DNA of 64,000 bases, from positions 186,001 to 250,000 of the forward strand of contig NZ_QWGE01000001.1 in assembly GCF_003576375.1 (NCBI RefSeq), given 5' to 3'. The position numbers and the translations under genes were made by a program. Below, in pieces: positions 1 to 64,000 of the stretch. Under the pieces are notes generated by a model. That model saw only the letters and a list, made by a program, of their open reading frames with translations, was not told the origin of the DNA and ran no database searches. How positions within the stretch are numbered: position 1 is the first letter of the stretch; each line of letters starts with the position of its first letter. Source of the DNA: Pontibacter oryzae (lineage in GTDB: Bacteria; Bacteroidota; Bacteroidia; Cytophagales; Hymenobacteraceae).

Positions 1-55
1 CTCTGAAGTAAAGAAATATACTGTTAAGATATGAATTTACTTACGTATACAGAGG

Positions 56-436
56 ATGGAAGCAAAGAATGGGTCCGATCAGCAGAGAGGCTTTGATGCA
101 ACAGCTGAAGAGCATGCGCAAGGCGTAATATTGCGCATTAGTGGGGAGCTCGATGCTAATACCGCCATCGCCGCCGACGATAGCCTGAACCATGCGATGG
201 CAAAGCCTGTACGTTTCCTGCTTATTGATTGCCGCTCTTTGCGCTATGTTTCTTCAGCGGGGCTAGGGGTTTTTCTATCGGCTTTTTATGCATGCCAGCA
301 GAAAGAAATAAACATGGTCTTCTTCGGGCTTCAGCCAAAAATTAAAAATGTGTTTTCCATACTTGGTCTCGAGCGCATTATGCATTGCGTTGACACTGAA
401 AAAGAAGCGTTGCAAAGCGTTCACAAGACTAGTTAG
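56..436 (+). CDS. STAS-domain protein (anti-sigma factor antagonist type)
   Basis: A single STAS domain fills this 126-residue protein. The hallmark turn is present as YVSSAGLGVF, with the serine that partner-switching kinases phosphorylate in SpoIIAA/RsbV relatives. Such proteins normally bind an anti-sigma factor or a switch kinase in the cytoplasm. It is followed 35 bp later by a second STAS-like gene, and a sensor kinase converges on the pair. No anti-sigma kinase is adjacent, so the partner is unknown. The ATG at 56 lies directly after a GAGG run, too close for a normal ribosome-binding site. Confidence 0.85.
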   Translation: MEAKNGSDQQRGFDATAEEHAQGVILRISGELDANTAIAADDSLNHAMAKPVRFLLIDCRSLRYVSSAGLGVFLSAFYACQQKEINMVFFGLQPKIKNVFSILGLERIMHCVDTEKEALQSVHKTS

Positions 437-471
437 GGGATTTAGGTACCAGATTATGAAAACAAATAACC

Positions 472-816
472 ATGATTGTTCAGCACACCTTAGAAAACAA
501 TATCTGCCGAATTACGCTCCAGGGAATACTATTAGCATCGGAGCTTCCTAAGCTTAAGCGCATTTTCAAATCGGCGATACAACAACACGTATGCGAGGTA
601 TGGATTAACTGTGCAGAAATCATTGATGTTGAACTGCCCGTGCTCATAAACCTTACCTTATACCAGCACATATTGCAGGAAAACCGCATTGCTCTTCTAT
701 TTACAAACCTAACGCCATACCTACACAATCTCCTTGTTAAAAACCACCTGGATGTTGCTGTGTCTATTGCGGAATCTGGCACAACGGCCCAAGTTGGAAA
801 AGTAATTGAACTATAG
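472..816 (+). CDS. STAS-like protein lacking the phosphorylatable serine motif
   Basis: This 114-residue protein has the length and strand/helix pattern of a STAS domain (ITLQG near residue 15, WINCAEIIDVELPVL near 45-58). The D-S-S-G loop of its upstream neighbour is replaced by IDVELP, so it probably cannot be regulated by serine phosphorylation. It could be a constitutive or decoy partner of the first STAS protein (inference). The start at 472 was chosen because the ATG at 456 is in another frame. Its stop overlaps that of the convergent kinase gene by six bases, the palindrome CTATAG giving both stops. Confidence 0.65.
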   Translation: MIVQHTLENNICRITLQGILLASELPKLKRIFKSAIQQHVCEVWINCAEIIDVELPVLINLTLYQHILQENRIALLFTNLTPYLHNLLVKNHLDVAVSIAESGTTAQVGKVIEL

Positions 817-2787
817 CGGCAGCTTTAACCGTATCCTGGTCCCCTGTATTGTATTCACCTCAATCCTTAACTTCCCACCCATAAGCTTTAGGCGTTTTTT
901 TATACTTCGGAGGCCTATACCTTTCTCTTTTTTCAGCATAGTTTTATCTAACCCTTTACCGTTATCGCTTACCTGTAAATATAAGCTGCTTTTGGCCTCG
1001 CATACCTCTATTCTAACATGTGTGGCTTCGGAATGCTTCAAGCTGTTATTGATCAATTCTTGAATCATGCGGTAGGCAGCTATTTCTATCTCCGGGTCAA
1101 ATCGCGCGCTGGCGTCATAAACAGCTAAAGCGATGGAAACATGTGCCTTCGATAGTTTTTGGCAGAGCTCACGCAGCGTTACTTCCAACCCAAAATCCTG
1201 AAGTATAGAAGGCATCAACTCAAAGGCTATTGTACGCGTCTCTTGAATGGCCTCCTCCAGCAGTGCCTTTACATGCGTGCTGGGTGTATTGGTGCTGTCT
1301 AGCTGCTCAAAGTGTAGTTTAATGCCATACAGTAACTGCCCCAGGCCATTGTGCAACGCTTCGGCAATGCGCTTGCGCTCTTCTTCCTGCGTTTGCAGGG
1401 CCACCTGCAAGTGCTGCTTTTGTTGGGCTAGCCTATGCTTTATCGTGATCTCCTTCAACTCTATACTCTCCGTGACATCGTGCAGGAAAATGATGCCACC
1501 GGACTGTACTTTGTCTGAATTAAACGTCGGGACGAGGTTAAGGTCATAAAACCCCAGTTGCCTCTTAAATGGCATTGTCTTAAGTTGCCCAGCCTTTCCG
1601 TTCAACAGCCTTTGGATGAATTTATCTACCTTACAATTACCAGCCTCCGGAAACACTTCATAAATAGGCTTCCCCAGGGCAAGAGTGCGTTGCATGCCTG
1701 AGTAATTCTCCATTTTTTTATTCCAGGCGGTAATTTTCCCGGAGGCATCTAGGGCACAGATACAGTCTATGGAGTTCTCAATAATACGCTCTAGCAGCTC
1801 ATGCTCATGCGATAATTGCTCTTGTGCTTCCTTCCGCTCAAGTGCTTCGCGCTGCAGATCGGCATTTGTTTTATGAAGCATTAGAGCGAGCTGGCGGTAT
1901 TCCGAAATATCGATAAAAGACAGCATTACGCCATCATCCAATTTTGAAATCAATAAATCATACCACGCATCAAGGTGCTCGTGGTTATAGTATACACTTT
2001 GGCTATATGTCTTGTTCTCCTCAACGGCCTGCACCATCAGGTCAAACATCCCGGTTATTTTTACACCCGGGAAAATTCTCAAAAGCTCGTTGTTTAATAG
2101 CTGTGAGGCATTTAGCGCGAGTATGGTTTCAGCACGTTTGTTTACAAGCACCCATTTAAAATTAACAATGCGTTGTTGCTCGTCGCGCACAGCAATAAGC
2201 GCAGTAATTCCCAGCTTTGTATTATCAAATACATGGTTCAGCATTTGCTCCTTAAGGGCTAGGATCGTAAGGTCATGGCCAATAGAGCTGACCGCCTCAA
2301 CCTCACCAGCTGAATTAAACTCAGGCTGGAGTGTACAATAGAAGCAACGCAAGCCTTCTGCCGTGGGTAGGTAAATAAAGCAGCTGCGCCCTACTCCCGT
2401 GTTGAACACCTCCTTTAGCTTCATTTTGCTTTCACCGATCAGGCTATCCTCGTCACTAAGTTCTCCATACGTTCTACCGATTGCTTGCTCCCGCGAAAAG
2501 CCAAATGTAGACTCTACAGTTTTGTTTATAAACGTGTAACGAAGGTCTTTATCGAAACGAGCGATAATATCGGAAGAGTTCTCTATGAGGTTACGGTAGT
2601 TTGTCTCGTTTTTTTGCAACGCCTCCTCAACTTGCTTGCGCGCTATCACTTCTTGCTTTAGTCGCGTATTTAGCTCCTGCAATTCATGGTTTTTGAGCGA
2701 TAACTGTTTATCAAGTGCGCGCGCCCCTTCGGAGTTTTGCTCCGTTGATGAAGCTTTTGCACTTGGTTTTAAGTTGTTCCTTTTCAT
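811..2787 (-). CDS. PAS-domain sensor histidine kinase (HisKA_3 / NarL-partner type)
   Basis: The 658-residue soluble kinase starts with a coiled coil (about residues 25-65), followed by three PAS-like segments (about 65-185, 190-300 and 325-445). A HisKA_3 dimerisation helix follows, with the phosphoacceptor His near residue 475 in EALHNGLGQLL, and a C-terminal HATPase_c domain (NNSLKH N-box, DNGKGLD, GIGLRSI). No membrane span is visible, so the signal is presumably cytoplasmic. Kinases of this class usually phosphorylate LuxR/NarL-type regulators, but no response regulator is adjacent. The convergent STAS genes may be functionally linked (inference). Confidence 0.9.
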   Translation of the reverse strand: MKRNNLKPSAKASSTEQNSEGARALDKQLSLKNHELQELNTRLKQEVIARKQVEEALQKNETNYRNLIENSSDIIARFDKDLRYTFINKTVESTFGFSREQAIGRTYGELSDEDSLIGESKMKLKEVFNTGVGRSCFIYLPTAEGLRCFYCTLQPEFNSAGEVEAVSSIGHDLTILALKEQMLNHVFDNTKLGITALIAVRDEQQRIVNFKWVLVNKRAETILALNASQLLNNELLRIFPGVKITGMFDLMVQAVEENKTYSQSVYYNHEHLDAWYDLLISKLDDGVMLSFIDISEYRQLALMLHKTNADLQREALERKEAQEQLSHEHELLERIIENSIDCICALDASGKITAWNKKMENYSGMQRTLALGKPIYEVFPEAGNCKVDKFIQRLLNGKAGQLKTMPFKRQLGFYDLNLVPTFNSDKVQSGGIIFLHDVTESIELKEITIKHRLAQQKQHLQVALQTQEEERKRIAEALHNGLGQLLYGIKLHFEQLDSTNTPSTHVKALLEEAIQETRTIAFELMPSILQDFGLEVTLRELCQKLSKAHVSIALAVYDASARFDPEIEIAAYRMIQELINNSLKHSEATHVRIEVCEAKSSLYLQVSDNGKGLDKTMLKKEKGIGLRSIKKRLKLMGGKLRIEVNTIQGTRIRLKLPL

Positions 2788-2891
2788 GAGATGCGCGGCA
2801 TGTAAGTAGCAATAGATATACGTAATAAGTACTAATTACAGATTTTTCAGCATAATTATGAGCAAATATGATAAAACGATCATATGAAAGC

Positions 2892-2922
2892 AAAAGCACC
2901 AACCATTCTGGTTAGTGCTTTT
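2892..2922 (-). terminator. Hairpin terminator candidate
   Basis: An inverted repeat (AAAAGCAC...GTGCTTTT with an inner AACCA/TGGTT pair and one mismatch) lies downstream of the minus-strand gene ending at 2957. The T-run is short. Confidence 0.5.
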
Positions 2923-2956
2923 ACAATTAGGCTCTACTAGTCAGTGGTTTGAGTTT

Positions 2957-3616
2957 TTAATAATTTCTATTGCGTTGGTTATTGTACCTTTCGTGTGGGC
3001 GGCCATACCTGCCTGCTGTCGCATCGTAGTTATGGGGGTGCTCTTGGCGCCTGTGTGCATTGCTATCATGGATAGATGGACTACCATGGCCGCCACCATA
3101 ACCTGAGGATGAAGTATAGTTTTCTGAATTGCCTCCTGCGCCACTCATAGCACCGTTACCGGGCGCACCTCCAAAGTCCCCGTGCGTACTGTAGTTTGAG
3201 CCTCCGTACGCAGCTCCGCTATAACCGCCTGGCCGGCCGGTGTTATAGGCTTGCTGCTGTTGCGCCCTGCGCTCGCGCTCCATGTCATCTAACCGGTTGT
3301 GGGGTTCTGAGCCAAGCCTTCTGAATTCAGGAATACCGTATCCTTGCCGTATATCTGACAGGTATGGCTCTGAAATATGCGTATTTCTGTTATAGTTTGC
3401 GTTGAGTTCATTAGCATGACGGTCATAATCTTCGAACCGATGGGCGTCGAAATCGCGGCGGTTGCGGTAATCCTGCGGGTGCTGGCGATGGCGGTAGCGG
3501 TTTTCATACTCTCGTCCAAAGTCGCCATCGCGCGTATTGCGGTCAAAATCTCTCCTGTTCTCTTCAGCACCTAAACCGCCGTGGTAGTACCTTATTTCAT
3601 CATCTCGCTTGTTCAT
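2957..3616 (-). CDS. Low-complexity Gly/Arg/Asn/Tyr-rich protein, function unknown
   Basis: I do not recognise a family. The protein (219 residues from the ATG at 3616; an upstream ATG at 3640 would add eight) is hydrophilic and probably disordered. Its N-terminal half is rich in Arg, Asp, Asn and Tyr (ENRYRHRQHPQDYRNRRDF). The middle has a QQQQ run and Gly/Tyr/Ser repeats (GGYSGAAYGGSNY), and the tail has RYNNQRNRNY. No signal peptide or membrane segment is seen. The composition resembles prion-like or RGG-type nucleic-acid-binding tails. The next gene to the right has similar composition, so the two probably belong together. Envelope or stress roles cannot be told from sequence. Confidence 0.6.
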   Translation of the reverse strand: MNKRDDEIRYYHGGLGAEENRRDFDRNTRDGDFGREYENRYRHRQHPQDYRNRRDFDAHRFEDYDRHANELNANYNRNTHISEPYLSDIRQGYGIPEFRRLGSEPHNRLDDMERERRAQQQQAYNTGRPGGYSGAAYGGSNYSTHGDFGGAPGNGAMSGAGGNSENYTSSSGYGGGHGSPSIHDSNAHRRQEHPHNYDATAGRYGRPHERYNNQRNRNY

Positions 3617-3698
3617 AGTTTTAAATACTTTATAATACATTAAGTCTACCTAAGTATAAACGCGGTATTGAAACATCGGTTTTTAACACTACCCTGCA

Positions 3699-3740
3699 CA
3701 AAAAAGCCAAAGCCCGACACAAGGGTGGGCTTTGGCTTTA
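3699..3740 (-). terminator. Rho-independent terminator
   Basis: A strong hairpin (AAAGCCAAAGCCC paired with GGGCTTTGGCTTT) is followed on the minus strand by a six-base T-run. It lies just after the stop of the minus-strand gene at 3760. Confidence 0.8.
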
Positions 3741-3759
3741 AGGTTTATGTTAGATTCGA

Positions 3760-4350
3760 TTATCGTCTTCGTCCATCGTTTTCGCTGTAGCGCTGATTTA
3801 GCCACGTATAGCTTTTTGCAGATTTAGCATTACCGAAGACGCGCCGCTCACGATCCAAATCCCGGTCATTGTAGTTCGTGGCGCCATAGCCAGTTTCTCC
3901 GTAACCGCTGAAACCTTTATTGTAGCCTTTGGAGCGGCCTTTACCATCAACAGGGAGGTAGCCATAATTGTGGTCCATAAAGTCTGTATAACTCTGGCTA
4001 TGTTCCTGTCCATAACTGGAATGCCCGTAGGGCGCACCTTCGCCGTAGGCGCGATCTTTTGAGTTATACGTTGCACTACCTGACTGCTCACCATGAGTTC
4101 TTTGCCCAAAAGTAGACGTGCTAAAATTTCTTCTGCTGTAATCCTTTCCGAAGCCCTGACTACCGTAGTAATCGTTGCCACGCATACTGGCATTGTCGCG
4201 GCCATAGTAGCTGAATCCGCTTTGCTTCTCAGTAGGGTTGCTCCAAGCCGAGCCGGTGTTCATGCCACTACGGTTGCTTGTGGTTTGCTCGCTCTCGTGC
4301 TTGCTTTCGTTTGGCCCGAGTAAGCGATTGCGGTCGTTGCGATAGTCCAT
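3760..4350 (-). CDS. Low-complexity Gly/Tyr/Ser/Asn-rich protein, function unknown
   Basis: This 196-residue hydrophilic protein has no recognised domain. It opens with MDYRNDRNRLLGPNE and has a Ser/Thr/Asn-rich segment. It then carries many Tyr-Gly or Tyr-Ser dipeptides (FSYYGRDN, DYYGSQGFG, YGHSSYGQ, FSGYGETGYG) before a basic tail ending SENDGRRR. It has no signal peptide and no membrane span. It has the same strand and the same compositional style as the gene at 2957-3616, with a terminator between them, so each is probably its own transcript. Both are candidates for intrinsically disordered, assembly-prone proteins (inference). Confidence 0.6.
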   Translation of the reverse strand: MDYRNDRNRLLGPNESKHESEQTTSNRSGMNTGSAWSNPTEKQSGFSYYGRDNASMRGNDYYGSQGFGKDYSRRNFSTSTFGQRTHGEQSGSATYNSKDRAYGEGAPYGHSSYGQEHSQSYTDFMDHNYGYLPVDGKGRSKGYNKGFSGYGETGYGATNYNDRDLDRERRVFGNAKSAKSYTWLNQRYSENDGRRR

Positions 4351-4817
4351 GGTTATGAAAATAAGGTGATAGAATGTGTCTCTCCTACTTTAACGACCGG
4401 AATCAGTGCTGGTTTTGGTATTTACTCCAAATATTCTGAGTTCTACCCGCTATTATTGTCTATTGCTGTAGATGATCTTGAATCAGTCAATAAAATCCTG
4501 TTTCAACGCGTATAATATAGAATTTACCTAATCCACTTCTCCTACACTGGTTGGCAAAAACAATACTTAGTACAGATACACCTGCCGCTTGCACATCAGT
4601 AGCACTCTAGAATTTATGTTTGCCTTATCTAAAGACCAAGTATAGCAAAACACTTTACAAGGTGCCTAATGCTATAGAAACTATCGCTCAGCGGCAGTTC
4701 TAAAAATGCCTTCTCTTTCCGTTATTACTACCTATAAAAGTATAAAATTTGTTATGGAAGCTGCTAACCGGTGGCTACCTTTATCCTGAACATAGTAAAA
4801 AATCATTTTTTATACCT
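4351..4817. other. Intergenic region between divergent genes
   Basis: AT-rich sequence of 467 bases with no convincing ORF, RNA or strong hairpin. It must hold the promoters of the divergent genes on either side, but I see no clean TAnnTTTG box. Confidence 0.6.
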
Positions 4818-5828
4818 ATGGAGAAAGTAACAACAGATATATGTATAGTAGGCGGCGGCCCTGTCGGGCTTTTTGCTGTTTTTGAAGCCGGATTGCTTAA
4901 AATGAAGTGCCATGTTGTGGATGCGCTTCCGGTAGTGGGCGGACAGCTTTCAGAAATTTACCCTAAAAAACCAATCTACGATATCCCAGGCTTCCCGGAG
5001 ATTTTGGCAGGCGACCTGGTTAAAAACCTCGAAAAACAGATTGCACCATTTCACCCGACTTTTACTCTAGGCGAACGTGTTGATGGGCTGGAAAAGCTAG
5101 AGGATGGCAGTTTCATACTTCGAACATCGGCAGGTAGTGAGATAGCCTGCAAGGTAGTTGTTATAGCGGGAGGACTCGGGTCTTTTGAGCCTCGCAAACC
5201 GTCTATCGACAAATTAGAGCAGTATGAGGATAAGGGCGTGGTATACATGGTCCGCGACCCGGAGCAGTTCCGCGACAAGCATGTGCTAATTGCTGGCGGC
5301 GGCGACTCTGCCCTCGACTGGACCATCTACCTGGCTGGCATTTGCAAAGAGGTAACGCTAGTTCACAGAGGCTCCACATTCAGGGGTGCGCCTGAGTCTG
5401 CGGCCAAAGTGTTAAGCATGGCAGAAGAAGGCCAGATTAAGCTTATCCTTAAATCAAACGTCACCGAGGTTCACGGCGAGGACACGCTGGAGGCAGTAAC
5501 TGTTATGGTTGACAACGCCAACCCCTATAAGGTTGATGTTGACTACTTTATTCCGCTGTTTGGCTTGGTACCCAAGCTTGGCCCGATTGAGGACTGGGGG
5601 CTAACCCTAGACAAAAATGCCATTGCCGTAAATACCCTGGATTATTCAACCAATGTGCGGGGCATATACGCTATCGGCGACATCAACACCTATCCCGGTA
5701 AGCTAAAACTTATACTGTGCGGCTTTCACGAAGCAGCCTTAATGGCCCAGAGCGCATACAATATCATTTACCCAGACAAGAAGTTTGTATTGAAGTATAC
5801 CACCGTTAACGGAATACAGGAGATATAA
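4818..5828 (+). CDS. Ferredoxin--NADP(+) reductase, thioredoxin reductase-like type
   Basis: A 336-residue flavoprotein with an FAD-binding Rossmann motif near the N terminus (CIVGGGPVGLFAVFEAG) and a second, NADPH-binding one in the middle (VLIAGGGDSALDWTIYL). The FAD-closing motif GIYAIGDINTYPG is near the end. There is no redox CxxC between the domains, which separates it from thioredoxin reductase and fits the dimeric ferredoxin/flavodoxin reductase family. A 2Fe-2S ferredoxin gene starts two bases after its stop, so electron transfer between NADPH and that ferredoxin is likely. I prefer the ATG at 4818 (MEKVTTDICIVGG) over the upstream in-frame ATG-like start at 4749, whose extension is unlike the family. 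Confidence 0.9.
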   Translation: MEKVTTDICIVGGGPVGLFAVFEAGLLKMKCHVVDALPVVGGQLSEIYPKKPIYDIPGFPEILAGDLVKNLEKQIAPFHPTFTLGERVDGLEKLEDGSFILRTSAGSEIACKVVVIAGGLGSFEPRKPSIDKLEQYEDKGVVYMVRDPEQFRDKHVLIAGGGDSALDWTIYLAGICKEVTLVHRGSTFRGAPESAAKVLSMAEEGQIKLILKSNVTEVHGEDTLEAVTVMVDNANPYKVDVDYFIPLFGLVPKLGPIEDWGLTLDKNAIAVNTLDYSTNVRGIYAIGDINTYPGKLKLILCGFHEAALMAQSAYNIIYPDKKFVLKYTTVNGIQEI

Positions 5829-5830
5829 CC

Positions 5831-6154
5831 ATGAAAGACGCTATAAATATATTTGTTGAGCAGGAGAATGGTGAGCGTATTGAACTAGAAGCTCCTTTAG
5901 ACATGAACTTGTCGGTAATGGAAGTGCTTAAAGCAAATGAGTTTCCGGTGCAAGCCGTTTGCGGTGGCATGGCTATTTGTGCTACTTGCCACGTAGAGGT
6001 GCTGCAAGGCGAAGACTTACCTGAGATGAGTGACGATGAGGCCTATATGCTGGAGTCTTTGCCACACGCAACAGACAGTAGCCGGCTTTCCTGCCAACTG
6101 CGCATCGAACCTGAATTAGATGGGCTTGTAGTACGTATCATGCCCGAAGCCTGA
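5831..6154 (+). CDS. 2Fe-2S ferredoxin (adrenodoxin type)
   Basis: A 107-residue ferredoxin with the four cluster cysteines at positions 44, 50, 53 and 88 (CGGMAICATC and LSCQL), the Cx5Cx2C...C spacing of vertebrate/bacterial adrenodoxin-type ferredoxins. It is translationally coupled to the upstream reductase (two-base gap). The pair probably forms an NADPH-fed reductant supply in the cytoplasm. The final electron acceptor is not encoded nearby. Confidence 0.92.
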   Translation: MKDAINIFVEQENGERIELEAPLDMNLSVMEVLKANEFPVQAVCGGMAICATCHVEVLQGEDLPEMSDDEAYMLESLPHATDSSRLSCQLRIEPELDGLVVRIMPEA

Positions 6155-6167
6155 TTTCAGAGCGTTT

Positions 6168-6207
6168 CAACAAAAAAGGTGCTGCCCAGGCAGCACCTTT
6201 TTTGTTG
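6168..6207 (+). terminator. Rho-independent terminator
   Basis: A near-perfect hairpin (AAAAAAGGTGCTGCC / GGCAGCACCTTTTTT) ends in a T-run. It sits between the ferredoxin gene and a convergent gene and can serve both directions. Confidence 0.9.
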
Positions 6208-6229
6208 AAGCCAGAACCGTTGGAGTAGA

Positions 6230-6616
6230 TTATTTAGCAGTTGGCAACGAAGAGTTCAAGATACCACGGTTGCCTGCCCAAAACCACAACCCGATAAGTA
6301 TAAGCTCGGCCACTCCATCTAATAAGTATACTTCCCGAATTTTTCCGCTGAATACATAAAAGAAATCAACCAAGGCCATAACCAAGGCACCACCCACGCC
6401 CAGCCATTTCAGATCTGGTGTAATGCGTTTCTTGGTCCCAGCTATAAACAACACAAGCCCCACTACAATCATCAGTAAGCTAAGGCACCGAACAAGCCAT
6501 AATTCTTCTTTCGGTCCGGTAACCCAGATAAAGCTATCCATGTGCACGAGTGGCCACATCGCCCCGATGCCCCAATACGCTCCATGGATTCTAGCTACAG
6601 CTCCTGCACGGTTCAT
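6230..6616 (-). CDS. Four-helix membrane protein of unknown function
   Basis: A 128-residue protein with about four hydrophobic segments (GAYWGIGAMWPLVH, LSLLMIVVGLVLFIAG, WLGVGGALVMALVDFFYVF and LILIGLWFWAGN). It has no catalytic motif. A basic stretch (GTKKRITPDLK) separates helices 2 and 3. It resembles small uncharacterised integral membrane proteins of Bacteroidota; I cannot assign a role. It converges with the ferredoxin operon. Confidence 0.7.
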   Translation of the reverse strand: MNRAGAVARIHGAYWGIGAMWPLVHMDSFIWVTGPKEELWLVRCLSLLMIVVGLVLFIAGTKKRITPDLKWLGVGGALVMALVDFFYVFSGKIREVYLLDGVAELILIGLWFWAGNRGILNSSLPTAK

Positions 6617-7095
6617 AATTCTACAAGATTGATATACCTTATAGTATACGCTGTTAAAAAACTTGGTCTGATGGAAACGGGTAAATCAAGCAGAAATTTG
6701 GATACAACCTGCTATTGAAGAAGTTAACACAAAATAAAGACGTGATAAAATCGCTCCAGCACCCAGATGAGCGACATTACCACGTCTGCATCAAGGCCAA
6801 GTGCAATTCAATCGTCAGCTTTACATAGCTATAAGCTAAACCAACCTAAAGCCACCTGTCATGCATCTTTAGCCCTGCATAACCCTATTTACGCGCTTAA
6901 ACCCAAAAAGCATGATTAATTAAATTTTATTTTGATTTTTACAAACAAATACGTGTTTAAACACACGAAGCTAAGTATATCTACTGAGTGAACTGTGAAT
7001 ATTTAAAAAATCTATATAATGCCATTTTATTTGAAATACGATACCAACCCGTTATATTTGATTTTAAATATATACTCTAATCACAAGACTTATTT
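6617..7095. other. Intergenic region
   Basis: 479 AT-rich bases without an ORF I would support. It contains the perfect 12-bp palindrome GTGTTTAAACAC at 6953-6964, a possible protein-binding site upstream of the outer-membrane gene at 7096. Confidence 0.5.
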
Positions 7096-7773
7096 ATGAA
7101 AACAAACTTTCGCAACTTGCTTGCCACCGCATTTCTTACAGTAGCAAGCTATGGCGCCTTTGCGCAAACGTCTGCGGGCTCAATAGAGCTTTCCGGCTCA
7201 CTTGGCTTTTCAAGTGATAATATTGATAATGGGAGTCAAAATAACAATGAAACTAAAATAAGCAGCTTTTCTATCGGCCCATCAGTAGGCTATTTCTTTG
7301 CTGATAATCTGGCGGCAGGTATAAGCCTGTCTTATGGATATAATAATTATAATGCTTCATCACTTGTCTATACCGGCTCAGGGTATATGGAAGTCGATCA
7401 AACAAATAAAACAAACTCCTATAGTATAGCCCCATACATTAAAAAGTATTATACGCTGAGTGATAAAGTTGCAGTTTCTGTTAGTGGCAGTGTAGGTTTT
7501 AGTAAATCTAAGTATACAACTGATTATGATTCGTATTACTTGGACCAAGAGTATACAACGAACGGCCTAAGAGTTGGGGTCTCGCCGGGCATCACCTTCT
7601 TTCCAACACCCAAAATAGGCATAAGCGCCTCATTCGGTTCACTGGCTTATAGCCGCAGCAAAACAGAACATAAGTCTGAGAATATGCAGCCTGACACAAA
7701 GCAATCTAGTTTTGGCTTAAATCTGGACAGCAATACCTTTTTCTTTGGCTTCGGATATTACATTAACCGATAA
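7096..7773 (+). CDS. Outer-membrane beta-barrel protein
   Basis: The 225-residue precursor has a typical Sec signal peptide (basic MKTNFRN, then a hydrophobic stretch, cleavage after AFAQ near residue 24). The rest alternates polar and aromatic residues in many short strands (IELSGSLGFSSD, PSVGYFFADNLAAGISLSYGY, SVSGSVGFSKS) and ends in an aromatic strand FFFGFGYYINR. This is the pattern of small OmpW/Opa-like eight-stranded barrels common in Bacteroidota. Ligand and role are unknown. It has its own terminator. Confidence 0.85.
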   Translation: MKTNFRNLLATAFLTVASYGAFAQTSAGSIELSGSLGFSSDNIDNGSQNNNETKISSFSIGPSVGYFFADNLAAGISLSYGYNNYNASSLVYTGSGYMEVDQTNKTNSYSIAPYIKKYYTLSDKVAVSVSGSVGFSKSKYTTDYDSYYLDQEYTTNGLRVGVSPGITFFPTPKIGISASFGSLAYSRSKTEHKSENMQPDTKQSSFGLNLDSNTFFFGFGYYINR

Positions 7774-7783
7774 CGTTAGCTCC

Positions 7784-7836
7784 CATAAAACATAAGCGCC
7801 TGAGCAGGATAATTGCTCAGGCGCTTATGTTTTATG
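7784..7836. terminator. Bidirectional terminator
   Basis: A long, nearly perfect hairpin (ATAAGCGCCTGAGCA / TGCTCAGGCGCTTAT, flanked by AAAAC / GTTTT) lies between convergent genes. Confidence 0.9.
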
Positions 7837-7851
7837 GCTTTCGTGATAAAG

Positions 7852-8592
7852 TTACCAACCACTGGCCAGCACATCTGCAATATGCATTGTTTTAATGGGC
7901 TTGTTCTGCTTCTGAATGTATGCTTCCAGGTGCATCAGGCAGCTGCTGTCGGTAGACACGATAAAATCGGCGCCGGTAGCTATGGCATTATCCACTTTCT
8001 GCTCTGCCATGGCCGTTGAGATAGCCTCGAACTTAACGGCAAAGGTACCGCCAAAGCCGCAGCAGGTCTCGCTGTCTTCCATCTCCACCAATTCCAGCCC
8101 TGCCACGTTGTTCAGGAGCTCGCGTGGGCCAGCCTTAATGCCGCACTCGCGCAGGGCGCTGCAAGAATCGTGGTAGGTATACTTGCCGGGCAGTTTCGCA
8201 TCTTTTATTTGGGTTATGCCCATCACATCCGTCAGGAACTCCGTGAGCTCATACACTTTTTTCTGCATGGCTCTATACTTCACCAACTTCGATGACTTCA
8301 CGAAAATATCCTGATACGCATTCCGTACCATGCCTACACACGAGGCAGATGGCGCCACAATGTAATGAGAGGTTTCGTTCGAGAAATCATCCAGGAACTT
8401 ATCGGCCACCTCGCGGGCTTCGTTAAAAAAACCAGCGTTAAATGCAGGCTGCCCGCAGCAAGTCTGGTTAGGGTTATAGCGTACCTCGCAACCTACTTTC
8501 TCAAGCACCTTCACCATATTCATGGCTGTATCCGGGAACAGCTGATCCACGAAACACGGTATAAAAATATCTACAATTGTTCTGCTTGCCAT
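7852..8592 (-). CDS. Fe-S oxidoreductase subunit with two CCG domains (LutA/LldE type)
   Basis: A 246-residue protein with two cysteine-rich CCG modules (NQTCCGQPAFNAG near residue 45 and SETCCGFGGTFAVK near residue 175). This is the arrangement of LutA/LldE of lactate oxidation and of the C-terminal part of GlpC/HdrB. In LutABC it works with the LutB ferredoxin-type and LutC subunits, neither of which is adjacent. The gene follows HMG-CoA lyase with a three-base gap, so a role in organic-acid or ketone-body metabolism is plausible (inference). Confidence 0.85.
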   Translation of the reverse strand: MASRTIVDIFIPCFVDQLFPDTAMNMVKVLEKVGCEVRYNPNQTCCGQPAFNAGFFNEAREVADKFLDDFSNETSHYIVAPSASCVGMVRNAYQDIFVKSSKLVKYRAMQKKVYELTEFLTDVMGITQIKDAKLPGKYTYHDSCSALRECGIKAGPRELLNNVAGLELVEMEDSETCCGFGGTFAVKFEAISTAMAEQKVDNAIATGADFIVSTDSSCLMHLEAYIQKQNKPIKTMHIADVLASGW

Positions 8593-8595
8593 AGT

Positions 8596-9441
8596 TTATA
8601 AAAACACTGCCTCTGATGCAGCCATCGCAGCTTGCAGGGCGGTTTTGTTGAGGTTCAAATTTACGCCTTTATTTTCGAAGAAATCCACCAAATTTTCAGT
8701 TGGCATATTTCCAACCAACTCGTCTTTGGCCATGGGGCAGCCACCATAGCCGCGCAAGGCACCATCATAGCGCTGGCAACCGGCTGCGTAGGCTGCTTCC
8801 ACTTTTTCTTTCCAGGTAGTTGGCGTAGTATGCAGGTGCGCCCCAAACTCTATGTGCTCAAACGCAGGAATTAGGTGGCTAAACAAGTATGAAATATTCT
8901 CGGGGCTGGCAACACCTATGGTATCTGAAAGCGACACGACCTTTACCTGTAGCTTATCCAGCTCCTGCACAAAACGGATGACTGTTTCTACATCCCAGGA
9001 ATCTTTGTACGGGTTGCCGAAGCCCATGGAAATATAAGTAACCAAGGTCTTGCCCGTTCGAACGCAAATGTCCTGAATCTCGGCCAGTTGCTGCATGGCC
9101 TCCGCTATACTTTTATTTGTGTTTCGCTGCTGAAACGTTTCCGATACCGAAAGCGGAAAGCCCAGGTAATCTATCTGGCTGTGTTGCGCAGCATCCTCGG
9201 CTCCACGGGTATTTGCGATAATCGCCAGCAGCTTCGACGAGGAGGCACTTAGATCCAGTTGGTCAAGCACGGCTGCTGTATCGCGCATTTGCGGGATAGC
9301 TTTAGGCGATACAAAACTCCCAAAATCTATTGTGTCAAACCCGACTTGTAGCAAGTGGTTGATGTACGTTGCCTTTGCATCAGTTGGGATAAATGCGGAG
9401 ATGCCTTGCATAGCATCACGAGGGCACTCGATTATTTTCAT
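8596..9441 (-). CDS. Hydroxymethylglutaryl-CoA lyase
   Basis: A 281-residue HMGL-like TIM-barrel enzyme that cleaves HMG-CoA to acetyl-CoA and acetoacetate, the last step of leucine catabolism. Visible marks are the N-terminal ECPRDAMQG (RDG-like metal-site segment), IDFGSFVSPKAIPQMRDTAAV, the metal-binding EFGAHLHTT, and the glycine loop with catalytic Cys GGCPMAKDELVGNMPTE. It is slightly shorter than the usual 290-310 residues. Transcribed just ahead of the CCG-domain gene. No other leucine-degradation gene is in the window. Confidence 0.9.
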   Translation of the reverse strand: MKIIECPRDAMQGISAFIPTDAKATYINHLLQVGFDTIDFGSFVSPKAIPQMRDTAAVLDQLDLSASSSKLLAIIANTRGAEDAAQHSQIDYLGFPLSVSETFQQRNTNKSIAEAMQQLAEIQDICVRTGKTLVTYISMGFGNPYKDSWDVETVIRFVQELDKLQVKVVSLSDTIGVASPENISYLFSHLIPAFEHIEFGAHLHTTPTTWKEKVEAAYAAGCQRYDGALRGYGGCPMAKDELVGNMPTENLVDFFENKGVNLNLNKTALQAAMAASEAVFL

Positions 9442-9915
9442 AAGTAAAACGTCTGTTTAAGGTTGGCTTCAAACCGGCTTCTCAAAGATACGTTTCTCTG
9501 GTAAGCGAACGAAGAAAATGCGTACCATACTTTGATATAGTAACTGCTATTAGTAGCTTATAAACATAAACTAACCGGTTGCCGTCGCTTGAGGTTTTTA
9601 GAAATAGCCATCTGCACGTTACTTTTTTCTTTCCCAGCGTGTGCTCACGATAGTATGGCTCTAATGCATAACCCGTACTTTAGCAGGTACCGCCAGCTAG
9701 CGTTACCCGCTTATACTTACAAAAAGAAAACAGCATTTGGCGCATACCTGCTCCTAACAGGCTATTACCCATCCTCTACAGGATTTTGCCAACTAAGCTA
9801 CGCGAACAGCTCATTAGTTAAAAGATTAACGTATATATACCTATGGATCACTTTGCAGGGCGCACCGCTGCGGAGGCTGCTCCAGACGAGAATCAGACTG
9901 CTAAACTAAGAAGCT
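9442..9915. other. Intergenic region between divergent genes
   Basis: 474 bases between HMG-CoA lyase and aldehyde dehydrogenase. A TTG-initiated frame (9589-9909, 106 codons, with a weakly hydrophobic start) spans much of it, but it has no family resemblance and I do not call it a gene. Confidence 0.5.
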
Positions 9916-11346
9916 ATGTCCTTTACTCCTCACTACATCCAAACAGCGCCCTCACCAGTACAAGCCGAGGAAAAGCGAATGCTGGAGCTGGTTCAGAAAC
10001 AGCGATTGTTTTTTGATACCGGCACCACCCTGGACATTGATTTCAGGAGGCAGCGGCTCAGGCAATTGCAGCAGTCCATCCGCCAGCATGAGCAAGACCT
10101 CTTCGATGCCATGTATACCGATTTCCATAAACCAAAGGTAGAGGCTTACAGCACTGAAGTTGGTTATGTAGAGTTAGAGCTGAAAGACGCGCTGAAAAAC
10201 CTTAACAAATGGGCCAAACCCCGACGCGTTAAAGAATCAGTCATAAACTTCCCGTCGCGGAGCTACATTCATGCTGAGCCCTATGGACTTACCTTAATTA
10301 TTGGCCCCTGGAATTATCCTTTTCAACTCCTTATTAACCCGCTGATTGGCGCTATTGCCGCAGGAAATTGCGCCATCTTGAAACCATCGGAGCTAACCCC
10401 TGCCACCTCAGCCGTAATTTCCCGGATGATCCGGCAGAATTTTGACGACGAGTATGTTGCTGCTGTGGAGGGAGGCGTAGCCACTACTGAAGAACTGCTA
10501 CGGCAACGCTTTGATTACATTTTCTTTACCGGAAGCACCAAAGTAGGTAAAGTGGTGATGAAAGCCGCAGCCGAACACCTGACACCGGTAACGCTTGAGC
10601 TTGGCGGTAAAAGCCCGGCCATAGTAGCAGAAGACGCTGACCTTAGCCTGGCCGCGCGACGCATAACCTGGGGCAAGTTCATAAACGCGGGCCAAACCTG
10701 CGTGGCACCGGATTATGTGCTTGTTCAGGAGCAGGTTAAAGAGGAGCTCATCCAGCTTATCAGGCAGTGTATCACTGAGTTTTACGGCCCTGAACCAGAG
10801 CAAAGCCCAGATTACGCGCACATCGTGAACGATGCGCATTTTAACAGGCTAACTGCTTTTTTAAAGAGTGGGCTAATACGGGCTGGCGGGCAAACTAACA
10901 GCGCGAATCGCTACATCAGCCCAACTATTCTAGATCAGGTAAACTGGCAGCACCCGGTAATGCAGGAAGAGATTTTTGGCCCTATCCTGCCTGTTATATC
11001 CATTCAGAGTATTGATGAAGCGATTCAGACAGTGAAAGCGCATGAAAAGCCGCTTGCCTTGTACTTGTTTTCATCCAGTAAAGAAAAGCAGGCCCGGGTG
11101 CTAAAGCATGCCCATTTTGGCGGAGGCTGCATTAACGACACAATATCTCATTTAATAAACCCCCACCTGCCCTTTGGCGGCGTTGGTGGGAGTGGCATGG
11201 GCAGCTACCATGGCCACAATACGTTTAACCTCTTCTCGCATCAGAAAAGTGTGCTGCACCGCGGCACGTGGCTCGACCTGCCGCAACGCTACCCACCATA
11301 CCATAACCGACTGCCTTTGCTGCGCAAGCTGTTTCGGTGGTTATAG
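9916..11346 (+). CDS. Aldehyde dehydrogenase family protein (ALDH3-like)
   Basis: A 476-residue NAD(P)-dependent aldehyde dehydrogenase without membrane anchor. The cofactor motif FTGSTKVGKVV, the general-base Glu in LELGGKSPAIV and the catalytic Cys in NAGQTCVAPDYV are all intact. The conserved EEIFGPILP follows. The compact length and the N-terminal arm (RRQRLRQLQQSIRQHE) match class 3 (fatty or aromatic aldehyde) enzymes. It stands alone in its transcript as far as can be seen, 102 bp before a small coiled-coil gene. Confidence 0.93.
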   Translation: MSFTPHYIQTAPSPVQAEEKRMLELVQKQRLFFDTGTTLDIDFRRQRLRQLQQSIRQHEQDLFDAMYTDFHKPKVEAYSTEVGYVELELKDALKNLNKWAKPRRVKESVINFPSRSYIHAEPYGLTLIIGPWNYPFQLLINPLIGAIAAGNCAILKPSELTPATSAVISRMIRQNFDDEYVAAVEGGVATTEELLRQRFDYIFFTGSTKVGKVVMKAAAEHLTPVTLELGGKSPAIVAEDADLSLAARRITWGKFINAGQTCVAPDYVLVQEQVKEELIQLIRQCITEFYGPEPEQSPDYAHIVNDAHFNRLTAFLKSGLIRAGGQTNSANRYISPTILDQVNWQHPVMQEEIFGPILPVISIQSIDEAIQTVKAHEKPLALYLFSSSKEKQARVLKHAHFGGGCINDTISHLINPHLPFGGVGGSGMGSYHGHNTFNLFSHQKSVLHRGTWLDLPQRYPPYHNRLPLLRKLFRWL

Positions 11347-11448
11347 ATTTAAGCTCCCGATGCCCTGCTGCTTAACCTCGTCGTGTCTGTCTGCGTTTGA
11401 GTAATGGGCACACTGTAAATCTGTCCTCACACAACAAACACCCTGACT

Positions 11449-11787
11449 ATGGAAAATCTGATTGCATACTTAAATGAGTCGCTGGTGCCGCTCGAGGAGA
11501 AGGTAAAAGCGTATTTGCAGGTTGAGCAAGACATCCGGCACCTGGAAGTTGAGATCCTAACTCACAGGAAAAACAACGCAGCAGAGGCATCTGCCAAAGA
11601 AGAAGACTTAAACGGGCTGCTGCAGAAGTATAACAAACTGCGCGAAGAAGTGGTGCAAATGCTGCCAGAGCAAAACAAGTTTATAGAAATAAACCTAGGC
11701 TATGGGCCAAGTATGGTCGGCTACTTTACCGTAGACCATGAAACACATCAAACCCTACCTGAGCCCGTATTGCGCGTAGTTCACTAA
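11449..11787 (+). CDS. Small coiled-coil protein, function unknown
   Basis: 112 residues. The first two thirds form a charged heptad pattern (PLEEKVKAYLQVEQDIRHLEVEI ... LLQKYNKLREEVVQML) typical of a coiled coil. The last third is a short beta-rich tail (FIEINLGYGPSMVGYF). No signal peptide or known domain. It lies 38 bp before the CNNM-type gene on the same strand and may share its transcript. Confidence 0.6.
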   Translation: MENLIAYLNESLVPLEEKVKAYLQVEQDIRHLEVEILTHRKNNAAEASAKEEDLNGLLQKYNKLREEVVQMLPEQNKFIEINLGYGPSMVGYFTVDHETHQTLPEPVLRVVH

Positions 11788-11825
11788 ACTTCTCATATAA
11801 AAACCGCTAAAACCGATACTTATTG

Positions 11826-12884
11826 ATGGGATTACTCCTTCTATACCTTGCCATTGCCTTATGCTTTTCATTTCTGTGCTCTTTACTGGAAGCTTCGCTG
11901 CTTAGCATCACGCCATCCCATGCTTCTATTTTAAGCAAAGAAAAGCCTCCGCTCGGCAAAGACCTGCAGCACTTTAAAGATAACATTGACAGGCCGCTGG
12001 CCGCCATACTTACCCTGAATACTTTTGCGCACACTATCGGGGCTGCAGGTGTGGGCGCACAGGCCCAGCTTATCTGGGGCGATGAATACCTGACTGCAGT
12101 GTCTGTTGTGCTGACGATATTTATACTTATCTTTACAGAGATTATTCCGAAAACCCTTGGGGCAAACTACTGGAAACAGTTAACGCCATTTACGGTACGC
12201 ACCCTAAAAATCCTAATCTATTCTCCACTTTACCCTATCATCTTGTTTTCGCAGTTTATAACCAAGCGGCTGAAAACTGAAAAGGGACGCAGCGTGCTTA
12301 GCCGTGCCGATTTTACAGCCATGGCTGAGCTTGGCATAAAGGAAGGGATTTTCAAAAAGGGTGAATCCCAGATCATCCAAAACATACTTCGGTTCAACAA
12401 CATACTTGTGCGCCATATCATGACGCCGCGCACCGTTATCGTAAGCGCTTCCGGAAACATGACCATGACCGATTTCTTCCGGGATTTTCCGGATTTGCGC
12501 TTCTCCCGGATCCCGATCTACTCCGAAAACCTGGATGATGTGCAGGGGTATATCCTGAAGGAGGAGGTCTTGTACAAGATCATTAATGGCGAAGGAGACC
12601 AACCCTTAAAATCGGTGCTGCGCAAAATACAGGTAGTACCCGAGCACATGCCCATTCCAACATTGTTTAACCGCTTGCTGGAACAGCAGGAGCAGATAGC
12701 TTTAGTTGTGGATGAGTATGGAGGCACCGCCGGCCTGATAAGTATGGAGGACATTATTGAAACGCTGCTTGGGATGGAGATTATTGATGAACTTGACCAG
12801 GTGGCAGACCTGCAACACTGGGCGCGCCAAAACTGGGAAAAGCGTGCCCGGCGCTTGGGTTACACCCCTGAGAGAGAGCAGTAG
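11826..12884 (+). CDS. CNNM/HlyC-CorC family protein with CBS pair
   Basis: A 352-residue integral membrane protein of the DUF21/CNNM group. The N-terminal third has three or four membrane segments (LLLYLAIALCFSFLCSLLEASLLS, PLAAILTLNTFAHTIGAAGVG, VSVVLTIFILIFTEIIPKTLG with the conserved TEIIPK). A tandem CBS domain follows (MTPRTVIV near residue 200 to GGTAGLISMEDIIETLLG near 315). The C-terminal CorC-HlyC domain of longer members is missing. The family is linked to magnesium and cobalt homeostasis. I chose the ATG at 11826 over the TTG just before it. Confidence 0.88.
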   Translation: MGLLLLYLAIALCFSFLCSLLEASLLSITPSHASILSKEKPPLGKDLQHFKDNIDRPLAAILTLNTFAHTIGAAGVGAQAQLIWGDEYLTAVSVVLTIFILIFTEIIPKTLGANYWKQLTPFTVRTLKILIYSPLYPIILFSQFITKRLKTEKGRSVLSRADFTAMAELGIKEGIFKKGESQIIQNILRFNNILVRHIMTPRTVIVSASGNMTMTDFFRDFPDLRFSRIPIYSENLDDVQGYILKEEVLYKIINGEGDQPLKSVLRKIQVVPEHMPIPTLFNRLLEQQEQIALVVDEYGGTAGLISMEDIIETLLGMEIIDELDQVADLQHWARQNWEKRARRLGYTPEREQ

Positions 12885-13051
12885 TAAGATAGCATGAACC
12901 ATACTTTAAAGTTGAGCTTATTTAACGTAGGCAACTAAACCACTGACCAGGAACATGACTGAGAAAATCTGCGCGACAGGATAAAGGATAACTTATTCCG
13001 TTGCGAGTGGTTTTGAAAGTATACACTTTTGCACCCATACTTGCGCTGCTC

Positions 13052-14521
13052 ATGAAAATACTGCTTACAGGAGCCAATGGCTACATCGGGAAACGGCTTT
13101 TGCCATTGCTTATAGAGCAGCAGCACGAAGTTGTGTGCATGGTCCGTGATCCGCGCCGTTTTGATGTGCCCGAAACCCTGAAAGAGAAAGTGCAGGTGGT
13201 AAAAGGTGATTTGCTTAAACCTGACGGCTTACACCAGCTCCCCGATGACATTGAAGTGGCGTACTACCTGGTGCACTCCATGGGCTCCAGCCGCGATGAC
13301 TTTTCGAAGGCAGAGAAAAAGGCGGCAGAGAACTTTGTGGCTTACCTTAATACCACCACAGCCAGGCAAACTGTATACCTCAGTGGCATCTCCAATGATA
13401 AGCAGCTTTCAAAACACCTGGCCTCGCGCAGGTTCGTGGAAGATGTGCTCGATACAGCCCGCGCGGAGTTAACCGTGCTCCGCGCCGCAATAATTATCGG
13501 GTCGGGCAGCGCCTCCTTTGAGATTATCCGCGACCTTATAGAAAAGCTGCCGGTGATGGTAACGCCCAAATGGCTTGATTCTAAGTGCCAGCCCATTGCC
13601 ATTAGGGATGTGCTCTTTTACCTAACCGAAGTGCTTGGCCGGGAGGATTGTTTTGGCAAACGTTTCGAAATTGGCGGCCCAGATGTACTGACTTACAGAG
13701 AGATGCTGCTTCGGCTGGCTGACATAAGGAAGCTAAAACGCTACATCATAACATTGCCTATACTTTCGCCTCGCCTCTCATCCTACTGGTTATACTTTGT
13801 TACAAGCACCAACTATGCCCTGGCACGCAGCCTAGTAGATAGCCTCCGCAACGATGCCTACGTGCAGGATGATCGGATAAAAGCGGTGATTCCGCACCAG
13901 TGCATCTCCTATGAGAAGGCGGTTAGCCTGGCATTCAGCAAAATAGAGCAGAACTCGGTTATCTCCAGTTGGAAGGATTCGCTGGTAAGCGGAACCATGA
14001 GCCTGAACTATATGGATTTCATCCAGATACCAGAGCATGGCGTGCTTACCGACAAGCAGCGCTTAAGGTTTGACCGCGACCCTGCCGAAGTACTGGAGAA
14101 CATCTGGAGCATTGGCGGAAACCGTGGCTGGTATAAAACCGATTTCCTGTGGCGCATCCGTGGCCTGATGGATAAAATGGTTGGCGGTGTTGGCCTGCGC
14201 CGTGGCCGCAGGAGCCCCAACGAGGTAAGGGCCGGCGACACCATAGACTTCTGGCGTGTGCTGGTGGCCGACAGACAAAACAAAAGGCTACTGCTTTATG
14301 CCGAGATGAAACTGCCGGGCGAGGCCTGGCTCCAGTTTAAAATCTGTGAAGAGCCCGACGGAAACTATCTTGAGCAGCTTGCTGCCTACCGCCCCGATGG
14401 CTTGCTGGGCCGCCTGTACTGGTATGCCGTTTTACCCTTCCACTTTATCATTTTCGGGGGTATGGTGCAGAACATCGTAAGCTACTCACATGCGCAGGAT
14501 AGAAGGAATAAGAATGGTTAA
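13052..14521 (+). CDS. SDR-family NAD(P)-binding protein with DUF2867 domain
   Basis: A 489-residue two-domain protein. The first 300 residues are an atypical short-chain dehydrogenase (LLTGANGYIGKRLLPLL nucleotide motif, YYLVHSMGSS, YLSGISNDKQLSKHLASR). The rest matches the DUF2867 type (WYKTDFLWRIRGLMDKMVGG near residue 370 and a closing hydrophobic stretch WYAVLPFHFIIFGGMV). The start at 13052 places the Rossmann motif six residues from the N terminus; the upstream in-frame GTG/TTG region adds nothing conserved. The substrate is unknown. Confidence 0.82.
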   Translation: MKILLTGANGYIGKRLLPLLIEQQHEVVCMVRDPRRFDVPETLKEKVQVVKGDLLKPDGLHQLPDDIEVAYYLVHSMGSSRDDFSKAEKKAAENFVAYLNTTTARQTVYLSGISNDKQLSKHLASRRFVEDVLDTARAELTVLRAAIIIGSGSASFEIIRDLIEKLPVMVTPKWLDSKCQPIAIRDVLFYLTEVLGREDCFGKRFEIGGPDVLTYREMLLRLADIRKLKRYIITLPILSPRLSSYWLYFVTSTNYALARSLVDSLRNDAYVQDDRIKAVIPHQCISYEKAVSLAFSKIEQNSVISSWKDSLVSGTMSLNYMDFIQIPEHGVLTDKQRLRFDRDPAEVLENIWSIGGNRGWYKTDFLWRIRGLMDKMVGGVGLRRGRRSPNEVRAGDTIDFWRVLVADRQNKRLLLYAEMKLPGEAWLQFKICEEPDGNYLEQLAAYRPDGLLGRLYWYAVLPFHFIIFGGMVQNIVSYSHAQDRRNKNG

Positions 14522-14659
14522 AAAACATTCAATAGAATATCCAAACTATAGCTTTTAAAGTATAAAACTTAATATACGCCCCATAGTATAAACAATATCT
14601 TTTGCAGGCTATATAGTTGCACCAACCTTCGGGCTTTTAACAAGTGCTAGATTTATTTC

Positions 14660-14686
14660 TTGCCCTCTAAAATATAGTTAACTTTG
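14660..14686 (+). promoter_or_regulatory. Bacteroidota-type promoter of purC
   Basis: The -7 box TAACTTTG (14679-14686) matches TAnnTTTG exactly, with a TTG at 14660-14662 as the -33 element, 16 bp apart. It lies 24 bp before the purC ATG. Confidence 0.7.
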
Positions 14687-14710
14687 CTTGCCAATAACGA
14701 CACTAACTTA

Positions 14711-15658
14711 ATGGAGGCCATTAAAGAAACTAACTTCTCCTTTGCCGGGCAAACCGGCTTTTATAAAGGCAAAGTGCGCGATGTTTATTATTTCGAGGAC
14801 AAGATAGCAGTTGTTGCCACAGACCGTATTTCCGCTTTTGATGTGGTGCTTCCGCGCGCCATACCATACAAAGGACAGGTGCTGAACCAAATTGCCAGCC
14901 TTAACCTTAAAGCCACTTCTGATATTGTTCCTAATTGGGTGCTGAGTACTCCGGACCCGAACGTAACCATTGGTCACCGCTGTGAGCCATACAAGGTAGA
15001 AATGGTAATACGCGGTTACCTTGCGGGCCATGCCTGGCGCGAGTACAAAGCGGGCAAGCGTGTGGTGTGTGGCGTAGCGCTTCCGGATGGACTGAAGGAA
15101 AACGACAAGTTGCCTGCTCCCATTATCACGCCCACCACGAAAGCCGATGAGGGCCACGATGAAGACATTTCCCGCGAAGAAATTTTAGCGAAAGGACTTG
15201 TTTCAGAACAAGATTACCTTATTTTAGAGTCTTATACGCGGGCGCTTTTCGAAAGAGGCACGGAACTGGCCAGGCAGCGCGGCCTGATATTGGTGGATAC
15301 CAAGTATGAATTTGGCAAGTATAACGGTGAAGTATACCTGATCGACGAAATTCATACGCCGGACTCTTCCCGATATTTTTATACTGAGGGCTACGCAGAT
15401 CGCCAGCAAAATGGAGAACCGCAACGCCAACTGTCTAAAGAATTTGTTAGGCAATGGCTCATTGAGAACGGTTTTCAGGGTAAAGAAGGGCAACAAGTGC
15501 CGGAAATGACAGATGAAGTCGTAAATGGGATTTCGGAGCGCTATATAGAGCTGTATGAGGTATTTACGGGCCAAAAATTTGGACGTGAGGACTATAAAAA
15601 CGTGCTGCAACGCATTGAGCAACACGTAAGTGACAATATTTTTACAGCCAAAAATTAA
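14711..15658 (+). CDS. purC: Phosphoribosylaminoimidazole-succinocarboxamide synthase
   Basis: A 315-residue SAICAR synthetase that joins aspartate to CAIR in purine biosynthesis. Visible motifs are the ATP loop [28 protein letters not shown] split by charged residues, [33 protein letters not shown], and VDTKYEFG with [12 protein letters not shown] at the metal/aspartate site. The length is that of the longer Bacteroidota/yeast-type enzyme rather than the 240-residue E. coli form. The ATG at 14711 fits the promoter; a TTG nine codons upstream overlaps the -7 box. Confidence 0.95.
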
Positions 15659-15712
15659 GTTTGTTAAAGTAGATTTTGGTACATTCGCATTTAAATCCTT
15701 TACTGGTAGACT

Positions 15713-16090
15713 ATGAAGTACACGATTGATAAGAAAGAAAATTACACGATTATCACGATAGATGAAAAGAAGTTGGATACTTCAATCGCACCGGACCTTA
15801 AGTCTGAGTTCGTGAAATTGAATGCCGAGGGGATCAATAACCTGATTCTTGACCTGAACGAAGTTAAATACACTGACTCATCCGGGCTTAGCTCAATCCT
15901 GATCGCTAACCGCCTTTGCAACTCATCAAGCGGCTTACTAATCCTTACAGGCTTGCAGGACCACGTGATGAAGCTCATCACGATCTCTAAGCTGGAGTCG
16001 GTGCTGAACATCCTGCCTACGGTGGAAGAGGCTATTGACCGCGTTTTTCTGCACGAGATTGAGCAGGACCTGACAAACAAAGAAGACTAA
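15713..16090 (+). CDS. STAS-domain anti-sigma factor antagonist
   Basis: 125 residues forming one STAS domain, with the phosphoacceptor motif intact (VKYTDSSGLSSILIANRL, Ser near residue 60). This is the RsbV/SpoIIAA pattern. It is a third STAS protein in the window and, unlike the second, should be switchable. It precedes ribonuclease Z with a 15-bp gap, an arrangement I recall from related Cytophagales, so the two are probably co-transcribed. A TTTG (15660-15663) and TAGATTTTG upstream form a weak promoter-like pair. Confidence 0.9.
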   Translation: MKYTIDKKENYTIITIDEKKLDTSIAPDLKSEFVKLNAEGINNLILDLNEVKYTDSSGLSSILIANRLCNSSSGLLILTGLQDHVMKLITISKLESVLNILPTVEEAIDRVFLHEIEQDLTNKED

Positions 16091-16105
16091 GCATACCAGC
16101 CTGTA

Positions 16106-17044
16106 GTGGATTTCGAACTCAGGATATTGGGTAGTTCGTCGGCCACACCTTCGGCAAACAGGCATCATACCGCCCAAGTTCTTACAATTGGCAATCAGTA
16201 CCATCTGATTGATTGCGGAGAAGGTACGCAAATGCAGCTGATGCTTTACAAGATAAAGCATCAGCGCATTTGCAGTATCTACATCAGCCACCTCCACGGC
16301 GACCATTACTTTGGCTTGGCAGGCCTGCTATCTACCATGCACCTGCAGGGGCGCCACATGCCATTGCACCTCTTTGGCCCTCCCGGCCTCCTTGAAATCC
16401 TTAGCTTACAATTCAAGTACTCTGGCACCAACCTCTGTTTTAAACTCATTTTTCATGAGTTAGATACTGCTTGCTACAGGAAGATTTTTGAGGATAAAGC
16501 TATTACAGTACACAGCATACCTATGGAACACAGAGTACCCTGCTGTGGATTCTTGTTCCGCGAAAAGCTAAAGCCGCGCCCACTTATAAAAGATAAGCTA
16601 CCTGACTTTTTGCGCCCACCACAGTTAGTGCGCCTGAAGTGGGGCGAGGATATAAAGGACGAACAGGGAAACGTATTAGTGCATAACAGCGATGTTACAC
16701 TTGATCCCAAACCAAGCCGCAGCTATGCTTACTGCTCCGATAGCCGGTATAAACCGGACCTGCTCCCCTACCTTAGCCACGTAGACCTGATGTATCACGA
16801 AGCCACTTTTATGGATGACCTTCGTGAGCGGGCAGAATACACCTACCATAGCACAGCCCGACAGGCAGCACAGCTTGCCTTGGCCGCAAAAGTGCGTCAT
16901 TTGGTTATTGGCCATTTTTCGGTGCGCTACAAGGATCTCAGCCCGTTGCTAGCGGAAGCGCAGGAGGTTTTCCCGGCCACAGACTTAGCCAATGAAGGCA
17001 GCGTATTTTGTGTGCAGGACCAACCTGCTTTACCGGCCACCTGA
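16106..17044 (+). CDS. rnz: Ribonuclease Z
   Basis: A 312-residue metallo-beta-lactamase-fold endonuclease that trims tRNA 3' trailers. Motif I (SSSATPSANRHHTAQVL), the metal motif HLHGDHYFGLAGLL (HxHxDH), the later VDLMYHEATFMDDL and the C-terminal VIGHFSVRYKD are all typical of RNase Z. The start is GTG at 16106. The domestic tRNA in this window lacks encoded CCA, which is consistent with a need for RNase Z processing. Confidence 0.94.
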   Translation: MDFELRILGSSSATPSANRHHTAQVLTIGNQYHLIDCGEGTQMQLMLYKIKHQRICSIYISHLHGDHYFGLAGLLSTMHLQGRHMPLHLFGPPGLLEILSLQFKYSGTNLCFKLIFHELDTACYRKIFEDKAITVHSIPMEHRVPCCGFLFREKLKPRPLIKDKLPDFLRPPQLVRLKWGEDIKDEQGNVLVHNSDVTLDPKPSRSYAYCSDSRYKPDLLPYLSHVDLMYHEATFMDDLRERAEYTYHSTARQAAQLALAAKVRHLVIGHFSVRYKDLSPLLAEAQEVFPATDLANEGSVFCVQDQPALPAT

Positions 17045-17198
17045 TAATTTCAGCATTGTTTTACGCCTCAACCTTGCAGTTGCTCTAAAGTAATCTGCTT
17101 ATACTTTAATCTGTTCTCATTTTTGCATATTTTAGTAGCTTCAAACTTGTGTGCTCTCTGTAAGCCTAACAAGTCCACTAAACTTTATACCTCTAATA

Positions 17199-17675
17199 AT
17201 GGCCAGAAAGAAATTCCCTATAGCGTTCATCATTCTGATTGCAATCGTTGTGCTGCTAGGGCTTATGCAGTTCGTTAAAATTGATAAGGCAAACCCGCCC
17301 GTAGAACCGTCAAAGGATTTCGTTATGCTAACGAACCCGCCAAAAGATGTTGCGCTTATACTTAAAGAGTCATGCTACGACTGCCATTCCAACGCCACTA
17401 CCTATCCTTGGTACGCTGACGTTGCACCTGTCTCATGGTGGCTTAAAGACCACATCGATGATGGACGCAAGCACCTTAACTTTTCGGTATGGGCAGAATA
17501 TACTCCTAAAAAAGCGGAGCATAAACTGGAGGAAAGTATAGAAATGGTGGAGGAAGGCGAAATGCCGATGACTTCGTACACGCTGATGCACGCCGAAAGC
17601 AAACTGACCAAAACCGAGAAGGAGAAACTGTTGGGCTGGCTAAAGTCTGTCAAAAACAGCTATTCCGGCATTTAA
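17199..17675 (+). CDS. Haem-binding domain protein (cytochrome-like, membrane-anchored)
   Basis: 158 residues with an N-terminal signal anchor (MARKKFPIAFIILIAIVVLLG) and a periplasmic haem-binding domain carrying CYDCHSNATTYPWY, i.e. a CxxCH haem c site near residue 55. WWLKDHIDDGRKHLNFSVW and MPMTSYTLMH, which may give the second ligand, follow. The start at 17199 puts the basic residues directly before the hydrophobic helix. Probably a small periplasmic electron-transfer or sensor protein. Confidence 0.85.
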   Translation: MARKKFPIAFIILIAIVVLLGLMQFVKIDKANPPVEPSKDFVMLTNPPKDVALILKESCYDCHSNATTYPWYADVAPVSWWLKDHIDDGRKHLNFSVWAEYTPKKAEHKLEESIEMVEEGEMPMTSYTLMHAESKLTKTEKEKLLGWLKSVKNSYSGI

Positions 17676-17701
17676 GGCAAAATTCTTAATTCACCACAAT
17701 C

Positions 17702-17750
17702 ATTAAAAGCAAGCCTGGCAAAAGTATACTGTCAGGCTTGCTTGTTTAAT
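17702..17750 (+). terminator. Rho-independent terminator
   Basis: A hairpin AGCAAGCCTG / CAGGCTTGCT with outer ATTAAA / TTTAAT arms lies 27 bp after the stop of the haem-binding protein gene. Confidence 0.85.
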
Positions 17751-17773
17751 ACAACTCCAAGAGCCGAACGCCT

Positions 17774-18574
17774 ATGCTAACCCCAGCGCAGCACCGCTAC
17801 GAGAAAAAAAGGACGCAACTATTCCTGGTCTTGAGCGGCATTTTTATCTCCAATGCCCTGCTGGCGGAGCTTATCGGGGTGAAGATTTTTTCGGCGGAGG
17901 CACTGTTCGGTTTACCGGGTGCCCAAATCCCGTTGCTGGGCGGCACCAAGCTGGACTTTAACCTGACTGCGGGCGTTATCATCTGGCCCGTGGTTTTTAT
18001 CACCACCGATATCATTAATGAGTACTTCGGAAAAGATGGTGTGAAGAAAGTGAGCATACTTACCGTGCTGCTTATACTTTACGCCTTTGTGGTGATAAGC
18101 GCAGTAACCGGCCTCCCTCCCGCCCAGTTTTGGCTCGACGTGAACAGCTCCGATATGCAAGGCAATGCATTTGATATAGACTACGCTTACAACAGCGTGT
18201 ACCGCCAGGGTTTAGGTATAATTATTGGTTCGGTGGCGGCTTTCCTTCTCTCGCAGTTCCTGGATGCCACGGTTTTCCATTGGCTCCGGCGTTTTACCGG
18301 CAGCAAAAAAATCTGGCTGCGTGCCACCGGCTCAACCTTAGTGTCGCAACTAATCGACTCTTTTGTGGTTTTGTTTATCGCGTTTTATGCCTTTGGCAAC
18401 TGGTCGCTGAACCAAATCCTGTCGGTTGCCCTGATCAACTACATCTACAAGTTTTGCATTGCCATACTTCTAACCCCGCTGCTGTACGTGGCGCACTACC
18501 TGATAGACCGCTACCTGGGCGCAAAAGAATCCGCTGAGCTCATACTTGAGGCGGCTAAGGAAAGCGAGGCTTAA
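17774..18574 (+). CDS. Queuosine precursor transporter (YhhQ/VUT family)
   Basis: A 266-residue inner-membrane protein with about six helices. Family marks are ISNALLAELIGVKIF, DFNLTAGVIIWPVVFITTDIINEYFG (the conserved charged TTDIINEYFG) and WLRATGSTLVSQLIDSFVVLFIAF. The family imports 7-cyano- or 7-aminomethyl-7-deazaguanine for queuosine salvage. No queuosine enzyme is nearby. The transcript seems to end before the leader of the EamA gene. Confidence 0.9.
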   Translation: MLTPAQHRYEKKRTQLFLVLSGIFISNALLAELIGVKIFSAEALFGLPGAQIPLLGGTKLDFNLTAGVIIWPVVFITTDIINEYFGKDGVKKVSILTVLLILYAFVVISAVTGLPPAQFWLDVNSSDMQGNAFDIDYAYNSVYRQGLGIIIGSVAAFLLSQFLDATVFHWLRRFTGSKKIWLRATGSTLVSQLIDSFVVLFIAFYAFGNWSLNQILSVALINYIYKFCIAILLTPLLYVAHYLIDRYLGAKESAELILEAAKESEA

Positions 18575-18628
18575 AATTATACTTCCTCAAGATCAACGCG
18601 TTACAAGTTAACTCAATTTTTCTCTTGC

Positions 18629-18656
18629 TTGGCTCAAAGTATTTACCATATCTTTG
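18629..18656 (+). promoter_or_regulatory. Promoter upstream of the EamA leader
   Basis: TATCTTTG (18649-18656) is an exact TAnnTTTG -7 box with TTG at 18629-18631, 17 bp upstream. The start of RNA would be near 18661, about 160 nt before the EamA coding region. Confidence 0.75.
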
Positions 18657-18675
18657 CACCCTTGCAAAATAGAAA

Positions 18676-18738
18676 ATGCCTGCACATTTAGCACATACAC
18701 AGATTTTCATCACAGGCTACGAGCTACACGACCTGTAA
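18676..18738 (+). CDS. Candidate 20-codon leader peptide
   Basis: ATG at 18676 opens a 20-codon frame (MPAHLAHTQI then FITGYELHDL) ended by TAA at 18736. It lies just after a strong promoter and its stop abuts the first of two competing hairpins, the geometry of a translational attenuator. Three of the 20 codons are His. No experimental or family support is known to me, so the peptide is a prediction. Confidence 0.4.
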   Translation: MPAHLAHTQIFITGYELHDL

Positions 18739-18739
18739 C

Positions 18740-18791
18740 AGCTCCCCAATCTCATTTGGGGCTGCATCGGCCCCTCCATTACTATTTTTTT
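18740..18791 (+). promoter_or_regulatory. Attenuator-like pair of exclusive hairpins
   Basis: Hairpin 1 (18740-18763) pairs AGCTCCCCAA with TTTGGGGCT. Hairpin 2 (18758-18774) pairs GGGGCTG with CGGCCCC over a CAT loop. They share GGGGC and cannot form together. A seven-T run (18785-18791) follows hairpin 2 after ten bases, so hairpin 2 could act as terminator and hairpin 1 as anti-terminator. Ribosome position on the leader peptide could choose between them (inference). Confidence 0.45.
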
Positions 18792-18823
18792 GGTTGATTG
18801 ATTTTTAGACTGGAGGGACATTT

Positions 18824-19738
18824 ATGTTCAGAGGAGTCGCCTTGGTTTTTTGTGGCGCGTGTAGTTTTGGTGTGCTTTCTACTTTTGTAAAGCTGGCATA
18901 TAAGGAAGGTTATAACTTGGGTGAAGTAACGGGCACCCAGGTTTTTTTTGGGTTGATTATCCTTTGGACAATCGTGTTGTTGCGAAAGCTGCTTGGCGGC
19001 AAAAGCAACAACACATCGTTCAGGGAGAAACTCAAACTGGTTGCCATGGGCACCAGTACCGGCCTTGTCAGCATTTTTTACTACAAATGCGTCCAGACTG
19101 TTCCGGCATCCATCGCCATCCTGCTGCTGATGCAGTTCACCTGGATGAGCCTGCTGTTCGACGCGATTATCAAGCGGAAACTCCCTACAATCACACAGGT
19201 TAGCATGGTATTCCTGATACTGCTGGGCACAGCCCTGGCAGGCAGGCTTTTCGCCGGCAACATCCCTGACTTTGATTTAGCTGGCGTTGGATTCGGGCTG
19301 TTGGCAGCGCTTTGCTATACGTTCTTTTTGATGATAAACGGAGGTGTGGGCAACAACCTGCACCCAAGCTTAAAAAGCGCACTGATGCTTACCGGGGCCT
19401 GCATAATGGTGTTCAGCATTTTCCCGCCCGTGTTTGTAGTAAGCGGCGCACTGTTAGGCGGCAACTTGCTGAAATGGGGTTTGCTCCTGGCGTTGTTTGG
19501 CACGGTGCTGCCTCCTTTGCTGTACGCTTACGGCATTCCAAAAACCGGCCTTGGCCTGAGCGCCATACTTAGCGCCGCCGAGCTGCCGGTAGCAGTACTA
19601 ATGTCTAGCTTGGTGCTGCACGAGGAAGTATGGGCGATGCAATGGCTAGGCGTAGCAGTTATACTTAGCGCCATTGTTTTGTCTAATATCAGCTCAGTTA
19701 AAAAGAAGCATAAACACACTGCTGCGGTAGCGGCATAA
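18824..19738 (+). CDS. EamA-family transporter (DMT superfamily)
   Basis: A 304-residue membrane protein with ten hydrophobic segments in two EamA repeats (first repeat opens with GVALVFCGACSFGVLSTFVKLAY, second with GVGFGLLAALCYTFFLMINGG). The family exports amino acids, nucleobases or other metabolites. The start at 18824 follows GGAGGGACATTT, with a good Shine-Dalgarno GGAGG, unusual for the phylum. The attenuator-like leader suggests expression is tuned by an amino acid or translation state (inference). The substrate is unknown. Confidence 0.88.
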   Translation: MFRGVALVFCGACSFGVLSTFVKLAYKEGYNLGEVTGTQVFFGLIILWTIVLLRKLLGGKSNNTSFREKLKLVAMGTSTGLVSIFYYKCVQTVPASIAILLLMQFTWMSLLFDAIIKRKLPTITQVSMVFLILLGTALAGRLFAGNIPDFDLAGVGFGLLAALCYTFFLMINGGVGNNLHPSLKSALMLTGACIMVFSIFPPVFVVSGALLGGNLLKWGLLLALFGTVLPPLLYAYGIPKTGLGLSAILSAAELPVAVLMSSLVLHEEVWAMQWLGVAVILSAIVLSNISSVKKKHKHTAAVAA

Positions 19739-19995
19739 GCATAAAAATAGTATTGGTTGATTGATAGGATGGTTAGGTTTTGCCTTGTGCAGATGCCTGG
19801 CCATTTCTGTTTTAAAGGCACGATAACCTGTAAACTTCTAAACCTGCGCCGGCGCACCCGATATACTATAGTATGCACAATAGCAGCCGTTTAAGCTTTT
19901 TTTAGTTCCGGCCTTAGCGCACCCTGCAAAACTTATACTTCCGGCTTTGCGGCAATTTCGCTTAATTTGTAACCGAAACAAGAAATCCATACGCT

Positions 19996-20970
19996 ATGGC
20001 ACGATACCTTACAGGAATCCAGAGCACGGGCCGTCCGCACCTGGGCAACCTGCTTGGCGCAATTATACCTGCTATCAAGTTCTCCGAAACCTCTGACCAG
20101 GAGGCGCTATACTTTATCGCAGACATGCACTCGCTTACCACCATCCGCGATGCTGAGACACTTCGGCACAATACCTACTCGGTGGCTGCGGCCTGGCTTG
20201 CGTTTGGCTTCGATACCGACAAGCACGTATTCTACCGCCAGTCGGATGTGCCTATGGTAACTGAGCTAACCTGGTACCTGAACTGTTTCACGCCTTTCCC
20301 GATGCTGGCCAATGCGCACTCCTTTAAGGATAAATCATCGCGCAGAGGGCTTTCAGACGTAAATGCCGGCCTGTTTACCTACCCGGTGCTGATGGCAGCG
20401 GATATTCTGATGTACGATGCCAACTTCGTGCCCGTAGGAAAGGACCAGATCCAGCACCTTGAGATTACCCGCGATATTGCCAGCTCGTTTAACCACCACT
20501 TCGGCGATACGTTTGTGTTGCCAGAGGCTAAAACCGATGAAACCGTGATGACCGTACCAGGGCTGAATGGCGAGAAGATGAGCAAATCGTATGGCAACAT
20601 CATCGATATTTTTGAGGCCGATAAGCCGCTGCGCAAAACCATCATGAGCATTGTTACGGATAGCAAGGCGCTTGAAGAGCCCAAAGACCCGAACGGTGAC
20701 ACGGTATTCCAGCTTTACAGCCTGCTGGCCTCCCCGGAGGAGATTGAAACGATGCGCCATAATTACGAAGCAGGCGGTTATGGCTACGGCCATGCCAAGC
20801 AGGCGCTCTATGAGCTCATCATCCAGAAGTATGCCAAGGAGCGCGAGCTGTTTAACTACTACATGAACAACCTGCCCGAGCTTGATAAAAAGCTGCTGGA
20901 AGGCGCTGCTAAAGCCAAAGCCATTGCGCAGCCGGTGTTAGAGCGTGTGCGCAAGAAACTGGGATACTAA
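19996..20970 (+). CDS. trpS: Tryptophanyl-tRNA synthetase
   Basis: A 324-residue class I aminoacyl-tRNA synthetase charging tRNA-Trp. HIGH signature appears as GRPHLGNLLGAI near residue 15 and KMSKS as GEKMSKSYGN near residue 195. MAADILMYDANFVPVGKDQIQHLE is the typical Trp/ATP pocket segment. Monocistronic, with a terminator after it. Confidence 0.96.
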   Translation: MARYLTGIQSTGRPHLGNLLGAIIPAIKFSETSDQEALYFIADMHSLTTIRDAETLRHNTYSVAAAWLAFGFDTDKHVFYRQSDVPMVTELTWYLNCFTPFPMLANAHSFKDKSSRRGLSDVNAGLFTYPVLMAADILMYDANFVPVGKDQIQHLEITRDIASSFNHHFGDTFVLPEAKTDETVMTVPGLNGEKMSKSYGNIIDIFEADKPLRKTIMSIVTDSKALEEPKDPNGDTVFQLYSLLASPEEIETMRHNYEAGGYGYGHAKQALYELIIQKYAKERELFNYYMNNLPELDKKLLEGAAKAKAIAQPVLERVRKKLGY

Positions 20971-21008
20971 GTATAAAGCAATCTTTAAAACAAGTTTGCA
21001 GATAACAG

Positions 21009-21042
21009 AAAGGGTAGCTGAGCGATCGGTTACCCTTTTTTT
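21009..21042 (+). terminator. Rho-independent terminator of trpS
   Basis: AAGGGTA / TACCCTT stem with a 14-base loop and a T-run directly after. Confidence 0.8.
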
Positions 21043-21146
21043 GGTGTTTATACTTTAAACTTAGGCTTTTAAGTTTAACATATCATACATTATATATATC
21101 TTAAGTTCTCATTCTAAAACATGCTAAACACCTGACTTTAAAAACT

Positions 21147-22310
21147 ATGGCAAATGCGGTGGCAACGAATATGCGCGCGGCGAAAGTCGGCACGGAGCGT
21201 TATCTTTCCTTGGATGTGCTACGGGGCTTAACCGTGGCGCTAATGGTAATCGTAAACACACCCGGAAGCTGGGGCTCCATTTATGCGCCGCTGCGCCACG
21301 CTCCGTGGCACGGCTTTACGGTAACCGACCTTGTTTTCCCGACGTTCCTGTTTGCCGTGGGCAATGCCATGAGTTTCAGCATGCGTAAGTTTGCGCTGCA
21401 GCCAAACAGCGAGTTTCTTCAGAAGGTGTTTAAGCGTACTGCCCTCATTTTCATGATTGGCGTGCTGCTGCGTTGCTTTCCGTTTGTGGCGCATGCCGAG
21501 GGCGGCGGCCTGGAGTTGATCGATTTCTCTACGGTGCGGATTATGGGCGTGCTGCAGCGCATTGCGCTTTGCTACCTTATCGGCTCACTGGTGGTGCATT
21601 ACCTCAAAATCAGAGGTTCCATACTTTTCAGTGTGCTGGTGCTGTTAGGGTACTGGGCAGCTTTATACTTCTTTGGCACGCAGCCTGATCCATATAGTCT
21701 GGAAGGCAACGCAGCCCTAAAGTTCGACCTGCTGTTCTTCTCCCCCGAGATTCTCTACAAAGGCTACGGCATCCCCTTCGACCCCGAAGGCTTGCTAAGC
21801 ACCATTCCGGCAGCCGTGAATGTGGTGGCTGGCTACCTGGCAGGTGTATACATTCAGAAAAGCGGCAACAACCTGAGCACAGTGCTTAAACTGGGGGCTG
21901 CCGGCGTTGTTACCATTATCCTTGCCCTGCTCTGGAATACCGTCTTCCCTATCAACAAAGCCCTCTGGACGAGCTCCTACGTGCTGCACAGCATCGGCCT
22001 GGACCTGCTTATACTTGGTGCGCTGATGCTTGTTATAGAGGTGGCAAACTATAAGCGCTGGACCTACTTTTTCGAGGTGTTCGGCAAGAATCCGTTGTTT
22101 ATCTTCTGCATGTCCATTCTCATCATTAAAATGCTTAGCTTTATTAAGGTTGACGAAGAAACGCGCCTGAGCACCTGGGTATACCAAAACGGCTTCCTGA
22201 GCTGGAGCGAGGGCGAGTTTGCCTCCCTTATGTTCGCCCTGACCTATATGCTGGTGCACTGGCTGATGGGTTACTGGATGGATCGCAACCGCATATACAT
22301 CAAAGTATAA
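21147..22310 (+). CDS. DUF5009 / HGSNAT-like membrane acyltransferase
   Basis: A 387-residue polytopic membrane protein. The N-terminal RYLSLDVLRGLTVALMVIVN and the conserved WHGFTVTDLVFPTFLFAVGNAMS mark the DUF1624/DUF5009 group related to heparan-alpha-glucosaminide N-acetyltransferase. The conserved acceptor His is in APWHGFT. About eleven helices follow, with FDPEGLLSTIPAAVNVVAGYLAG. In bacteria these proteins are thought to acetylate cell-envelope sugars. Not linked to a sugar cluster here. Confidence 0.88.
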   Translation: MANAVATNMRAAKVGTERYLSLDVLRGLTVALMVIVNTPGSWGSIYAPLRHAPWHGFTVTDLVFPTFLFAVGNAMSFSMRKFALQPNSEFLQKVFKRTALIFMIGVLLRCFPFVAHAEGGGLELIDFSTVRIMGVLQRIALCYLIGSLVVHYLKIRGSILFSVLVLLGYWAALYFFGTQPDPYSLEGNAALKFDLLFFSPEILYKGYGIPFDPEGLLSTIPAAVNVVAGYLAGVYIQKSGNNLSTVLKLGAAGVVTIILALLWNTVFPINKALWTSSYVLHSIGLDLLILGALMLVIEVANYKRWTYFFEVFGKNPLFIFCMSILIIKMLSFIKVDEETRLSTWVYQNGFLSWSEGEFASLMFALTYMLVHWLMGYWMDRNRIYIKV

Positions 22311-22325
22311 AAGTGATCGCATCAC

Positions 22326-22370
22326 AACTGAGAGTCTGCCACCTTTGCCGGGGCAGGCTCTCAGTTTTTT
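22326..22370 (+). terminator. Rho-independent terminator
   Basis: AACTGAGAGTCTGCC pairs with GGCAGGCTCTCAGTT (one G-T pair) and is followed by T's. Confidence 0.9.
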
Positions 22371-22460
22371 AGAGGGAAAGGCAGCGCAACGAGCATAAAA
22401 AAAGCACCTACTACTGCAAAGGCAGCTGCAAGTGCATCTTCGGTACCGAAAGCGGCTCTT

Positions 22461-22835
22461 TTACTGATCTTCTTCCTCCAGGATGATCAGGTCAGCGGAA
22501 GCGCGGTTCAGCGCAATCGGAATGTTATTGATCACTGCCGTGCGGATCAGCGTCTGGATGTCGTGCTCGTGTCCGTGCGGTGTTTCAGCATCAATAAAGA
22601 AAATCACCTTGTGCACCTCGCCCTGTAGTATTTTGGCAGCCAGCAAAATGTCTCCGCCGCTTGGCCCGTGGCCAAAACCCTGCACATCCAGCTCCAGCAT
22701 ATCGTTCAGCAACTTGGAGGTATTGGTTGTGCCGATCAGGTCATAGTTTTTCAGTACTTCGAGGTGTACTTTTGCCCAATTCAGCAAGTCGTTCTTTCGG
22801 CTGTTATGGGCGATTAACGCAATGGTAGTTCTCAT
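22461..22835 (-). CDS. mgsA: Methylglyoxal synthase
   Basis: A 124-residue enzyme converting dihydroxyacetone phosphate to methylglyoxal and phosphate. It begins with the phosphate-binding IALIAHNSRKNDLLNWA; the phosphate loop GTTNTSKLL and the catalytic segment GFGHGPSGGDILLAA follow. The usual PHDPDV is replaced by PHGHEHDIQTLIR. It is shorter than the 150-residue E. coli form, as in other Bacteroidota. Likely a bypass of lower glycolysis under phosphate limitation. Confidence 0.93.
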   Translation of the reverse strand: MRTTIALIAHNSRKNDLLNWAKVHLEVLKNYDLIGTTNTSKLLNDMLELDVQGFGHGPSGGDILLAAKILQGEVHKVIFFIDAETPHGHEHDIQTLIRTAVINNIPIALNRASADLIILEEEDQ

Positions 22836-23013
22836 GAGCGTATGTTTAATTTTAAGCTCTCTCTGTGAGGGCCTCTCCCAAAGATAATATTTTTTTGCAG
22901 AATTGAGCGGCAGGAAATTTTAAGAGATTTACTGTTTGCCATCCTTCAAAAAGTATACCCAAAGTAGTACTTTTCTTTTGCCATAATGGCAAAAGAACAC
23001 TCTTAAAAGGTGC

Positions 23014-23040
23014 ATTTTAGCATATTTTTCGTTATCTTTG
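23014..23040 (+). promoter_or_regulatory. Promoter of the structured RNA/leader
   Basis: TATCTTTG (23033-23040) is an exact TAnnTTTG box; TTTT at 23014-23017 is a weak -33 element, 15-17 bp upstream. Confidence 0.6.
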
Positions 23041-23047
23041 TTCTGAA

Positions 23048-23310
23048 TGTTATGTACATCTCTTTCATGACGGCAGTTCCTGCCTGCTTTTAGGCTCATT
23101 AAATAATTATTTGCAAATAGAGCCACCTGCCTGTATATCATTCAGGAACACACCTTGAGCCGCACCAGCGTAAGCGGCCTAGCACCATAATCCCGCATCA
23201 AGCTTCCCGAAAGAGATGGCATGCATTTGTGGCAACTGCCGCGTTTAAAATGCCTCTAAGCCGTGAACCTGCGTATATACTAAGGCACGGCTTCTTTTAG
23301 AGGCTTATTT
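23048..23310 (+). ncRNA. Structured non-coding RNA or long structured leader
   Basis: About 260 nt run from a good promoter to the next small gene without a coding frame. CGGCAGTT near 23070 is complementary to AACTGCCG near 23235, giving a closing stem around about 165 nt. Inside are GGCTC...GAGCC, CCTG...CAGG and CCGC...GCGG hairpins. A stronger hairpin closes the 3' side (GCCTCTAA..GCCGTG / CACGGC..TTAGAGGC, 23252-23304). The layout could be 6S-RNA-like or a cold-shock-type 5' leader of the gene at 23331. I cannot decide from sequence alone. Confidence 0.45.
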
Positions 23311-23330
23311 ATTCACTTAAAATCGACACT

Positions 23331-23552
23331 ATGGGTAGATCTCAAAACACTTTCATGAAAAAGCAACGCGAGAAGAAAAAGCAAAAGAAAAAAGAGGAAA
23401 AAATGCAGCGTAAGGTTGAGCGCCAGGAAAACTCTACCGGCGGCAGCCTGGCTGAAATGATTGCTTACGTAGATGAGTTCGGCAACATTACTGATACTCC
23501 GCCTGAGGAACAAAAAGAAACTTCTCCCGATGAAGACCAAGAAAAAGCTTAG
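23331..23552 (+). CDS. Small basic Bacteroidota-conserved protein
   Basis: A 73-residue protein with a very Lys-rich first half (MKKQREKKKQKKKEEKMQRK), then LAEMIAYVDEFGNITDTPPE and an acidic tail. The YVDEFGNI motif is familiar from small proteins often encoded beside cold-shock proteins in this phylum. The basic half suggests RNA or ribosome binding (inference). No csp gene is adjacent here. It has a long structured leader upstream and its own terminator. Confidence 0.75.
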   Translation: MGRSQNTFMKKQREKKKQKKKEEKMQRKVERQENSTGGSLAEMIAYVDEFGNITDTPPEEQKETSPDEDQEKA

Positions 23553-23573
23553 TTCACAGCTGAAATATCGCAC

Positions 23574-23611
23574 AAGGCAGGCCTAGGATGTTACTCCAGC
23601 CTGCCTTTTTT
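23574..23611 (+). terminator. Rho-independent terminator
   Basis: AAGGCAGGC / GCCTGCCTT stem followed by T's, 21 bp after the small basic protein gene. Confidence 0.85.
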
Positions 23612-23779
23612 ATTACCCCATATTATACTTCGTGGCATAAAGTATAACCATGTGCAGGTGCAGCACAAAAAATAAATTCTGTGGATCAGTTCACTAAACA
23701 AAAAGCGCCTACTTGTACCATAAAGGCAAAAGCAGGCGCCAGAAGTATAGAACCGTTGCCGGTCTAACTAAGCTTTCTA

Positions 23780-24178
23780 TTATTCAGCTGTCCAGAGAAC
23801 ACGCTCCTGATCAGAGAGAATCAGCAGCACGCGCGGCGGGTTGGCAACCAACACTAAGCGCATCTCCACCCCCGGAAAAGAGTCAGACTCTACCCAAACA
23901 CCCTCAGTCTCTTCGTGGTCTTCCAGTTCTTTACCGTCCAGCGAGCTGGCAAGGTAAGCCGTTGGCAACAGGATGTCCGCATCAGACTTGATTTTACCGT
24001 GCACATCTTCCAGCACGTCCTCCAGCTCATCGCCGTACTCCTCGTTAAAATCGTCTTCCAGGTCGTGCAGCTCTTCTTCTATGTCATCGTAGCGCGCGTC
24101 GTTGTAGTCGAGCGCGTTTAACTCTTGCTTCTTCTCCAGGATCGCCACAATGGACTCGTTCAGGGCTTTTGCATTCAT
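23780..24178 (-). CDS. Acidic conserved hypothetical protein
   Basis: 132 residues from the ATG at 24178; the frame is open further upstream to 24298 but that part overlaps the promoter region of hppD and looks non-coding. The first half is a very acidic helix (DDIEEELHDLEDDFNEEYGDELEDVLEDVH). The second half is a compact beta-rich domain (EGVWVESDSFPGVEMRLVLVANPPRVLLIL). No known domain. Divergent from hppD. Confidence 0.7.
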   Translation of the reverse strand: MNAKALNESIVAILEKKQELNALDYNDARYDDIEEELHDLEDDFNEEYGDELEDVLEDVHGKIKSDADILLPTAYLASSLDGKELEDHEETEGVWVESDSFPGVEMRLVLVANPPRVLLILSDQERVLWTAE

Positions 24179-24325
24179 GTCGTCTCGTTTTTTTACAAAG
24201 TTGAGAACATGCCGTAGCAATTGCAAGTATTCGGAATGATAATTTAACGGCAGGCCAAAGGGTTTTGATACTATCTTAAAAGGTGTATTTTTACACAAAT
24301 AAGACCTAAAAAACTAATCAAAACT

Positions 24326-25420
24326 ATGGTAACTGATATTTTGCCACTAAACGGCACCGATTATATTGAGTTTTATGTGGGCAATGCCAAACAGGCTGCC
24401 CATTTCTACCAAACGGCCTTTGGTTTTAAGCTGGTCGCCTATGCTGGTCCCGAAACCGGCATCCGCGACCGCGCCTCGTATGTGCTGCAGCAGGAGAAGG
24501 TCCGCTTCATGTTCACCACCTCGCTCAACCCAGATTCTGATATTGCCAAACATGTCCACCTGCACGGCGATGGCGTGAAAGTGCTAGCCCTGTGGGTTGA
24601 TGATGCCGAGGAAGCCTACCGCGGCACGGTGCAGCGCGGCGCCACACCCGCCCAAGAGCCAACTACACTTACCGATGAACATGGCGAAGTGAAAGTGGCT
24701 TCCATCAAAACATATGGTGAGACAGTGCATACCTTTGTAGAGCGCAAAAACTATAATGGCGTGTTTATGCCGGGCTTCGTGCCAAGGCAAAGTATACTTG
24801 AGATAGAACCCGTTGGCTTAAAGTATGTAGACCATTGCGTGGGCAACGTGGAACTTGGCCGCATGAACGAGTGGGTGAAGTTCTACGAAGATGTGATGGG
24901 CTTTAAGCTGCTGCTCACTTTTGATGACAAGGATATCAGCACTGAGTATACCGCGCTCATGTCAAAAGTAGTGTCCAACGGAAACGGCTACATCAAATTC
25001 CCGATAAACGAGCCAGCGGCCGGCAAGAAGAAATCGCAGATAGACGAGTACCTGGAGTTTTATAAAGGCGCCGGCGTGCAGCACATCGCCATCGCCACCA
25101 ACGATATCCTGTACACGGTAAGCGAACTGCGCAGCCGCGGTGTGGAGTTCCTGTACGTGCCGGAAACATACTACGACGACCTGTTTGAGCGCATCGGAAA
25201 GATTGACGAAGACATGGACGAGCTAAAGAAGCTCAACATCTTAGTAGACCGCGACGATGAGGGTTACCTGCTCCAGATCTTCACCAAACCCGTGGAGGAC
25301 CGCCCAACCGTGTTTTATGAGATCATCCAGCGCAAAGGGGCAAAATCTTTTGGCAAAGGCAATTTTAAGGCCTTGTTCGAGGCAATTGAGCGCGAACAGG
25401 AGCTGCGTGGCAACCTTTAG
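24326..25420 (+). CDS. hppD: 4-hydroxyphenylpyruvate dioxygenase
   Basis: A 364-residue non-haem iron dioxygenase making homogentisate in tyrosine breakdown. It has two VOC folds. The iron ligands are visible as His in KYVDHCVGNVE (about residue 170), His in VQHIAIATND (about 253) and Glu in FYEIIQRKG (about 336). The C-terminal gate helix GNFKALFEAIEREQ is intact. Homogentisate dioxygenase is not in the window. Confidence 0.95.
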   Translation: MVTDILPLNGTDYIEFYVGNAKQAAHFYQTAFGFKLVAYAGPETGIRDRASYVLQQEKVRFMFTTSLNPDSDIAKHVHLHGDGVKVLALWVDDAEEAYRGTVQRGATPAQEPTTLTDEHGEVKVASIKTYGETVHTFVERKNYNGVFMPGFVPRQSILEIEPVGLKYVDHCVGNVELGRMNEWVKFYEDVMGFKLLLTFDDKDISTEYTALMSKVVSNGNGYIKFPINEPAAGKKKSQIDEYLEFYKGAGVQHIAIATNDILYTVSELRSRGVEFLYVPETYYDDLFERIGKIDEDMDELKKLNILVDRDDEGYLLQIFTKPVEDRPTVFYEIIQRKGAKSFGKGNFKALFEAIEREQELRGNL

Positions 25421-25487
25421 GTGCTAAAATAAGTATAGCCGCGTGTAAATGTGGCTAAAATACCTTTATTTTGATATTACTATATTT

Positions 25488-25541
25488 CACACCAGTTCTT
25501 GAGTTTTGCCGTAGGTAAAGCAGGAACTGGTGTGATTTTTT
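25488..25541 (+). terminator. Rho-independent terminator of hppD
   Basis: CACACCAGTTC pairs with GAACTGGTGTG, followed by ATTTTTT. Confidence 0.9.
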
Positions 25542-25619
25542 GTCGTGGTGCATGCTGGCGCTATACATGTTAGCCGGTTTAAGGCTAAAGCAACAAAATT
25601 ATCAGCTTTCAAAAAGACT

Positions 25620-27353
25620 ATGATCGAGACATCCATAAAACAAAAGATTGACCAGTGGTTGGCTGGCAACTACGATGAAGTAACTAAGAATGAAATTACC
25701 GGCATGCTGGAGCGCGAAGAGCACGAGGCCCTGTCGGATGCGTTTTACCGTGACCTAGAGTTTGGTACCGGCGGCTTGCGTGGCATTATGGGCGCAGGCA
25801 GCAACCGCATGAACCGCTATACTTTGGGCATGGCTACACAAGGCCTTTGCAACTACCTGAAACAGAACTTCCCCGATCAGGAGATAAAGGTTGCCATTGC
25901 CCACGACAGCCGCAACAACTCACCAGAGTTTGCCCGCATATCTGCTGACATTTTCTCGGCCAACGGCATTACGGTTTACTTATTCGAGGCCCTCCGCCCT
26001 ACTCCGCAGCTATCTTATGCCATCCGCCATTTGGGTTGCCAGAGCGGCGTGGTTGTTACGGCATCGCATAACCCGAAAGAATATAACGGCTATAAAGTAT
26101 ACTGGAACGATGGCGCGCAGGTAACTGCCCCGCACGATAAAAACATCATTGGCGAGGTAAACAAGATCACGTCTATAGACGAGGTTAAGTTTAACGCAGA
26201 TGCCTCTAAAATACACATGCTAGGCAAGGAGCTGGACGAGGCATACATGGATGAGGTGCTGAAACTTTCTGTATCCAAGGATGCTATTAAACGCCAGCAT
26301 GACCTAAAGATAGTTTATACACCACTACACGGCACCGGCATTACGCTGGTACCGGAAGTGCTTACGCGCTTTGGCTTTACAAATGTGCATGTGGTTGAGG
26401 AGCAGTCTGAGCCGAACGGCAACTTCCCGACAGTAGTTTACCCGAACCCGGAGGAGCAGGAAGCCATGACCCTGGCCCTGAACAAAGCCGCCGAAATTGA
26501 TGCTGACCTGGTGCTTGCCACCGACCCTGATTCTGACCGTGTAGGCATCGCCGTTAAAAACCCGCATGGCGAGTTTGTGCTGCTAAACGGTAACCAAACG
26601 GGTGCCCTGCTGATCAATTATCTGCTGGATGCTTGGCAAAAAGCCGGCAAACTTACAGGCAAAGAGTTTATCGTAAAAACCATTGTAACCACCGAGCTTA
26701 TCAAGGAGATTGCCGATAGCTACAACGTTACCATGTATGAGACCCTGACAGGCTTTAAGTACATTGCCGAGGTGATCCGTGAGAAAGAAGGCCAGGAAGT
26801 ATACATTGGCGGCGGCGAGGAAAGCTACGGCTACATGATCGGGGATTTTGTGCGCGACAAAGATGGCATCTCGGCCTGCGCCCTGATTGCTGAAATGGCT
26901 GCTGTGGCAAAAGATAAGGGCCAGAGTCTGTTCGAGATGATGGTGGAGATGTACACCAAGTATAACTTCTACAAGGAAGAGCTTATCTCCATCACTAAAA
27001 AAGGCCAGCGCGGCGCTGAGGAAATTCAGCAAATGATGGCTGAGATGCGCAGCAACCCGCCTAAGCAGATCGCTGGTTCAGACGTGGTAGAGGTTCGGGA
27101 TTACAAGATGAGCACGCGCAAGCTGATCATGACCGGAGAAGAGCATAAGCTGACGCTGGAAAGCTCTAACGTGCTGCAATACCTGACGGAGGATGGCAGT
27201 AAAATATCGGCACGCCCATCCGGCACCGAACCAAAAATCAAGTTCTACTTTAGCGTTAAAGAACCGCTTGCCTCCTCAGTAGCATATGAGGAAACCGAGC
27301 AGAAACTGAAGCAGAAGATCGAGCAAATTCAGAAAGACTTAAAGCTGAAATAA
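25620..27353 (+). CDS. Phosphoglucomutase/phosphomannomutase family enzyme
   Basis: A 577-residue alpha-D-phosphohexomutase. Four signature regions are present: the phosphoserine loop TASHNPKEYNGYKVYW, the metal loop ATDPDSDRVGIAV, the sugar loop GGGEESYGYMIGDF and the phosphate site RPSGTEPKIKFYF. The N-terminal FGTGGLRGIMGAGSNRMN is typical of the long PgcA/PGM2-like branch. It interconverts hexose 1- and 6-phosphates. The ATG at 25620 is chosen; the upstream frame to 25545 overlaps the hppD terminator region. Confidence 0.94.
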   Translation: MIETSIKQKIDQWLAGNYDEVTKNEITGMLEREEHEALSDAFYRDLEFGTGGLRGIMGAGSNRMNRYTLGMATQGLCNYLKQNFPDQEIKVAIAHDSRNNSPEFARISADIFSANGITVYLFEALRPTPQLSYAIRHLGCQSGVVVTASHNPKEYNGYKVYWNDGAQVTAPHDKNIIGEVNKITSIDEVKFNADASKIHMLGKELDEAYMDEVLKLSVSKDAIKRQHDLKIVYTPLHGTGITLVPEVLTRFGFTNVHVVEEQSEPNGNFPTVVYPNPEEQEAMTLALNKAAEIDADLVLATDPDSDRVGIAVKNPHGEFVLLNGNQTGALLINYLLDAWQKAGKLTGKEFIVKTIVTTELIKEIADSYNVTMYETLTGFKYIAEVIREKEGQEVYIGGGEESYGYMIGDFVRDKDGISACALIAEMAAVAKDKGQSLFEMMVEMYTKYNFYKEELISITKKGQRGAEEIQQMMAEMRSNPPKQIAGSDVVEVRDYKMSTRKLIMTGEEHKLTLESSNVLQYLTEDGSKISARPSGTEPKIKFYFSVKEPLASSVAYEETEQKLKQKIEQIQKDLKLK

Positions 27354-27377
27354 AGACTTTCCGTTAGAGCATACTTG

Positions 27378-27427
27378 AATGGCTAAATTGTAGAACGTAT
27401 ACTTCTGCATTTAGCCATTTCGCTTTT
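27378..27427 (+). terminator. Terminator of the phosphohexomutase gene
   Basis: AATGGCTAAAT / ATTTAGCCATT stem with a 20-base loop, then TCGCTTTTT. Confidence 0.7.
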
Positions 27428-27565
27428 TAGGCAGTATTACCTTGCTTTTTCAGCGGCTCGCTGTTTACTTTAGCTTCAGCTTGCGCGCAAACTTCAAAGT
27501 ATATCGAACTGCTATACTTTCGCATGCGCCATGCATTTTCCTTTCTTTAAAATACCGCATAAAGT

Positions 27566-28153
27566 ATGAATGAATCATTTCAATCTATAAAACAGCTCAT
27601 TGAAAGCCGCCGCACCACCAAGCCTCCGCTCATGAACGGCCAGCAAATACCCGATGAGCAGATAGAGCAACTGCTTGAACTGGCGGACTGGGCACCCACC
27701 CACGGCCACACCGAGCCTTGGCGCTTTGTAGTATATGCCGGTGAGGCAGCCCAAAATTTTTGCCAGCAGCACGCCGCGCTGTATACTCAAAATATGCCCG
27801 AGGATAAGTTTATGGCCGATAAGTATGAAAAGCTGCTGCATATGGGCGACCAAGCCTCACACGTGCTGGTTGCCTACATGCACCGCGGCGACCTGCCTAA
27901 AATCCCGGAGCTGGAAGAAATTGCCGCTACATCCTGCGCCATCCAAAACCTGCTATTGGGAGCCACGGCTTTAGGAATTGCAAGCTATTGGGGCTCTGGC
28001 GGCATGGCCTACCACCCTGCCATGAAAGCACACCTGAAGCTCCGTGATGAAGATGTGGTGCTTGGTATTTTATACTTAGGCTATTCTGAGAAAACGCCTC
28101 GCGAAGGCAAAAGGCTGGTGCCAGTCTCCGAAAAAGTGCGCTGGGCCAGGTAA
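27566..28153 (+). CDS. Nitroreductase-family protein
   Basis: A 195-residue FMN-dependent oxidoreductase of the nitroreductase fold. Family marks are ESRRTTKPP at the N terminus (FMN phosphate), LADWAPTHGHTEPWRFVVY, SCAIQNLLLGATALGIASYWGSG and GILYLGY. Related to YdjA-type small nitroreductases. The substrate is unknown. Followed by pgk 108 bp later. Confidence 0.9.
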   Translation: MNESFQSIKQLIESRRTTKPPLMNGQQIPDEQIEQLLELADWAPTHGHTEPWRFVVYAGEAAQNFCQQHAALYTQNMPEDKFMADKYEKLLHMGDQASHVLVAYMHRGDLPKIPELEEIAATSCAIQNLLLGATALGIASYWGSGGMAYHPAMKAHLKLRDEDVVLGILYLGYSEKTPREGKRLVPVSEKVRWAR

Positions 28154-28193
28154 ACACAAAACGCTCTCCACTTTCATACTATAGCTAAATCCC

Positions 28194-28201
28194 TATATTT
28201 G
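28194..28201 (+). promoter_or_regulatory. -7 box of pgk
   Basis: TATATTTG matches TAnnTTTG exactly, 60 bp before the pgk ATG. The -33 element is unclear. Confidence 0.55.
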
Positions 28202-28261
28202 TAGAGCAACCATTTTGCCCAAATCTCGAAGAACGAATAAACGAAATCATAACCATACTTC

Positions 28262-29461
28262 ATGAAGACGATAGACGAGTATAATTTTGCCGGTAAAAAA
28301 GCCGTAGTACGCGTAGATTTTAACGTGCCCCTGGATGAGAACCACCGCATCACGGACGATACCCGCATCAGGGCCGCAGTGCCTACCATCCAGAAGATCC
28401 TGAGCGATGGCGGAGCAGTTATTCTGATGTCGCACTTGGGCCGCCCGAAAGCTGGGCCAGAGGAGAAGTTTTCGCTGCGCCACCTTGTCTCCCGCCTAGA
28501 GCAAGAGTTCCGTACCAACGTGAAGTTCGCGCCTGACTGCGTGGGCCCAGAAGCGGCACAGCTGGCACATGAGCTGCAGCCCGGAGAGATTTTGCTGCTG
28601 GAGAACCTGCGTTTCCATAAGGCCGAGGAGAAAGGTGATGCCGACTTCGCCAAAGAGCTGGCCACGCTGGGCGATGTATACGTGAACGATGCCTTCGGAA
28701 CGGCACACCGCGAGCATGCATCCACTGCAGTTATTGCACGCTACTTCCCGAACGATAAAATGATGGGCTACGTGATGCAAGCCGAACTGGAAAACGCGCG
28801 CCGCGTGCTCGAGAACGCCGAGCGCCCCTACACTGCCATCATGGGCGGTGCCAAGATCTCAGACAAGATCCTGATCATCGAAAAACTGCTTGACAGAGTG
28901 GATAACCTGCTGATTGGCGGCGGCATGTCTTATACTTTCGTGAAGGCTGACGGCGGCGAGATCGGTTCGTCTTTGGTGGAAGAAGATAAGCTGGACCTCG
29001 CTCGCAAGCTTATCAAAATGGCTAAGGAAAAAAACGTAAATATCATGATCCCGGTTGATTCTATCGTGGCCGACCAGTTCAGCAACGATGCCAACGTGGA
29101 CACTGCCCTGAGCCACCACATCAAGCCGCTTTGGATGGGACTGGACATCGGACCAGAGGCCCGTGAGCAGTACGCCGATGTTATCCGCAACTCTAAAACC
29201 ATACTTTGGAACGGCCCGATGGGCGTGTTCGAGATGTCTAACTTCTCGGTAGGCACAGAGGCAGTGGCAGAGGCTGTGGTAGAGGCAACGGCTAAAGGCG
29301 CTTACTCGCTCATTGGCGGCGGCGACTCTGCGGCAGCGGTAAACCAACTGGGCTATGCCAGCCGCGTATCCTACGTTTCTACCGGCGGAGGCGCGCTTTT
29401 AGAGTATATGGAAGGCAAAACCCTGCCGGGCGTAGCCGCCATCGAGCGCACTGATTACTAG
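28262..29461 (+). CDS. pgk: Phosphoglycerate kinase
   Basis: A 399-residue glycolytic kinase transferring phosphate from 1,3-bisphosphoglycerate to ADP. N-terminal substrate motif [21 protein letters not shown] appears in two parts, then LMSHLGRPK, the hinge [11 protein letters not shown], the GGAKISDK helix, NGPMGVFE and the nucleotide loop [10 protein letters not shown]. Length matches the family. A CoA-transferase gene follows 29 bp later. Confidence 0.97.
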
Positions 29462-29490
29462 TTTTTCAGAAGTGAGTTGATAGAAAAAGT

Positions 29491-30780
29491 ATGAGTACAG
29501 ACCAGATTTCCTATAAAACAGCCGAAGAGGCCCTGTGCGTGATAAAATCAGGGCACCGGGTGTTTATACAAGGCAGCGCAGCCACACCGCAATTTTTGGT
29601 GCGTAAGCTGGCAGAGCGGGCCGATGAGCTGCGCAATGTAGAACTGGTAAGCATAACCACCTACGGCGACATGCCGCTGGTGGAGGAAAAGTATAAAGAC
29701 TCTTTTTTTATCAACTCACTTTTTGTTTCGGCCAACGTACGCGAGGCCGTTAACAGTGGTCGCGGCGATTACGTGCCTATTTTCCTGAGTGAGATCCCGC
29801 GCCTGTTCCGGTCCGGTAGCTTCCCGATAGATGTGGCTATTGTGCATGTGTCGCCACCCGACAGGCATGGCTACTGCTCTTTGGGCGTTTCCGTGGATGT
29901 AACCCGCGAGGCCATACTTAGCGCCCGCTACGTAATTGCGCAGGTAAACCCGCAAATGCCACGCACCCACGGCGACGGCCTGATCCATGTGAATAAGCTG
30001 AACGTGCTGGTTGAGGTGGACGAGCCTTTGCCAGAGGTAGACTACAGCCTGCGCATCACGAGTAGAGAGCAAACTATAGCTAGGTTCATTGCTGAAATGG
30101 TAGAGGACGGAGCGACTTTGCAAATGGGTATTGGTGCGATTCCGGATGCAGTCCTGGGCAGTCTAACGAACCACAAAGGATTAGGTGTGCATACCGAGAT
30201 GCTTTCCAATGGCATTATGCCGCTGGTGGAGAAAGGCGTTATCACTAACGAGCACAAGTACCGGCACCCTGGCCGCATTGCCACGGGCTTTATAGTCGGC
30301 AACCGCAAACTCTACGACTTCGTGGACGATAACCCGCTCATACTTATGCAGCGCACCGACTACGTGAACGACGTTACCATCATTCGCTCAAACCCAAAAG
30401 TTACTGCCATTAACAGCGCTATTGAGATCGACCTAACCGGCCAGGTAGTTTCGGACACGATTGGTTTGCAGCAGTATTCAGGGATAGGCGGGCAAATGGA
30501 TTTCATACGTGGGGCGGCGCTGTCGCCGGGAGGCAAACCAATTATTGCGCTACCTTCTGTTACCAACTCAGGAATTTCCCGCATTACGCCTCTGATTAAA
30601 GAAGGTGCTGCCGTAACTACCACCAGGGCGCACGTGCACTACGTGGTAACCGAATATGGCGTAGCTTACTTATACGGCAAGAACCTGCGGCAACGCGCCA
30701 AAGCCTTGATCCAGATTGCCCACCCCGACCACCGCGAACGGCTGGAACAGGAGGCATTTAAGCGTTACGGTTATCTGTAA
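29491..30780 (+). CDS. Acetyl-CoA hydrolase/transferase family protein
   Basis: A 429-residue CoA-transferase of the acetate/4-hydroxybutyrate/propionate group. It has N-terminal FIQGSAATPQFLV, HVSPPDRHGYCSLGVSVD, the active-site Glu in GLGVHTEMLSNG (about residue 236) and GIGGQMDFIRGAALSPGG. It exchanges CoA between acyl-CoA and a free acid. Co-directional with pgk and ends at a strong terminator, so probably co-transcribed or linked to acetate metabolism. Confidence 0.9.
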   Translation: MSTDQISYKTAEEALCVIKSGHRVFIQGSAATPQFLVRKLAERADELRNVELVSITTYGDMPLVEEKYKDSFFINSLFVSANVREAVNSGRGDYVPIFLSEIPRLFRSGSFPIDVAIVHVSPPDRHGYCSLGVSVDVTREAILSARYVIAQVNPQMPRTHGDGLIHVNKLNVLVEVDEPLPEVDYSLRITSREQTIARFIAEMVEDGATLQMGIGAIPDAVLGSLTNHKGLGVHTEMLSNGIMPLVEKGVITNEHKYRHPGRIATGFIVGNRKLYDFVDDNPLILMQRTDYVNDVTIIRSNPKVTAINSAIEIDLTGQVVSDTIGLQQYSGIGGQMDFIRGAALSPGGKPIIALPSVTNSGISRITPLIKEGAAVTTTRAHVHYVVTEYGVAYLYGKNLRQRAKALIQIAHPDHRERLEQEAFKRYGYL

Positions 30781-30800
30781 TAAGTGAGTTCATACTTTAT

Positions 30801-30845
30801 AAAAAGCAGAAAGCCCCTCCGAAATGGAGGGGCTTTCTGCTTTTT
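30801..30845. terminator. Bidirectional terminator
   Basis: A perfect 20-bp stem (AAAAAGCAGAAAGCCCCTCC and its complement) with loop GAAAT lies between convergent genes. Confidence 0.93.
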
Positions 30846-30859
30846 ATTTTTCAGTAAGT

Positions 30860-31060
30860 CTAATCCTGCTCTTCTAACTGAAAGATTTGCTCAACGGGTA
30901 TCCCAAAAATTGAGGCCATCTTTAAGGCAAGAACCGTAGAAGGCACAAACTTTTTATGCTCAATGGCATAAATTGTTTGCCTGGTTACACCCAGCTTTTC
31001 CGCCAGGTCAGATTGAGACATGTTGTGCCGGGCACGTTCCACCTTTATGCAGTTAATCAT
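30860..31060 (-). CDS. XRE-family transcriptional regulator (small HTH protein)
   Basis: A 66-residue Cro/C1-type helix-turn-helix protein (MSQSDLAEKLGVTRQTIYAIE is the HTH, shown here to residue about 35, followed by PSTVLALKMASIFGIPVEQIF). It belongs to the YozG-like group that often sits beside a small membrane protein gene. Here the membrane gene is 15 bp upstream on the same strand, so the two likely form an operon and the regulator may act on it. Confidence 0.92.
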   Translation of the reverse strand: MINCIKVERARHNMSQSDLAEKLGVTRQTIYAIEHKKFVPSTVLALKMASIFGIPVEQIFQLEEQD

Positions 31061-31075
31061 TCTTAAGGTATACTA

Positions 31076-31477
31076 TTAAGCGTAAGGCATGCTGTTCTTC
31101 CTGATATAGTATAACAGACTGTAGCAGAGCACTTGTAGGTTTATCAAATACGATGGGTGAATTTTAAAATCAGGAAAAATGATATAGCTAAGTATAACAA
31201 CTGCCATCGAGACAACAAAAGTAGTTTTAATAGCCTCCAGGCGCAGGCGTTGCAGTAACTCATCGTAAACCCTATCCTGAGAGAGCGCATATACAGCTAA
31301 CCCTAGAATACCAAGTATATCGAGCAGGTAAATAGTATGTTTAGATAGCAAGGCATACGTTTCATAAGTATAAAACTGAGCATCTACAAAACCAGCAATG
31401 ACTGATGGAATGCTAGCCAGGATAAAAACTACCATCCCTGGAATTCTAAAATAGTGCGGAAGAAGTTGTGTTTTCAT
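31076..31477 (-). CDS. Four-helix membrane protein paired with XRE regulator
   Basis: 133 residues with four hydrophobic helices (VVFILASIPSVIAGFV, YLLDILGILGLAVYAL, FVVSMAVVILSYIIF, LINLQVLCYSLLYYI) and a charged loop (SQDRVYDELLQRLRLEAIKT). This matches the DUF-type membrane proteins found in operon with a small XRE regulator in many bacteria. Function unknown. Confidence 0.75.
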   Translation of the reverse strand: MKTQLLPHYFRIPGMVVFILASIPSVIAGFVDAQFYTYETYALLSKHTIYLLDILGILGLAVYALSQDRVYDELLQRLRLEAIKTTFVVSMAVVILSYIIFPDFKIHPSYLINLQVLCYSLLYYIRKNSMPYA

Positions 31478-31652
31478 ATATAGTAATTTTAGTTCCTAGC
31501 AAACGTAAACAAAAGATAGCTAAATGCAAAGTATAGTTTACATTTTAGAATTTATACTTTACTCTATACTATACTTGACGCTTAGTGCAACAGGTATCCA
31601 ATTTCCTATAACTTTTAGGCTTGATAGTATAAGTTGTCATCAATAACTATGT

Positions 31653-31682
31653 AAAAAAAAGCCCCTCCAATTCGGAGGGGCT
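31653..31682 (-). terminator. Rho-independent terminator of the metalloprotease gene
   Basis: AGCCCCTCC / GGAGGGGCT hairpin followed on the minus strand by eight T's, six bases past the stop at 31688. Confidence 0.93.
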
Positions 31683-31687
31683 GTCTC

Positions 31688-34165
31688 TTAGCTATTGGTT
31701 GGGTTCAGGATATTGTCAATCCTAACGATGGCATCATCCACATGATACCTGGTCAGGTCGTTTGCATAGCGGTTACGGGCGCTTTTAAGCTGCTTTTGCA
31801 ACTGCACCAGTTCACCTCTTACAATAGACCGAATATCAGATTGATTGAGTTCTACAGGTGTGCCATAGCGGCTGTTGCGTGTTGGCTGCTTCTGGTTCAG
31901 GAGGTAGTCCATGCGGTCGAGGTACGCTTTCTGAAGGTTTCTGCGGTAAATGTCTACTTTAGAGCCGCTGTATACTTCGCTCCAGATGCCGCGCTGCAAT
32001 TGGCGCACCATATCCAGTGCATTGTAGTTTACGTCATTCACCTCGTTCTCCATCAAACGGGCCATCCTATCCGGCGATAGCAGGCTGTTGAGGTGGCGCT
32101 CCTGCAGGTTACGCACGCTCTCTACATAGTTCGCGTGGTGTATGTTTCTGCTGATTTTAGATTGATGCAACCACTCCGGCGATGAAAAGGCATTTTTCAG
32201 GAGCCAATCCAAAGAAGTAGTTTGCTCTTTAGCAGGAACTGCCGTAAAGATATATCCTTGCTGGCTAGGCTTCATACGTTCTTCGCGCACACCGCCTACA
32301 TTGGTAACCACGTGGCCAATGTAGCGGCTCCACACGCCCAGCAGTTCTCCATACAGCTCCTCCAGGTCGTCGTAATCGTTGGTTTGCGCAGCCGTCCAGT
32401 CGTATAGTTTTGGCGCTACTTGCTTTAGGTTTTTAAGGCCATAGGTGCTTGCTTTTATCACATCGGCGCCTATTCCTTCAGTTTGGCTTTCCGGGTCGTA
32501 GCCACCGCTACCACTTCCAAATCGGTACATAGGGTCGTTGGCCTTCGCCTCTATCCACTTGTCTAAGGTTGGCACTTCTGCTTCAGCACTGTTTGCCTCC
32601 GGCAGGTAGCGATAGCCCCAGTTTATGACATAATGATCGTAAGGGCCAAGCTGGCGCACAAAACGGATGTCTTTATCGCCGGGCTGCGCCACATAGTTAT
32701 AGCGGGCATAATCCATGATGGTGGCAGCGATGCCATACTTCTGGGTAAACTCTCCGGAGCGGAGCGAATCGGTTGGGTAAGCCGAGCTGGCCTTCATGTT
32801 GTGCGGCAAGCCAAGGGCGTGGCCCACTTCATGCGTAATCACCTCTTTCATCATCTCGCCCAGGTCTTCGATAGGCGTATCCAGGGTGCGGGCGGCCGGG
32901 TTAGCAGCGCCAGTCTCCAGCAGATAGCGGTTGCGGTAAGAGCGCAGGTGGTTATGGTACCAGATTATGTCACTCTCGATGATCTCGCCGGAGCGCGGGT
33001 CTGAAACGCTTGGCCCCATGGCATTGCGCGTAGTGCTGGCCACGTAGCGGATCACGGAATAACGCACATCTTCCGGGCTGAAATCAGGGTCTTCCTCGGC
33101 AGAAGGCGGGTCTTTGGCGATAATGGCGTTCTTAAATCCGGCTGTCTCGAAGGCCTCCTGCCACTGCTCTACGCCTTCCTTAATGTATGGGCGAAGCTTT
33201 TCGGGTGTGGCAGGGTCCAGGTAATAAACGATCGGGTTTACCGGCTCCACCAGTTCGCCGCGCTTGTAAGCCTCAATATCCTTCGGCACCAGCTTCCAGC
33301 GGCGTATGTATGATTTCTGATCGGCTTTAAGCGCCTCAGAGCCATAATCATACTGGTTGATGTTGAAATAACCCACACGGTAATCGTTAATGCGGGGCTG
33401 CATCGGGGTTTTTGGCAGCAACACCATCGACTGGTTCATCATCAAACTAATTGACCCTGTTGCTGAGTTGGATGGCGGCTCTGCGGCATCGTAAGTAAAG
33501 TCCTGCTTCACCTCAATGTTTAACGGGAAGCTTTTGGCGCTATGTATAAAGCTGCGGCTATCGTCCAGCTTGCTAACTTTATACTCTTTGCGCATATCCG
33601 CATCCAGGCCGCTAAATGCTTTCACATCGCTGGTCAGGAATTTGGTTACGTCGATTACATAGCCTGAGGAGTCCTTGGACAGGGCTGCAATATCAAAGGC
33701 ATAAATAGTAGGCTGATAATTATTGGCACGCACTGATAGGCTAATCGGCAGCGAGTCTGCAGCGTATGCATTGTAAGACTTGGTTTTAAGAACGATCTTG
33801 TTCTCAAACTTCTGCCACTCTACCATTTGCTCGTTCACCGAAGACCCTGCGTTTACATAACCGCCGCCTAGCCCGGAAGGCAGGTTGGCAAAACGGCTGA
33901 TCCACAGAAAATCGCGCTGCAGCAGCGAGTCCGGGATTTCATAGTAAAACTTGTCTCCTACTTTGTGGATGGTGAATACACCTTCGTCTGTAACGGCACT
34001 TTTGGTAATAACATCGCTGTAGCTTTTAATGTCGGTGCCGGAGGCTGCTTTGGAACGGGATGTGCTTGCAGTGCTTTCTTGCGTTGCAGGTTTGCTGCTG
34101 GAACAAGATGTTTGGGTGAGAGCCACAAGCAAGGCAAGGCTTATGGCCTGGTAAAGTTTTGGCAT
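31688..34165 (-). CDS. Zinc-dependent metalloprotease lipoprotein (DUF5117/DUF5118 type)
   Basis: An 825-residue exported protein. The N terminus is a lipoprotein signal (LALLVALTQTSCSSSKP, lipid-modified Cys about residue 21). The large central body resembles DUF5117. The zinc site is HEVGHALGLPHN near residue 445, the extended HExxHxxGxxH of metzincins, and a C-terminal DUF4953-like region follows. Likely anchored in the outer membrane or periplasm and degrading peptides or proteins. Common in Bacteroidota. It has a strong terminator and is monocistronic. Confidence 0.9.
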   Translation of the reverse strand: MPKLYQAISLALLVALTQTSCSSSKPATQESTASTSRSKAASGTDIKSYSDVITKSAVTDEGVFTIHKVGDKFYYEIPDSLLQRDFLWISRFANLPSGLGGGYVNAGSSVNEQMVEWQKFENKIVLKTKSYNAYAADSLPISLSVRANNYQPTIYAFDIAALSKDSSGYVIDVTKFLTSDVKAFSGLDADMRKEYKVSKLDDSRSFIHSAKSFPLNIEVKQDFTYDAAEPPSNSATGSISLMMNQSMVLLPKTPMQPRINDYRVGYFNINQYDYGSEALKADQKSYIRRWKLVPKDIEAYKRGELVEPVNPIVYYLDPATPEKLRPYIKEGVEQWQEAFETAGFKNAIIAKDPPSAEEDPDFSPEDVRYSVIRYVASTTRNAMGPSVSDPRSGEIIESDIIWYHNHLRSYRNRYLLETGAANPAARTLDTPIEDLGEMMKEVITHEVGHALGLPHNMKASSAYPTDSLRSGEFTQKYGIAATIMDYARYNYVAQPGDKDIRFVRQLGPYDHYVINWGYRYLPEANSAEAEVPTLDKWIEAKANDPMYRFGSGSGGYDPESQTEGIGADVIKASTYGLKNLKQVAPKLYDWTAAQTNDYDDLEELYGELLGVWSRYIGHVVTNVGGVREERMKPSQQGYIFTAVPAKEQTTSLDWLLKNAFSSPEWLHQSKISRNIHHANYVESVRNLQERHLNSLLSPDRMARLMENEVNDVNYNALDMVRQLQRGIWSEVYSGSKVDIYRRNLQKAYLDRMDYLLNQKQPTRNSRYGTPVELNQSDIRSIVRGELVQLQKQLKSARNRYANDLTRYHVDDAIVRIDNILNPTNS

Positions 34166-34563
34166 TTGCTTTAAGGGTTTTTAACTTTCTGAAAAGGCTT
34201 AAGGGATGTTTCATACATCAAATATCCTCTGTTAAAGATAAGTGTAAAATCAGAAAGTAGCTATACATGCCGGCAAACAAAGGGCAATAAGGTATGTGGA
34301 GCAAGATTATACTGTTTAAACATAGGTCATGCGTGAGGTTAAATACTTCATTGAAGGAATTTTCCTGCTTACAAAAACGCACATCATTCGAATGCCACGG
34401 CCCTAAAAACATTAAGCCCAGCAGCTTCATGCTACTGGGCTTAGGTTAGTATACTTTATACCAAAATCATACTTCTAGCAGCATTGCTGCTTTTATACTT
34501 TATCAGAATAAACCAGCCATACTTTTGTATACAAGATGAGGGTTTTATTGAGGAAGTATGGAT
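34166..34563. other. Intergenic region
   Basis: 398 bases between two minus-strand genes. A 70-codon minus frame (34218-34430) has no coding character. A hairpin at 34412-34443 is listed separately. Two AAGTATA/TATACTT words occur near 34450-34500. Confidence 0.5.
34412..34443 (-). terminator. Terminator candidate of the oxidoreductase gene
   Basis: TAAGCCCAGCAGC / GCTACTGGGCTTA stem with loop TTCAT; the following minus-strand T-run is interrupted. It is about 120 bp past the stop at 34564. Confidence 0.5.
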
Positions 34564-35508
34564 TTAGGACACGGTGACTACTACCTTACCCTTGGTTTTG
34601 TGGGTTTCCACCTGCTCATGAGCCTTTGGCAAATCCTCGAAACTGAACACATGCGATACATGCGAGCGTAGCTTTTCTTCTGCCAGCAAGTCTGCCAGTT
34701 TTGCCTGGTCCTCGCCACTGGAGTGCACCAGGTAGTTTTTAGCTGTAATGTTACGCTTTCTAGCCTTTTCCTGCACTGCCTCTGTGGCACCGCCAAGTAT
34801 AGAAACGATTGTGCCGCCATCCTTCAGGCAAGCCAGCGATTTGCGCACATTTTCCTCGCCCAGCGAGTCTAGCACAATGTCTACATCCGATACAACATCC
34901 TCAACCTGATACTTTTTATAATCAACTTCTTCGTCGGTGCCCAAGTTTTTCAGGAACTCGTGGTTCGCCTCCGAGGCTGTCCCGATCACGGTGGCATTAA
35001 AGTATCTGGCTATCTGCACAGCATAGTGCCCTACCCCACCTGCAGCGGCATGTATCAGTACACGTTGCCCTGCCTTAATGCCAGCCTCGTTTACCAGTAC
35101 CTGCCAGGCGGTAAGTGCTGCGAGCGTAGCAGCAGCTGCATCGTGGTGCGATACATTGGCCGGCTTGTGGGCAAGGTGCTTCTCGGGCGCGGCTACATAT
35201 TCGGCGTAGGCTTTGCCATGACCCGGGAAGTTTACCATGCCAAACACTTCATCTCCGGGTTTAAAGTATTCAACGCCTTCGCCAACCTCCACTACTACCC
35301 CTGAAATATCCCAACCTAGAATAACAGGTGGATTTTCCTTAAGCTGCTCATATAGCGCTTTTCCCTCACGGGTTTTGGTATCGACCGGGTTAATGCTGAT
35401 GGCCCTTACTTTTATAAGAACCTCCCCTTGCTGCATGCCTGGCTTATCTATATCCTGCAGTGTCAGGTTACTGGCTGGCCCTGCTTCGTTTAACACAAAT
35501 GCTTTCAT
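34564..35508 (-). CDS. NADP-dependent oxidoreductase (quinone oxidoreductase-like MDR)
   Basis: A 314-residue medium-chain reductase of the zinc-free quinone reductase branch. It shows MKAFVLNEAGPASNLTL, DISGVVVEVGEGVEYFKPGDEVFG, the nucleotide motif LIHAAAGGVGHYAVQIAR and the C-terminal EKLRSHVSHVFSFEDLPKAHEQ. The start at 35508 fits the family; an ATG 11 codons upstream (MENMHQHKTRT) is possible. Substrate unknown, probably quinones or enals. Confidence 0.9.
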   Translation of the reverse strand: MKAFVLNEAGPASNLTLQDIDKPGMQQGEVLIKVRAISINPVDTKTREGKALYEQLKENPPVILGWDISGVVVEVGEGVEYFKPGDEVFGMVNFPGHGKAYAEYVAAPEKHLAHKPANVSHHDAAAATLAALTAWQVLVNEAGIKAGQRVLIHAAAGGVGHYAVQIARYFNATVIGTASEANHEFLKNLGTDEEVDYKKYQVEDVVSDVDIVLDSLGEENVRKSLACLKDGGTIVSILGGATEAVQEKARKRNITAKNYLVHSSGEDQAKLADLLAEEKLRSHVSHVFSFEDLPKAHEQVETHKTKGKVVVTVS

Positions 35509-35618
35509 AGTCCTGGTTTTATGTTGATGCATATTTTCCATTCTTATAAAACCTACCCAAAATTAAAAAGTTATTGGCTTCACGAAGTATAGAGAGGGCT
35601 GCGCCAAAACCTTAAAGG

Positions 35619-36242
35619 TTATAAACCCAACCTATCGCGCTTGTTTAGGTAGGCAAGCACCTGCTCAACGGTATTTAAGTCGCCGATACCCTGGTATTTA
35701 TGGATACGCTCCATCTCGCCAGCTATCAGTCCTGCACGCGTAGCCTCTACTTTCCCCTGCGAGTGCGTGGCCTCCTCTGCCCATGCTAGCGGTTGACCAG
35801 GTTGGCTGTATAAGTATAGCGCTGGGTAATGCCGGTGGGCAGCAGTAACTGCCGCCATAAAAGCCCGTGGCTGCTGAAAGGGAGAGGCAGCAACAAATAT
35901 ACGCCGATAGCCCTGTGATTTGGCATGATGCACCATAGCCGTAGCTTCCTTAAGCGTATGGAGTTTATCTGTGCCGGATGGTACGGGTATAGCCTCTAAC
36001 TTACCGGCTGGTATGCCGAGTTGCTGCAATTGGGCGTTCCAAGCCTCGAAGCCGGGATAGCCACTCATAGGTGGTGTGTTCAGGAACATCACTCTTGGTA
36101 CCTGGTTGGTCTTAACCAAAAGCTTTGCTGTTGCAAAGACGGAAGCTTGGTTGTCTTCTGTTTGGCCGAACAGGAAAAGCGCGTCTGCAGGTTCGGAGGG
36201 CAGCGTGTCGGCAAGGGCACGGATTATTAACTCTTCTAACAT
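35619..36242 (-). CDS. YdcF-like DUF218 protein
   Basis: About 207 residues from the ATG at 36242 (another in-frame ATG at 36266). The pattern [24 protein letters not shown], then [28 protein letters not shown] and [16 protein letters not shown], follows the DUF218/YdcF layout, with a Rossmann-like core and conserved late arginine. The family includes ElyC/SanA envelope proteins, but this one has no signal or membrane segment, like cytoplasmic YdcF. Function unknown; assignment is by pattern only. Confidence 0.6.
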
Positions 36243-36297
36243 GCCACCATATACGTACAAAGCCAACGCCGGTGCGCCAGTTTTACGGCAGAATGCT

Positions 36298-36305
36298 TAC
36301 TTTTG
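36298..36305 (+). promoter_or_regulatory. -7 box immediately before the VF530 gene
   Basis: TACTTTTG matches TAnnTTTG and ends five bases before the ATG at 36310. The RNA start would fall at or beside the start codon, so the message may be leaderless. Confidence 0.5.
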
Positions 36306-36309
36306 CATT

Positions 36310-36537
36310 ATGGCAGAAAAACAGAAAAATAACCCCTTGCACGGTATTACCCTGCAAATGATGCTTGAGCATCTGGTAGAGGTTTATGGTTGGGAGCACC
36401 TTAGCCATAAGATCAACATCAACTGTTTCAAGAGCAACCCAAGTATAAAGTCCAGCCTTACCTTTCTTCGTCGTACGCCCTGGGCCCGCGAAAAAGTAGA
36501 AAGTTTATACTTGTACACGCTTCGGCGCATTGGTTAA
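36310..36537 (+). CDS. VF530-family protein (small putative DNA-binding protein)
   Basis: 75 residues matching the VF530 fold along almost their whole length: [57 protein letters not shown]. The frame is open much further upstream but only the part from 36310 is family-like. VF530 proteins are small helical, presumed nucleic-acid binders of unknown role. Divergent from the YdcF-like gene. Confidence 0.9.
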
Positions 36538-36675
36538 GTTCACCGATTTATGAGCTTTTAAGAGTTAAAATAAATTTATACTTTACAGTTGTTTTCAGCA
36601 TGAAAGTGTAAGGAGGCGGAAGAGTAACTAGCTGCTTCCTCAAGGTCTGAAGGTATAAATCAATCTACAATCCTC

Positions 36676-36909
36676 TTGAAAACGAACTGGATACGCGTCT
36701 TTCTCCTTTACCTCTTAGCCTTCACGGCTACGTTTACATTCCTGAAACTTTGGGATTATTGGGAGTGTCTGCTACTAGGCAAGCCTACCGATCTCGCAGC
36801 AGCCCTCACCGCAATTGATTTCTCTCAGATCTACGCTATTGCGTTGCCAGTATCCCTGATGCTAGGTATGTCAAAGTATAAAAAGCTTACTAAATCAGCC
36901 CGCGGATAA
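36676..36909 (+). CDS. Small two-helix membrane protein, function unknown
   Basis: 77 residues from a TTG start (no ATG is available before residue 62). Two membrane segments (VFLLYLLAFTATFTFLKLW and IYAIALPVSLMLGM) are separated by a short loop, with a basic tail KYKKLTKSARG. Plausible coding because the positive tail follows the second helix, but there is no family match. Confidence 0.5.
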   Translation: MKTNWIRVFLLYLLAFTATFTFLKLWDYWECLLLGKPTDLAAALTAIDFSQIYAIALPVSLMLGMSKYKKLTKSARG

Positions 36910-36937
36910 AGAAGACTTCCTCTTCCTATGCTTGGAG

Positions 36938-36945
36938 TAAATTTG
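36938..36945 (+). promoter_or_regulatory. -7 box
   Basis: TAAATTTG matches TAnnTTTG, 35 bp before the ATG at 36981. Confidence 0.5.
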
Positions 36946-36980
36946 TATATTAGATCTTAATAGTCTGATAATCCGTCTGC

Positions 36981-37466
36981 ATGGCCACTATTCCGCTTAC
37001 ATCCAAAACTGAAAACAAATCGGAGATCAATATTGATATTCACCAGCAGCATGTTGTAAAAACAAAGTACAAAAAATTATATTTTGCCATATCTGTCGCT
37101 TTAATACTAGCTTACATAGCCCTCCTCATCTATGACTTTGAATGGTCGAGTGTGCTTATGTTTATTGTGCTATCTATAAATAACTACCAGTTGCTGATGT
37201 ACATCTTTGGCAAAGACCCATTTAACCTGCATGGCAAGAGCTACCTAAAATTTAACAACCAAGGGTTTATATATAAACCCTTGCGTAAAGCACCTCGGGA
37301 AATACTGTGGCAGGATGTTTCCGGAATCACGCTACACTTGTTCGAGGCAGAATTTCATCTTACAAACGGCGGTACTAGCGCCATCAATTTAGAGGATTTG
37401 AGCGATGACAACCTGAAGCTGGTGAAGGAATGGTTGGTTTGGAAAAAGCTTGAAATAGGTAACTAA
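36981..37466 (+). CDS. Membrane protein with PH-like tail, function unknown
   Basis: 161 residues: a polar N-terminal segment, a two-helix hairpin (LYFAISVALILAYIALLIYDF and VLMFIVLSINNYQLLMYIFG), then a beta-rich cytosolic domain (YLKFNNQGFIYKPLRKAPREILWQDVSGITL) that resembles bacterial PH-like domains. Its stop overlaps the stop of the convergent recQ gene by four bases (CTAA). Similar two-helix plus PH-like proteins are common and uncharacterised in Bacteroidota. Confidence 0.65.
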   Translation: MATIPLTSKTENKSEINIDIHQQHVVKTKYKKLYFAISVALILAYIALLIYDFEWSSVLMFIVLSINNYQLLMYIFGKDPFNLHGKSYLKFNNQGFIYKPLRKAPREILWQDVSGITLHLFEAEFHLTNGGTSAINLEDLSDDNLKLVKEWLVWKKLEIGN

Positions 37467-39373
37467 CCCCTCACCTCTAATTTCCCACTGTCTTGATACC
37501 GCAACTTACCTAAGTCAAGTAGCTCTCGGATCAGCTCCGTGACAGACTCTGCGTGCCGCGGCTCAAAATGCTGGAGCAATTCTTTTGGCATGCTGGGATT
37601 TTCCTGTACCAACTGCAAAACTTCGGAGCGCAGCGCGGTGCGGTCGTCCTGCGCCTTTTCTTTTTTCCGTGCCGCAAGGCAGTAATCACAGATGCGGCAA
37701 CGACTATCTGTTATTTCCCCGAAGTACTCTAAAAGCAACTGGGTGCGGCAACGGGTAGTAGTATGTACATACCGGCCCATTTCCTTTGCTTGAGACATGG
37801 CTCGCTCACGCAGGGAATTTAGCTTCTTTGTATTTAGGATTAGGCTTTCGGCAGCCTCGCGGGGAGCTGTAAACACTAGTTGCGGGGAATCGTGCTGCGG
37901 TTCGTAGCTGAGCACTCCCAGCTTGTGCAAATAAGTAAGCTTGCGCCGAAGATCCTGCTCAGGGATTTTCAGCAGTTCCGCCATCTTGCCTTCCCGAATC
38001 TTTACATAATTTATGAAGGCCTCCCCCCCATGCATCCGAAGTATGAGTTGTATGAGTTTATCATGCTCCGGGTTCTTTAACTGAAAGCTGTACAGCTCAG
38101 TATTCTCAAGCAGAAGCATCAACCGCGATGGCATGTAATAGCTTTCGTTTAGCTGTACGTACCCTTCAGACTCCAGCCTTTTTATGGCATGGTGCGCCTC
38201 CAACGCCGAGAGCTTATACTGCTTGGCAAACTCTGCAAGATCAAAATCGAAACTACTGAGCAAGCCACTGCCTACCGCCAGCTGATAGTAATTTGCCAAA
38301 CACTGATACACCCTTCTGATATAATCAACTGCCGGGTGTGCCTCAGCCACTTTGCGTTGGAGTTCGGCTGCATCATTGGGGCCACAAAGTATGGTGGCGT
38401 ATGCATACTTTTCATCGCGTCCAGCCCGACCTGCTTCCTGGTAATATGCCTCCAAACTTTCGGGCAAATCCAGGTGCACTACTAAACGCACATCCGGTTT
38501 ATCGATACCCATTCCAAAGGCATTAGTGGCGACAATCACCCGTACCTTATCTTCCAGCCACAGTTGCTGTACCTTGCTGCGCTCCTCAAACTTTAACCCG
38601 GCGTGGTAAGCACCAGCTGTAATGCCGCGGCTTTTCAAGAACTTTGCAAGCTCCACGGTTTGCCTGCGGCTACGCACATACACGATGCTTTGGCCCTGCA
38701 TGCGCTGCAGCACCTCAAGCAGCCGCTGCACCTTGTCTTCTGTGGCTAGGCAGGAATACGACAGGTTAGAACGCGCAAAACTCTTCTGGAAAACGTTCGG
38801 ACTCTTAAAATTTAGCTTATCCTGAATGTCAACTTTTACCTGCTCTGTTGCCGTGGCGGTGAGTGCAATCACAGGCACGTTGGGTAGTTCCTTCCGAAGC
38901 GCGGTAAGCTGCAAGTATGGCGGCCTGAAGTCATAGCCCCACTGCGAGATACAATGCGCTTCGTCTACGGCCAGCAAACTCACCTTCATGCGCTTTACCC
39001 GTTCCTTAAACAAATCGGTAAGCAAGCGCTCCGGCGATAAGTATAAAAACTTCACTGCGCCATAAACACAATTGTCGAAAGCAATGTCAATCTCCTTGCG
39101 ACTCATGCCAGAATATACCGCCACTGCTGATATACCACGTTTTTTAAGGTTCTCTACCTGGTCTTTCATCAGCGCAATAAGCGGGGTTATTACCAGACAA
39201 GTACCCTCCATAGCTAGGCCCGGCACCTGAAAACAAACTGACTTGCCTCCACCTGTTGGTAAAAGGGCCAACGTATCCTGGCCAGCAAGCACAGTGCGCA
39301 CAATGTCCTCCTGCAACGGCCTAAAGCTGTTGTAGCCCCAATAGGTTTTAAGAATGTGATGGACGTCTTGCAT
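37463..39373 (-). CDS. recQ: RecQ-family ATP-dependent DNA helicase
   Basis: A 636-residue 3'-5' DNA helicase of superfamily 2. Walker A is TGGGKSVCFQVPG, followed by the DEAH box VDEAHCISQWGYDFRPPY, SATGAYH-type motif IV region, and motif VI DLPESLEAYYQEAGRAGRD. The zinc cysteines C-x-...-SRCRICDYC lie near residue 570. The RQC winged helix is divergent and I see no HRDC domain. It acts in recombination and fork repair. Bacteroidota often carry more than one RecQ. Confidence 0.93.
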   Translation of the reverse strand: MQDVHHILKTYWGYNSFRPLQEDIVRTVLAGQDTLALLPTGGGKSVCFQVPGLAMEGTCLVITPLIALMKDQVENLKKRGISAVAVYSGMSRKEIDIAFDNCVYGAVKFLYLSPERLLTDLFKERVKRMKVSLLAVDEAHCISQWGYDFRPPYLQLTALRKELPNVPVIALTATATEQVKVDIQDKLNFKSPNVFQKSFARSNLSYSCLATEDKVQRLLEVLQRMQGQSIVYVRSRRQTVELAKFLKSRGITAGAYHAGLKFEERSKVQQLWLEDKVRVIVATNAFGMGIDKPDVRLVVHLDLPESLEAYYQEAGRAGRDEKYAYATILCGPNDAAELQRKVAEAHPAVDYIRRVYQCLANYYQLAVGSGLLSSFDFDLAEFAKQYKLSALEAHHAIKRLESEGYVQLNESYYMPSRLMLLLENTELYSFQLKNPEHDKLIQLILRMHGGEAFINYVKIREGKMAELLKIPEQDLRRKLTYLHKLGVLSYEPQHDSPQLVFTAPREAAESLILNTKKLNSLRERAMSQAKEMGRYVHTTTRCRTQLLLEYFGEITDSRCRICDYCLAARKKEKAQDDRTALRSEVLQLVQENPSMPKELLQHFEPRHAESVTELIRELLDLGKLRYQDSGKLEVRG

Positions 39374-39459
39374 GAGTAACTACACTTATCAGCACAAAAG
39401 TAAAGCATGATGCACAGAAAGCATTGCCACTTATACTATCTTTCTGCCACCAGACGTAT

Positions 39460-39488
39460 AAAAAAAGCCCACCTCGGTGGAGATGGGC
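39460..39488 (-). terminator. Rho-independent terminator
   Basis: GCCCATCT / AGGTGGGC hairpin (one G-T pair) followed on the minus strand by seven T's, after the gene ending at 39513. Confidence 0.85.
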
Positions 39489-39512
39489 CGTAATATGATG
39501 AAGTGTAAATTG

Positions 39513-40301
39513 TTAAGCTGCTGCAGATTGTCCGTCTTCTCGCTCTTCTATTACTTTTTTAAGCTTATCAATGGCCTGCGAAGCGCGTTCCTCGTCAAAG
39601 CGGTTAATATTCAGGAGCATCTTCGTTTTCTCCTGCCGCGTGATAGTTGGGTTGTTCAGCAAGCGAATTATTTCTTCTTTTTGCTTGGCAGAGGCGTACC
39701 TGACGCTCGCTGCCTGCTCAGCTGGCTCTTCAGAAACCGATTTTTCCGCAGTGGTAGCAGTAGATGATTTCATCGTTGCTTTTTTCTCTGTTGGCACTGC
39801 TGGCTTGGCGGTTTGCTCGTTGCCGCTATAGTCCATCTCCTCGGCAGGGGTTGGCTCGTAACCGGCAGCCCGAATAATCCATGCCAAGATATTACGGTAT
39901 GCTTTACCAATGGCACGGGTTTGGGCCATTGAGGCAATAGCAAACTCCTGATAGTACTTCTTGCCCTGCTCGCGGTTAGAGCATATTGCAAATCCTGCCC
40001 CTACAACCTGCTGGCTGCGCAGGTCTAACAAATTAACCTTAGCCTGATACTTTATCTCATCATCGGTGCTGATGTTCACCACGTGCTCCATCACTGGCAA
40101 AATACCCAACCGAGAGCCAGCATATTGCCAGCCTTCAACATTTACATACTCCTTACCCTGGATATTCTGATATAACCTGTTCTCTTTAATAAACTTTGCA
40201 AGGTCAACGGCCAGGTGAAGCGTTTCGTCAGATTTAGCGATATCATAGCTTTCAACCTTCGGTTTCTTCTGTACCTTTGTCTCTTTATTTGGTTGATTCA
40301 T
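39513..40301 (-). CDS. Phage-recombination-like protein (putative ssDNA annealing type)
   Basis: 262 residues. The core (about 20-155) has SYDIAKSDETLHLAVDLAKFI, YVNVEGWQYAGSRLGI and the segment QTRAIGKAYRNILAWIIRAAGYEPTPAEEM. I associate that segment with phage and archaeal proteins found in recombination gene sets. A low-complexity Thr/Lys/Glu linker follows (about 160-205), then a small helical domain (ASAKQKEEIIRLLNN...KLKKVIEERE). It is a single chromosomal gene here, next to recQ but separated by a terminator. The recombination role is inferred from motif resemblance only. Confidence 0.5.
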   Translation of the reverse strand: MNQPNKETKVQKKPKVESYDIAKSDETLHLAVDLAKFIKENRLYQNIQGKEYVNVEGWQYAGSRLGILPVMEHVVNISTDDEIKYQAKVNLLDLRSQQVVGAGFAICSNREQGKKYYQEFAIASMAQTRAIGKAYRNILAWIIRAAGYEPTPAEEMDYSGNEQTAKPAVPTEKKATMKSSTATTAEKSVSEEPAEQAASVRYASAKQKEEIIRLLNNPTITRQEKTKMLLNINRFDEERASQAIDKLKKVIEEREDGQSAAA

Positions 40302-40581
40302 ACTTATTTAGCTTTCATAGTTATGTTACATATATTAAACAGAACTGTGTAGCAAAAAGTGCAAAATATTCAAAAAAATACACATTTTAACTAACTGATA
40401 GCCAGATAGTTAAAATGTAATTTCGCATTTTTTAAACATTGCTGAATTTGCTCAGCTCAAAAGCTAAAAGTTGAACAAATAGAATAATGTGTACGATAGC
40501 AGTATTTAAAGAGTTGAGGCTGCATTTTTCAACCGTAATTACCTTATCAAGTACGCGGGCTAAAGGGAAGTATGGTTTATC

Positions 40582-41238
40582 TTAGTCAATCACGATCTGG
40601 CCATCCTTCATGACAAGGGTTCGGTCGGCCATACCTGCCAGCTGCTCGTTATGGGTTACGATTACAAAAGTTTGATTAAACTCATCGCGCAACCTAAAAA
40701 AGATATCGTGCAGTTCCTGCGCATTTTTAGAATCAAGGTTGCCGCTTGGCTCATCAGCAAATATTATTTTGGGGGAGTTGATTAGCGCCCGCGCCACTGC
40801 TGTGCGCTGCTGCTCCCCGCCAGACATTTCAGACGGTTTATGATCGAGCCGGTGGGAAAGGCCAAGCATTTGCAGCAGTTCCTCCGCACGTTGGCGCACT
40901 TCTTTCTCGGTACGCCCCGCCAAAAAACCAGGCAGGCAAACGTTCTCCAAAGCTGTAAACTCAGGCAACAGGTTATGGAACTGGAAGATGAAGCCGATGT
41001 GGCGGTTACGAAACTTGGCCATATCCGTGGCGTTTAGCCGTGCAATGTTGTTGCCATCAAAGAAAACCTCGCCGGAGTCTGCTGTATCCAGGGTGCCTAA
41101 AATGTGCAGCAACGTACTTTTTCCGGCCCCGGATGCTCCCACGATAGATACTACTTCACCGGCGGCAATCATTAAATCAATGCCTTTCAGTACCTCCAGC
41201 GAGCCGTATTTTTTATGAATGTTTGTTACCTGTAGCAA
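40582..41238 (-). CDS. lolD: ABC transporter ATP-binding protein, LolD type
   Basis: A 218-residue MacB/LolD-type ATPase. Walker [13 protein letters not shown]-loop [17 protein letters not shown], signature [16 protein letters not shown], Walker [13 protein letters not shown] and the H-loop VTHNE are all intact. LolD with LolCE releases lipoproteins from the inner membrane. LolCE is not adjacent, as is usual in this phylum, so a MacB-like role cannot be excluded. Confidence 0.85.
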
Positions 41239-41372
41239 ATCTTTGAGATGATGGTTTTAAATATGCTGATCCAATAATCAATCCAAAGCTACAAAACAAA
41301 AAGGTATACTCGGTGCAGCAAGTATAAATTCTGAGAAAGCCGTACTTTGATTCAATCTTTTTGAAAGATCAT

Positions 41373-42422
41373 CTAGCTTACTTTTTCCTCTGAGGCGTCC
41401 AATGGTTTTTTCTCAATCAAATCTTTAATGTACAGCTCGTTGATAACGACCATTAAAACAGCTAGCAACGGTGCTGCCAGAAACAAACCCAGCCCTCCTT
41501 CCAGAATCCCTAAAATCACCTGAAAAAACAGCAACAATGCCGGCGGCAGATCCACGGTTTTCTGGAAGATAAGAGGCGTTATTGCATAACTCTCTATGAA
41601 TTGAATACCGCCGTAAATCAAAAGAGCATACATGACCACCTGCGGCCCCGCTGTTAAACCAACTAAGCCAATGGGTACAGCCGCAATCCAGGGGCCGATG
41701 TTTGGGACAAACGCAAATAGAAACGATATAAAGGCCATAGGCATGCCAAACAGGTTAAAAGCAATGGCTGTGCTTATGCCAATTATCGCCATTGCCAACA
41801 ACATGGCTAACAACCACTTCTGCAGCGTATCATAGCATTTACCCAGCACTTCCATGATACGGGAACGGTACCTGACTGCGAAGAGCTTTGTAAAACCAAC
41901 AGTGTATACCTTAGGGCTTATGGCAAAAAATATGGCTGTTACTATTACAATCAGGAAATCAGCAAGTATACTTAGCGTAACAGAGAATATCTGAGAAATA
42001 TTGGATAGCAAAGATTTCTTCTCGGGCAGCACGTTGCTAACATCATCTGGCACGCTTTGCAGCACAGTCTGCCCTAACCCAAAGGTTGCGAGCCAATCCT
42101 GCACCCGCGCAATAGCCTCCGGAGCGGTATCGCGCATTTCTTGAATTTGTCTGCTAACCGTTGGTGCCAGGAAGTAAAAAGAGGCCACCAGAAAACCAAA
42201 AACCAGTACCACTGCCAGTAACACACTCAGGCCCCAGCCGGACCGAAGTACGCGTACAAGCCAATCGGCGATGCTACAAAACAGCGTTGCCAGCAAAATA
42301 GCTGCAAACACCAGCAGAAAAAAGTGGCCGTGCGTGCCAAGCATATAAAATGCGGCTCCGACCAGCAGTACTATGGCAGCGGTGATTACCACCCTTTTTG
42401 AATAAGTATATATGTCAAGCAT
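41373..42422 (-). CDS. AI-2E family transporter
   Basis: A 349-residue membrane protein with about eight helices. It has the PerM/TqsA pattern: paired N-terminal helices, a soluble segment (residues about 80-140), then SPKVYTVGFTKLFAVRYRSRIMEVLGKCYDTLQKWL. The conserved FVPNIGPWIAAVPIGLVGL and ESYAITPLIFQKTVDLPP are present. Family members move autoinducer-2, sodium or other solutes; the substrate is unknown here. Monocistronic. Confidence 0.9.
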   Translation of the reverse strand: MLDIYTYSKRVVITAAIVLLVGAAFYMLGTHGHFFLLVFAAILLATLFCSIADWLVRVLRSGWGLSVLLAVVLVFGFLVASFYFLAPTVSRQIQEMRDTAPEAIARVQDWLATFGLGQTVLQSVPDDVSNVLPEKKSLLSNISQIFSVTLSILADFLIVIVTAIFFAISPKVYTVGFTKLFAVRYRSRIMEVLGKCYDTLQKWLLAMLLAMAIIGISTAIAFNLFGMPMAFISFLFAFVPNIGPWIAAVPIGLVGLTAGPQVVMYALLIYGGIQFIESYAITPLIFQKTVDLPPALLLFFQVILGILEGGLGLFLAAPLLAVLMVVINELYIKDLIEKKPLDASEEKVS

Positions 42423-42561
42423 CCGTATTATCTAGTAAAGTGACTTAAATCTTGTATAAACCTAATTCAACTTACTGCTTCGGGTGCTAACCCGTTACCT
42501 TTTGGATAATAATCGGGGCAGGCAGCACGCTATCGCAGGAAATATTTTAAAAACGCTTTAC

Positions 42562-42592
42562 TTGAATTTAAGGCGATAAAAGTTTACTTTCG
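42562..42592 (+). promoter_or_regulatory. Promoter of sucC
   Basis: TACTTTCG (42585-42592) is one change from TAnnTTTG, with TTG at 42562-42564, 20 bp upstream. The ATG follows 22 bp later. Confidence 0.5.
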
Positions 42593-42614
42593 TGCGTCCA
42601 TTAAAACTGAAAGC

Positions 42615-43811
42615 ATGAACATACACGAATATCAGGCTAAAGAAATTTTAAAGAGCTACGGAGTACGTATCCAGGAAGGTATCGTGGCCGACACGCCAGA
42701 CCAGGCAGTAAAAGCTGCCATGAAACTTACCGAGGAAACCGGTACAGGCTGGCACGTTATCAAGGCGCAGATCCATGCGGGTGGCCGTGGTAAAGGTGGC
42801 GGTGTGAAACTGGCTAAAAACCTGGACCAAGTAAAAGAAATAGCTGACCAGATTCTAGGCATGACCCTGGTTACGCACCAGACAGGCCCTGAAGGTAAGC
42901 TTGTGCAAAAGGTACTGGTAGCCCAGGACGTATACTACCCAGGCGATTCTGAGCCGAAGGAGTATTACCTGAGCATCCTGCTGGACCGCGCAAAAGGTCA
43001 GAACGTAATCATGGCCTCTACCGAAGGCGGTATGGACATTGAGGAGGTTGCTGAGAAATCTCCGGAAAAGATCATCAAAGAGTGGATTGACCCGGCTGTA
43101 GGCTTACAAGGCTTCCAGGCCCGTAAAATAGCATTTGCATTTGGCTTAGAAGGCGAGGCATTTAAGGAGATGGTTAAGTTTGTAACCAACCTTTACAAAG
43201 CATACGTGGAGACTGACTCTTCTATGTTTGAGATCAACCCGGTGCTTAAGACGTCAGACAACAAGATCCTGGCTGTGGACGCCAAAGTTGACCTGGATGA
43301 CAATGCCCTGTATCGCCACAAAGACCTGGCCGCCCTCCGCGACCTGTCTGAAGAGGATCCGTTGGAAGTTGAGGCAAGCGAATCTCACCTAAACTATGTG
43401 AAGCTGGATGGTAACGTTGGATGTATGGTAAACGGCGCCGGCCTTGCTATGGCAACTATGGATATCATTAAGCTTTCTGGCGGTGAGCCTGCTAACTTCC
43501 TTGACGTAGGGGGTGGGGCAAACGCACAGACTGTTGAAGCAGGTTTCCGCATCATCCTGAAGGACCCGAACGTGAAAGCTATCCTGATCAACATCTTTGG
43601 CGGTATTGTTCGTTGCGATAGAGTAGCAAATGGTGTAGTTGAGGCTTACAAAAACATCGGCGACATTAAAGTGCCTATCATTGTTCGCTTACAAGGTACA
43701 AATGCAGAAGAAGGTGCACGCATCATTGATGAGTCTGGCCTGAAAGTATACTCTGCCGTGGTACTAAAAGAAGCCGCTGAAAAAGTGAAGCAGGTTTTAG
43801 CACAAGCTTAA
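42615..43811 (+). CDS. sucC: Succinyl-CoA ligase (ADP-forming) subunit beta
   Basis: A 398-residue ATP-grasp subunit of the TCA-cycle enzyme. N-terminal [17 protein letters not shown], the ATP-grasp segment [31 protein letters not shown], and the C-terminal phosphate/CoA region [27 protein letters not shown] and [10 protein letters not shown] are all present. The alpha subunit gene sucD is not adjacent, so the enzyme is encoded at split loci. Confidence 0.97.
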
Positions 43812-43821
43812 TACTGCTTCT

Positions 43822-43887
43822 GCTTTAAGTATAAAACCAAAGAAGGCTGCCGAAATCGGCAGCCTTCTTTGGTTTTATACTTAAAGC
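43822..43887. terminator. Perfect 31-bp inverted repeat, bidirectional terminator
   Basis: A 31-bp stem without a mismatch and a four-base AAAT loop lies between convergent sucC and the OsmC-family gene. Its arms include CAAAGAAGGCTGCCG and end in the AAGTATA word common in this genome. Confidence 0.9.
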
Positions 43888-43901
43888 TTAAATAAGCTAC
43901 C

Positions 43902-44318
43902 CTATACTACTTCTAGTTCCACCTCCACGTTACCGCGCGTGCCAATAGAATACGGGCAAATCTGATGTGCCTCGTCAACCATCTGTCTGGCTTTTTCCTG
44001 ATCCACTCCTTTCAGGTCAACGGCAAGTTTTACGCTTAGAGCATAACCCCCATCGTCGCGCTTGTTAAGATCTACATGCGCGGTGACAGTTGACTCCGGA
44101 TTAAGCCTTTCGTGATGTTGGCTGGCCACCACCAGCAACGCGCTCTGGAAACATGCCGAATAGCCTGCAGCAAACAGCTGCTCTGGATTGGTGCTTCCTC
44201 CCTGCCCTCCTAAACCTTCAGGCAATGCAAGTTTCATGTCAATAATTCCATCATCCGATTTAATTTGCCCACGGCGGCCTCCTGTTGCAGTTACTACTGC
44301 AGTATACAGTTTCTCCAT
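43902..44318 (-). CDS. Organic hydroperoxide resistance protein (Ohr/OsmC family)
   Basis: A 138-residue thiol peroxidase subunit. The peroxidatic Cys is in AAGYSACFQSALL (about residue 55) and the resolving Cys in AHQICPYSIGTRG (about 122), with the catalytic Glu in NPEQLFAAG. Ohr enzymes detoxify organic peroxides with dihydrolipoyl reductants. Usual length. No OhrR regulator is adjacent. Confidence 0.94.
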   Translation of the reverse strand: MEKLYTAVVTATGGRRGQIKSDDGIIDMKLALPEGLGGQGGSTNPEQLFAAGYSACFQSALLVVASQHHERLNPESTVTAHVDLNKRDDGGYALSVKLAVDLKGVDQEKARQMVDEAHQICPYSIGTRGNVEVELEVV

Positions 44319-44453
44319 AGTTATCAGTTATTTATGTGCTCTACCTTTTACGTAAAACAACCCGCTTTATGCAGGATTGTTTTATTAAACTGAAACAGCA
44401 AATAAAAGTGTAGAATTTTAATACCAGAAGTTTCATTTTGTGCGCATAGTTCC

Positions 44454-44461
44454 TATTTTTG
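44454..44461 (+). promoter_or_regulatory. -7 box of tRNA-Arg
   Basis: TATTTTTG matches TAnnTTTG, ten bases before the tRNA. Confidence 0.6.
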
Positions 44462-44471
44462 CATACCTATT

Positions 44472-44545
44472 GCACCCGTAGTTCAACTGGATAGAATATC
44501 GGATTTCGGCTCCGAGGGTTAGGGGTTCGAATCCTCTCGGGTGCA
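44472..44545 (+). tRNA. tRNA-Arg (anticodon UCG)
   Basis: All four stems fold: acceptor GCACCCG/CGGGTGC with discriminator A, D stem GTTC/GAAT, anticodon stem TCGGA/TCCGA around loop TTTCGGC (anticodon at 44506-44508), and T arm AGGGG-TTCGAAT-CCTCT. CCA is not encoded. It lies about 400 bp from the distal end of the cassette array, on the opposite strand. Confidence 0.97.
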
Positions 44546-44555
44546 CATAACTCCG

Positions 44556-44593
44556 AAAACGCCTTGTAAAGTATTTTTACAAGGCGTTTTTTT
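44556..44593 (+). terminator. Terminator of tRNA-Arg
   Basis: AAAACGCCTTGTAAA / TTTACAAGGCGTTTT stem followed by T's. Confidence 0.9.
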
Positions 44594-44955
44594 ATTGTTC
44601 AGAGCGGTATCTACATCCTTTTCTAAGCAAAGGCTTGGTGAACTAGCCAGTGACCTAGTTTCAAAATAAAAACAGGTCACGAATAGCAAGGTAAACCACT
44701 GATTAAAAGCCTACTACAAACAAGTTTCTCTACATGAAAGTGGTTTTTTTTAATAGGAAGAACAATAAGTATACATTCTCATTTTCTTTACTGGCTATTT
44801 TGAGCAAAGCCAAACTCAAAAAGTTAGTTAAGCCCTTATCCAAATCAGAGTTACCGTGAACAGGTAAACGGTTAACTTTATCTTGAAGTATATTCTGGTT
44901 AACGCTTTCTGAGGTAGCAACAAAGGACGGGCGAAAGGGTAAACAGTATCAATAC
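44594..44955. other. Intergenic region at the distal end of the cassette array
   Basis: 362 AT-rich bases with no supported ORF. Several GTTA/GTTAAC words occur, but I could not build an attC-like palindrome. It may hold a decayed cassette. Confidence 0.45.
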
Positions 44956-44999
44956 TAACATGGTGGCTTCAACTGTCGAAGCGGGTACAGACTAAGTTA
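44956..44999 (-). other. Degenerate attC-like site, cassette 11
   Basis: TAAC...GTTA ends enclose GGCTTC/GAAGC arms. The TAA stop of the lipoprotein gene is inside its edge. The core box does not match the far end of its cassette, so the site is probably decayed. Confidence 0.45.
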
Positions 45000-45578
45000 T
45001 TTTATTTCCATCACCTCCCCGCCATGGTTGGTGTACTTCCCTTTTTTCAGTTTCAAATCCCAGCGCCCTTTCTCGATTTCATACTCCCTGTCAAGCTGGT
45101 TTATCAACTTTTTCACCTGCTCAATTTCTGGGGTATCGGGCTGTTGGTACAACTCAGGATAGCTGTAAGTTCTTTCTCCCTTATTGTCATGGATAGCTAT
45201 AGACCAATAGTCACCGTCCAGCCAATGCACCTGATACCCGTCCATCGCTTCCGCTTTCTTCAAAAGCTCTCTCTCGTTCTTTATGACTTGATGTAAGGTA
45301 GAGGTAGTGGGTACTGTTTTTTTCATTAAAATAAGTTTGTTGTCTTTGAGGCGGTGAGTGTAGCGGTAAAGGTCAGTATTGCTCACGCCGTTCTTTTTGA
45401 GGCTATAGAATAGCTTTGATGCTATAGGGTTGGCACCCCTGAATGTTATTTCCATTAGTACAGAGTCCGCAGCGGCAAATGTCTCGGCTTGCGGTACTGA
45501 TACTTCTGACTTTTCTTCCCTTCCAAGAGAGCAAGCAGAAAGCGACACTACAAGACATATAGCTACAGTTATTCTCAT
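44997..45578 (-). CDS. Putative lipoprotein, cassette 11
   Basis: 193 residues beginning with a lipoprotein signal (ITVAICLVVSLSACSLG, modified Cys about residue 16). The mature part is hydrophilic with no known domain (FRGANPIASKLFYSLKKNG, GYQVHWLDGDYWSIAIHDNKGERTYSYPEL). Last gene of the array. Its stop codon lies in the attC-like site that follows. Function unknown. Confidence 0.65.
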   Translation of the reverse strand: MRITVAICLVVSLSACSLGREEKSEVSVPQAETFAAADSVLMEITFRGANPIASKLFYSLKKNGVSNTDLYRYTHRLKDNKLILMKKTVPTTSTLHQVIKNERELLKKAEAMDGYQVHWLDGDYWSIAIHDNKGERTYSYPELYQQPDTPEIEQVKKLINQLDREYEIEKGRWDLKLKKGKYTNHGGEVMEIK

Positions 45579-45596
45579 TCTATACTTTTTAATTTA

Positions 45597-45660
45597 GCCT
45601 AACGTGCTCGTGCAGCTCTTATGCTCGGCTACGCCTCGCCTATCAGCTGCACGAGTTTTT
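45597..45660 (-). other. attC-like site, cassette 10 (gene-less)
   Basis: A perfect 11-bp arm pair (CTCGTGCAGCT / AGCTGCACGAG) with a 23-base centre. The lower edge is GCCTAAC, matching RYYYAAC. The upper edge lacks a clear GTTA and abuts the next attC within a few bases. Confidence 0.6.
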
Positions 45661-45714
45661 ACTTAACGTACTTGGCTATAAGGCGGCGTAGCTGGCTTAT
45701 GGGTATGGTTAGCA
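45661..45714 (-). other. attC site, cassette 9
   Basis: TAAC...GTTA enclosing GGCTATAAG / CTTATGGG arms and the GGCGGCGTAGCTGG centre shared with other sites. Its GTTAGCA box nearly matches TGCATAAC left of the IS (one-base indel), the start of the same cassette. Confidence 0.75.
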
Positions 45715-45745
45715 AACGTTATTCTTTAACTTGTTAACTATCTGT

Positions 45746-45937
45746 TTAAATATAAATCACTTCCCCTGGTTTTGATTTCTTGATTTTGTTAATAATTTCT
45801 TTACCATGTTCTACTGAACGACAAGGAATGACTATTTTATTGGGTGAATTCTTAATTTCATTTAAGACAGCCAAATTTCCAGCCATCATTTTCTCAATCT
45901 TCAGGGTGCCAATGATTTTTGGCCTAATCAGTTTCAT
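45746..45937 (-). CDS. Small hypothetical protein, cassette 9, start uncertain
   Basis: 63 residues from the ATG at 45937 (KLIRPKIIGTLKIEKMMAGN, then NKIVIPCRSVEHGKEIINKI). The same frame stays open and protein-like for 25 codons upstream (QVVYIQPEQINLFPKFEAIN), directly up to the stop codon of the preceding gene, which is in the same frame. No ATG, GTG or TTG occurs in that stretch. The gene may have lost its start, use a rare one, or be separated from the gene above by a nonsense mutation. Function unknown. Confidence 0.5.
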   Translation of the reverse strand: MKLIRPKIIGTLKIEKMMAGNLAVLNEIKNSPNKIVIPCRSVEHGKEIINKIKKSKPGEVIYI

Positions 45938-46012
45938 CAGATTAATAGCTTCGAATTTTGGGAAGAGGTTTATTTGCTCAGGCTGTATGTAAACAACCTG
46001 ATATGGTATTAT

Positions 46013-46303
46013 TTAATTCTTTAGATGCTTTTTGTTGTCCTTTTTCTTATTTCTATTCTTAAAGTCACCTTCGAAAAATTGTCTTATCTTACTAAAGGGT
46101 GATAAACTATAATATGCTACAACTAAAAATATTAAACCTATCAAAATCAACAATTCTCCACCAAAACCTGATGGGGACAATGTCCTGCTATTAACACCAA
46201 TAGCCACAAGTTTGTATACAATCATCTTGATGCCCCAGATGATAAAAACTATTGCCATGATGAAGGATGATATAGTCCCTATCCTATCTTTTTTACCCTT
46301 CAT
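46013..46303 (-). CDS. Small membrane protein, cassette 9
   Basis: 96 residues with two membrane helices (FIMAIVFIIWGIKMIVYKLVAIG and LLILIGLIFLVVAYYSL) and a highly basic tail (NRNKKKDNKKHLKN). It overlaps the end of the upstream gene by 11 bases, so translation is probably coupled. No family recognised. Confidence 0.55.
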   Translation of the reverse strand: MKGKKDRIGTISSFIMAIVFIIWGIKMIVYKLVAIGVNSRTLSPSGFGGELLILIGLIFLVVAYYSLSPFSKIRQFFEGDFKNRNKKKDNKKHLKN

Positions 46304-46745
46304 TTCTTTGAGATATTTCCCTTACCGCTGCTTCCAGTTTAGGTAAGTCATTCTCATTTGTTCTGAATCTGACTTCGTGTATTATATTTCCATTGTAAAG
46401 AATCATCTTATCATAGCAGAACTGGAAGAGCATATCAGCCTGCCACCATATTTCTCTTTGGGTTTTATCCTTATCTTCTCTTATTATTTCCACCTTGTCC
46501 AGATTCTTCAAGTCATGCTCTTCTTTGAATAAAAATGGTCTTAGGAAGTAGAACTTAGCCACACCATTTTCCAGATGAACCACACAGTCATAGTAGCTAA
46601 CCCAAACATGCAGTATTAACCCTGACAGGATTCCTAAGCCAATCGCCAAAAGAGTATTTTCTATAACATACCCAAGCAGCAGAGATAGAACAACTACTTT
46701 GAGAATCAGAGAATAAGTATTAGCTGGTACACCTGTTTTTACCAT
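46293..46745 (-). CDS. Membrane protein with PH-like tail, cassette 9
   Basis: 150 residues: two adjacent helices (LILKVVVLSLLLGYVI and TLLAIGLGILSGLILHVWVSY) then a soluble domain (HLENGVAKFYFLRPFLFKEEHDLKNLDKVEI...VRFRTNENDLPKLEAAVREI) with the strand pattern of bacterial PH-like domains. First gene of its cassette, beginning close to the IS110 insertion. Function unknown. Confidence 0.55.
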   Translation of the reverse strand: MVKTGVPANTYSLILKVVVLSLLLGYVIENTLLAIGLGILSGLILHVWVSYYDCVVHLENGVAKFYFLRPFLFKEEHDLKNLDKVEIIREDKDKTQREIWWQADMLFQFCYDKMILYNGNIIHEVRFRTNENDLPKLEAAVREISQRNEG

Positions 46746-46769
46746 TCTATAATTTTAATACTGCATAAC

Positions 46770-47003
46770 CTTTAGATTAGCGCTATATCATTTTTCCAAT
46801 ACCTCTAGCACCCTTTTACCAGGTAAGGGAGTATTCCTCCTATACTTGAAGAGCAGCCAGTGAACTACTCGCTAACCAGGCGAAATTCCTACAGTCCGAA
46901 TCAGTCTGGCTGCTTTTACTTTTCATTGCAGGCGGGGAGTCATATAGATTTTCGGGACTTTGGGCCCATGATAAAGGTTTCGATTCGCAGCTTGCCTTAA
47001 CTA
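46770..47003 (+). ncRNA. Putative bridge RNA region of the IS110 element
   Basis: 234 non-coding bases precede the transposase. IS110-group elements encode a bridge (seek) RNA here that pairs with donor and target. CGAATC (46897-46902) pairs with GATTCG (about 46980). AGTCCG (46893-46898) is complementary to CGGACT, the right half of the occupied target. The stretch 46941-46965 reads almost like the right IS end joined to that target. The RNA itself is an inference. Confidence 0.4.
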
Positions 47004-48014
47004 ATGCTAAAAGATATGGAAAAGCCAATGCAACCGCAAGTCTCCCCTTTTATCCTGGGCGTCGATGTCTCCAAGGACAGTTTGGACGTATGCCTGACCC
47101 GAAAGAATGACGGAGCCCTGCAACACCAGAAGTTCAACAACAACAGGGAGGGCTTTCAGCGGATGAAGGCCTGGATGAAGCATCAGGGATGCGAGGCTGG
47201 CACTGACACCCTATGCTGCATGGAGCACACGGGCATGTACACCAGGCAACTGGTGCACTACCTGCTGGCAAGAGGCGTGCACGTGTGGCTGGAGAGCGCC
47301 CTGCAGATAAAAAGGAGCATCGGCATGGTCAGGGGAAAGGACGACAAGGTGGATGCCCAAAGAATCGCCCGCTATGCCCTCTTGCACCAACAGCAGGCCC
47401 GGTGCCTCTCGCTCTGTGGCGTGACGCTGGAAAGGCTGAAGGACTTGCAGGCAAGCAGAAACAGGCTCATCAAGGCGCTCAAAAGTATCAAGGGCACCAT
47501 CCAGGAACTGCTCCCTATAGACCCTGTGTCTGCCAAAACGCTGGAGCAGGTCAACCGGAAAGCCATAAAGGGCTTGGAGAAGAGCAAGGAGCAGGTGGAG
47601 GAAAAGATGCAGGAGTTCATCGCAAAGGACGGTGAGTTGAAGCGGAAATATGACCTGATGACCTCGGTGAAAGGCGTGGGAAAGGTGCTGGCCATTTCCC
47701 TATTGGTCTACACGCAAGGCTTCTGCAGAATGGACGACGGGCGCAAGCTGGCCTGCTACTGCGGGGTGGCTCCCTTCGAGTACCGCAGCGGCACGAGCGT
47801 GATGGGCAAAACGGGGGTATCCAAGTTCGCCAACAAAGAACTAAAGCAGGTGCTGCACATGGCGGCCCTGAGCAGTATACGAAACAACGGGGAGGTGAGA
47901 ACCTACTTCGAGCGGAAGGTAGGGGAAGGCAAGAGCAAGATGAGCGTGTTGAACGCTGTCAGAAACAAACTGCTGCACCAGGTAGTGGCCGTCGTCAAGA
48001 GGGGAACGCCTTAA
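47004..48014 (+). CDS. IS110-family transposase
   Basis: A 336-residue DEDD recombinase. The N-terminal RuvC-like domain has LGVDVSKDSLDVCL, the Glu in MEHTGMYTRQLV, and GKDDKVDAQRIARYAL with the paired acidic residues. A coiled linker follows. The C-terminal Transposase_20 domain has MTSVKGVGKVLAISLLVYT, YCGVAPFEYRSG and the catalytic-serine region GVSKFANKELKQVLHMAAL. Complete and probably active. The ATG at 47004 or 47016 could be the start. Base composition is richer in GC than the cassettes around it. Confidence 0.93.
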   Translation: MLKDMEKPMQPQVSPFILGVDVSKDSLDVCLTRKNDGALQHQKFNNNREGFQRMKAWMKHQGCEAGTDTLCCMEHTGMYTRQLVHYLLARGVHVWLESALQIKRSIGMVRGKDDKVDAQRIARYALLHQQQARCLSLCGVTLERLKDLQASRNRLIKALKSIKGTIQELLPIDPVSAKTLEQVNRKAIKGLEKSKEQVEEKMQEFIAKDGELKRKYDLMTSVKGVGKVLAISLLVYTQGFCRMDDGRKLACYCGVAPFEYRSGTSVMGKTGVSKFANKELKQVLHMAALSSIRNNGEVRTYFERKVGEGKSKMSVLNAVRNKLLHQVVAVVKRGTP

Positions 48015-48067
48015 GAGGTAAGGTTGAACAATATTTAGAGCACAGCGCTTGTTTTTATCATAGATTT

Positions 48068-48117
48068 CGGACTTGGCTTTGCGGTGGCTCTGCTACCGTA
48101 AAGGTGTTGTTGTGTAA
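48068..48117 (-). other. attC site of cassette 8, split by the IS
   Basis: The remaining part runs CGGACTTGGCTTTGCGGTGG...GGTGTTGTTGTGTAA. The missing TAAC edge lies at 46766-46769 on the other side of the IS. GTTGTGT matches ACACAAC at the cassette start (49008-49014). Confidence 0.75.
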
Positions 48118-48165
48118 TGTATTTCTTCAGGAGTTTTTTTAGTATATGCAGTTCAGATGAATTGG

Positions 48166-48987
48166 CTACCTTGGCCCATACCTGAAATCAATAAGCTCTT
48201 TGGCCGCAGGGTCGAAAAACGCTCTATCGCCTAAATAGCAGCAATTCAAATCTACCCTTACCACCTTCTTTCCATTCAAGGTATCTTCCTCTATGCTTCT
48301 TATTCCATAATTGCATGGAGCATCAGAATACTTCTCCCCTCTTTCTTTCAGGTATATGCAGACCTTGTATAGGTAGCCATTCGAATCATCGCTCTTTGGT
48401 TCGCACTTACACTCTGAAATTGCTTGTTTAGGCTCTACAAGGGGAATCATGTCCTGAATATTCACTGGAAGGCTGTTATAGCTGAACCGTACAATCCGCT
48501 CCCCTATGTTCTGCACAAATTCACTTCTTGGCTGCTTATCGCGAAACCTGGGATCGAGTTTATACTCAATCCTGACTGGAAACAACATAAGCTGAGACGT
48601 ATGTATTTTCTCCCCTGTACTGTTCGGCAGGTAGAGAGTGTCCATGTGCTTTTCTATGAAAGATAGTGGAAAGTCATCATGTCCCATGGGGTCAAACCAG
48701 AAGCCATTCTCTAAGTTTTTCGTCCTAAAGCTCTTTAACCAATTCTTTTCATCTACTTTTTTTGCGGAAACGAAGTACCAGTCACTTGTACCTATTAAAC
48801 TCTTCTTAGTTATTATGACAAAGCCCTCTTCAACAAGAATGTCATCAAAGCTTGAAGTGCCTTTTCGTTCTCTTTTATAATCTACGATGGAGCTTACATA
48901 GGTGAATTTTTCAACCACAAGGCTTCCAATGTAAATCAGAGACATTAGGACAACTATAGAAAAAATGATGAATACCGTTTTCTTCAC
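48166..48987 (-). CDS. Membrane-anchored hypothetical protein, cassette 8
   Basis: 273 residues from a GTG start. One N-terminal hydrophobic segment (VFIIFSIVVLMSLIYIGSLVV) is a signal anchor; the rest is extracytoplasmic and hydrophilic (GFWFDPMGHDDFPLSFIEKHMDTLYLP, IVRFSYNSLPVNIQDMIPL). Cysteines cluster late (SECKCEPK, SDAPCNYG, LNCCYLG), suggesting disulphides. No family recognised. It follows attC of cassette 7 and its own attC was split by the IS. Confidence 0.6.
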   Translation of the reverse strand: MKKTVFIIFSIVVLMSLIYIGSLVVEKFTYVSSIVDYKRERKGTSSFDDILVEEGFVIITKKSLIGTSDWYFVSAKKVDEKNWLKSFRTKNLENGFWFDPMGHDDFPLSFIEKHMDTLYLPNSTGEKIHTSQLMLFPVRIEYKLDPRFRDKQPRSEFVQNIGERIVRFSYNSLPVNIQDMIPLVEPKQAISECKCEPKSDDSNGYLYKVCIYLKERGEKYSDAPCNYGIRSIEEDTLNGKKVVRVDLNCCYLGDRAFFDPAAKELIDFRYGPR

Positions 48988-49005
48988 TATCTAATTCTTG
49001 ATATT

Positions 49006-49063
49006 GCACACAACGTGCTAGTCTATGAGGCGGCGAAGCTGCCATATAGGTGTTGTTGTGCTT
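49006..49063 (-). other. attC site, cassette 7
   Basis: CACAAC...GTTGTG with TCTATGAGG / CATATAGG arms and GGCGGCGAAGCTG centre. GTTGTGCTT (49055-49063) is the exact complement of AAGCACAAC (49562-49570), the start of the same cassette. Confidence 0.85.
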
Positions 49064-49069
49064 TGTTTT

Positions 49070-49534
49070 TTAGAGCTTCTCTTCAATCAATATTCTCATG
49101 GCCGTTTCAGATTCTTCAAATGCTAAGGTCAAACTTCTCTTTACTTTACTTCCTTTGTCAGGTAAATAACATTTAGCTTCCTTTTTGAAAGAGCCGATAA
49201 TAGGCTCAGGTATATAGTTTATTTTTTCGACAATATTATTTCTTTGAGTGTATCCTGTGATTTTTTCATCAAGTCCAGACAACTTCACAAATCCTGTTAC
49301 TGAGATCTTCTCAGGGTTAGCGGTCCATAAATTAGCTATCTCATCCTTTGTCTTTGATATTGCTATTAAATATTCTTCGTGGCTGTTCTGTTCTATGTGT
49401 GCTAGCAAATTTGGCAGATCATTCTTAAGGACAATTTCCGACGTATCATCAATTGATATTTCTATTGACTCACTTGATTTATTGGAACAAGAAAAAAGCA
49501 AAATGAATAGGAGTGAAAAGAGGATTGTTTTCAT
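49070..49534 (-). CDS. Putative lipoprotein, cassette 7
   Basis: 154 residues from the ATG at 49534 (MKTILFSLLFILLFSCSNKS), a clear lipoprotein signal with Cys at about 16; the frame is open 16 codons further upstream but that extension would precede the signal. The mature protein is charged, without known domain (LPNLLAHIEQNSHEEYLIAISKTK, RNNIVEKINYIPEPIIG). Probably anchored in the outer membrane. Function unknown. Confidence 0.65.
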   Translation of the reverse strand: MKTILFSLLFILLFSCSNKSSESIEISIDDTSEIVLKNDLPNLLAHIEQNSHEEYLIAISKTKDEIANLWTANPEKISVTGFVKLSGLDEKITGYTQRNNIVEKINYIPEPIIGSFKKEAKCYLPDKGSKVKRSLTLAFEESETAMRILIEEKL

Positions 49535-49561
49535 GTTTGTGAATATTAGTAGATTCATATT

Positions 49562-49633
49562 AAGCACAACGGTATTGTACATGAGGTGAGCGAGGCATCA
49601 GCCGAAGCTTTGCTCATGTGCTTGGTTAGCTAC
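49562..49633 (-). other. attC site, cassette 6
   Basis: CACAAC...GTTAGC with TACATGAG / CTCATGTG arms. GTTAGCTAC (49625-49633) is the exact complement of GTAGCTAAC (50625-50633). The TAA stop of the cassette gene is in the site. Confidence 0.88.
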
Positions 49634-50609
49634 TGTATTTCTTCAAATAGCCACTCTTTAGCAGAAAGCTTTCAGCATCCGACATCAAGATAATGTCCGC
49701 AATAGCTTGTTTCTTGTCTTTGGCATTGTTGTAATATGCCTCGCAAATTTTAAAACCTATGAAATAGGCTAAATCGGCTGGTCGGTTTGTTCGGTAATCA
49801 TACATCCAATCTGTGTCGCCGATAGCCTTCCCATTTTTGACATCATTATAGAATTCGTTCCATAACTCCCTTTCGTGTTCCACACCGTAATCATATATGG
49901 CTTTGCTTTGCGTTATCCTGCCCAACATCAGGGAAGCGATAAACTCAGCTGCCCCTTCCACTATGGTTTGTTTCAGCAGGGATTCATCTGCATTATCTCC
50001 ACTTGGCTGCTGTGTATGAACAGCTTCGTGGGCTACTACACCAATGATATCACCTGTTTGGTTTCCTAGGACAAGCCTCATGAAATCATTCTTGTCAAAC
50101 TCATTGAGATTGACTGTTTGGTCAGCTGCTACAATCTCAGTCCCTATCAGAATCAATCCCTCTGAAGTTGTGCCACCTGTTCTCAGGGTTCCAATAGCGA
50201 AGCACACGTCTGGCTGCTTAAAGGACGGGTAAAGTTCAAGCAGCTTATCAAAAGCAGGCTGTAGTTCGGATTTCCTGTTCTGCACGTCTTCGGTTAAGGG
50301 TCTGATTGTTTTCCAGAATTCAGGCATAGTTCTCACCAGCTGGACGTACTCTTTGGCTGTGAAATTTCTTAGCTGCAAGAACTCCTTGAAGTATGGACTT
50401 GCTTTATCCAGGTATAACTCTTGAAATGCTAAAACACTATCCGATGAAAGTTCCAAATGGTCATATGCCTTCCAGAAATTTTCTATGTCCTGCGTTTCAA
50501 TTTTATAGCTAATATCATTTGATTTATCTATTTCATTAGGAACTTTAGATGGGGTGCAGCTTAAGATGAGCAAGCCACCAAGTAAAATGCTACAGAGACT
50601 CCTTTTCAT
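49626..50609 (-). CDS. Putative zinc metalloprotease lipoprotein, cassette 6
   Basis: 327 residues with a lipoprotein signal (LLGGLLILSCTPSKV, Cys about 18). The motif IGVVAHEAVHTQQ near residue 195 is a HExxH zinc site, and VEGAAEFIASLMLG about 30 residues later offers the third ligand Glu, the pattern of DUF2268/gluzincin-like proteases. Probably periplasmic or outer-membrane bound. Largest predicted enzyme of the array after the TlpA-like protein. Substrate unknown. Confidence 0.7.
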   Translation of the reverse strand: MKRSLCSILLGGLLILSCTPSKVPNEIDKSNDISYKIETQDIENFWKAYDHLELSSDSVLAFQELYLDKASPYFKEFLQLRNFTAKEYVQLVRTMPEFWKTIRPLTEDVQNRKSELQPAFDKLLELYPSFKQPDVCFAIGTLRTGGTTSEGLILIGTEIVAADQTVNLNEFDKNDFMRLVLGNQTGDIIGVVAHEAVHTQQPSGDNADESLLKQTIVEGAAEFIASLMLGRITQSKAIYDYGVEHERELWNEFYNDVKNGKAIGDTDWMYDYRTNRPADLAYFIGFKICEAYYNNAKDKKQAIADIILMSDAESFLLKSGYLKKYSS

Positions 50610-50624
50610 TTATAATCATTTATT

Positions 50625-50693
50625 GTAGCTAACGTGCTGGTATAGCAGATGGTGAGGCAAAGCCGAAGCATACCTGCTATACTTTGTTACCTG
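50625..50693 (-). other. attC site, cassette 5
   Basis: TAACGTGCTGGTATAGCAG...CTGCTATACTTTGTTA: the 10-bp arms pair well. GTTACCTGC (50686-50694) is the exact complement of GCAGGTAAC (51438-51446). Confidence 0.9.
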
Positions 50694-50704
50694 CTTTTGT
50701 TTTT

Positions 50705-51427
50705 CTATTTCTTAGTTGATTCAAGCAACTCTGCCATCTGCTCATACCATTCAAGATATGCTCCGTCTGGCTGGAACTTAGTTTTGAATTCTTTAAAGTA
50801 TACTTCTGATTTCTCACTTCCTGAAGCTGCTGCAATCATCAGGCTGTTAGCTAACTTCATTTTCTTCTCTGTGTACTCTTCTGTCGCACCGATCTGCTTT
50901 TGCCATTGTGTTGACTCAAACTCTTGCAGCGCCTGGACAATTTGGGCTTGGCTATACCTAGCTACAGAATTCAGTTTCTTTTCCCTTTCGAGTTTCCCAT
51001 TCTCATAATAGAAGTATTCGGTAAGCCACTTCTCTTTTACAAGTTCCCGGTTATTACCTAAAGCCAATAGCTCTAACTTCTGTAGCTGAAGAGTGTCCTG
51101 CTCAAATCTTATTTCATACTCTTCAACTGCGCTCCAAAAATCAATGATACTGTCCTTGGCGCATTCTGACAGCACAAACTCAGAGTATATTTTTTTTCCT
51201 TCTCGTAATTCAGGATAGCCACAGATTAGGAGCTTGTTGCCATTGGAAAAAATGAAAGTTGTGTCAGGCTCTGACTCTGCATACTTTGAAGCTGCACATT
51301 CATCACAGTCTCCTTCAGACGCACCTGTACTGCCTACTACTTCTGTTTCTACTACTTGCACTACTTCCTGCTGCTTAGGAGCACATCCAGCTATAAGTAG
51401 GTAAAGTAGTAAGTATAGATTCTTCAT
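50705..51427 (-). CDS. Putative lipoprotein, cassette 5
   Basis: 240 residues with a short lipoprotein signal (LYLLLYLLIAGCAPKQQE, Cys about 15). The mature part includes VGSTGASEGDCDECAASKYAE (three cysteines), KLLICGYPELREGKKIYSEF and a helical acidic C-terminal half (VQALQEFESTQWQKQIGATE). No known domain. Expression probably depends on its own promoter or on read-through of the array. Confidence 0.65.
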   Translation of the reverse strand: MKNLYLLLYLLIAGCAPKQQEVVQVVETEVVGSTGASEGDCDECAASKYAESEPDTTFIFSNGNKLLICGYPELREGKKIYSEFVLSECAKDSIIDFWSAVEEYEIRFEQDTLQLQKLELLALGNNRELVKEKWLTEYFYYENGKLEREKKLNSVARYSQAQIVQALQEFESTQWQKQIGATEEYTEKKMKLANSLMIAAASGSEKSEVYFKEFKTKFQPDGAYLEWYEQMAELLESTKK

Positions 51428-51438
51428 GATTTCTATTG

Positions 51439-51493
51439 CAGGTAACGGGCTTGGCCATAAGGCGGCGCAGCTGGCTTATGGGTGTGGTTACAG
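51439..51493 (-). other. attC site, cassette 4
   Basis: TAACGGGCTTGGCCATAAG...CTTATGGGTGTGGTTA with GGCGGCGCAGCTGG centre. GTTACAG (51487-51493) is the exact complement of CTGTAAC (52639-52645). Confidence 0.88.
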
Positions 51494-51500
51494 CTAGTTC

Positions 51501-52625
51501 TTATTCAACAAGCATTTTCTTTATATCTTCTTCAATCTGCTCTGAAAATCCATAGTACTCCTTTCTCACTACACCCTTGGAGTCTACTAAAAAGTATCTT
51601 GGGTAGCTATTTACACTGTAAGCTTTTAATAAATCTTTGTTTCCGATGAGGTTATTGAAGGTAATCCCTTTCTTTTTTGTCAATTCAATTGCTTTCTCCT
51701 TACTCTCTGATACTATCCCGATTACTTGGAGCTTTTCGGGATACTTGTTCTTTATTTTCTCGACTTCAGGGAATGATTTTATACACGGACCGCACCACAC
51801 TTCCCAAAAGTCGATCAAAGTCAATTTGTCAACTCTCAAAGTTTCTGTTTGGTTCTCATTCATTAGATTCACTAGCCTAATCTCGGGCAGTTTATTACCT
51901 ATCAATTTATTCTGCTGCCGAACTTCTTCGGGAATTAACTCAAAGTCAACGAATCCATGCTTGTAGTCAGCAACAGAGCCTTCAACAGCGTCGTTTATCT
52001 TGATGTCACTCAAGGCAATTTGATGTACTGCTTTATTGCCCAGTATTTTATAGGATCTTGTTATTTTTGTTGGCAAGTAATTACTTTTGTTAAGTTCGAC
52101 TAATGTGATTCTGTCGGTAACATTGTAGATTGTATCATCTTTAAAAGTATACTTCAGTATGTACTTATCATCACTTTGAAGTAGCTCGGCGGATGTGTAG
52201 GCAGAGTCAAGTTTGAAGATTTGAGGCGCAACCAGTTGGCCGCCAGGGCTACCTAGGAACCCTCTGGGGTTTGACTCCATTTTATAGGTTTTATCTTCTA
52301 GTGAGTATACAAATCCATACCCGTTATCATACAGATACTCTTTTGGGAAGTTCTCTCGCCTAACATAGAAGGAGAAGCCAAACAGATCATCTTGTTCATT
52401 TATTTCTATAAGTGCTGTACCTTTGTTGTTCCATACAGTTCCATCCTGAGCGAAGGTGTCGATCCGCTGTATATGATATTCGACTTTTTTGATCTGAGTC
52501 GAATTCTCTTCAAATTTTGAAGCCACGTAATCCAAATCTATTTTTTCTTCTGTACTGTCAACTGCAACTGCTTTACAGCCCGTCACTAGAACAGCTGAAA
52601 TAAGTAAGGTTATGATTGTTTTCAT
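51501..52625 (-). CDS. TlpA-like thioredoxin-fold lipoprotein, cassette 4
   Basis: 374 residues. A lipoprotein signal (LLISAVLVTGCKAVAV, Cys about 17) leads to an N-terminal LolA/DUF4369-like beta domain (residues about 30-230). The C-terminal thioredoxin fold has the redox motif WEVWCGPCIKSFPEVEKI (CxxC near residue 278) and the cis-Pro NSYPRYFLVD. TlpA-like proteins reduce or fold extracytoplasmic proteins. This is the clearest enzyme in the array. Confidence 0.88.
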   Translation of the reverse strand: MKTIITLLISAVLVTGCKAVAVDSTEEKIDLDYVASKFEENSTQIKKVEYHIQRIDTFAQDGTVWNNKGTALIEINEQDDLFGFSFYVRRENFPKEYLYDNGYGFVYSLEDKTYKMESNPRGFLGSPGGQLVAPQIFKLDSAYTSAELLQSDDKYILKYTFKDDTIYNVTDRITLVELNKSNYLPTKITRSYKILGNKAVHQIALSDIKINDAVEGSVADYKHGFVDFELIPEEVRQQNKLIGNKLPEIRLVNLMNENQTETLRVDKLTLIDFWEVWCGPCIKSFPEVEKIKNKYPEKLQVIGIVSESKEKAIELTKKKGITFNNLIGNKDLLKAYSVNSYPRYFLVDSKGVVRKEYYGFSEQIEEDIKKMLVE

Positions 52626-52637
52626 ATTTCATAATTT

Positions 52638-52693
52638 ACTGTAACGGACTTGCCTATGATGTGGCGTAGCTATATTATAGGCGTGGTTAGGTG
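52638..52693 (-). other. attC site, cassette 3
   Basis: TAACGGACTTGCCTATGATG...TATTATAGGCGTGGTTA with GTGGCGTAGCT centre. GTTAGGTG (52686-52693) is the exact complement of CACCTAAC (53246-53253) and both fit the RYYYAAC/GTTRRRY consensus. Confidence 0.9.
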
Positions 52694-52699
52694 TTGTAA

Positions 52700-52918
52700 T
52701 TATTTCTTAATTAGTTTTCTTATTAATTCTACTACCTGAAAAATAAGCAACACAGAGCCTAAAAGTATAATTGCCAATCCCCCATAGAAGGAAGCTGAAC
52801 TGTAGCTTGGTTCTAAACTTTTATACCAAGGTAAGGCCAGTAAATAAAGCCCAGCCTTTATGCATAGTATGGAGAATACAAGTCTTATTATAATTCCCAC
52901 TTTTATCTGGATGGTCAT
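52700..52918 (-). CDS. Two-helix membrane protein, cassette 3
   Basis: 72 residues from the ATG at 52918 (an earlier in-frame ATG at 52969 overlaps the previous gene by 41 bases). Two helices (IIIRLVFSILCIKAGLYLLAL and GGLAIILLGSVLLIFQVVELI) and a basic tail RKLIKK. It starts 10 bases after the stop of the 101-residue gene, so the two are co-translated. No family recognised. Confidence 0.55.
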   Translation of the reverse strand: MTIQIKVGIIIRLVFSILCIKAGLYLLALPWYKSLEPSYSSASFYGGLAIILLGSVLLIFQVVELIRKLIKK

Positions 52919-52928
52919 TTTAACTTTA

Positions 52929-53234
52929 TTAGTCTTCTTTTTCTTTAACAGGATAAGTGTGGAAGACATAAACCTGCTTGTCTATGAGGGCTTGTTCATA
53001 GTACTCAAGTCCATTTTTATCTTCTAAATAGTCTTCTCTTGTTATAGTGTAAGCTTCATCTAATACCAGAACATTCCAATTCATTTCTTCAATTTCATTT
53101 CTGGCTACAATATCGGCTTGCTTAAAATTTTCTGACTCTATCCAGCACTTTATGTAAGCACCACCAATATCTTCCAAGTCGCCCGTTTGGCTTTGCGGCT
53201 TCCCATGATAAATCAACAAGAACATTTCTTCCAT
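52929..53234 (-). CDS. Small hypothetical protein, cassette 3
   Basis: 101 residues from the ATG at 53234, 12 bases inside the cassette (MEEMFLLIYHGKPQSQTGDL). The frame stays open through the attC to 53414, but that part is the palindrome and not protein. The body (YIKCWIESENFKQADIVARNEIEEMNWNVLVLDEAYTITREDYLED) resembles small proteins with a ferredoxin-like alpha/beta layout; no name can be given. Confidence 0.65.
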   Translation of the reverse strand: MEEMFLLIYHGKPQSQTGDLEDIGGAYIKCWIESENFKQADIVARNEIEEMNWNVLVLDEAYTITREDYLEDKNGLEYYEQALIDKQVYVFHTYPVKEKED

Positions 53235-53245
53235 ATTTTTTATAC

Positions 53246-53333
53246 CACCTAACGTTAAGTCTAGGTGGCGTCTCGTTGGAGGGTCGCTGTGCTCTGCAAG
53301 GTTCCTCCAATGGCACCTAGACGGTGTTGGTCG
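53246..53333 (-). other. attC site, cassette 2 (long form)
   Basis: About 88 bp, the longest site: GTCTAGGTG / CACCTAGAC and TTGGAGG / CCTCCAA arms around a 20-base centre. GTTGGTCG (53326-53333) matches the complement of CGGCCAAC (53851-53858) in 7 of 8. Confidence 0.8.
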
Positions 53334-53850
53334 AGGTTGTTTTCCCTTTTTCTCCCGGGTTATGCGGACATTGCCCCGGATTAATGCGAACTTTTTCTTC
53401 TTTAGGGAAAACACCCTGCATGGTTGGGTTATTTTCTCCTTTTAAACTCCTTCTAAGTGGCGCTTTAGCCTTCTGGCAATGACGTTAATGTGCTATTGGC
53501 GACGTTGCCAGAGGCTCAGGGCTGGCCCACAATCGATAAAAAAACTAATCAATCATTGGCCTCTCTATTGCAACCAACTCTCTGTAAAAGAGCCACCTGC
53601 CGAAGTTGAATACTTGACTTTGTCAATTCTCAACTATAACTTCGCCCGCTCAAAGTCTTGCCTGGACGCTTCCGTCCGAAAGCCAGCTTTCTCCCGGCAC
53701 CGCCGAAGCAAAACTTCGGGTCAGAAACTACATTTCTTCCTTTGGCTCTTTTGCTGACCGTTGCCCGGCTTTAGTAGCCTTTGATGCCCTCCAGCCCCTT
53801 AAAAAGCCTGAAAGACACGCCACTTTAAAACCCGAAAATAATCCCAATCA
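53334..53850 (-). other. Cassette 2 body without evident gene
   Basis: 517 bases between two attC sites. No minus-strand frame of useful length exists. A plus-strand frame at 53479-53757 (92 codons) has a composition unlike a protein. It may be a non-coding cassette, a promoter cassette or a decayed gene. Confidence 0.5.
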
Positions 53851-53905
53851 CGGCCAACGGCTTGGCTAAAAAGCGTTTTAATGCTTTTTAGCTTTTGTTA
53901 TAGGC
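53851..53905 (-). other. attC site, cassette 1
   Basis: CAACGGCTTGGCTAAAAAGC / GCTTTTTAGCTTTTGTTATAGGC with perfect 10-bp arms. GTTATAGGC (53897-53905) is the exact complement of GCCTATAAC (54732-54740). The TAA stop of the protease gene lies in the site. Confidence 0.9.
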
Positions 53906-54710
53906 TGTTAATATTTGTTTCAATTAGCTCAGTAATTTTATCAAACGGTACACATACAGAGAATCCAGAGTTTGAAATATCAACATGTTGAATTCTTTCT
54001 CTATTATTATACCAAGTTGTTTCATAAGGTATATAATGAGAAACAAGTCCAATTACCCTAAAATATCCATCCTCCCCATGCTCTACTATTGGCCCTCCTG
54101 AATTGCCCTGATACGATGGACAATCTATAATAAATGTATTTTCATTCTTATTTATCCCTGATACAATCCCTTTTCTTATTAAAGGTTTATAAGCATCAAA
54201 ATATTTACTTTGTCTAATACCAAGCGATGTCGGATATCCCATAAGATAAACATCATTAGCAATGCCTATCTTGTCTAGATTTCTAGTAGCTTCAATGTCA
54301 ACTGAAGTGATTCTTGATGCTGTTTGTTCTATAACATATATGTAATCTTCAAGGACCAATTCTGCCGGACGTTTATGCTTACTTTTGTCTTTTTTGAGTG
54401 GTGGATTATTGGTTTTTAAATCCTTGTTTTTACCTAATAATATTATACAGACATCTGCTGTCTTTGAGTAGAAAATTTTTGCATCTAATAAATTAATTTG
54501 AAGAACTACTTTTCCATCATCTAATGGGGATGGGCAGTTGGCAATTAACAAGTCTCCATATAATTCATTTTTGTCGTCAAAGAATACATGCTTGGCAGAA
54601 ACTAATAAATTATACCCTTTATATTTTAAACGGAACCCAGAACCTTTCGATTTGCCTTCATTGATTGTAAGTAAAATGGAGTAAGCAAAATTATCATTGT
54701 TTATTTTCAT
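53898..54710 (-). CDS. Trypsin-like serine protease, cassette 1
   Basis: 270 residues with a chymotrypsin-fold triad: His41 in LVSAKHVFF, Asp in KTADVCIILLG (about residue 86) and Ser in YQGNSGGPIVE (about 204). No signal peptide or PDZ domain, so it is probably cytoplasmic, unlike DegP. Very AT-rich. It is the first cassette after the integrase, i.e. the most recently inserted in integron logic, and would be the best expressed. Stand-alone proteases of this kind occur in defence islands and regulatory systems, but no partner is adjacent. Confidence 0.8.
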   Translation of the reverse strand: MKINNDNFAYSILLTINEGKSKGSGFRLKYKGYNLLVSAKHVFFDDKNELYGDLLIANCPSPLDDGKVVLQINLLDAKIFYSKTADVCIILLGKNKDLKTNNPPLKKDKSKHKRPAELVLEDYIYVIEQTASRITSVDIEATRNLDKIGIANDVYLMGYPTSLGIRQSKYFDAYKPLIRKGIVSGINKNENTFIIDCPSYQGNSGGPIVEHGEDGYFRVIGLVSHYIPYETTWYNNRERIQHVDISNSGFSVCVPFDKITELIETNINSL

Positions 54711-54731
54711 CCTTTAGATATTTTCTTAATT

Positions 54732-54775
54732 GCCTATAACTACTGTGTATAAGGAGTTATTCCGGTTATTGGCCC
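54732..54775 (-). other. attI-like recombination site
   Basis: On the minus strand the core GTTATAGGC is preceded by two AATAAC words (54754-54775), which could be the inverted and direct integrase-binding sites of an attI. It lies between the integrase stop and the first cassette. Confidence 0.55.
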
Positions 54776-54879
54776 TTTAGCTGGAGTATTCGGAGCATGT
54801 TTATTTCTATATCCAAGCATATATTAGTAAGATTTCGGCTTGATCTCCTAAACATTCTAGAACTAAATATATAACATTC

Positions 54880-56334
54880 CTATAAATTATCAAGAGGGCT
54901 GATAATGCTTTCCAACCCGTGGCTCGTGATATGGGTGTAGATCTCGGTGGTCTTACTGCTTTTGTGCCCCAACAACGACTGAATGTATCGCAGGTTTGTA
55001 CCCTGTTCTAACAGATGCGTCGCAAAAGAGTGGCGGAGCGAGTGAGGTGTTACCTTCTTTTGCAGGCCGGCTTTCTCTACACAGGCTCTGAACACATTGC
55101 GGATGCTGTCGGTAGTATACTGCCCCCCGTACTGCCCCTCGAACAGCCACACTTTCGGCCTGTACTCCCTGTAGTAGGCCCTAAGGTTCTCGAGCAGTTT
55201 CTGCGAGAGCAGCGTAGTGCGGTCCTTCTTGCCCTTGCCCCCGCGTATAAGCAGCAGGTTCCTGTCCGACTGCACATCGCTGATTTTCAAGCCTATAACC
55301 TCCCCTATCCGCAGCCCGCCGGCATATAGAAGCTGAAGAATACAGCGGTGCTTCAGGTTATCGGTGGCCAGGAGTATTTTCTGCACCTCTTGCCTACTAA
55401 GCACGATGGGCAGCCGGTCTGCCTTCTCGGGCCGCTCTACCTGGCTCAGATTCAGGGTGTGCTTGCCTAGCACCCGGTGGAAATAGAATTTAACAGCATT
55501 GATGCTCTGGTTCACGAAGGAGTAGGAGTAAGTGCCCGCCTGTACCATCTGCCTATGGTATGAATTGATTTCCTCCACCGTGAAGACATTGATCCTATCC
55601 AGTCCATCTTTTTTGTGGCCGTTAAAGAAGCGCAGCAGAAGCGAGTGATAGGTGCGGATAGTGGTAAGAGAGTAGTTTAGCAGGAAAAGCTTCTCTAAGT
55701 AAGGCAAAGGGCAGGTGAGATAGCCGGCATCCTTCCGATAGGTCTGTTCCCACAGCCTACGCATCACTGCCATGTCGTTTACCTTCATTGTGCCTGCCAG
55801 CCACACCTGTGCTGTACCTTGCACATCGTCAAGCAACTGGTACAGACTTACGGCATCGGTGGCTACGGCAAAGCACTTGGGCTCCTGCAACCACAGGCAG
55901 CAGGAGCTGCACTTCAGCGTTCTGTATACTAGCTCATTGTAAGGAAATGAGAGTTGGATAAATGTCTTCCCTCCATGCTCAAGTGGATGCAAGCGGATAA
56001 CGGGTAGCTCCGGTAACTTCGCCAGGGGCTCAGACTGCAGGCTGCCTGAGGTTATCACAGCGCCCAGTGCCGGTCTCAGCCTTTTGGGCCTGTTGAGGTA
56101 GCGGGTGTCAACTAACGCCACCCCCTGGAAGTGTAGGTGCAACAGCTCAATAGACTCTGGGGCTTTGTGCATCACAAAGCACTTATAGGTCTTGCTGTAC
56201 TTAGCCACTTTACTGGTCTTCAGCAGCTTAGTAATGCGGTGATCAGGCTTGTACCAAAGGCGAATGAACTGCTTCCCCCCGTGCTCGAGCAAGTTGAGGT
56301 ACAGGACGGGGGCGCTACGGTAAGTCTGTTGCAT
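54880..56334 (-). CDS. Tyrosine recombinase (integron-integrase-like) with duplicated N-terminal module
   Basis: 484 residues from the ATG at 56334 (a TTG eight codons earlier is possible). Residues about 8-75 and 95-165 are two copies of one module (LNLLEHGGKQFIRL and LHPLEHGGKTFIQL). A SAM-like core-binding domain (about 190-280) and the catalytic domain follow: Arg342 in GGLRIGEV, Lys in GGKGKKDRT, HSLRHSF (His431, Arg434), LLGH457 and nucleophile Tyr466 in IYTHI. The C terminus SPLDNL is like that of IntI. The extra helix of IntI before the HxxR box is missing. It reads in the same direction as the cassettes. Confidence 0.85.
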   Translation of the reverse strand: MQQTYRSAPVLYLNLLEHGGKQFIRLWYKPDHRITKLLKTSKVAKYSKTYKCFVMHKAPESIELLHLHFQGVALVDTRYLNRPKRLRPALGAVITSGSLQSEPLAKLPELPVIRLHPLEHGGKTFIQLSFPYNELVYRTLKCSSCCLWLQEPKCFAVATDAVSLYQLLDDVQGTAQVWLAGTMKVNDMAVMRRLWEQTYRKDAGYLTCPLPYLEKLFLLNYSLTTIRTYHSLLLRFFNGHKKDGLDRINVFTVEEINSYHRQMVQAGTYSYSFVNQSINAVKFYFHRVLGKHTLNLSQVERPEKADRLPIVLSRQEVQKILLATDNLKHRCILQLLYAGGLRIGEVIGLKISDVQSDRNLLLIRGGKGKKDRTTLLSQKLLENLRAYYREYRPKVWLFEGQYGGQYTTDSIRNVFRACVEKAGLQKKVTPHSLRHSFATHLLEQGTNLRYIQSLLGHKSSKTTEIYTHITSHGLESIISPLDNL

Positions 56335-56358
56335 GGGTCCGATGATATTTTTTATCAA

Positions 56359-56447
56359 ATGTAAACCCCTTTAAAAGCTTATCCGTTTTTTGATGCACCT
56401 AAATGCGTTTACATACGTAACTATACGTTTCAAAAAACGGATGTTCT
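56359..56447. promoter_or_regulatory. Divergent promoter region with paired inverted repeats
   Basis: ATCCGTTTTTTGA (56381-56393) and TCAAAAAACGGAT (56430-56442) form a perfect 13-bp inverted repeat. A GTAAAC/GTTTAC pair lies around and inside it. It is a likely operator shared by the integrase and the zinc-ribbon gene. Confidence 0.55.
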
Positions 56448-56822
56448 ATGAAAGAGGAGAAACACTGTTCCCAGTGCGGAGGCACCTTAAGCGGCAGGTC
56501 CGACAAGCGATTTTGCTCCAACCAGTGCCGTGCCCAGGCCCACAACGCCAAGCGGCAGCAGAACGAGGGAGAACAACTGATGGTCCGCATCAATGCCACC
56601 TTGCGCCGCAACCGCACCATTCTCAGGCAGGCCAGCCCGCAGGGTAAAACCACCATCTACCGGCAGGTACTTGAAATGGCAGGACTCGACTTCCGCTACT
56701 TCACCCACCTCTACCGGACCAAAACCGGCAACACCTACCACTTCTGCTACGATTACGGATACCTGCTGCTGCCCGAGGAGAAGGTACTCATCGTTAACTG
56801 GCAGCCCTACATGGAAAAGTGA
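56448..56822 (+). CDS. Zinc-ribbon protein
   Basis: 124 residues. The N terminus carries a four-cysteine zinc ribbon (HCSQCGGTLSGRSDKRFCSNQC). A helical middle part (MVRINATLRRNRTILRQ) and a compact C-terminal domain (FRYFTHLYRTKTGNTYHFCYDYGYLLL) follow. The type is widespread in Cytophagales and I know of no function. It is divergent from the integrase across a palindromic regulatory region, so it could regulate the integrase (inference). Confidence 0.75.
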   Translation: MKEEKHCSQCGGTLSGRSDKRFCSNQCRAQAHNAKRQQNEGEQLMVRINATLRRNRTILRQASPQGKTTIYRQVLEMAGLDFRYFTHLYRTKTGNTYHFCYDYGYLLLPEEKVLIVNWQPYMEK

Positions 56823-57277
56823 ATGGAGAGACATACCCATAAAACCCACTTATGCACCAGAAGTCTCAGGGCATCCATAAAATGATCCGATATCCATACA
56901 TTCGGGCAATAAGCCTTTCAATCATAATGTGCAGGGCTTTTCTTATTGCTCAGCAGATAATTTTTACCCAATAGGTGGCACTAACCTGCGAAATTGAATT
57001 AAGCTACTCCCAACTCTTGTAAATTTTTTATAGCAAAGAGACTCCCCAAATGAATGAGTTTGGGATAATTGCCCGGATATTAATCAATTCATGATATGGT
57101 TAAGTATACCCACTCCCACTTTCATAATTATAGTTTTAGTCTATAGTATAGATTACGTAGCAACAGAAACTCTACGCCTAATTTTGTCTCGTGAGAGTAA
57201 GAAGAAAAAAAAACGGTTCAAGTCAGTCCCAAACCGCTATTGCCCAGACACCATGCTGCGTGCTTCGATGTAATCTC
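56823..57277. other. Intergenic region
   Basis: 455 AT-rich bases. A plus frame at 57091-57273 (60 codons) with one hydrophobic stretch and a poly-Lys run is not convincing. No attC-like site was found here. Confidence 0.5.
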
Positions 57278-57940
57278 CTATTTATTTGCTAACCTGTTAA
57301 TATCATCTCCTTCCAGAAGTTTTAAGTCTTGAGGATGGTCAATCAGGTTAATCATGGCTTTGCCAATGTTTATGGTTGTTGTTACCGATTTCATTTTCTT
57401 TAGAAGCGGAAAAATAGGTCGGGTAAGAATATACATTGAATTGTAGAGCGTTGTTTTTGATTTAACGCCACGCTCGGGTAGAATCACTCCCGGCCGAAAT
57501 GCATAGGCATCCTTAAAACCTTTCTTGAAGATCATATTTTCGGTTTTACCTTTTACCCGCGCCCACATGGTGCTGCTTTTTTCGGTGCTATCTGTACCTG
57601 CCCCCGAGACATAAGTAAAAAGCATGTTGGGGTTGGCCTTGAAAACGGCATCAACCAGTGCTTCCGTAACGGAATACGTTAGCTTATAGTAGGTTTCGCT
57701 ACTTATACCTGCAGAAGACACACCCATACAATGAAAACAAGCATCAAAACCCTTAAAGTCATTCTGAATAGAGCAGAAATCTGTGAAATCGCTGTGTAGA
57801 ATCTCCTTAATTTTAGGGTGATCAATAGCTATTGAAGACCGGTTGATCAAAAGCACTTGCTCTATCCGGTCATCATCCAGGCATTCTAATAAAACGCCTT
57901 TGCCTACCATTCCGGTGGCACCTGTAAGAATTACTTTCAT
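57278..57940 (-). CDS. NAD(P)-binding epimerase-like protein
   Basis: 220 residues from the ATG at 57940, seven bases after a GAAAGG. It is an atypical SDR with the nucleotide motif VILTGATGMVGKGVLLECL at the very start, FHCMGVSSAG, and FAYRPGVI-like DAYAFRPGVILPERG. The TTG at 57991 would add 17 residues before the motif. Related to the HTATIP2/oxidoreductase group. It is 52 bp downstream of the membrane gene at 57993. Substrate unknown. Confidence 0.82.
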   Translation of the reverse strand: MKVILTGATGMVGKGVLLECLDDDRIEQVLLINRSSIAIDHPKIKEILHSDFTDFCSIQNDFKGFDACFHCMGVSSAGISSETYYKLTYSVTEALVDAVFKANPNMLFTYVSGAGTDSTEKSSTMWARVKGKTENMIFKKGFKDAYAFRPGVILPERGVKSKTTLYNSMYILTRPIFPLLKKMKSVTTTINIGKAMINLIDHPQDLKLLEGDDINRLANK

Positions 57941-57992
57941 ACCTTTCGGAAAGCTGGCTATGCCATGTTTAGCTGCCAATAAAGGCGTCAAA

Positions 57993-58493
57993 CTATTTGC
58001 GATGCATGATTAATTGTTTGTGATACGCGTCAATGCGGGCATGGGCTGTTCCGTCTATCAGTAAAATAACAATCATCATGGCAATTGTGGTAATGCTGAT
58101 GGCCCGCCAGGTTGGCGTATGAACAAAGATGATGACTAAGGCTGCCACAATGATGATGAGAGGCACAATCTTGAAAACGATGGTTTTGTACTCGTTTAGC
58201 GTGCTTTCGGCACGCTCAATCTCTGAAGCCACAAAAGCCGAAGCATCTGTATTATAAGCTTTCTCAAACTGCGTTATTCTTGATTTGTTGGTGAAAAACA
58301 AGCCAAGCCCTATGGTTAGGAGTAAAACACCTGCAACCAGAGTGGGTATGATGTAGGCCCTTGCTATGTCGGTTTTTCCCAGTTGCCAAAACCCAAGGCT
58401 TCCGGCCATAAACGCCAGTCCGAAAAGAATGAAAAAGGGCGTTGAAAAAAGTTCGGCTTTCGCCCAGTCTGTTGCTGCTTTTAAAATATCCAT
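57993..58493 (-). CDS. Four-helix membrane protein, function unknown
   Basis: 166 residues with two N-terminal helices (FFILFGLAFMAGSLGFW, YIIPTLVAGVLLLTIGLGLFF), a charged central segment (FEKAYNTDASAFVASEIERAESTLNEYKT) and two more helices (IVPLIIIVAALVIIFVH, ISITTIAMMIVILLIDG). It ends with ARIDAYHKQLIMHRK. Common next to oxidoreductases in Bacteroidota, but without known role. Same strand as and just upstream of the epimerase-like gene. Confidence 0.7.
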   Translation of the reverse strand: MDILKAATDWAKAELFSTPFFILFGLAFMAGSLGFWQLGKTDIARAYIIPTLVAGVLLLTIGLGLFFTNKSRITQFEKAYNTDASAFVASEIERAESTLNEYKTIVFKIVPLIIIVAALVIIFVHTPTWRAISITTIAMMIVILLIDGTAHARIDAYHKQLIMHRK

Positions 58494-58593
58494 GTTGTTA
58501 AGTTTTATAAGTTTTTTACCTAATAGATGTTATACTTCATCACAGTACCGAAGGCTTTAACCGAACCCTTTTCTTTTTCACTGAATTTAAATG

Positions 58594-59673
58594 TTAGTAA
58601 CTGCTGGGCTGCATTTGCATATGAGTAGGTAAAGCATGGGGTTTGATTCCATTAATTTCAATATCGCCATGAATGAAGGATTGTGTGAAAGCACTGTTTT
58701 TGGTAACAGCTGTGGGTGGCGGAACTGAAAGCGCATCAAGGGATGCTATTTCATCGGCACTCAGTTTTACTGTTAGCGCTTCCATGTTGGATTTCAGGTG
58801 TTCTAGTTTTCTGGCTCCGATAATAGGTGCGCTTACACCGGGTTTGCTCATAAGCCACGCTAAAGCCGTTGCAGGCACTGTTGTGTTATGATTTTCGGCA
58901 ATTTCCTTCAGTTTATCAAGAATTAGAAGTTCCTTTTCACCCAGATTTACACCACCCATGGCAGCCAGTCTGCCCTCCTGGTCTTTACCCTGGTTCTCTC
59001 GGCTGTATTTCCCGCTTAACAAACCACCCGACAGAGGCGAGTAAGGCGTTATGCCCAGGCCCATTTCCAATGCCATGGGTACCAACTCATCTTCTACGGA
59101 ACGCTCCAATAACGAATACTCAATTTGAAGACCCACAAAAGGTGCCCAACCTTTTACCTGCGCGTACATCTGTGACTGTGCAATTTTCCATGCGGGTGTG
59201 TTACTTATACCTAAATAACGAACCTTCCCGCTTGCTACCACATGTTCCAGCGAACGCATTACTTCTTCGAAAGGCGTGTGCCAGTCCCAGGAATGTACCC
59301 AATAGATATCAAGGTAATCGGTTTGTAACCTGCGCAAAGAATTGTCCAGGTTTTCCAACATTGATTTTGATCCTGTTCCGCCACCATTTGGGTTTCCTGC
59401 GTGACCGCTGGAGGAAAATTTGGTTCCGATGACCATTTGGTTTCGCTTGGAGGAATGCTTGCCAACCAGATCACCGATGATTTTTTCGGAATGGCCATTC
59501 CCATAGACGTTGGCGGTATCCAGAAAATTACCACCCGCCTCTGTGTAATGGTTTAAAATCTTTTCTGCCTCCTGTGGGGTGGCGCCAATGCCCCAGTCCT
59601 CACCAAATGTCATGGTGCCCAAACAAAGTGAGCTAACCCTTAGCCCTGATTTTCCTAATGTTTTATAATTCAT
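58594..59673 (-). CDS. Aldo/keto reductase
   Basis: A 359-residue NADPH-dependent (beta/alpha)8 reductase. It shows MNYKTLGKSGLRVSSLCLGTMTFG, the catalytic Asp/Tyr in FLDTANVYGNGHSE, Lys in VIGTKF, His in IYWVHSWDW and the cofactor site PIIGARKLEHLKSN. The start at 59673 is typical; an ATG nine codons upstream is possible. It belongs to the YajO/Tas-like branch acting on carbonyl compounds. Part of a same-strand group near an AraC regulator. Confidence 0.92.
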   Translation of the reverse strand: MNYKTLGKSGLRVSSLCLGTMTFGEDWGIGATPQEAEKILNHYTEAGGNFLDTANVYGNGHSEKIIGDLVGKHSSKRNQMVIGTKFSSSGHAGNPNGGGTGSKSMLENLDNSLRRLQTDYLDIYWVHSWDWHTPFEEVMRSLEHVVASGKVRYLGISNTPAWKIAQSQMYAQVKGWAPFVGLQIEYSLLERSVEDELVPMALEMGLGITPYSPLSGGLLSGKYSRENQGKDQEGRLAAMGGVNLGEKELLILDKLKEIAENHNTTVPATALAWLMSKPGVSAPIIGARKLEHLKSNMEALTVKLSADEIASLDALSVPPPTAVTKNSAFTQSFIHGDIEINGIKPHALPTHMQMQPSSY

Positions 59674-59774
59674 GATTTCCTTATTTATAAGACTATTCAC
59701 TTTAATTATTAATATGATATTCTTTTACCCTGGAAAGGCCTGGCACATCAAGCTGACACTTACCGGATTAGCGT

Positions 59775-60767
59775 TTAGGCTACATCCTTCTTTAGCATGT
59801 TGCTTTGCTTTTCGGCTTCAAAACGCCATGTTATACCTGTTTCCTTTTCTGATAAAGCCCACAGTTTAGCGGCAACAGGTTTATCCTTGGCATGTGGCTC
59901 TAACTTGCACTCGCCAACCGGGCCTGTCCAATAGTTTCTTCCGGTAGGGCCATAGAAGGCGGTTTGGTCTAGGTTGGGCTCTGTGGCGCACATCAACATA
60001 GGATAAGCGCCTTTTTCCGCTGACTGTACCAATGGCGATATTTTCATCAGCTGCCAAACGAAACGTGTCATCAGACTGCCGCTGGTTTTGATAAGAGAAG
60101 TAGAAGAAGCGCCAGGGTGACAGGCATATACTTTCACAGCCGTGTTGCCAGCCTCCATCAACCTGTCCTGTAATTCATAAACAGTCATTATCTGCGCTAA
60201 TTTGCTCTGGCTATAGGCATCGTTCCCGGTGTAGTCCCTGTCCCAGTTCATATCGTCAAACTTGATGGTTTTCAGGCCCATTTTATAGCCTTCACTGCCC
60301 ACCACCACAATTCGCCCCTTGGATTTCTCAATCAATGGAAAGAGCAGGCCTTGAAGCGTGAAGTGGCCGTAGTGGTTCACGCCAAGCTGGCTTTCGAAGC
60401 CATCAACGGTAAGTTTCTGCTTTGGCACCTGGGCAATGGCAGCATTGCAAATCAGTGCATCTACACGCGTCACTTTCTCAAGCACCTCGGCTGCTGCTTT
60501 TTTTACAGAAGCCTGTTCTTCCAGATCCATCCGGACAAATGACACATCGATGCCATCACCGAGTTCTTTTTTATAAGTGGCCATCACCTCTTCTGATTTG
60601 CTGGCATTGCGGTTTAACATCACCACTTTTGCACCCCTGGATAGCAGTATCCGCGCTGCCTCATACCCTGTGCCGCTTGTGGTACCCGTAATCACGTAGG
60701 TTTTGCCTTGTAAGCTTTTTATTCTATCGGGTGTCCACCCTTGCTTTCCAAATGTATTTTGATTCAT
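59775..60767 (-). CDS. Short-chain dehydrogenase/reductase
   Basis: A 330-residue classical SDR with cofactor motif VITGTTSGTGYEAARILLSRG, ICNAAIA (NNAG-like), active-site Ser in VVVGSEG and YxxxK in DAYSQSKLAQIM. The length and C-terminal GPTGRNYWTGPVGECKLEPHA fit the retinol dehydrogenase / protochlorophyllide-reductase-like branch. Same strand as the aldo/keto reductase downstream and MBL protein upstream. Confidence 0.9.
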   Translation of the reverse strand: MNQNTFGKQGWTPDRIKSLQGKTYVITGTTSGTGYEAARILLSRGAKVVMLNRNASKSEEVMATYKKELGDGIDVSFVRMDLEEQASVKKAAAEVLEKVTRVDALICNAAIAQVPKQKLTVDGFESQLGVNHYGHFTLQGLLFPLIEKSKGRIVVVGSEGYKMGLKTIKFDDMNWDRDYTGNDAYSQSKLAQIMTVYELQDRLMEAGNTAVKVYACHPGASSTSLIKTSGSLMTRFVWQLMKISPLVQSAEKGAYPMLMCATEPNLDQTAFYGPTGRNYWTGPVGECKLEPHAKDKPVAAKLWALSEKETGITWRFEAEKQSNMLKKDVA

Positions 60768-60819
60768 CTTTTTAATTTTAATTGTTGCTAAATGTTATTT
60801 CTGGTGTTATGGCCTGGGT

Positions 60820-61947
60820 TTATTTTATACCCTGCCACCATGGGGTAAATACCTGGCTGCTATCATTAAGCAGCACTAATTCACCAATCATGGGTGTGGC
60901 CAGTGGCAGGTTGGCTTCTGCTGCATACTTGGAGGCCATTTCCAAAGGCTCGTACCAAGGGTGTCCTCCCAAATCGAACTTGCTGGAGTGTACAGGTAAT
61001 ATGCGTTTGGCATTCAAGTCTTGGGCAGCTTGCACCAGTTCTTCGGGTAGTGTGTGTATCTGTTGCCAGGCTACATTGTATTGGCCATTTTCTAGAATAG
61101 CTATGTCAAAGCCCCCAAACTTTTTCCCGATTGCTGCGAAGTGTGAATCGTAACCGCTATCACCGCCAAGGAAGATTTTCTTCGAAGCTGTTTCCACTAC
61201 GAAGGATGTCCACAGTGTTTGGTCGCGTTTTAACCCACGGCCCGAGAAGTGGCGTGCCGGTGTAAGGTGTATGTTCATGTTGCCGCTGATGGCTACCTTT
61301 TCCCACCAGTCTTTTTCGATGATCCTGTTTGCCGGAAAGCCCCAGTGCTCTAGGTGAGCGCCTACACCCAAGCCACAAATCACCATACCCACTTTATCTT
61401 TCAGGCCTTTCATGGTCTCGTAATCGAGGTGGTCGTAATGGTCGTGGGTGATGAGCAGGATATCCACGGCCGGCAGGTCTTCGAGTTTATACACATCAGT
61501 GCCAGCAAATGCCTTCGTTGTCCAACTTACAGGGGAGGCGTAACCGCATAGCACGGGGTCAACCAAAATTTTCTTGCCATCTACCTGTAACAGGTAAGAA
61601 GAGTGCCCAAACCATACCAGCACATCTTCGGCGGGCAAGTTTTGCAGGTCGGTTTCTACCACAGGAATAGTATGGTCAGGCTTTACATCCTGCTTCTTCC
61701 TGAATAAATAATCGTACATCACTCCTGTAAAGGTATACCCCTCCGACACCGTGGTTGTGGGACTCAGGTTTTGGAACCTGCCATCGCGGTAGTTCGGTGA
61801 TTGTTTGATGCGTTCGAGGCGCTGCCCCGTAGGTTTTTTTCCGAATTGCGGTAGCTGCATATAGATACATCCTGTTGTTGTGATCAGTATTTCAAGGCTC
61901 AGCAGGGCAATACCTGCCCGCATGAACCCTTTTTGGATTCTTGTCAT
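60820..61947 (-). CDS. MBL-fold metallohydrolase lipoprotein (UlaG/NAPE-PLD-like)
   Basis: 375 residues. The N terminus is a signal ending in a lipobox-like TTTGCIYM (Cys about 27). The metal motif is LLITHDHYDHLDYETM (HxHxDH), followed by TPARHFSGRGLK, FLGGDSGYDSHF and LPVHSSKFDLGGHPW. The pattern is that of the NAPE-PLD/UlaG branch, which hydrolyses phospho- or lactone esters. Probably exported. First gene of the minus-strand oxidoreductase group, 52 bp upstream of the SDR. Confidence 0.88.
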   Translation of the reverse strand: MTRIQKGFMRAGIALLSLEILITTTGCIYMQLPQFGKKPTGQRLERIKQSPNYRDGRFQNLSPTTTVSEGYTFTGVMYDYLFRKKQDVKPDHTIPVVETDLQNLPAEDVLVWFGHSSYLLQVDGKKILVDPVLCGYASPVSWTTKAFAGTDVYKLEDLPAVDILLITHDHYDHLDYETMKGLKDKVGMVICGLGVGAHLEHWGFPANRIIEKDWWEKVAISGNMNIHLTPARHFSGRGLKRDQTLWTSFVVETASKKIFLGGDSGYDSHFAAIGKKFGGFDIAILENGQYNVAWQQIHTLPEELVQAAQDLNAKRILPVHSSKFDLGGHPWYEPLEMASKYAAEANLPLATPMIGELVLLNDSSQVFTPWWQGIK

Positions 61948-62015
61948 GTGAATAATTTCTGTGCAAAAGCGGTCTGAATGATGTTTTAGAACATCCGTTC
62001 TACCACCGAAAGCTG

Positions 62016-62930
62016 TTAATTCAGGTTGCGGTATTCGGAGGGGCTATAACCGGTTTGCGCTTTGAATAATTTGCTGAAGTGCTGCGGGTATCCGAAGCCC
62101 AGTTCGTAGGCTATCTCGCTAACAGAGCGTGTAGAACCAAGCAACAGATTCTTGGCCTGGTCTACCAGATACAATTGAATGTGCTCCTTAGCGCTTTTAC
62201 CGGTTTCGGCTTTTAACAAATCGCTTAAGTAATAGCCCGACATATGTAGGGCCTCACCGCATTGCTGCACGGTGGGCAGGCCTTTTTCTGTCAGTTCCGG
62301 CGAAGCGAAGTAAGTTTTGAGGTATTGTTCAAAGCGCACCAGGTAATCTTTATTCAGGTTGCTGCGGGTATAGAACTGCCGGTCGTAATACCGTTTGCTG
62401 TATTTTAAAATGCTTTCGAGATTGTGCACAATCAGCTCCTGCGAGTGCTTGTCCATGTTCTGCCCAATCTCGGTACTGATGTTTTTCACCAGCTCCAGCA
62501 ACATCTTCCTTTCCTTTTCGGCTACGTGCAGCGCCTCGTTTATGTCGTAGTCAAAAAAGGAGTAGTCGGATATGGATCGGCCCAGCGATGAGTGCCTTAA
62601 CAGGTCAGGGTGAAAGAGGATCGTCCAGCCACCAGCCCCCGGGGGTGTGGCCAGGTGGTCGCTGTCGAAGGCAAGCACCTGCCCCGGGGCGGTAAACACC
62701 AGGGTGCCATCCTGGAAATCGTAAGCATTGCGGCCATAGAAAAACTTTCCTGTTCCGGAGGTTTTAAAACCAATGATATACAGGTTGATCAGGAAGCGGT
62801 CACTGGGTGCTTCTACGTTGGTGGGCACGTCTTCGGCATGGATAACGGCTATGAGTGGGTGCTGCGGACCCGCCAGCCCCAACAGGCGGTACATGTCGCT
62901 AACGGAAGATATGGTGGTGACTGGCTGCAT
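62016..62930 (-). CDS. AraC-family transcriptional regulator
   Basis: 304 residues. The N-terminal cupin-like sensor domain (about 25-170) has FKTSGTGKFFYGRNAYDFQDGTLVF. The C-terminal double HTH (about 205-304) has GEALHMSGYYLSDLLKAETG and SVSEIAYELGFGYPQHFSKLF. It lies 68 bp upstream of the MBL-fold gene on the same strand and is the likely regulator of the group down to 57278 (inference). Confidence 0.92.
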   Translation of the reverse strand: MQPVTTISSVSDMYRLLGLAGPQHPLIAVIHAEDVPTNVEAPSDRFLINLYIIGFKTSGTGKFFYGRNAYDFQDGTLVFTAPGQVLAFDSDHLATPPGAGGWTILFHPDLLRHSSLGRSISDYSFFDYDINEALHVAEKERKMLLELVKNISTEIGQNMDKHSQELIVHNLESILKYSKRYYDRQFYTRSNLNKDYLVRFEQYLKTYFASPELTEKGLPTVQQCGEALHMSGYYLSDLLKAETGKSAKEHIQLYLVDQAKNLLLGSTRSVSEIAYELGFGYPQHFSKLFKAQTGYSPSEYRNLN

Positions 62931-63279
62931 AATGGTATCTGTTATACGTGCTAATTTCTTATTACAAAGATCTTACTTCTAACGCTAGTAATTGAATACG
63001 TTTTCCAGAATCCTGTATACATTTTAAGGATTAGCGACTGGCTTACACTTACTTGAGGGGTATATATAACTGCTTAAACCAAAACAGCCTGACCTATGGG
63101 ACGGGCTGTTTCTGTTTATACTATAACCTACACTATGAAACTGGTCTGAGTACTTACTTTCGTACCTGTGCAGAAAAGTTTGCAATTAGAAGCATAGATT
63201 AAGTGGTTTGCACAGGCTCAGCGTATTGGCTGTTTGTTACTGCAAGCGTTAAGGTTGGCATTGCTAAAGTGCACGAGGG
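62931..63279. other. Intergenic region
   Basis: 349 bases with no supported gene. A short GC-rich inverted repeat (AAACAGCC...GGCTGTTT, about 63085-63114) may be the terminator for the cyclase gene on the minus strand. Confidence 0.5.
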
Positions 63280-64000
63280 TTACTTCGCCATCTGCGGCTT
63301 TGAAGCAGGGTTGCTTATGGCATACAGTTCTGTTGCCTTGGTTTTTCCCTTTAAATTAATTTCACCCAGGTACTCAAACTTATACTTCGAATCAGCGCCA
63401 GCCAGCATTGTCATGGCGGGTTTAGAGACCAGGAATGACCTATTGTACTGGTTGCAGAGGCTTTGTATCCGGGCAGCTGTGTTAATGGCATCGCCATGGT
63501 AGGCTATTTCTCTTTTAATTTGCCCTACCTCCACAGCAGTAACAAGGCCAAAATGAAGCCCTGCTTTGAAGGTAGGAACACTTCCATAATGGGAGGTATA
63601 ATACTGGCTCTTTTGGATCAGCTCTTGCTCAAAATCAAAAAACAGGGAGAGGCAAGCTTGCTTTCTTGTTGCTTCATAAACAGGCCAGGTAAGCACCGCC
63701 TCATCGCCTACGTATTGGTATATGGCGGCATTGTTTCTGGCTAAAACCTTGTTCAGGTCCATAAAGCAATCCCTTATCAAAGCGCTGTATTCCAGGTGGC
63801 CCAAGTTTTCGGCGTGCGTAACCGATGACTTAAGATCGAGAAACATGAAGAAGCGCTCCTCTTCCTGTGGCCTCCTATACCTCCCCAGGAGCAGCGGAAT
63901 GAGTATGCCTGGCCCAAACATGTTGTTCATTTGGTTTATAAAGCTGATGACAACCGCCGTAAACGCAATGTAAACCAACAGCGACCAGAAGAAATAATGC
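63280..64000 (-). CDS. Class III adenylate/guanylate cyclase, 5' end outside the window
   Basis: The frame is open to the right edge, so the N terminus is missing. At least one membrane helix (YIAFTAVVISFINQM) precedes the cyclase domain: FFMFLDLKSSVTHAENLG with the metal Asp, YQYVGDEAVLTWPV, FKAGLHFGLVTAVEVG, REIAYHGDAINTAARIQSLC and a closing LKGKTKATELYAI. It makes cyclic AMP or GMP at the membrane. The first metal-binding Asp and the second (GDEA) are present. Confidence 0.88.
   Translation of the reverse strand, partial: HYFFWSLLVYIAFTAVVISFINQMNNMFGPGILIPLLLGRYRRPQEEERFFMFLDLKSSVTHAENLGHLEYSALIRDCFMDLNKVLARNNAAIYQYVGDEAVLTWPVYEATRKQACLSLFFDFEQELIQKSQYYTSHYGSVPTFKAGLHFGLVTAVEVGQIKREIAYHGDAINTAARIQSLCNQYNRSFLVSKPAMTMLAGADSKYKFEYLGEINLKGKTKATELYAISNPASKPQMAK

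Follow-up and report, generated by a model that had tools for sequence, protein, structure and literature searches.

Integrons spread antibiotic resistance, and their integrase, IntI, reads the folded recombination site with an insert in its catalytic domain. Most IntI integrons carry the integrase gene in the opposite orientation to the cassettes, although exceptions exist, and their sites have 7-bp cores. Some IS110/IS1111 elements target attC sites. One published account defines integron integrases by an additional domain, unique to them, that integron recombination requires (PMC9668308).

We analyzed a 64,000-nucleotide stretch of the Pontibacter oryzae genome (hereafter the window), whose minus strand holds a tyrosine recombinase gene, an attI-like site and ten attC-like sites delimiting about 11 units, with one IS110 element interrupting the array (Table 1). 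The locus is very probably an integron-type gene-capture platform whose integrase comes from a Bacteroidota family of tyrosine recombinases related to IntI yet distinct from it. We read the array as representing a putative second, non-IntI integron lineage in Bacteroidota, with recombination itself presumed. A search of largely open-access journal papers found no description of integrons of this type.

With IntI integrons the array shares a recombinase gene, an attI site, mostly single-gene cassettes with attC-like sites, a G|TT crossover, R''/R' complementarity within the cassette, a variable first cassette at attI and varied cassette functions. In contrast to IntI integrons, its recombinase lacks the IntI insert, carries N-terminal domains and falls in a separate clade; the gene and the cassettes are read in one direction, and attI lies at the 3' end of the gene.

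Table 1. Features of the array and its flank, in window positions.
Feature	Positions	Strand	Basis or remark
Treble-clef/zinc-ribbon protein, divergent, DUF2116-like	56448..56822	+	PF09889, 25.0 bits, below cut-off 26.8
Tyrosine recombinase, 492 aa; candidate cassette recombinase	54880..56358	-	Pfam PF00589, PF13495
attI-like region	54740..54879	-	Putative crossover G|TT at 54740|54739, 139 bp past recombinase stop
Cassette 1 gene, trypsin-like peptidase, 270 aa	53898..54710	-	Pfam PF13365
attC-like site 1	53852..53903	-	25.7 bits, E 6.9e-4; outside training set
Cassette 2, ~540-bp unit without clear gene	53320..53862	-	RNA structure predicted
attC-like site 2, long, divergent	53247..53326	-	9.8 bits, E 3.4 (weak); outside training set
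Cassette 3, two overlapping small ORFs	52700..53234	-	
attC-like site 3	52639..52692	-	Covariance model; within training set
Cassette 4 gene, TlpA/redoxin-like thiol-disulfide protein	51501..52625	-	Pfam PF08534, PF00578
attC-like site 4	51440..51493	-	Covariance model; within training set
Cassette 5 gene	50705..51427	-	No Pfam family; lipoprotein-like start by eye
attC-like site 5	50627..50692	-	67 bits; within training set
Cassette 6 gene, GldB-like / DUF2268 lipoprotein	49626..50609	-	Pfam PF25594, PF10026
attC-like site 6	49564..49631	-	68.3 bits; within training set
Cassette 7 gene	49070..49582	-	No Pfam family
attC-like site 7	49008..49061	-	E 1.7e-8; outside training set
Cassette 8 gene	48166..48987	-	No Pfam family
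attC-like site 8, right edge lost beside IS110	48062..48115	-	23.6 bits, E 0.0022; outside training set
IS110-family transposase inside array	47004..48014	+	Pfam PF01548, PF02371
Unit 9, three small ORFs	45746..46745	-	
attC-like site 9	45661..45714	-	Covariance model; within training set
attC-like site 10, without recognizable R''	45597..45659	-	E 0.17; outside training set
Unit 11 gene	44997..45578	-	No Pfam family; lipoprotein-like start by eye; terminal site not found

Organization of the array

An earlier note on this DNA described eleven mostly single-gene units. Our analysis recovers about 11, three of which depart from the single-gene plan: unit 2 (about 53859-53250) lacks a clear gene, unit 3 has two ORFs and unit 9 has three. 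Homologues of cassette 2 occupy the first position after attI in other Pontibacter arrays. The cassette 1 peptidase matches PADLOC PDC-S45 over part of the protein only (E 1.1e-9). At the far end, decay seems to have set in at units 45597-45659 and 44997-45578. The IS110-family element adjoins a broken attC-like site, a likeness to the attC-targeting IS110/IS1111 elements; a second copy, sought to define the IS ends, was not found in the same genome at E <= 0.001. An Rfam scan of the window returned a single tRNA and nothing else.

MAFFT could not align the window sites alone, so we built an attC covariance model (R1) from 41 sites of the window and its relatives, five of them from the window; the 41 had been chosen with the help of a hairpin scanner and visual inspection. 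The model places ten minus-strand sites between 45597 and 53903. Among the 12 window matches listed (E up to 5), one lies on the plus strand at 45612-45656, over the same palindrome as the 45597 site, and a stray one lies at 59758 (E 3.5). The L014 homologue of weak site 2 scores 30.5 bits. As in attC, the sites are imperfect palindromes with R''/R' cores, a conserved stem and little conserved sequence. Across the 41 aligned sites, all 7 consensus pairs show changes on both sides, AAC and CGTT are invariant columns, and 40 sites fold better than their own shuffles. The GGCGGCG-AGCTG centre previously described as common to the sites is present in 3 of the 10, with a variant in a fourth, and the others have different centres. 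In 28 Hymenobacteraceae loci, all 70 model matches (34 of them outside the training set) lie on the recombinase strand, and 69 are downstream of the recombinase. Conservation extends ~10-11 nt away from the crossover, with A at +10 in 93% of 74 sites and C at -8 in 74% of 77, a further difference from IntI sites.

The attI-like site proposed earlier for this end of the array can now be given a boundary (Table 1), and AG|TT lies 134-148 bp past the recombinase stop in 28/28 loci examined (27 relatives and the window). Pairwise identity between loci is 0.52-0.56 over the 40 bp left of AG|TT and 0.28-0.29 past +30. This region adjoins the integrase gene, as attI does, and the first cassettes follow the cassette-end rule described below; cassette 1 begins with GTTATAGGC, which is complementary to its end, GCCTATAAC.

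Most cassettes have complementary ends

In a cassette that circulates as a circle, the 3' core should be the complement of the 5' start of that same cassette. We scored this cassette-end rule as a complementary run of at least 4 beyond the fixed GTT/AAC, with 2000 permutations. The rule holds for 62 of 74 cassettes from the window and its relatives (permuted mean 3.07, maximum 10), a set that includes two artefact rows, one with Ns in L014 and one of 13 nt in the window. In the control, where R'' was paired with R' of its own site, it holds for 2 of 74. We regard this complementarity as the decisive sign of integron-type cassettes. It is given directly by the sequence, as are the site architecture, the fixed attI position and the orientation of the sites downstream of the recombinase.

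Because model R1 is specific to Hymenobacteraceae sites (three marginal matches on 52 distant loci), we sought distant arrays with the hairpin scanner combined with the cassette-end rule. The scanner alone is noisy, with matches on every strand, and only the rule separates signal from noise. In distant Bacteroidota loci, 38/93 obey the rule downstream of the recombinase on its strand (permuted mean 2.2), and 0/29 and 0/36 do so upstream. Since the rule pairs only immediately neighbouring matches within 4.5 kb, L037 and L070 score none; by eye, later sites in both fit earlier starts across a false match or a longer gap.

Distribution and cassette sharing

Beyond this strain, the system recurs across Pontibacter, Rufibacter and related genera, and other Bacteroidota, including Flavobacterium and Schleiferia, have relatives with cassettes downstream that obey the rule. 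Recombinase homologues, as distinct from arrays, are found in 195 of 395 genomes of the class. Among 120 genomes of the family, 61 of the 62 with a recombinase (E <= 1e-60) have sites, and 48 of the 58 without one have none.

Different species carry common cassettes at different array positions. L013 and L023 share a cassette of 565 bp at 92% identity, and L016 and L023 share one of 762 bp at 84%. On two contigs of one strain (L005 and L017), the first cassette is the same, with 99% identity over the 159 bp compared. Shared cassettes, together with the end rule, the attI position and the stem covariation, bear out the integron organization (recombinase, attI-like site, attC-like sites and cassettes) that the earlier note proposed. 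Judged from this sharing, it is plausible that the system is active or was recently so. The common cassettes and the missing IntI insert can likewise be read from the sequences themselves.

The recombinase belongs to a family related to IntI

In a structure model, the recombinase has N-terminal beta-beta-alpha repeats (residues ~18-84 and ~120-187), a SAM-like core-binding domain (~222-299) and a catalytic domain (320-478). The catalytic residues R350, K375, H439, R442, H465 and Y474 are invariant among 50 aligned sequences. For this recombinase at the head of the array, membership of the IntI family is rejected by the insert, the family cut-off and the tree. The IntI-specific insert is absent from 41/41 family members, and the beta-Lys-to-His spacing, counted from the alignment (a regular-expression count missed 29/41 family rows), is 64-66 residues in 41/41 members versus 102-111 in 19 of 20 IntI. 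Against the IntI4 structure (PDB 2a3v), the recombinase aligns in two pieces, leaving 2a3v residues 207-247 unmatched.

With XerC/XerD and archaeal XerA (dif), the recombinase shares the catalytic fold and residues, the lack of an insert and a similar catalytic-motif spacing (64-66 against 66-74 residues). Unlike XerC/XerD, it scores below both family cut-offs (XerC, 182.3 bits against 335.15; XerD, 181.2 against 329.6) and is placed with IntI in the tree, and the genome encodes an XerC-like protein and an XerD besides it. Recombinase matches in the genome at E <= 0.001 number three: the recombinase itself, one XerD that scores over the XerD cut-off, and one XerC-like protein that scores best as XerC (316 bits against 335).

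In the tree, the recombinase family (100/98) and IntI (100/100) are sisters (100/87), outside two XerA and 19 XerC/D. Hand selection kept 10 of the 29 Hymenobacteraceae sequences, counting the window, along with 31 of the 52 distant loci and 4 of an initial 12 IntI. From 18 further IntI stretches, L179, L184 and L186 were left out for want of an open frame by the pattern used. An earlier 60-row tree gave the same grouping, with long-branch warnings.

The N-terminal domains may bear a weak likeness to HARP/XPB-DRD. HARP, XPB and MutS share kinship. A profile search of PDB sequences with the N-terminal domain brought up no credible match, and rows resembling HIV RT, MutS and IF1 were taken as background. 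We found no description of HARP domains in tyrosine recombinases in the literature searched, largely open-access papers.

Alternative explanations

The hairpins lie between genes of the same orientation, as would transcription terminators, REP/MITE-type repeats or transposon ends that happened to fall between unrelated genes. We find this explanation scarcely credible: terminators or REPs have no reason to obey the cassette-end rule, which rejects them; the sites fold better than shuffles, yet vary in sequence with compensatory changes; and the block common to L013 and L023 extends from one G|TT to the following one. A more serious alternative, though still improbable, is a decayed CALIN-like cluster whose sites are served by an IntI in trans or by the host XerC/XerD, with the adjacent recombinase a bystander. 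The genome does hold 12 site clusters (E <= 1e-3) and a single recombinase of the family, a likeness to CALIN; ten family genomes have sites and no recombinase match at E <= 1e-60; and the window array appears decayed at its far end. Unlike a CALIN, however, the window array is headed by a recombinase and an attI-like site, and the AG|TT keeps its distance from the recombinase gene in every locus examined. A recombinase followed by rule-obeying cassettes also recurs in 12 distant loci. A search for IntI gave no match in this genome at E <= 1e-70, and in a sample of 395 genomes of the phylum no IntI appeared among the matches from the order or family of this genome.

The array might instead be a classical IntI integron with an integrase that diverged through loss of its additional domain. 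Its sister relation to IntI and a score of 200.2 bits with the IntI model TIGR02249, though in two pieces, speak for such a derived IntI, which we nevertheless judge unlikely. That score is under the cut-off of 265, IntI forms a closed clade with the recombinase family outside it, and a WLFxGQ-type motif occurs in 41/41 family rows, 0/21 IntI and 0/19 XerC/D (regular-expression tally).

Proposed mechanism and implications

Returning to an integron-type platform with an integrase related to IntI yet distinct from it, we infer catalysis by the recombinase, a single-strand substrate, a role for the N-terminal domains and current activity. The recombinase is the most likely enzyme for attI-like x attC-like and attC-like x attC-like recombination at 5'-G|TT. 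Once excised, cassettes would form circles whose own ends would close the R''/R' stem of the folded single-strand attC; these circles would enter at attI, the first array position. The N-terminal domains may replace the missing IntI insert in reading the folded site.

A bolder proposal, for which we rate the chances at just short of even, is that Bacteroidota have a second, independent integron lineage, carried by as many as half of Bacteroidia genomes, with a recombinase sister to all IntI that never had the IntI insert and with folded attC read by the HARP/XPB-DRD-like domains. Detection relies on the IntI insert, which would explain why the lineage went unnoticed. If this is true, the integron principle is older than that insert, and a widespread insert-less sister family heading cassette arrays would open the descent of integrons from Xer-like recombinases to direct testing. 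It would also mean a large reservoir of mobile cassettes, apparently not yet surveyed, in a phylum that ranks among the most abundant of bacteria, and would suggest that IntI-keyed surveys miss systems.

A divergent zinc-ribbon neighbour

Another difference from IntI integrons is a divergent zinc-ribbon gene that adjoins the recombinase. Its homologue lies upstream of the recombinase in 25/28 loci and was not found in L020, L027 and L030. The region 1-7 kb upstream of the recombinase has anything in common in 5/231 pairs (22 loci). The zinc-ribbon protein is a candidate accessory factor or regulator.

A cassette array headed by a tyrosine recombinase

In the window, which is part of a genome of 4.23 Mb and nine contigs, about 11 minus-strand cassette units stand beyond an attI-like stretch and a tyrosine recombinase, with 10 hairpin sites between them. 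The earlier note had proposed eleven minus-strand units with a recombinase and attI-like site at one end, an organisation that our data bear out: in our sequence tests the array behaves as an integron would. The units encode a trypsin-like protease, small uncharacterised proteins, a TlpA-like protein, a GldB-like lipoprotein and others, and one lacks a clear gene. An IS110-family transposase breaks up the array and adjoins a broken attC-like site, reminiscent of the known attC-associated IS1111 elements; we looked for the ends of this element and could define none. Part of the cassette 1 protease aligns with PDC-S45, a candidate phage-defence model (E 1.1e-9).

Features of the array and its surroundings in the window
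Feature	Position	Strand	Remark
Tyrosine recombinase	54880-56358	minus	492 aa
attI-like stretch	139 bp past recombinase stop	minus	inferred crossover G|TT
Cassette 1	53898-54710	minus	trypsin-like protease
Gene-less cassette	53320-53862	minus	about 540 bp
Broken attC-like site	48062-48115	minus	
IS110-family transposase	47004-48014	plus	breaks up array
Inverted repeat	56366-56457		ATCCGTTTTTTGA/TCAAAAAACGGAT; between recombinase and zinc-ribbon gene
Treble-clef/zinc-ribbon gene	56448-56822	plus	divergent

attC-like sites and cassette ends

We built a covariance model, R1, from 41 attC-like sites in the window and its relatives. Each of its seven core pairs shows at least one double compensatory change, and 40 of the 41 sites fold better than shuffled versions of themselves. 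The 10 minus-strand sites found by R1 in the window include five training sites, and two of the other five are weak (E 0.17 and 3.4). Across both strands of 28 Hymenobacteraceae recombinase loci (398 kb), all 70 R1 matches at E <= 0.1, including 36 training sites, share the strand of the recombinase, and 69 of them are downstream of it; the single exception is an upstream match in L011. At least one downstream match was found in 15 of these loci and none in 13, ten of which have less than 800 bp downstream; the genuine misses are L012 (1.4 kb downstream), L029 and L030 (10 kb each).

An integron cassette is circular when free, and the core R'' at its 3' end has to match the 5' start of that same cassette rather than the R' that comes next in the array. 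We tested this rule in the window and relatives, on 74 pairs of consecutive sites, requiring at least four complementary bases beyond GTT/AAC, and found that 62 cassettes obey it (mean 3.07 and maximum 10 in 2000 permutations); in a control comparing R'' with R' of the same site, 2 of 74 did so. Complementary ends in the window include GCCTATAAC/GTTATAGGC and GCAGGTAAC/GTTACCTGC. Such own-end complementarity of cassettes is not expected of terminators, REPs or MITEs, and we rejected these as identities for the sites.

An attI-like site and signs of cassette movement

We searched 120-170 bp past the recombinase stop and found AG|TT at 134-148 bp in each of the 28 loci examined, the window among them, choosing the candidate nearest 146 in three loci with two and leaving out L024, which has 87 bp downstream. 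Over the 40 bp left of AG|TT, ungapped pairwise identity averages 0.52-0.56; it averages 0.32-0.43 further left and 0.28-0.29 past +30. A 565-bp block, 92% identical between L013 and L023, extends from G|TT to G|TT and sits at different array positions in the two, and L016 and L023 have another in common (762 bp, 84%). P. lucknowensis DM9 carries two recombinase loci on separate contigs with the same first cassette (99% identity across a compared stretch of 159 bp).

Sequence records end within 300 bp downstream of the recombinase in 16 of 52 distant loci and start within 300 bp upstream in 2 of 52; among the matches listed with a start less than 1.5 kb from the contig start, 29 are on the minus strand (the downstream side) and 4 on the plus strand. 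Such clustering of record ends would be explained by repeated arrays that break assemblies.

The recombinase falls outside the IntI family

The earlier note had described an integron-like array with its own integrase; the array organisation stands, and by the IntI test the recombinase is no member of the IntI family. It scores 200 against the NCBIfam IntI cut-off of 265, and we rejected an IntI assignment on this score, the insert and the tree. It also falls short of the cut-off of the XerA-type family "site-specific tyrosine recombinase/integron integrase" (207 of 220), and its XerC and XerD scores are far under the cut-offs of those families. The six catalytic positions are invariant in a 50-row alignment and in all 41 rows of the family in our tree, and a WLFxGQ-type motif marks the family (41/41; 0/21 IntI, 0/19 XerC/D, 0/2 XerA). 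The spacing from the beta-Lys to the HxxR His is 64-66 residues in 41 of 41 members and 66-74 in XerC/D (n=19), in contrast to 102-111 in 19 of 20 IntI proteins and 69 in the twentieth; the family thus lacks the IntI-specific insert. IntI is described as having a unique additional domain needed for integron recombination (PMC9668308).

In a tree of 83 rows, IntI (support 100/100) and the recombinase family (100/98) form a sister pair (100/87), and XerA and XerC/D branch outside it. There is a fair chance that the array represents a second integron lineage, sister to IntI. The misses at L029, L030, L037 and L070 weigh slightly against both the integron and the second-lineage readings and slightly in favour of one rival. 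Bacteroidota are listed among the phyla with integrons (PMC8618304). In our literature search, with preprints and most subscription papers outside it, no description turned up of an integron in Pontibacter or related bacteria, nor of an integron integrase other than IntI.

Proposed mechanism and candidate accessory elements

IntI exchanges a single strand and replication resolves the product. By analogy, the recombinase would bind the arms on either side of G|TT, in attI as well as in folded attC, and exchange one strand, and replication would resolve the product. Position +10 of the arms is A in 93% of sites and position -8 is C in 74%; the arms look longer than the 7-bp cores of IntI and close to the 11-nt arms of Xer sites. 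A structure model gives the N-terminus two beta-beta-alpha repeats, and shorter relatives such as L047 have space, judged by length, for one. This region has weak likeness to HARP and to the XPB damage-recognition domain, which bind distorted or forked DNA, and we propose that it may stand in for the IntI insert by gripping the folded site.

The zinc-ribbon gene adjoins the recombinase at 25 of the 28 loci while flanking DNA differs (1-7 kb upstream, 5 of 231 pairs among 22 loci have anything in common), so the gene seems to move together with the platform; its product may be a regulator, helper or directionality factor. The gene also occurs near homologues in L073 and L080, and the inverted repeat beside it is a possible operator.

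Distribution of recombinases and sites

We searched 120 family genomes (recombinase E <= 1e-60; R1 sites E <= 0.001) and found the recombinase in 62 and sites in at least 71. With sites as lower bounds, because up to 43 candidates were scored per genome, recombinase and sites co-occur in 61 genomes, 10 have only sites, 1 has only the recombinase, and neither was found in 48; this co-occurrence follows genera, so the association is not independent. All 44 genomes of the window's genus have sites and 37 have the recombinase gene, and the nearest recombinases are from Pontibacter (78-86% identical), which makes a Pontibacter host (Hymenobacteraceae) probable.

The window's own genome contains at least 31 R1 sites at E <= 1e-3 in 12 clusters (150 of 1840 candidates scored), and all nine multi-site clusters are single-orientation. 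The eight besides the window array are at C1:51-55k, C2:189-191k, C4:548-550k, C5:73k, C6:81-82k, C7:120k, C7:185k and C1:1005k (contig:position); a whole-genome search found no second member of the recombinase family. Elsewhere, a two-contig genome (G049) has 13 sites within about 10 kb past the recombinase and a 14th further on, all on its strand, and G002 (L140) has five, also on its strand. At L138 in genome G073, all six sites near a recombinase are on the opposite strand, for which a rearrangement may account. This genome has five recombinase matches, one with these sites nearby, and paralogous platforms may co-exist in it.

Class-wide, 195 of 395 genomes contain a recombinase homologue at E <= 1e-45, a count of gene matches rather than arrays. 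Of 395 phylum genomes, 105 have a true IntI that scores above its cut-off; at E <= 1e-70 there is a match in 106, of which one (G156) belongs to the class of the window and none to its order. The integrase in G156 (L135, contig C40) is of true IntI type, with a KYPN-type insert by eye, so both kinds occur in the class. Loci from Flavobacterium, Schleiferia and uncultured Bacteroidota have longer sites downstream of the recombinase, mostly with 115-120 nt between cores. In distant loci 38 of 93 consecutive sites obey the cassette-end rule (permuted mean 2.2, maximum 8; controls 3/18 on the reverse strand, 0/29 and 0/36 upstream). At least one rule-obeying cassette is present in 12 of the 26 distant loci with at least 1.5 kb downstream; we claim no array for the 14 without one, yet two of these, L070 of Draconibacterium and L037 of Maribellus, carry similar sites with ends that match when inspected by eye.

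A gene-less cassette

Homologues of the gene-less cassette lie directly past attI in five loci (L014, L010, L015, L005 and L017), and matches occur in 18 of 46 genus genomes, up to 10 per genome. An Rfam scan of the window gave no match to it. In an alignment of 21 near-full-length rows, one duplicating the window, an RNA structure predicted from that same alignment has double changes in 26 of 118 pairs and 88 of 2471 cells broken. The unit may be a structured RNA or an expression element in cassette form.
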